This document shows, in pieces, positions 1 to 13,385 of a stretch of 13,385 bases of DNA (its first letter is position 1; each line of letters begins with the position of its first letter). The notes below the pieces were generated by a model. The model did no database searches, was not told where the DNA came from, and saw only the letters and a list, made by a program, of their open reading frames with translations. This DNA is from Thermoplasmata archaeon (lineage in GTDB: Archaea > Thermoplasmatota > Thermoplasmata > GCA-020350865). The DNA is taken from NCBI GenBank assembly GCA_020351895.1, contig CP070672.1:3279424-3292808 (forward strand). The letters run 5' to 3'. The position numbers were made by a program, and so were the translations under genes.

Positions 1-1173
1 GCCCCATTCATCCTTGTCCCTGACATCCAAAATAAAGGTGGTGTGAAGATTACCATCACCGATATGTCCGAATGACGCTATTGTGATATCATTGTCCAAA
101 GATATCTTTTGGGCTTCCTTTATTGCATCCGGAATCTTGGATATAGGAATGCCGAAATCCTCGGCAATAGGAATGAGTCTGAAACCCTCCCGGAACCTGG
201 AGAGTGCAGAGACAAGACCTGATCGAACCTTCCATAACTCCACCCTTTCGTTAGGATCGTCCGACCATTTCAGGTCCCTTCCATTATGTTTTTTACAGAT
301 ATCCAATATCTTATTGATGTGTCTATTCACAGCCTCTTTATTGCCATCGACCTCCATCATGAGCATGCTCTCTATGCCCTCTAAATCCATATTCATGGAC
401 TCACTGACAACCTTTATGCTGATGTTGTCCAGGATTTCACAGGCAGAAAGCGGAATTCCCGATGAAAAGATTTCAGATATGGCAGATCCGGCATCATCCA
501 TGGATCCGAATGAAGCCACAGTGAAGGCAACGTACTCGGGCATGGGAACGATCCTGAAGGTTATTTCCGTGATCACCCCCAGGGTTCCTTCAGCCGACAC
601 GAAAAGCCTTGTGAGATCGTAACCTGAAGAGGTCTTGGGAGCCTTGGTCCCTGTCCTTATTATCTCCCCGTCTGCAAGAACCACCTCCAGGCCAAGGACG
701 TAATCTTTGGTTGTCCCGTACTTTATGGCCCTCACACCGCTTGCATTGGTAGAAACCATGCCGGCCACTGTGCATATTGAGGAGCTTCCTGGGTCTGGGG
801 GGAAGAAGTGACTGGGAGATAGTGCCTTATTCAGGTCCTGGCATATGACACCAGGCTCAACAACTATGTACCTGTCCTCTAATTTGATCTCCTTTATGCG
901 GTTCATCTTTCCGAAGTCCAGGACGATTCCCCCAAAAAGGGGTAACACGGCTCCTGTGACACTGGTTCCAGAACCCCTGGGTGTAACAGGTATCTTGTTT
1001 TCATTTGCCAGGGCCATGATCTTAGAGACTTCCTGACTTGAGTTGGGAAATACTATGACATCTGGGTACCCCACATGAACCGACATGTCCCTTGAATAGC
1101 ATATGAGCTCCAATTCGTCAGTTACGACGTTTTGCCTTCCCACAATTTCTTTTAATTGCTCGACATATTTCAC
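1..1173 (-). CDS. GlcD/D-lactate dehydrogenase-type FAD-linked oxidase (C-terminus cut by window edge)
   Basis: Flavoprotein of the FAD_binding_4 / FAD-oxidase_C family, which oxidises D-2-hydroxy acids such as glycolate or D-lactate and passes electrons to a membrane or protein acceptor. I translated 391 uninterrupted codons running off position 1. The FAD-binding half shows the PP-loop PRGSGTSVTGA (about residues 65-75), DPGSSS (127-132) and SGYDLTRLFVSAEGTLGVITE-like segments (183-203). The C-terminal half shows GHIGDGNLH (369-377), the conserved His-containing motif of this family. Family members are usually about 450-470 aa, so roughly 60-80 residues are missing. The GTG start at 1173 is chosen because AGAGGT lies 6-7 bases upstream; the nearby ATG is out of frame and soon meets a stop. 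It is transcribed divergently from the membrane protein at 1379. The exact substrate (D-lactate, glycolate, 2-hydroxyglutarate) cannot be told from sequence. No Fe-S motif is visible in the part present. Confidence 0.93.
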   Translation of the reverse strand, partial: MKYVEQLKEIVGRQNVVTDELELICYSRDMSVHVGYPDVIVFPNSSQEVSKIMALANENKIPVTPRGSGTSVTGAVLPLFGGIVLDFGKMNRIKEIKLEDRYIVVEPGVICQDLNKALSPSHFFPPDPGSSSICTVAGMVSTNASGVRAIKYGTTKDYVLGLEVVLADGEIIRTGTKAPKTSSGYDLTRLFVSAEGTLGVITEITFRIVPMPEYVAFTVASFGSMDDAGSAISEIFSSGIPLSACEILDNISIKVVSESMNMDLEGIESMLMMEVDGNKEAVNRHINKILDICKKHNGRDLKWSDDPNERVELWKVRSGLVSALSRFREGFRLIPIAEDFGIPISKIPDAIKEAQKISLDNDITIASFGHIGDGNLHTTFILDVRDKDEWG

Positions 1174-1221
1174 TAAATTACCTCTCTCCCCATGATGTGG
1201 AATAGATAAAGATATTATGGG

Positions 1222-1229
1222 TATTTATT
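1222..1229 (-). promoter_or_regulatory. Candidate TATA box for the FAD-linked oxidase
   Basis: Read on the minus strand this is AATAAATA preceded by CGAAAC, a plausible BRE/TATA pair. It would place the transcription start roughly 20-30 bases before the GTG at 1173. A second TTTATCTA-like site nearer the gene is an alternative. The rest of the 205-base divergent intergenic region (1174-1378) shows only AT-rich promoter-like sequence. Confidence 0.4.
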
Positions 1230-1340
1230 GTTTCGGGAATATCATTTTCGCATGGCATCCTGAAGAGGTTGTTTTTCCCCATTTTCGGCGGTTTTGAGGC
1301 GATTTAATGGAGAAATTAAATTAATAACCACAAGATAAAA

Positions 1341-1348
1341 TTTATAAC
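1341..1348 (+). promoter_or_regulatory. TATA box for the small membrane protein
   Basis: TTTATAAC lies in an A-rich context with its centre about 34 bases before the ATG at 1379. With the usual archaeal spacing, transcription would begin near 1370, giving a leader of about 10 bases that just includes the GGTGAT ribosome binding site at 1370-1375. Confidence 0.6.
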
Positions 1349-1378
1349 CTACTTCATGTATCCTAACCCGGTGATTTT

Positions 1379-1885
1379 ATGGAAGGTCAAACCCCCCAAG
1401 GAGTTGAGAATGTACCGCAAGAGGGCACTTCAGCCGGTTACACACCACCACCGTCGGATTACGCACAACCCTATCAGAGTAGCTATCCTGGATCCAAAGT
1501 TGGTACCAACAGATTCAAAAGCACTGATAGGCTCGTTCAGTTGATAGCATTAGGCCTGTTTCTGATGTTTCTTGGCACCATCATAATCACTGCTGTTACC
1601 ACATCTGGTGGACCAAATAAATATGATGAGAGATACGATGACAACGATGATGGGAATGTCGATGCAGACAGATGGGATAATTATTACGAGGACCTGAGAG
1701 GATACGATGCCATGCACGATATAGGAAGAATCATAGGCAATATCCTGATCAGTTTCGGCATAGTGATAGTGGTTCTCGCCCTATTTGGAGGGGCACTGAT
1801 AAACAAAGAACTGGATAAACACGCCCGCGTGACCATGATCGTAATGGCAGGCTTGATACTCATATTCTCAGGCATAATGTTCTGA
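1379..1885 (+). CDS. Small three-helix membrane protein with an Asp-rich extracytoplasmic loop
   Basis: I do not recognise the family. The 168-residue protein starts with a Gln/Pro/Tyr-rich soluble segment (about 1-45), followed by a basic stretch NRFKSTDR and a first helix (about 52-74). A very acidic loop follows (about 82-105). Two more helices lie at about 118-141 and 149-168, joined by the charged linker NKELDKHAR. The positive residues before helix 1 and between helices 2 and 3 suggest a cytoplasmic N-terminus and an outside-facing acidic loop. That loop contains D87-x-N89-x-D91-G92-x-V94-D95, which resembles the calcium loop of dockerin or EF-hand proteins but lacks the usual acidic residue at loop position 12. 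The protein ends at the last hydrophobic residues with no tail. The start is supported by GGTGAT 3 bases upstream and a TATA box. It converges on PRPP synthetase with 30 bases between stops. Confidence 0.85.
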   Translation: MEGQTPQGVENVPQEGTSAGYTPPPSDYAQPYQSSYPGSKVGTNRFKSTDRLVQLIALGLFLMFLGTIIITAVTTSGGPNKYDERYDDNDDGNVDADRWDNYYEDLRGYDAMHDIGRIIGNILISFGIVIVVLALFGGALINKELDKHARVTMIVMAGLILIFSGIMF

Positions 1886-1915
1886 AGGTTGCGAGCCTTG
1901 TAATTTAAACCTGCT

Positions 1916-2761
1916 CTATAACGCAGAAAAAACCTCTTTAGCAACTGAAACAACGCTTGTTTCGTTCTCTATGGTATCTGTGGATATCACATTATCACAA
2001 ACACCCTGCAATCTAGAAAGGGCATTCTTCGCGAATAAGCCATGGGTGCAGGCGGCATAGACCTCTTTCGCACCTTGGGATTTTAATTGCTCTGTGGCTT
2101 TCACTATAGTGCCGCCGGTTGCTATAATATCATCCACTATTGCCACCTTTTTTCCGGCAACCGAGAGGTTTTTGGCCTTCATCTCGACCTTTTCACCATC
2201 TATTCGTGTCTTCTCGAGGTAGTCCCACTCACAGCCAATTACCTCAGCCACCATCTTCGCTAAATCCAGGGCACCTTTGTCGGGTGCTATAATCGTATCG
2301 GGTGAAAGATTTTTGAGGTATGCGCCGAGCTGCGGCATGCCAGAGATATTTTTTGCCGGTATGTCGAACCAACTGAGTATACCTTCTTCGTGGATATCCA
2401 CTGTTATCAAGGAATCCGTGGAGAGTTGTATATGTTTTGCCAGTGTCTTTGCGCTGATTGGCTCCCCTACATTGAATTTCTTGTCCTGTCTCGCGTACCC
2501 ATAATATGGAATCACTGTAACCAGGTTCTTCACGTCAAATTCTTTTACAGCATCCTGAAGTAGAAACAGCTCGATCAGCTTCTCATCAGGATAGGAGGTT
2601 TGAACCAGGATCACTTCCTCACCGTCCAAATTGTCGTGAATTCTTACATAGCATTCATCATCAGGAAAACGCCTTGATTCCGCATTGGCGAGTTTTACAC
2701 CCATCTCATTGGCAAGATTTTTTGATAAGGAGACAGAAGCAGAACCAGAAACAACCATCAT
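1916..2761 (-). CDS. prs: Ribose-phosphate pyrophosphokinase (PRPP synthetase)
   Basis: Makes 5-phosphoribosyl 1-pyrophosphate from ribose 5-phosphate and ATP in the cytoplasm, feeding purine, pyrimidine, histidine and NAD synthesis. At 281 residues it has the compact archaeal length (bacterial enzymes are about 310-320 aa). Visible family motifs are FPDDECYVRI (32-41), the catalytic flexible-loop region YYGYARQDKKF (86-96), VDIHEEG (121-127), the ribose-phosphate/Mg region APDKGALDLA (159-168), EKTRIDGEKVEM (183-194) and the PRPP-binding loop VDDIIATGGTIVKA (209-222). Two consecutive ATG codons open the frame (2761 and 2758). GGTG lies 5 bases before the first, so I use it; the second would change the protein by one residue. 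A strong BRE/TATA lies about 35 bases upstream. No truncation or odd residue is visible. Confidence 0.97.
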   Translation of the reverse strand: MMVVSGSASVSLSKNLANEMGVKLANAESRRFPDDECYVRIHDNLDGEEVILVQTSYPDEKLIELFLLQDAVKEFDVKNLVTVIPYYGYARQDKKFNVGEPISAKTLAKHIQLSTDSLITVDIHEEGILSWFDIPAKNISGMPQLGAYLKNLSPDTIIAPDKGALDLAKMVAEVIGCEWDYLEKTRIDGEKVEMKAKNLSVAGKKVAIVDDIIATGGTIVKATEQLKSQGAKEVYAACTHGLFAKNALSRLQGVCDNVISTDTIENETSVVSVAKEVFSAL

Positions 2762-2794
2762 TCTAACACCGAAGGGGGGAATGGCGATTTGGAA

Positions 2795-2802
2795 TTTTTA
2801 TA
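2795..2802 (-). promoter_or_regulatory. Strong BRE/TATA promoter for prs
   Basis: On the minus strand CGAAAG is followed by TATAAAAA, a near-ideal archaeal BRE and TATA box. The predicted transcription start is near 2772, giving a leader of about 10 bases before the ATG at 2761 that carries the GGTG ribosome binding site. Confidence 0.75.
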
Positions 2803-2898
2803 CTTTCGATGAGGCATGTTAGAAATCAAAATTGTCTAAAGTGAATTCCAAAAGGGGCGGTAATCGGCATTAAATAACCGGAATAATCGATTAAAGAC

Positions 2899-2948
2899 AA
2901 AAAAATAAAGAAGAATGATAGAACCCGAATGAATCCTAAATCATTCTT
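2899..2948 (-). terminator. Hairpin plus U-tract terminator of the zinc-ribbon gene
   Basis: A perfect 9-base inverted repeat, AAGAATGAT (2911-2919) and ATCATTCTT (2940-2948), encloses a 20-base loop. It begins 4 bases after the stop codon of the minus-strand gene. On that strand it is followed at once by CTTTATTTTTTTG (2898-2910), so the transcript would end in a U-rich run. Archaeal termination depends mainly on the U-tract, so the hairpin may act in stability or processing instead. Confidence 0.6.
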
Positions 2949-2952
2949 TTCA

Positions 2953-3120
2953 TTAAAACCTACGTTGTGGCCTTCTCTTTCTATAGCACTCTTGGCAATA
3001 GACAGGTCTCGTGCCATCCGGTTTAAATGGAACCTGGGCTTCTTTACCGCAATCAGCACAGGTTACATTGTGCATTTCTCTAGGAGGACGATTGTACCCT
3101 CCTCTTCTCTCTCTATACAT
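2953..3120 (-). CDS. Small CxxC-x17-CxxC zinc-ribbon protein
   Basis: A 55-residue basic protein with four cysteines in two CxxC knuckles: C21/C24 and C42/C45 (CADC and CQEC), separated by exactly 17 residues. This spacing and the VPFKPDGTRPVYC segment match the family of tiny CxxC_CxxC zinc-binding proteins common in archaea and some uncultured bacteria; their role is unknown, and nucleic-acid binding is a reasonable guess from the Arg-rich ends. The frame is open upstream to a TTG at 3153, which would add ELGEEIGSIK-like residues. I prefer the ATG at 3120 because relatives begin with an Arg/Gly-rich stretch like MYRERRGGYN, and AGGT lies upstream. However, the TATA box at 3190-3197 would give the TTG start the short leader seen at other genes here, so the start remains uncertain. 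Confidence 0.85.
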   Translation of the reverse strand: MYRERRGGYNRPPREMHNVTCADCGKEAQVPFKPDGTRPVYCQECYRKRRPQRRF

Positions 3121-3189
3121 TTTTATACTACCTATTTCTTCACCAAGCTCCAATTCGAAAACTCGGTGGGCTACAGAACTGTCAGGTAC

Positions 3190-3197
3190 TATATAAT
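3190..3197 (-). promoter_or_regulatory. TATA box for the zinc-ribbon gene
   Basis: ATTATATA on the minus strand in an AT-rich region. The predicted transcription start is near 3168. It lies in the 191-base divergent region (3121-3311) between the zinc-ribbon gene and the M50 protease gene, which otherwise holds only AT-rich sequence and no credible gene. Confidence 0.5.
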
Positions 3198-3267
3198 ACT
3201 ATTGTCAGTTTACAAAGACTTTATTTATGACCTCTTGTCATTATACACAAACAACTATACCACTACC

Positions 3268-3275
3268 TTAATAAA
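3268..3275 (+). promoter_or_regulatory. TATA box for the M50 protease gene
   Basis: TTAATAAA centred about 40 bases before the ATG at 3312. The expected transcription start is near 3297, leaving a leader of about 15 bases that contains the GGTGA ribosome binding site. Confidence 0.45.
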
Positions 3276-3301
3276 CCAAAAGGATTATTACCACGGAATT
3301 C

Positions 3302-3306
3302 GGTGA
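3302..3306 (+). promoter_or_regulatory. Ribosome binding site GGTGA that decides the M50 protease start
   Basis: GGTGA sits 5 bases before the ATG at 3312. The in-frame GTG at 3303 is part of this site, so it is unlikely to be the start codon itself. Confidence 0.7.
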
Positions 3307-3311
3307 AAAAA

Positions 3312-4922
3312 ATGGACATGGGGCTCGTTTTTACCCTATTGGCAATTATATTATATGTAATATTTCTAATTGTACTTAAAGTAATAGGCGCGTTCAAGGA
3401 GGAAAAGGTATCCCTCTGGGGCCCCTTTCTGATGTGGCGTACACAAAAAGGTAAGAACCTCATCGAAAAATTGGCATCTGCAAAGAGATTTTGGAGAGGA
3501 TACGGCAGTGTTGCCGTTGGAATCTGCATCTTCACCATGGTATTGATGATGCTGTTTCTCATATGGGCCGCCACATTGGTTCCTTCTGTTCCGAGAGAAA
3601 GGGCGCCTTCACCGCAGCTTTTGATAGGTATACCTGGTGTGAATCCCATAATACCCATTTGGTACGGGATTTTTGGTCTGGCTGTGGCTGTGGTTATCCA
3701 TGAATTCGCACACGGTATTCTGACAAGAGTTGGAGGTTTGAAGGTAAAATCCCTTGGAGTGGTGGCATGTGTCGTGCCTATAGGAGCCTTTGTAGAGCCC
3801 GATGAGGACGAACTTAAGGCCACCCAAAAGGAGAAAAGGATGAGAATATTCGGAGCAGGTCCTGCAACGAACATCATCTTTGCCATAATATGCGCCCTCC
3901 TTTTCTCGTGGGTTTTCGTGGGATCCCTTTCTCCTGTCCATGAGGGAGTCTTCATTGGCGGGGCCCTGGAGGACAGCCCTGCATATGAAGCCGGCTTAAA
4001 CAAATGGTGGATGGAAATCGTGGAGATTAACGCAACCCCTATCACAAGCTCTGATGATTTTGACAATGTGCCCGCTCCAGACCCCCTTCAAAACACGACA
4101 GTTACATACTTTTACAAGGGAAATCTCCGCAGTGTCGATGTTACATCAGGAGTGGTAATCATCCATGTCTCAGAAGATTATCCTGCAGATAACGCCGGAA
4201 TCAAAGAAGGAATGATATTGGCAGAGATCAACGGTACCGAGATCAGAAACGACCAGGATTTCACAGAAGCCATGAAACTGACGAAAACGGGTCAGATCGT
4301 TAACATCACCCTTTTTGAATACAATGTAACAACTGCTTCCTACACCACCTTCAACACTACGGCCACCTTGGAGGATAAATATGAGTATTACGAAGATAAC
4401 TACCCTTCCTACTTGAATGAAGAAGAATTCAAGGGAAGGGGTTTTTTGGGTGTGAGCAACAGCTATCTTGGCCTAAGAACTGGGGGAAATCCAGGGGGAT
4501 TAACAGATACTCTCTCCCATCCGGTCTCCAACGCCGATTCCTCAGACGAAGCAATGTTCAACCTCATGACATATATCCTTCTTCCATTTCAGAGAATATC
4601 ACCCTTTACCTCCCCCATGACCGACTTATACGAAGTAAACGGCCCTCTTTCGGTCCTACCAACTGAGCTTTTTTGGGTAATAACCAACATCCTGTATTGG
4701 CTTTTTTGGCTGAACCTGATGCTGGGTTTGACCAACGCGCTCCCTGCCGTTCCCTTAGATGGTGGACACATATTCAAGGACAGTCTGGACAGCATTGTAG
4801 CGAAAATCAGAAAGCAACTCAATGAAAAGGAAAGGGAGCGTTATGTCAAGACCATATCATATTCACTTGCCTTCCTTGTACTGTTCCTGTTTCTATGGCA
4901 GCTCATAGGCCCTAGGATTTGA
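3312..4922 (+). CDS. Site-2-protease-type M50 membrane metalloprotease with two PDZ-like segments
   Basis: An intramembrane zinc protease that cleaves substrates within or next to their transmembrane helices. From the ATG at 3312 it is 536 residues. The zinc motif HEFAH is at H130-E131-H134 inside a hydrophobic segment. The second conserved motif, NALPAVPLDGG with D483, supplies the third zinc ligand near the C-terminus. Hydrophobic helices lie at about 3-27, 65-90, 115-140, 180-205, 452-480 and 510-530. Between the two catalytic halves are two PDZ-like segments (about 212-279 and 280-350), with SPAYEAGL and YPADNAGIKEGMILAEING as their recognisable cores. GAFVEPDEDE after the HExxH helix is typical of archaeal S2P relatives. 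The zinc ligands are intact, so it should be active. Its own promoter and ribosome binding site are visible. The substrate is unknown; the single-pass surface subtilase encoded 122 bases downstream is one candidate. Confidence 0.95.
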   Translation: MDMGLVFTLLAIILYVIFLIVLKVIGAFKEEKVSLWGPFLMWRTQKGKNLIEKLASAKRFWRGYGSVAVGICIFTMVLMMLFLIWAATLVPSVPRERAPSPQLLIGIPGVNPIIPIWYGIFGLAVAVVIHEFAHGILTRVGGLKVKSLGVVACVVPIGAFVEPDEDELKATQKEKRMRIFGAGPATNIIFAIICALLFSWVFVGSLSPVHEGVFIGGALEDSPAYEAGLNKWWMEIVEINATPITSSDDFDNVPAPDPLQNTTVTYFYKGNLRSVDVTSGVVIIHVSEDYPADNAGIKEGMILAEINGTEIRNDQDFTEAMKLTKTGQIVNITLFEYNVTTASYTTFNTTATLEDKYEYYEDNYPSYLNEEEFKGRGFLGVSNSYLGLRTGGNPGGLTDTLSHPVSNADSSDEAMFNLMTYILLPFQRISPFTSPMTDLYEVNGPLSVLPTELFWVITNILYWLFWLNLMLGLTNALPAVPLDGGHIFKDSLDSIVAKIRKQLNEKERERYVKTISYSLAFLVLFLFLWQLIGPRI

Positions 4923-4946
4923 GTTCGGTAGATGTCTAAAATAAAA

Positions 4947-4965
4947 GAGAATGACCTTCATTCTC
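4947..4965 (+). other. Short perfect hairpin after the M50 protease gene
   Basis: GAGAATGA (4947-4954), a 3-base loop, then TCATTCTC (4958-4965): an 8-bp perfect stem 24 bases after the stop codon. No T-tract follows, so it is not a classical terminator; it may stabilise or help process the 3' end. The stem shares the AGAATGA/TCATTCT core with the hairpin at 2911-2948. Confidence 0.5.
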
Positions 4966-5002
4966 CACCATCCAGTAAAAAGATATAAATATTCCACAAT
5001 CA

Positions 5003-5010
5003 TATAAATA
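5003..5010 (+). promoter_or_regulatory. TATA box for the giant subtilase gene
   Basis: TATAAATA lies 35-42 bases before the ATG at 5045, predicting a transcription start near 5032 and a leader of about 12 bases with a GGGGGAT ribosome binding site (5033-5039). A second TATA-like site, ATATAAAT at 4983-4990, lies 20 bases further upstream and could be an alternative promoter. Confidence 0.6.
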
Positions 5011-5044
5011 CACCTACTTTCAAGCGGCTTTCGGGGGATATTTG

Positions 5045-8000
5045 ATGAGATACAACAGTGTTAGAGTATTATCCTGCTTTATCATTCTGTTTCTTATTTT
5101 AATTTCCTCCTTTGAAATTGTAGCAATTGAGAATTTGCCAAAAACCGTTATTGCCTCGGGTAATAAGAATGGGGATGAACAATCTGCTCCTTTAATGTCT
5201 TCCACACCTTCCACTCCTTTCACCCCTTCCACTCCATCTACAAATGACCTTCCAATTGTCCCACTTCAAAATATGGGTTTAGGAAATTGGCATCCACTTA
5301 ACCCTGAGGAATATGAGCTTTCTTTTTGCATTGGAGAAAACATGGAACTTGATTTAGAAAACAATTATTACCCTTGCTGGAAGATCGAACCCTCATTACT
5401 GGCATCAATGAAAGACACAGAAAGAGTAAAAGTGCTCATCACATCAAATGATATGGGGGAGGTAAGAGAGCTATTGGGAATTGAGAATCCAAATTATGAA
5501 TATGAACAAAAGGGAAACATGATGAGGCTGAAGACATCTATACTCGAAATAGAAAGCCATCAGCTTCCTAAAATAGCGCAACTTGATAGTGTGGTGAGTG
5601 TTCAACACTATGAACTTCCAAAGCCACCACAATTTCCAGTGGATCTCGAAGATGGAACCGATCCTGCAATGTGGAACGCAGTAAAATACCACGGAGCAGA
5701 CGAGGCCTGGAGCCTCGGATACAATGGCTCAGGCGTGAAAGTGGCTGTAATTGATACAGGTGTGGATTTTGCTAATCCTGATCTCAATGGTACACAAGCC
5801 AGGGATGGGAATCCATCTTCACCATACTTTGGTTGGCCCCTTGCCTTCGATTCAAGGTCCATGAACAGTTACCTTTCATCGGGGGGGCAGGGTTATCCAG
5901 GGAGCAACAACTGGTTTAGCGACACAAATACCACGGACATGGATAGCAATGGCAACGGAACCCTCGATTCATCTGGTTATAACGTCATAGGTATCGTGAG
6001 CCAAAGCGGGATTTATCATATAGGCGAACATCCTGATACAAGGTTGAAAAATTTGTACGGTTACAATGCAGTTCTAGTTGTGGATGAAAATACCTCTGGT
6101 GTTTACGATACTGTATATGTTGATATAGACAACGATAAGAACTTTACAGATGAGAAACCCTGCAGAAAGGGAGATGAAGTATCAACACATGATTTTACAG
6201 GTGATGGTGTTCCTGATAGATCCGGTGGGATGACTTATTTCATAGCCGATGGAGTAAATCCAGTGCCGTATTCCGATATCATTGCAGCCGAAAATGGTTA
6301 TTCCCTTCCGATTCCTCCCAATGGCAGCCTTGTGGCCTTCATGATAAACGATTTTACAGAGGCTGGAAGAAATCATGGTACGTTATGTGCTTCAGCAGTT
6401 GCTGGACAGGGAGTTATCGGGGGAGGTAGAGTAAAAGGTACCGCCCCAAATGCCAAGATAATAGCAGTTGGAAATGTATACCAGCAGGGAACTAACTGGG
6501 TTGATTCCTATTACTTTTCCGTAGAAGGCTACGATGGAATTCCCGGCACAGGTGATGAGGCAAATATTGTGAGCTGCAGTTTTGGATCTTCGGATGTGAT
6601 CAGGGGTGGATGGGAGTTTACTTCGAGATTAGTGGACAATATCACCACCTACTACGCTCCAAATGTGACATTTGCAGTTGCAAGCGGAAACGGCGGTTAT
6701 GGGTACGGCACAGTTGTCTCGCCAGGCTCCTCCGTGGGTGTTGTAACGTGCGGAGCTGCGCTCAATAAGCAAATTACAGATATTGTATATTGGTCGAATC
6801 GCGGCCCGAATGCAGTGGGACAGGTGGATCCAGATATCGTGTCGGTTGGAGTTTCAGCCTACGGGGACAGGCCCCTAAACCAAGGCACCGCCAACGGCAA
6901 CAACGCTTACAGTCCCTGGAGCGGGACAAGCCTTTCGACTCCCGTTACCGCGGGAATACTAGCATTGATCTATGATGCCTACAATCAGTCCAATGGACAA
7001 TATCCTTCCTCCGATCTTACCCGAAAGATACTGATGTCAACTGCAGACAACCTTAATTATGATCCCCTGGTTCAGGGTGCTGGTTTCTCAAATGCCACAA
7101 GAGCTACAAAGGTTGCCAATAATATCTCTGGCATGCTGTTATCCCCCACATTCTGGACTGCTGGGGATTACAGAGGGACAGATTACGATGCCTTTGCGCA
7201 TATCATGCATCCAGGTGACACCGATGACACAACCATAACAGTATCAAATGCCCATCAAAACGATACAATGGAGGTCTTCATCTCAGACTATATACTTACC
7301 ATGACCGAAAGCCATTCAGTGACAATAGAGGCTAATAAATCCAGGGAGGATGCATCCACGGCTCGTCCCGATTTTTTAGTTCCGCTTAGGGATTCAAAGA
7401 ACAACATATCCTATATTCCAAACGATACTGCACTTCTTAAGGTCTCGGGCTTTATGCCTTGGGACGAGTTCGACCCTGATTTCGATTACACCCAGGAGAA
7501 TAGATTCTGGACCACGATCTACAATTGGAACGATAACAATGGAAACGGAAGCTATTGGAACGATACCAACGGTGACGGTGTTGCCCAGCAAGCCGAGATA
7601 GAATGGGGGGAGCTTTCCAGTGTATGCTCATCCTCCATTACAGCCACAACCCAAGAAGCGAGAATGCATGACCCCATATCAAGAATTGATGATGGACTCG
7701 TAGTAGGTGTTTTCCACAGTCCTACCGGAGATGCACCGGAAATCTCACACATATACATCCAATCCCAGTGCTACAATAGAACAGATTGGAGCTGGCTTTC
7801 TGCTAACACTTCGTATCTTTCTGTTGAAGCCAAAGGTCAAGCGACCTTCGAGGCATCCTTGATGGTCCCTCCTTCGACTCCTATTGGAATATACGAGGGT
7901 TTAATTGCTATAAACGATACGAGAAACGAGACAGTGGTTCCTGTAATCGTGAACGTCGCTGGGAATTCTGAACAGTTCACATTCGGAGGAAATACATTAT

Positions 8001-11000
8001 CCACGGATTTATACGCCAATGACCAGATATTTGGAGCTTTCAGGTGGGGCTGGAGATACGAGGGCGGCGACTGGAGATTTTATTTCACAGATATACCGGA
8101 TTCTTTTAACGTTAAACCAGGTACAAAATTGATCGCCGATGTTAAGTGGAGCAATTACCCCACGGACATAGATGTTTTTCTCCTGGGTGGATCGCGGGAT
8201 TCCTTTTCAAATGAAATGCCAAGCAGATTCGGTCCATATACCCTGGATATCAAGGGCGCAAGCTCAGATCAGTATATATGGGGCGGAAAGTTCAGGTTCA
8301 ACACCACAACCAATGGTCCACACGAGATAATTTCAGCGGATTTGAGTCCGGGATTGAATGAGATAATACTACATAATGTACTGTATGCGGGCCAGTCCTT
8401 CTCAGAGAATGTGACAGGCACCATAGGAACGGTCAATGTTACTCCTTATCCCTGGGACGTTGGCTTGATAGAAAATGTGGCAAACCTGACTGGAACACAG
8501 CAGTTTGAGCTGCTTTCGAGTTTCAATCTATCAGGTATCGACGTGCAAGGCTATGGAGTATATCCACCAATGGAATATCCCAACGAGCTCGTTTATCAGA
8601 ATGTCCCCAGCGACAAGACCACTTCAAATTGGTCAAGGGAATTCGATGTAAGTGGTGCCAAATCCATAAAGGTTAACATTTCAAGCCCAAACAGCATTGA
8701 TATCGACCTTTACCTGTTAAGGGATGATGGCGATGGCATACCTGAGTGGGGATCCGAGCAGGTGGCCTCCTCCACTTCCCCTTATGCCGATGAGGAGGTC
8801 ATACTCAACAGCCCTTCTGACGGTAAATATTGGGTTTTTGTTCATGGTTGGAATGTGCCTTTAAGTCCTTCATTATTTGACTGCTACATAGAAGTGGTCT
8901 CAGGAAACAATATCAATATCTCGGATATTCCTGGAGGATCAATCTCGGCAGGTGAGCCGGTTTACTTCAATGCCACCCATGATCTACCGCCTATTACAGG
9001 TGAGTACAGAGGGGTTATCTATGTCATGCTGACAAATCTATCAGATTCCATTAGCATTCCATTTATGGCTGAATTGGAGCAAGAGAAACCCATAATCACG
9101 AATCCCCAGCCTGCCAATGGTTTGTGGGTCAATTCAACCCAACCAATGATCGGTGCCCAGTATTATGACTCGGGCTCAGGGATCAATACCTCCAGGGTGT
9201 TCATTTTTCTGGACGGTATGAACCATACGGACAATGCAACCATAACTTCGAGCGCAATAAACCTAATTCCACCTTCGGCGATATCGGAGGGAAACCATAC
9301 CGTTTATCTAATAGTCACAGATATGTTCGGTAACCAGAACTCAACAACATGGCGATTCTTTGTGGACAGCATCGATCCCATTGCAGACGCAGGTTTTGAT
9401 GAGTCGGTTATCGAGGATGAAGTCATCGTATTTGACGGCTCCCTTTCCTCGGATGAAAACGAAATTATAAATCTAACATGGGATTTTGCCGATGGCAACT
9501 TCGGATACGGAATGAATCCATCCCATAGCTACCCCCAATCAGGAACATATGTTGTGACCCTGACGGTTTGGGACATAGCCAACAATACGGATTCCGATAC
9601 AGTTACTGTCTATGTGAACAATTTAGCACCACATGCTGTGGCAGGAGAGGATCAAATAATCGACGAAGGTGATTTCGCATTTTTTGACGGCAGTGATTCC
9701 TACGATACACCTTCGGATAATTCAACCCTGATTTTTACCTGGTATTTTGGTGACGGGGATGTGGTATCAGGTATAACAACAAGCCATGTTTTCATTGATA
9801 ATGGTGTTTACACCGTCACCCTTGTTGTTGAGGATGACAATGGATTTACAGACTCAGATACACTCTCTGTAACAGTAAATAATGTCGCACCAACTGCCGA
9901 TGCACATGGACCCTACGAGGGTGATGAAGGCTCAGAGATCACGTTCACAGGCACAGCCTCGGACCCCGGCATATCCGATACTCTCACATATCATTGGGAT
10001 TTCGGTGACGGAAATACTTCCACCCTACAGAATCCCACTCATACTTACGCAGATGATGGTATCTTTAATGTGATTTTAACTGTCACTGATGACGATGGTG
10101 GACTGGATTCTGATTCTGCCATTATGACGGTATATAATGTTGCGCCACAAGTGGAGGCAGGAGGACCTTATTCAGGTGATGAGGGTATGGGTTTGACATT
10201 TTTCGGTTCAGCAACCGATCCTGGCTCTGACATTCTTACCTATGAATGGGATCTGGACGATGATGGAATCTATGATGATGCTGCAGGTCAGAACCCTAGT
10301 TGGACTTGGTATGATGAAGGTGTGTATATAATCGGTCTGAGGGTTTCAGACGATGATGGTGGAATTGGAACCGATACAGCTTCCATAAACATCAATAATG
10401 TTGCACCTATAGCAGATGCAGGGGATTCTTACATTGGAAATGAGGGAGACACCATAACTTTCACAGGTACAGCAAATGATCCCGGCTCTGACCTCCTAAC
10501 CTATGAATGGGATTTCGATGATTCAGATGGTGTTACATACAGTGATTTCACAGGATCCAATCCCACCTGGATTTGGCCCGATGATTTTTCGGGTTTAATC
10601 TACCTAAGAGTAACAGATGATGACGGTGGTATTGGAACCGATACAGCCTCTGTTACCATCAACAATGTTGCGCCTATCGCAGATACAGGTGGTTCGTATA
10701 CTGGGAATGAAGGAAGTGCATTGACGATAACAGGCTCGGCAGAAGATCCTGGTACCGACATTTTAATCATTGAATGGGATCTTGATGATGATGGTTTCTA
10801 TGACGATGCAATGGGTGAAAATCCGACCTGGACATGGTATGACGACGGTGTTTATTTCATTCATTTGAAGGTTACAGATGATGATGGTGGTGTGGGTACA
10901 AATTCGGCAACTGTGATTATAAATAATGTTGCTCCCACACCCGATGCAGGAGGACCGTATGTGGGAAATGAGGGCACATCAATGGATTTTATCGGCAACC

Positions 11001-12277
11001 AAACCGATCCTGGATCAGATACGTTTACATACCTATGGGACTTTGGAGACGGCAAGATTAGCACACAACAGAATCCCACTCATATTTATTCTGATGATGG
11101 AGTTTACACAGTTTCCCTGACAGTAACAGATGATGATGGTGGGATGGCATTAGATTATGCCATAACCATTGTTTACAACGTTCCTCCTTCAATCGAGCCT
11201 GTGGAGAGTCCGATGAATGCCATTGAAGACGAAACCTTTTCTTTGAGGATATTGGCCACAGATTCTGAGGGGGATATGATTTCCTTTGCGGATGACACCG
11301 AACTTTTTAACATAGACCCCTTAAGTGGTTTAATCGAGTTCGTCCCCTCAAATGATGACGTTGGTTATAATGAAGTAACGATTACTGTTCGTGATGATGA
11401 AGGAGGAACTTCTACCCTCGTTTTCGTGATAAATGTTTTAAATGCTAACGATCCGCCGGCTCTTCATGAGGTCGGTCCTCAGAATGCGCAAGAAGATGAA
11501 CATTTCCAATTCACTGTATTCGCAAACGATATCGATTCAGATGATGAATTGAAGTTCTCGGATGATACCGACCTCTTTGAAATCGACTCTAACACAGGCA
11601 TCATATCATTCACTCCTACAAATGATCAGGTTGGTGTGGAAATTGTCACAATCACGGTAAGGGATGCCGAAGGTGCTTCAGACTCGGAGAGGGTGACCTT
11701 TACCATCCTCAATACGAATGATGCTCCGGTTCTCGATAGCATTTCTGATAGGCAGGCTGTGGTTGGGCAGAGAATCACCTTCACGGCAATAGGAAACGAT
11801 ATTGACGATATAATGCTGACATATTCAGACGATTCCGAACTATTCGAAATCAATCCAGTTACTGGTGAAGTGACCTTCACACCAAATCAAGAAGATGTGG
11901 GTATGCACTTCATAAACATCACGGTTTTCGATGATAGTGGTGCAAGCGACACTCAAATGATGAAACTCGAGATCGAGAGCATACCGGAGGAGGAACCCGA
12001 GCAAGAGATTGATTGGATATCCCTGATCTTACTCATCTTGATGATCATCCTGATCCTGCTCCTTCTTATACACATCCTGATGCACAGAAAAAGTGAAGAA
12101 GATGAAAAGCCATTGGACCTTGCGGATGACGAGAAGGAGCCCACAGGAATAGAGGAAAAAGAAATTGAGGAAGGAATTGACTCTGAAGAACAAAAGGAGA
12201 ACCAAGTGGCAAATGAAGAATTAATGGAGGAAGGAATCAAGGAAAGAAAGGATCCTGAAGAACAAGAGGAGAACTAA
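5045..12277 (+). CDS. Giant secreted, membrane-anchored S8 subtilase with PKD and cadherin-like repeats
   Basis: A 2410-residue surface protease, probably degrading extracellular protein. In order: signal peptide (about 1-27); Ser/Thr/Pro linker (about 47-68); I9-like propeptide region (about 115-195); and S8 catalytic domain with all key residues: D237 (VAVIDTGVD), H444 (NHGTLCAS), oxyanion N549 (ASGNGG) and S629 (GTSLSTP). About 206 residues separate Asp and His, far more than in subtilisin (about 32). Next come beta-rich regions (about 700-1190), a PPC-like domain (about 1194-1290), an Ig-like segment (about 1340-1443), seven PKD repeats (1444-2048), three cadherin-like repeats (2049-2313), one transmembrane helix (about 2325-2347) followed by HRK, and a Glu/Lys-rich 63-residue cytoplasmic tail. 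Many N-x-S/T sites suggest N-glycosylation. The ATG at 5045 is preferred over the adjacent TTG at 5042. The stop at 12275-12277 looks like a converted CAA codon (see tail repeats). Substrate unknown. Confidence 0.95.
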   Translation: MRYNSVRVLSCFIILFLILISSFEIVAIENLPKTVIASGNKNGDEQSAPLMSSTPSTPFTPSTPSTNDLPIVPLQNMGLGNWHPLNPEEYELSFCIGENMELDLENNYYPCWKIEPSLLASMKDTERVKVLITSNDMGEVRELLGIENPNYEYEQKGNMMRLKTSILEIESHQLPKIAQLDSVVSVQHYELPKPPQFPVDLEDGTDPAMWNAVKYHGADEAWSLGYNGSGVKVAVIDTGVDFANPDLNGTQARDGNPSSPYFGWPLAFDSRSMNSYLSSGGQGYPGSNNWFSDTNTTDMDSNGNGTLDSSGYNVIGIVSQSGIYHIGEHPDTRLKNLYGYNAVLVVDENTSGVYDTVYVDIDNDKNFTDEKPCRKGDEVSTHDFTGDGVPDRSGGMTYFIADGVNPVPYSDIIAAENGYSLPIPPNGSLVAFMINDFTEAGRNHGTLCASAVAGQGVIGGGRVKGTAPNAKIIAVGNVYQQGTNWVDSYYFSVEGYDGIPGTGDEANIVSCSFGSSDVIRGGWEFTSRLVDNITTYYAPNVTFAVASGNGGYGYGTVVSPGSSVGVVTCGAALNKQITDIVYWSNRGPNAVGQVDPDIVSVGVSAYGDRPLNQGTANGNNAYSPWSGTSLSTPVTAGILALIYDAYNQSNGQYPSSDLTRKILMSTADNLNYDPLVQGAGFSNATRATKVANNISGMLLSPTFWTAGDYRGTDYDAFAHIMHPGDTDDTTITVSNAHQNDTMEVFISDYILTMTESHSVTIEANKSREDASTARPDFLVPLRDSKNNISYIPNDTALLKVSGFMPWDEFDPDFDYTQENRFWTTIYNWNDNNGNGSYWNDTNGDGVAQQAEIEWGELSSVCSSSITATTQEARMHDPISRIDDGLVVGVFHSPTGDAPEISHIYIQSQCYNRTDWSWLSANTSYLSVEAKGQATFEASLMVPPSTPIGIYEGLIAINDTRNETVVPVIVNVAGNSEQFTFGGNTLSTDLYANDQIFGAFRWGWRYEGGDWRFYFTDIPDSFNVKPGTKLIADVKWSNYPTDIDVFLLGGSRDSFSNEMPSRFGPYTLDIKGASSDQYIWGGKFRFNTTTNGPHEIISADLSPGLNEIILHNVLYAGQSFSENVTGTIGTVNVTPYPWDVGLIENVANLTGTQQFELLSSFNLSGIDVQGYGVYPPMEYPNELVYQNVPSDKTTSNWSREFDVSGAKSIKVNISSPNSIDIDLYLLRDDGDGIPEWGSEQVASSTSPYADEEVILNSPSDGKYWVFVHGWNVPLSPSLFDCYIEVVSGNNINISDIPGGSISAGEPVYFNATHDLPPITGEYRGVIYVMLTNLSDSISIPFMAELEQEKPIITNPQPANGLWVNSTQPMIGAQYYDSGSGINTSRVFIFLDGMNHTDNATITSSAINLIPPSAISEGNHTVYLIVTDMFGNQNSTTWRFFVDSIDPIADAGFDESVIEDEVIVFDGSLSSDENEIINLTWDFADGNFGYGMNPSHSYPQSGTYVVTLTVWDIANNTDSDTVTVYVNNLAPHAVAGEDQIIDEGDFAFFDGSDSYDTPSDNSTLIFTWYFGDGDVVSGITTSHVFIDNGVYTVTLVVEDDNGFTDSDTLSVTVNNVAPTADAHGPYEGDEGSEITFTGTASDPGISDTLTYHWDFGDGNTSTLQNPTHTYADDGIFNVILTVTDDDGGLDSDSAIMTVYNVAPQVEAGGPYSGDEGMGLTFFGSATDPGSDILTYEWDLDDDGIYDDAAGQNPSWTWYDEGVYIIGLRVSDDDGGIGTDTASININNVAPIADAGDSYIGNEGDTITFTGTANDPGSDLLTYEWDFDDSDGVTYSDFTGSNPTWIWPDDFSGLIYLRVTDDDGGIGTDTASVTINNVAPIADTGGSYTGNEGSALTITGSAEDPGTDILIIEWDLDDDGFYDDAMGENPTWTWYDDGVYFIHLKVTDDDGGVGTNSATVIINNVAPTPDAGGPYVGNEGTSMDFIGNQTDPGSDTFTYLWDFGDGKISTQQNPTHIYSDDGVYTVSLTVTDDDGGMALDYAITIVYNVPPSIEPVESPMNAIEDETFSLRILATDSEGDMISFADDTELFNIDPLSGLIEFVPSNDDVGYNEVTITVRDDEGGTSTLVFVINVLNANDPPALHEVGPQNAQEDEHFQFTVFANDIDSDDELKFSDDTDLFEIDSNTGIISFTPTNDQVGVEIVTITVRDAEGASDSERVTFTILNTNDAPVLDSISDRQAVVGQRITFTAIGNDIDDIMLTYSDDSELFEINPVTGEVTFTPNQEDVGMHFINITVFDDSGASDTQMMKLEIESIPEEEPEQEIDWISLILLILMIILILLLLIHILMHRKSEEDEKPLDLADDEKEPTGIEEKEIEEGIDSEEQKENQVANEELMEEGIKERKDPEEQEEN
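9374..11188 (+). repeat. Seven tandem PKD repeats within the subtilase
   Basis: Seven units of 84-89 residues end in NNLAP, NNVAP, YNVAP or YNVPP: 9374-9631, 9632-9892, 9893-10147, 10148-10408, 10409-10675, 10676-10936 and 10937-11188. Each has the PKD core (WDFGDG or its variant WDLDDDG) and a TVTDDDGG-type strand. PKD domains are beta-sandwich spacers, often in surface proteins, that can bind calcium or polymers. Units 4 and 6 share the variant WDLDDDG with a YDDA insertion, while units 3 and 7 share an identical 16-base DNA stretch (10028-10043 and 11069-11084). Confidence 0.92.
11189..11983 (+). repeat. Three tandem cadherin-like (CADG-type) repeats within the subtilase
   Basis: Units at 11189-11458, 11459-11728 and 11729-about 11983; the first two are exactly 90 residues. 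Shared features are a D-D-x-E/D-L-F-x-I-x-x-x-(S/T)-G core (DDTELFNIDPLSG, DDTDLFEIDSNTG, DDSELFEINPVTG), a VTITVRD-type strand and NDPP or NDAP at the end of the first two units. This matches dystroglycan-type cadherin-like domains. They probably act as a calcium-stiffened stalk between the PKD array and the membrane helix. Confidence 0.85.
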
Positions 12278-12349
12278 GAAGAAAAGGAAGAAGTAATGAA
12301 GGAGGGAATCAAGGAAGGAAAGAAATCTGAGGAACAAAAAGAGAATCAA
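12167..12349 (+). repeat. Tandem 72-base acidic repeats at the end of the subtilase gene
   Basis: Two full 24-codon units (12206-12277 and 12278-12349) follow a partial unit (12167-12205). Each carries EGI(K/D), then SEEQ or PEEQ, then EN. The last codon of each unit is CAA (12203-12205), TAA (12275-12277) and CAA (12347-12349), spaced exactly 72 bases apart. The codons encode Glu/Lys/Gln-rich, probably disordered cytoplasmic sequence. Confidence 0.8.
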
Positions 12350-12406
12350 GACGTACGGGATTCGGAAGAAGTTAAGGATGAACAGGAAAAGAAGAAAAAG
12401 GATTAA
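12278..12406 (+). other. In-frame extension of the subtilase tail beyond its stop codon
   Basis: After the TAA at 12275-12277 the same frame stays open for 42 codons, to a TAA at 12404-12406. The encoded residues (for example EEKEEVMKEGIKEGKKSEEQ) continue the acidic repeat of the tail. No start codon with a ribosome binding site is evident, so it is best read as former or conditional coding sequence of the subtilase, giving a full form of 2453 residues if position 2411 is Gln. Confidence 0.7.
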
Positions 12407-12426
12407 TTAAGTTCAATTCGAAGGTT

Positions 12427-12431
12427 GGTGG
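12427..12431 (+). promoter_or_regulatory. Ribosome binding site GGTGG that decides the AlaX start
   Basis: GGTGG lies 5 bases before the ATG at 12437. The in-frame TTG and GTG at 12425 and 12428 overlap it and are therefore poor start candidates. A TTAATTAA-like sequence near 12403-12410 could be a weak TATA box; otherwise the gene may be read through from the subtilase. Confidence 0.65.
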
Positions 12432-12436
12432 AAAAC

Positions 12437-13144
12437 ATGACTGAAGTGCTCTATATGAAGGATATCGAGGGAAACTACATAAAGGAATTCGATGCGAAGG
12501 TGATAAAGAAAAGGGATAACTATGTCGTGCTGGACAAAAGTGCATTTTATCCACTTGGTGGAGGGCAACCCTCTGATACAGGTGTGCTTAAATGGTCAGG
12601 AGGGGAGAGCAAGGTTGCCGAGGTTCAGAAAAAAGGCATTATAAAGCATATCATAACCGGTGAAATGCCCGAAGGAGAGGTGCACGGGATATTGGACTGG
12701 GATAAAAGGTACGCCCACATGAAGATGCACACGGCCCAGCATGTCATATCTGGTGTGGTATACGACATCTACAATGCAAGGACCGTGGGAAATCAGATTC
12801 ATGCAGATCATTCCCGGGTGGATTTTTATCCAGTCAACCTCTCTGAAGAAGATCTAAAGACCGTCGAAAATGCATCAAATGAGGTGATCAGCAGGAATGC
12901 TGACGTGAAAATTTATGAAGAGGAAAGGGAAAGCTTGGAGAAGAGAACGGACCCATTGCGATCCAATTTGGACCTCATTCCCGCTTCAATTAAGAACCTC
13001 CGTATTGTGGAGATTACGGGTTTTGATGTCTGCCCCTGTGCCGGAACCCATGTGAAAACAACCGCAGAGCTTGGAACATTAAAGATAATAAAGAAGGAGA
13101 ACAAGGGAAAGGACAAGGAGAGAATAATCTATACATTGCAGTGA
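12437..13144 (+). CDS. alaX: AlaX-type alanyl-tRNA editing hydrolase
   Basis: A stand-alone relative of the alanyl-tRNA synthetase editing domain; AlaX proteins hydrolyse Ser-tRNA(Ala), or Gly-tRNA(Ala), to prevent mistranslation. From the ATG at 12437 it is 235 residues, the size of the AlaX-M class. The N-terminal beta-barrel part has the AlaRS-like FYPLGGGQPSDTG (around 37-49). The zinc-binding editing site has HTAQH (H98, H102) and CAGTH (C201, H205), so all four ligands are present. An extra Cys (C199) precedes the second motif. It follows the subtilase by 159 bases, or 30 bases after the second TAA, and precedes the PAPS-reductase-family gene by 44 bases on the same strand, so it may be cotranscribed with the latter. 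No synthetase domain is present. Confidence 0.95.
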   Translation: MTEVLYMKDIEGNYIKEFDAKVIKKRDNYVVLDKSAFYPLGGGQPSDTGVLKWSGGESKVAEVQKKGIIKHIITGEMPEGEVHGILDWDKRYAHMKMHTAQHVISGVVYDIYNARTVGNQIHADHSRVDFYPVNLSEEDLKTVENASNEVISRNADVKIYEEERESLEKRTDPLRSNLDLIPASIKNLRIVEITGFDVCPCAGTHVKTTAELGTLKIIKKENKGKDKERIIYTLQ

Positions 13145-13188
13145 GCCTTTTTCATTAGCTTTCTGCCAAAGATAATTAAGTGATTTGC

Positions 13189-13385
13189 ATGGGTATTGTG
13201 AGACTGGGAAGATTGGCATTGAGATGGTGTTTTCGCTGTAACCTGCCAGTCTTGGAATCAAAGGAATGCGGAATCTGCGAAAAAGAGACAAAAGAAGTCA
13301 AGCTAACACCTCCCGGAGATGTAAGACCTGCCTTTGAGGGAGATCTGAAATTAATAAGAGAAATAATAGACATTCAATTTGGGGA
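13189..13385 (+). CDS. Zinc-ribbon N-terminus of an archaeal PAPS-reductase-family protein (cut by window edge)
   Basis: The first 65 codons are present and the frame runs off the window. A zinc ribbon is visible: WCFRCNLPVL with C14/C17 and CGIC with C27/C30. It is followed by the conserved TPPGDVRPAFEGD (40-52). This N-terminal pattern is typical of the archaeal phosphoadenosine phosphosulfate reductase-like proteins that carry a zinc ribbon, often with a PUA domain, before an ATP-pyrophosphatase-type domain. The diagnostic later domains lie outside, so the enzymatic role (sulfur transfer, RNA modification or other) cannot be judged. The ATG at 13189 is preferred because GTGAT lies 5-6 bases upstream and the in-frame GTG at 13180 follows directly on a TAA. 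Same strand as alaX, 44 bases downstream. Confidence 0.8.
   Translation, partial: MGIVRLGRLALRWCFRCNLPVLESKECGICEKETKEVKLTPPGDVRPAFEGDLKLIREIIDIQFG

Follow-up and report, generated by a model that had tools for sequence, protein, structure and literature searches.

S8 subtilases with PKD repeats occur in Thermoplasmata and in metagenomes (P0006, P0009, P0015 and others). They have the same S8, PKD and Big_9/He_PIG (cadherin-like) domains as the protein described here, and they also share with it one C-terminal helix followed by a charged tail. One study describes benthic MBG-D archaea as possessing extracellular peptidases and expressing them, some being annotated as PKD-containing (PMC6461988). 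The subtilase described here may degrade sediment protein. Stop codons inside otherwise open frames are familiar in archaea from recoding, in which pyrrolysine uses UAG and selenocysteine uses UGA. Archaeal stop-codon read-through is described as unequivocally shown for these two amino acids only (PMC8037382). Another system with which this locus can be compared is the stop-gain mutation in a C-terminal tail. Common to both are a sense codon one transition away, an open, tail-like frame beyond the stop and a shorter product. Unlike the usual stop-gain, the stop described here lies at the boundary of a repeat unit, and the neighboring copies show, within one genome, which codon probably stood there before. 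Among open-licence papers, searched for tail repeats, stop codons and stop loss, no precedent was found; a paper on Tetrahymena metallothioneins was judged unrelated.

The window (the whole stretch of 13,385 nucleotides that was analyzed, from an uncultured archaeon) carries on its forward strand an S8 subtilase gene, recognized by its open reading frame and by Pfam, that runs from TTG 5042 or ATG 5045 to TAA 12275 (5042..12277). The open reading frame has 2,411 codons, and the window's own protein in the protein collection, P0001, has 2410 residues. The peptidase S8 domain (PF00082) scores 105.9 bits against a cut-off of 21.8 at residues 229-674. The translation contains AVIDTGVD, NHGTLCA and GTSLSTPV, which we take to be the Asp, His and Ser motifs of the S8 catalytic triad. 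The domain search also returned seven or more PKD domains (PF18911 in 7 stretches) and Big_9/He_PIG domains (PF17963 in 3 stretches). The C-terminus consists of a single hydrophobic helix and a charged tail of 65 residues. The hydrophobic segment, presumably a transmembrane helix, lies at approximately 12017..12079 on the forward strand (best 21-residue mean hydropathy 3.42).

The coding sequence of the tail contains a 72-base repeat that continues in phase across the stop codon. Copy 0 (IEEKEIEEGIDSEEQKEN; 12149..12202, with limits that depend on the alignment) and copy B (12203..12274), delimited by Tandem Repeats Finder and by alignments, are coding. Base inspection bore out the original prediction that CAA, TAA and CAA recur at exact 72-base spacing in the subtilase frame. 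Copy B starts with CAA (Gln; 12203-12205) after GAG AAC, the stop codon TAA (12275-12277) also follows GAG AAC, and the next CAA (12347-12349) follows GAG AAT. The stop is thus one transition from CAA, the codon at both adjoining repeat boundaries. After the stop, 42 codons stay open up to an in-frame TAA at 12404-12406, which is preceded by GAT. They comprise the rest of copy C (12278..12346; 87% purine) and a Glu/Lys-rich stretch that starts with CAA (12347..12403; 79% purine). Tandem Repeats Finder independently placed an array at 12183-12351 (period 72, 2.3 copies, 81% matches, no indels, score 226). The open frame and the Glu/Lys-rich translation up to 12404 were as predicted, but the repeat was not found to persist that far: 12352-12403 gives no convincing alignment with the repeat unit, its translation still being rich in Glu and Lys.

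Could a Glu/Lys-like spacer have stayed open by accident? An open frame as such is common and was rejected as evidence. In the window and loci L001-L035, 52 of 229 ORFs of more than 250 codons, the subtilase included, stay open for at least 42 codons past their stop (six more ORFs were dropped where the locus ended first), and when 12278-12403 is shuffled with its dinucleotides kept, 19.9% of the shuffles are open. Against accident stand the in-phase repeat without indels and the composition of the 126 post-stop bases: their purine content is 83%, and not one of the 233 control post-stop segments attains this. Elsewhere in the window, five stretches presumed to be non-coding, among them the 30 bases before the downstream gene, have 41-60%. 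Chance is contradicted for copy C and still possible for 12352-12403; as an account of the whole it is scarcely credible.

The pattern of change within copy C was taken from a three-copy alignment made by MAFFT at three settings and without codon information, which came out ungapped. Copy C has seven private changes, five synonymous and two non-synonymous, distributed 2/0/5 over the codon positions. The neutral expectation for the repeat unit is 25.5% synonymous, and the probability of at least five in seven is 0.014; the test draws on seven changes, all in one copy of the three, and copy 0 has gapped alternative alignments. In the same alignment the private changes number 0 synonymous and 5 non-synonymous in copy B, and 4 and 13 in copy 0. 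Aligned pairwise as DNA, copies 0 and C show 7/4/11 differences by codon position; for copies B and C the figures are 7/2/7, in 3 synonymous and 10 non-synonymous codons (the stop counted as non-synonymous). An earlier hand alignment of copies 0 and C, guided by protein, had assigned 9 of its 11 differences to the third codon position (binomial 0.0014); it was dropped as circular because its gaps had been placed by amino acid, and the ungapped MAFFT alignment was used instead. The codon pattern after the stop had been named beforehand as one of two tests on which the prediction could fail; it points to recent coding, on few changes. With the in-phase repeat, the purine content and these small and alignment-dependent numbers, the DNA after the stop looks like former coding sequence.

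To place the repeat against a background, 929 stop-to-stop ORFs of at least 100 codons, many of them surely not genes, were scanned for in-phase repeats past the stop. They came from 70 loci, namely the window and 69 windows of 20 kb around PKD and cadherin-like matches among those listed. The window ranked third (score 36.5), behind an ORF of 112 residues that was judged not to be a gene (90) and a second surface protein, L155 (84). Scores of at least 20 were reached by seven ORFs in phase and two out of phase; besides L155 and the window, those in phase were four ORFs of 107-139 residues, mostly judged non-genes, and one of 768 residues. In 29 of the 929, a charged tail of at least 30 residues comes after a hydrophobic helix. 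Among these, L155 and the window were followed by L137 (16.5), and the other 26 scored at most 9.5. Tandem Repeats Finder detected an array in ten of the 29 tails, and the array crosses the stop in two, the window and L155. In the L137 ORF (17530-18831), TAG takes the place of a TGG in the unit before it, and a single DDFEEE stretch comes after. This ORF was set aside as an ambiguous third case, since it ends in ELPPPED, much like ordinary termini, for example that of L164.

The parallel case, L155 (9944-12862, minus strand; also L103), is another surface protein of genome G002 (CP070751.1). As in the window, a charged cytoplasmic tail repeat crosses a stop in phase. Its Asp/Glu/Pro array runs in frame past a TAA, and TGA stands in a second copy 90 bases further along; by eye, the stop stands where the sense units have GAA or GAG. 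The post-stop open stretch ends PPPPDD-TAA-GAA-TAG. It differs from the window in the composition of the repeat, in its further post-stop stops and in the duplication of a stop-bearing unit. The best match of L155 in genome G001 is L164 (7740-10556), with 54% identity over 848 residues and E 3e-303, against 7e-69 for the next G001 match in this search, which was run in one direction. The L164 protein ends PPPDDE-TAG, which by eye resembles the far end of L155, although PPPDD also recurs inside the array. The resemblance suggests a polarity in which the inner stop of L155 was derived and then duplicated. The L155 case looks older than that of the window because its post-stop array holds further stops (TGA, TAA, TAG).

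The L155 array bears on two further readings of the window. The first is that the stop at 12275 is read through, by program or by leakage, so that tails of both 65 and 108 residues are made. The frame beyond it is open and coding-like, and a stop inside an otherwise open frame is what the window has in common with pyrrolysine and selenocysteine recoding. The codon, however, is TAA rather than UAG or UGA, and neither of these two archaeal cases fits it. There is no known recoding signal or second isoform, and no Rfam family reaches its gathering score within the window. In L155 the post-stop array has further stops, so that tail is not kept readable. Read-through, one of the options of the original prediction, is disfavored on these grounds and must be considered extremely unlikely. 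The second reading is a consensus or assembly error, in which the base called at 12275 is wrong and the true protein extends further. P0001 forms a single-member cluster in the protein collection, on one contig of 4.23 Mb, which leaves the base without independent confirmation, and reads can be mis-stacked in a tandem array. Yet no interruption occurs in the frame of 2,411 codons or in the window's three other complete genes with Pfam matches, and the stops of the L155 array, TAA and TGA 90 bases apart, are hard to explain in this way. We consider such an error improbable.

A search for alleles and relatives covered the protein collection and related genomes. Among the best 120 of 3440 candidates (about 1326-4219 residues), all 13 of about 160-511 residues and the best 120 of 5643 of about 401-1277 residues, nothing apart from the window's own protein exceeded 61% identity, and no same-species CAA allele was found; the two larger searches scored only candidates sharing most words. 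With the last 292 residues as query, a sample of 400 genomes of the class of G002, taken from a larger group, gave 8 genomes with a match at 1e-20 and no closer relative. L001 (CP070739.1) and L002 (CP070751.1) are the nearest relatives that share the gene order, and the only genomes of their family in the comparison set. Both have a subtilase-type C-terminus before a gene for an AlaX-like protein. The L002 subtilase is 70% identical to that of the window over residues 5-1643 and 54% over 1770-2395; the L001 protein is 54% identical over 1991-2395, in the C-terminal part, which alone is comparable because a run of N precedes it. Beyond the membrane helix the tails of L001 and L002 give no usable alignment with the window's, and their end positions are not comparable.

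The downstream gene itself (12437..13144, forward strand) was identified by its open reading frame, Pfam and identity as encoding an AlaX-like alanyl-tRNA editing protein (tRNA_SAD); the protein is 85% identical in L001 and L002. Upstream of it, GGATTAATTAAG (12400..12411, forward strand) aligns with TTTAATAA in both relatives, and the distance from the start of TTAAT to the AlaX ATG is 34 bases in the window, 38 in L001 and 37 in L002. From its position and its conservation in three sequences, GGATTAATTAAG is probably a TATA/BRE element, part of the core promoter of the AlaX-like gene. The TAA at 12404 lies within this conserved promoter-like element and so need not be an old stop. If the old tail did end there, it overlapped the promoter of the downstream gene.

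Distances to the AlaX start enter into the remaining alternative. Its outline is that a stop at a repeat boundary was copied outward: a 72-base tandem duplication carried TAA along, the outer TAA (12347) later became CAA, and copy C was coding never or only briefly. A variant has 12347 as the ancestral stop and the TAA at 12275 as a later arrival. From the subtilase stop to the AlaX start the distance is 159 bases in the window, 94 in L001 and 79 in L002. A stop at 12347 would lie 87 bases away, near the relatives' values, which favors 12347 as a former stop; the TAA at 12404 lies 30 bases away. Outward copying likewise needs one point change after the duplication, and stop-bearing units can be copied, since a 90-base unit containing a stop was duplicated in L155/L103. 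It is at odds, on the other hand, with the mostly synonymous private changes of copy C and with the tail-like character of 12347-12403, whose 79% purine was matched by any 57-base window in just 2 of the 233 control segments. On balance outward copying appears rather unlikely, though it deserves more weight than misreading of the base.

A fairly recent C-to-T nonsense change at 12275 is, in our judgment, probably the right reading. It is the best supported of the four options of the original prediction because copy C looks recently coding and because the tail array of a relative also crosses a stop. The ancestral subtilase would have had a longer cytoplasmic tail, extending through copy C and probably to the TAA at 12404. 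A single C-to-T change would then have turned the first codon of copy C from CAA to TAA, cutting the final 43 codons (this CAA and the following 42) from the protein. The orphaned 126 bases would now be part of the spacer before the AlaX-like gene. We infer the direction of the change, its recency, its near neutrality and a real base rather than a consensus error. A fixed mutation, a polymorphism and a consensus error cannot be separated here, because no same-species allele was found.

The length of the remaining tail bears on the consequence of the change. Similarity searches returned 253 proteins, some partial and some without subtilase annotation; hydropathy showed a clear C-terminal helix in 41, of which 29, the window's own included, also had a loose family pattern before the helix. 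In the other 28 the tails measure 42-159 residues (median 69.5), and five exceed 108 residues. The present tail of 65 residues is typical, and with 108 residues exceeded in just those five there is no sign of damage by shortening. The change was therefore probably close to neutral, and the shortening may not amount to a loss. The tails vary in composition: 14 of the 28 have at least 20% Pro, against 5% in the window, and the 24-residue Glu/Lys repeat was seen by eye in the last 60 residues of none.

The window does not point to a new decoding mechanism. As an example of free variation in tail length it is modest and largely ordinary. It is also small and clean, since repeats in a single genome show which codon probably preceded the stop. 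A broader idea, which we hold to be very improbable, is that the tail repeats of surface proteins in this lineage mix stop-bearing and stop-free units, and that unequal recombination or slippage moves the effective stop and gives long- and short-tailed forms of the protease in one population. If true, this would be a length switch on the cytoplasmic side of a surface protease. Together with L155/L103, the window suggests that giant surface proteins of archaea tolerate stop gains and changes in length in their cytoplasmic tails, which bears on the weight given to tail length and tail motifs in annotation.

A tail repeat that crosses a stop codon was also observed in a surface protein other than the subtilase. 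In the relative's contig CP070751.1, the tail repeat of this protein (L155, a 20-kb locus around PKD/cadherin-like matches, 9944-12862, minus strand; also L103, a second locus, 3732-4063) runs on in frame beyond the protein's own TAA. The stop-bearing 90-base unit is duplicated in this tail, carrying first TAA and then TGA. Three adjacent large surface-type ORFs, each with a charged tail, lie in the same contig (L155 3768-17828, minus strand), and the tail contains a tandem array in two of them. At a third locus of this kind (L137 17530-18831, minus strand), the tail is built of 30-base DDWEEELPPP units and ends in TAG, versus TGG in the preceding unit. A weak DDFEEE remnant was found past the TAG, and this tail is an ambiguous case of a repeat crossing its stop.

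In the syntenic locus L001 (CP070739.1), the subtilase is comparable in its C-terminal part only, because an N run precedes the tail at the start of the open frame (8443). In the window, the open frame after the subtilase ends at a TAA that forms part of a conserved TATA-like element (12400-12411) upstream of the AlaX-like gene. Near the subtilase N-terminus, a short 18-base (9-base) repeat (5199-5235) encodes a Thr/Pro/Ser-rich stretch. Elsewhere, a small ORF of 66 amino acids with CxxC pairs (2953-3153, minus strand) looks, from its translation alone, like a zinc-ribbon protein.
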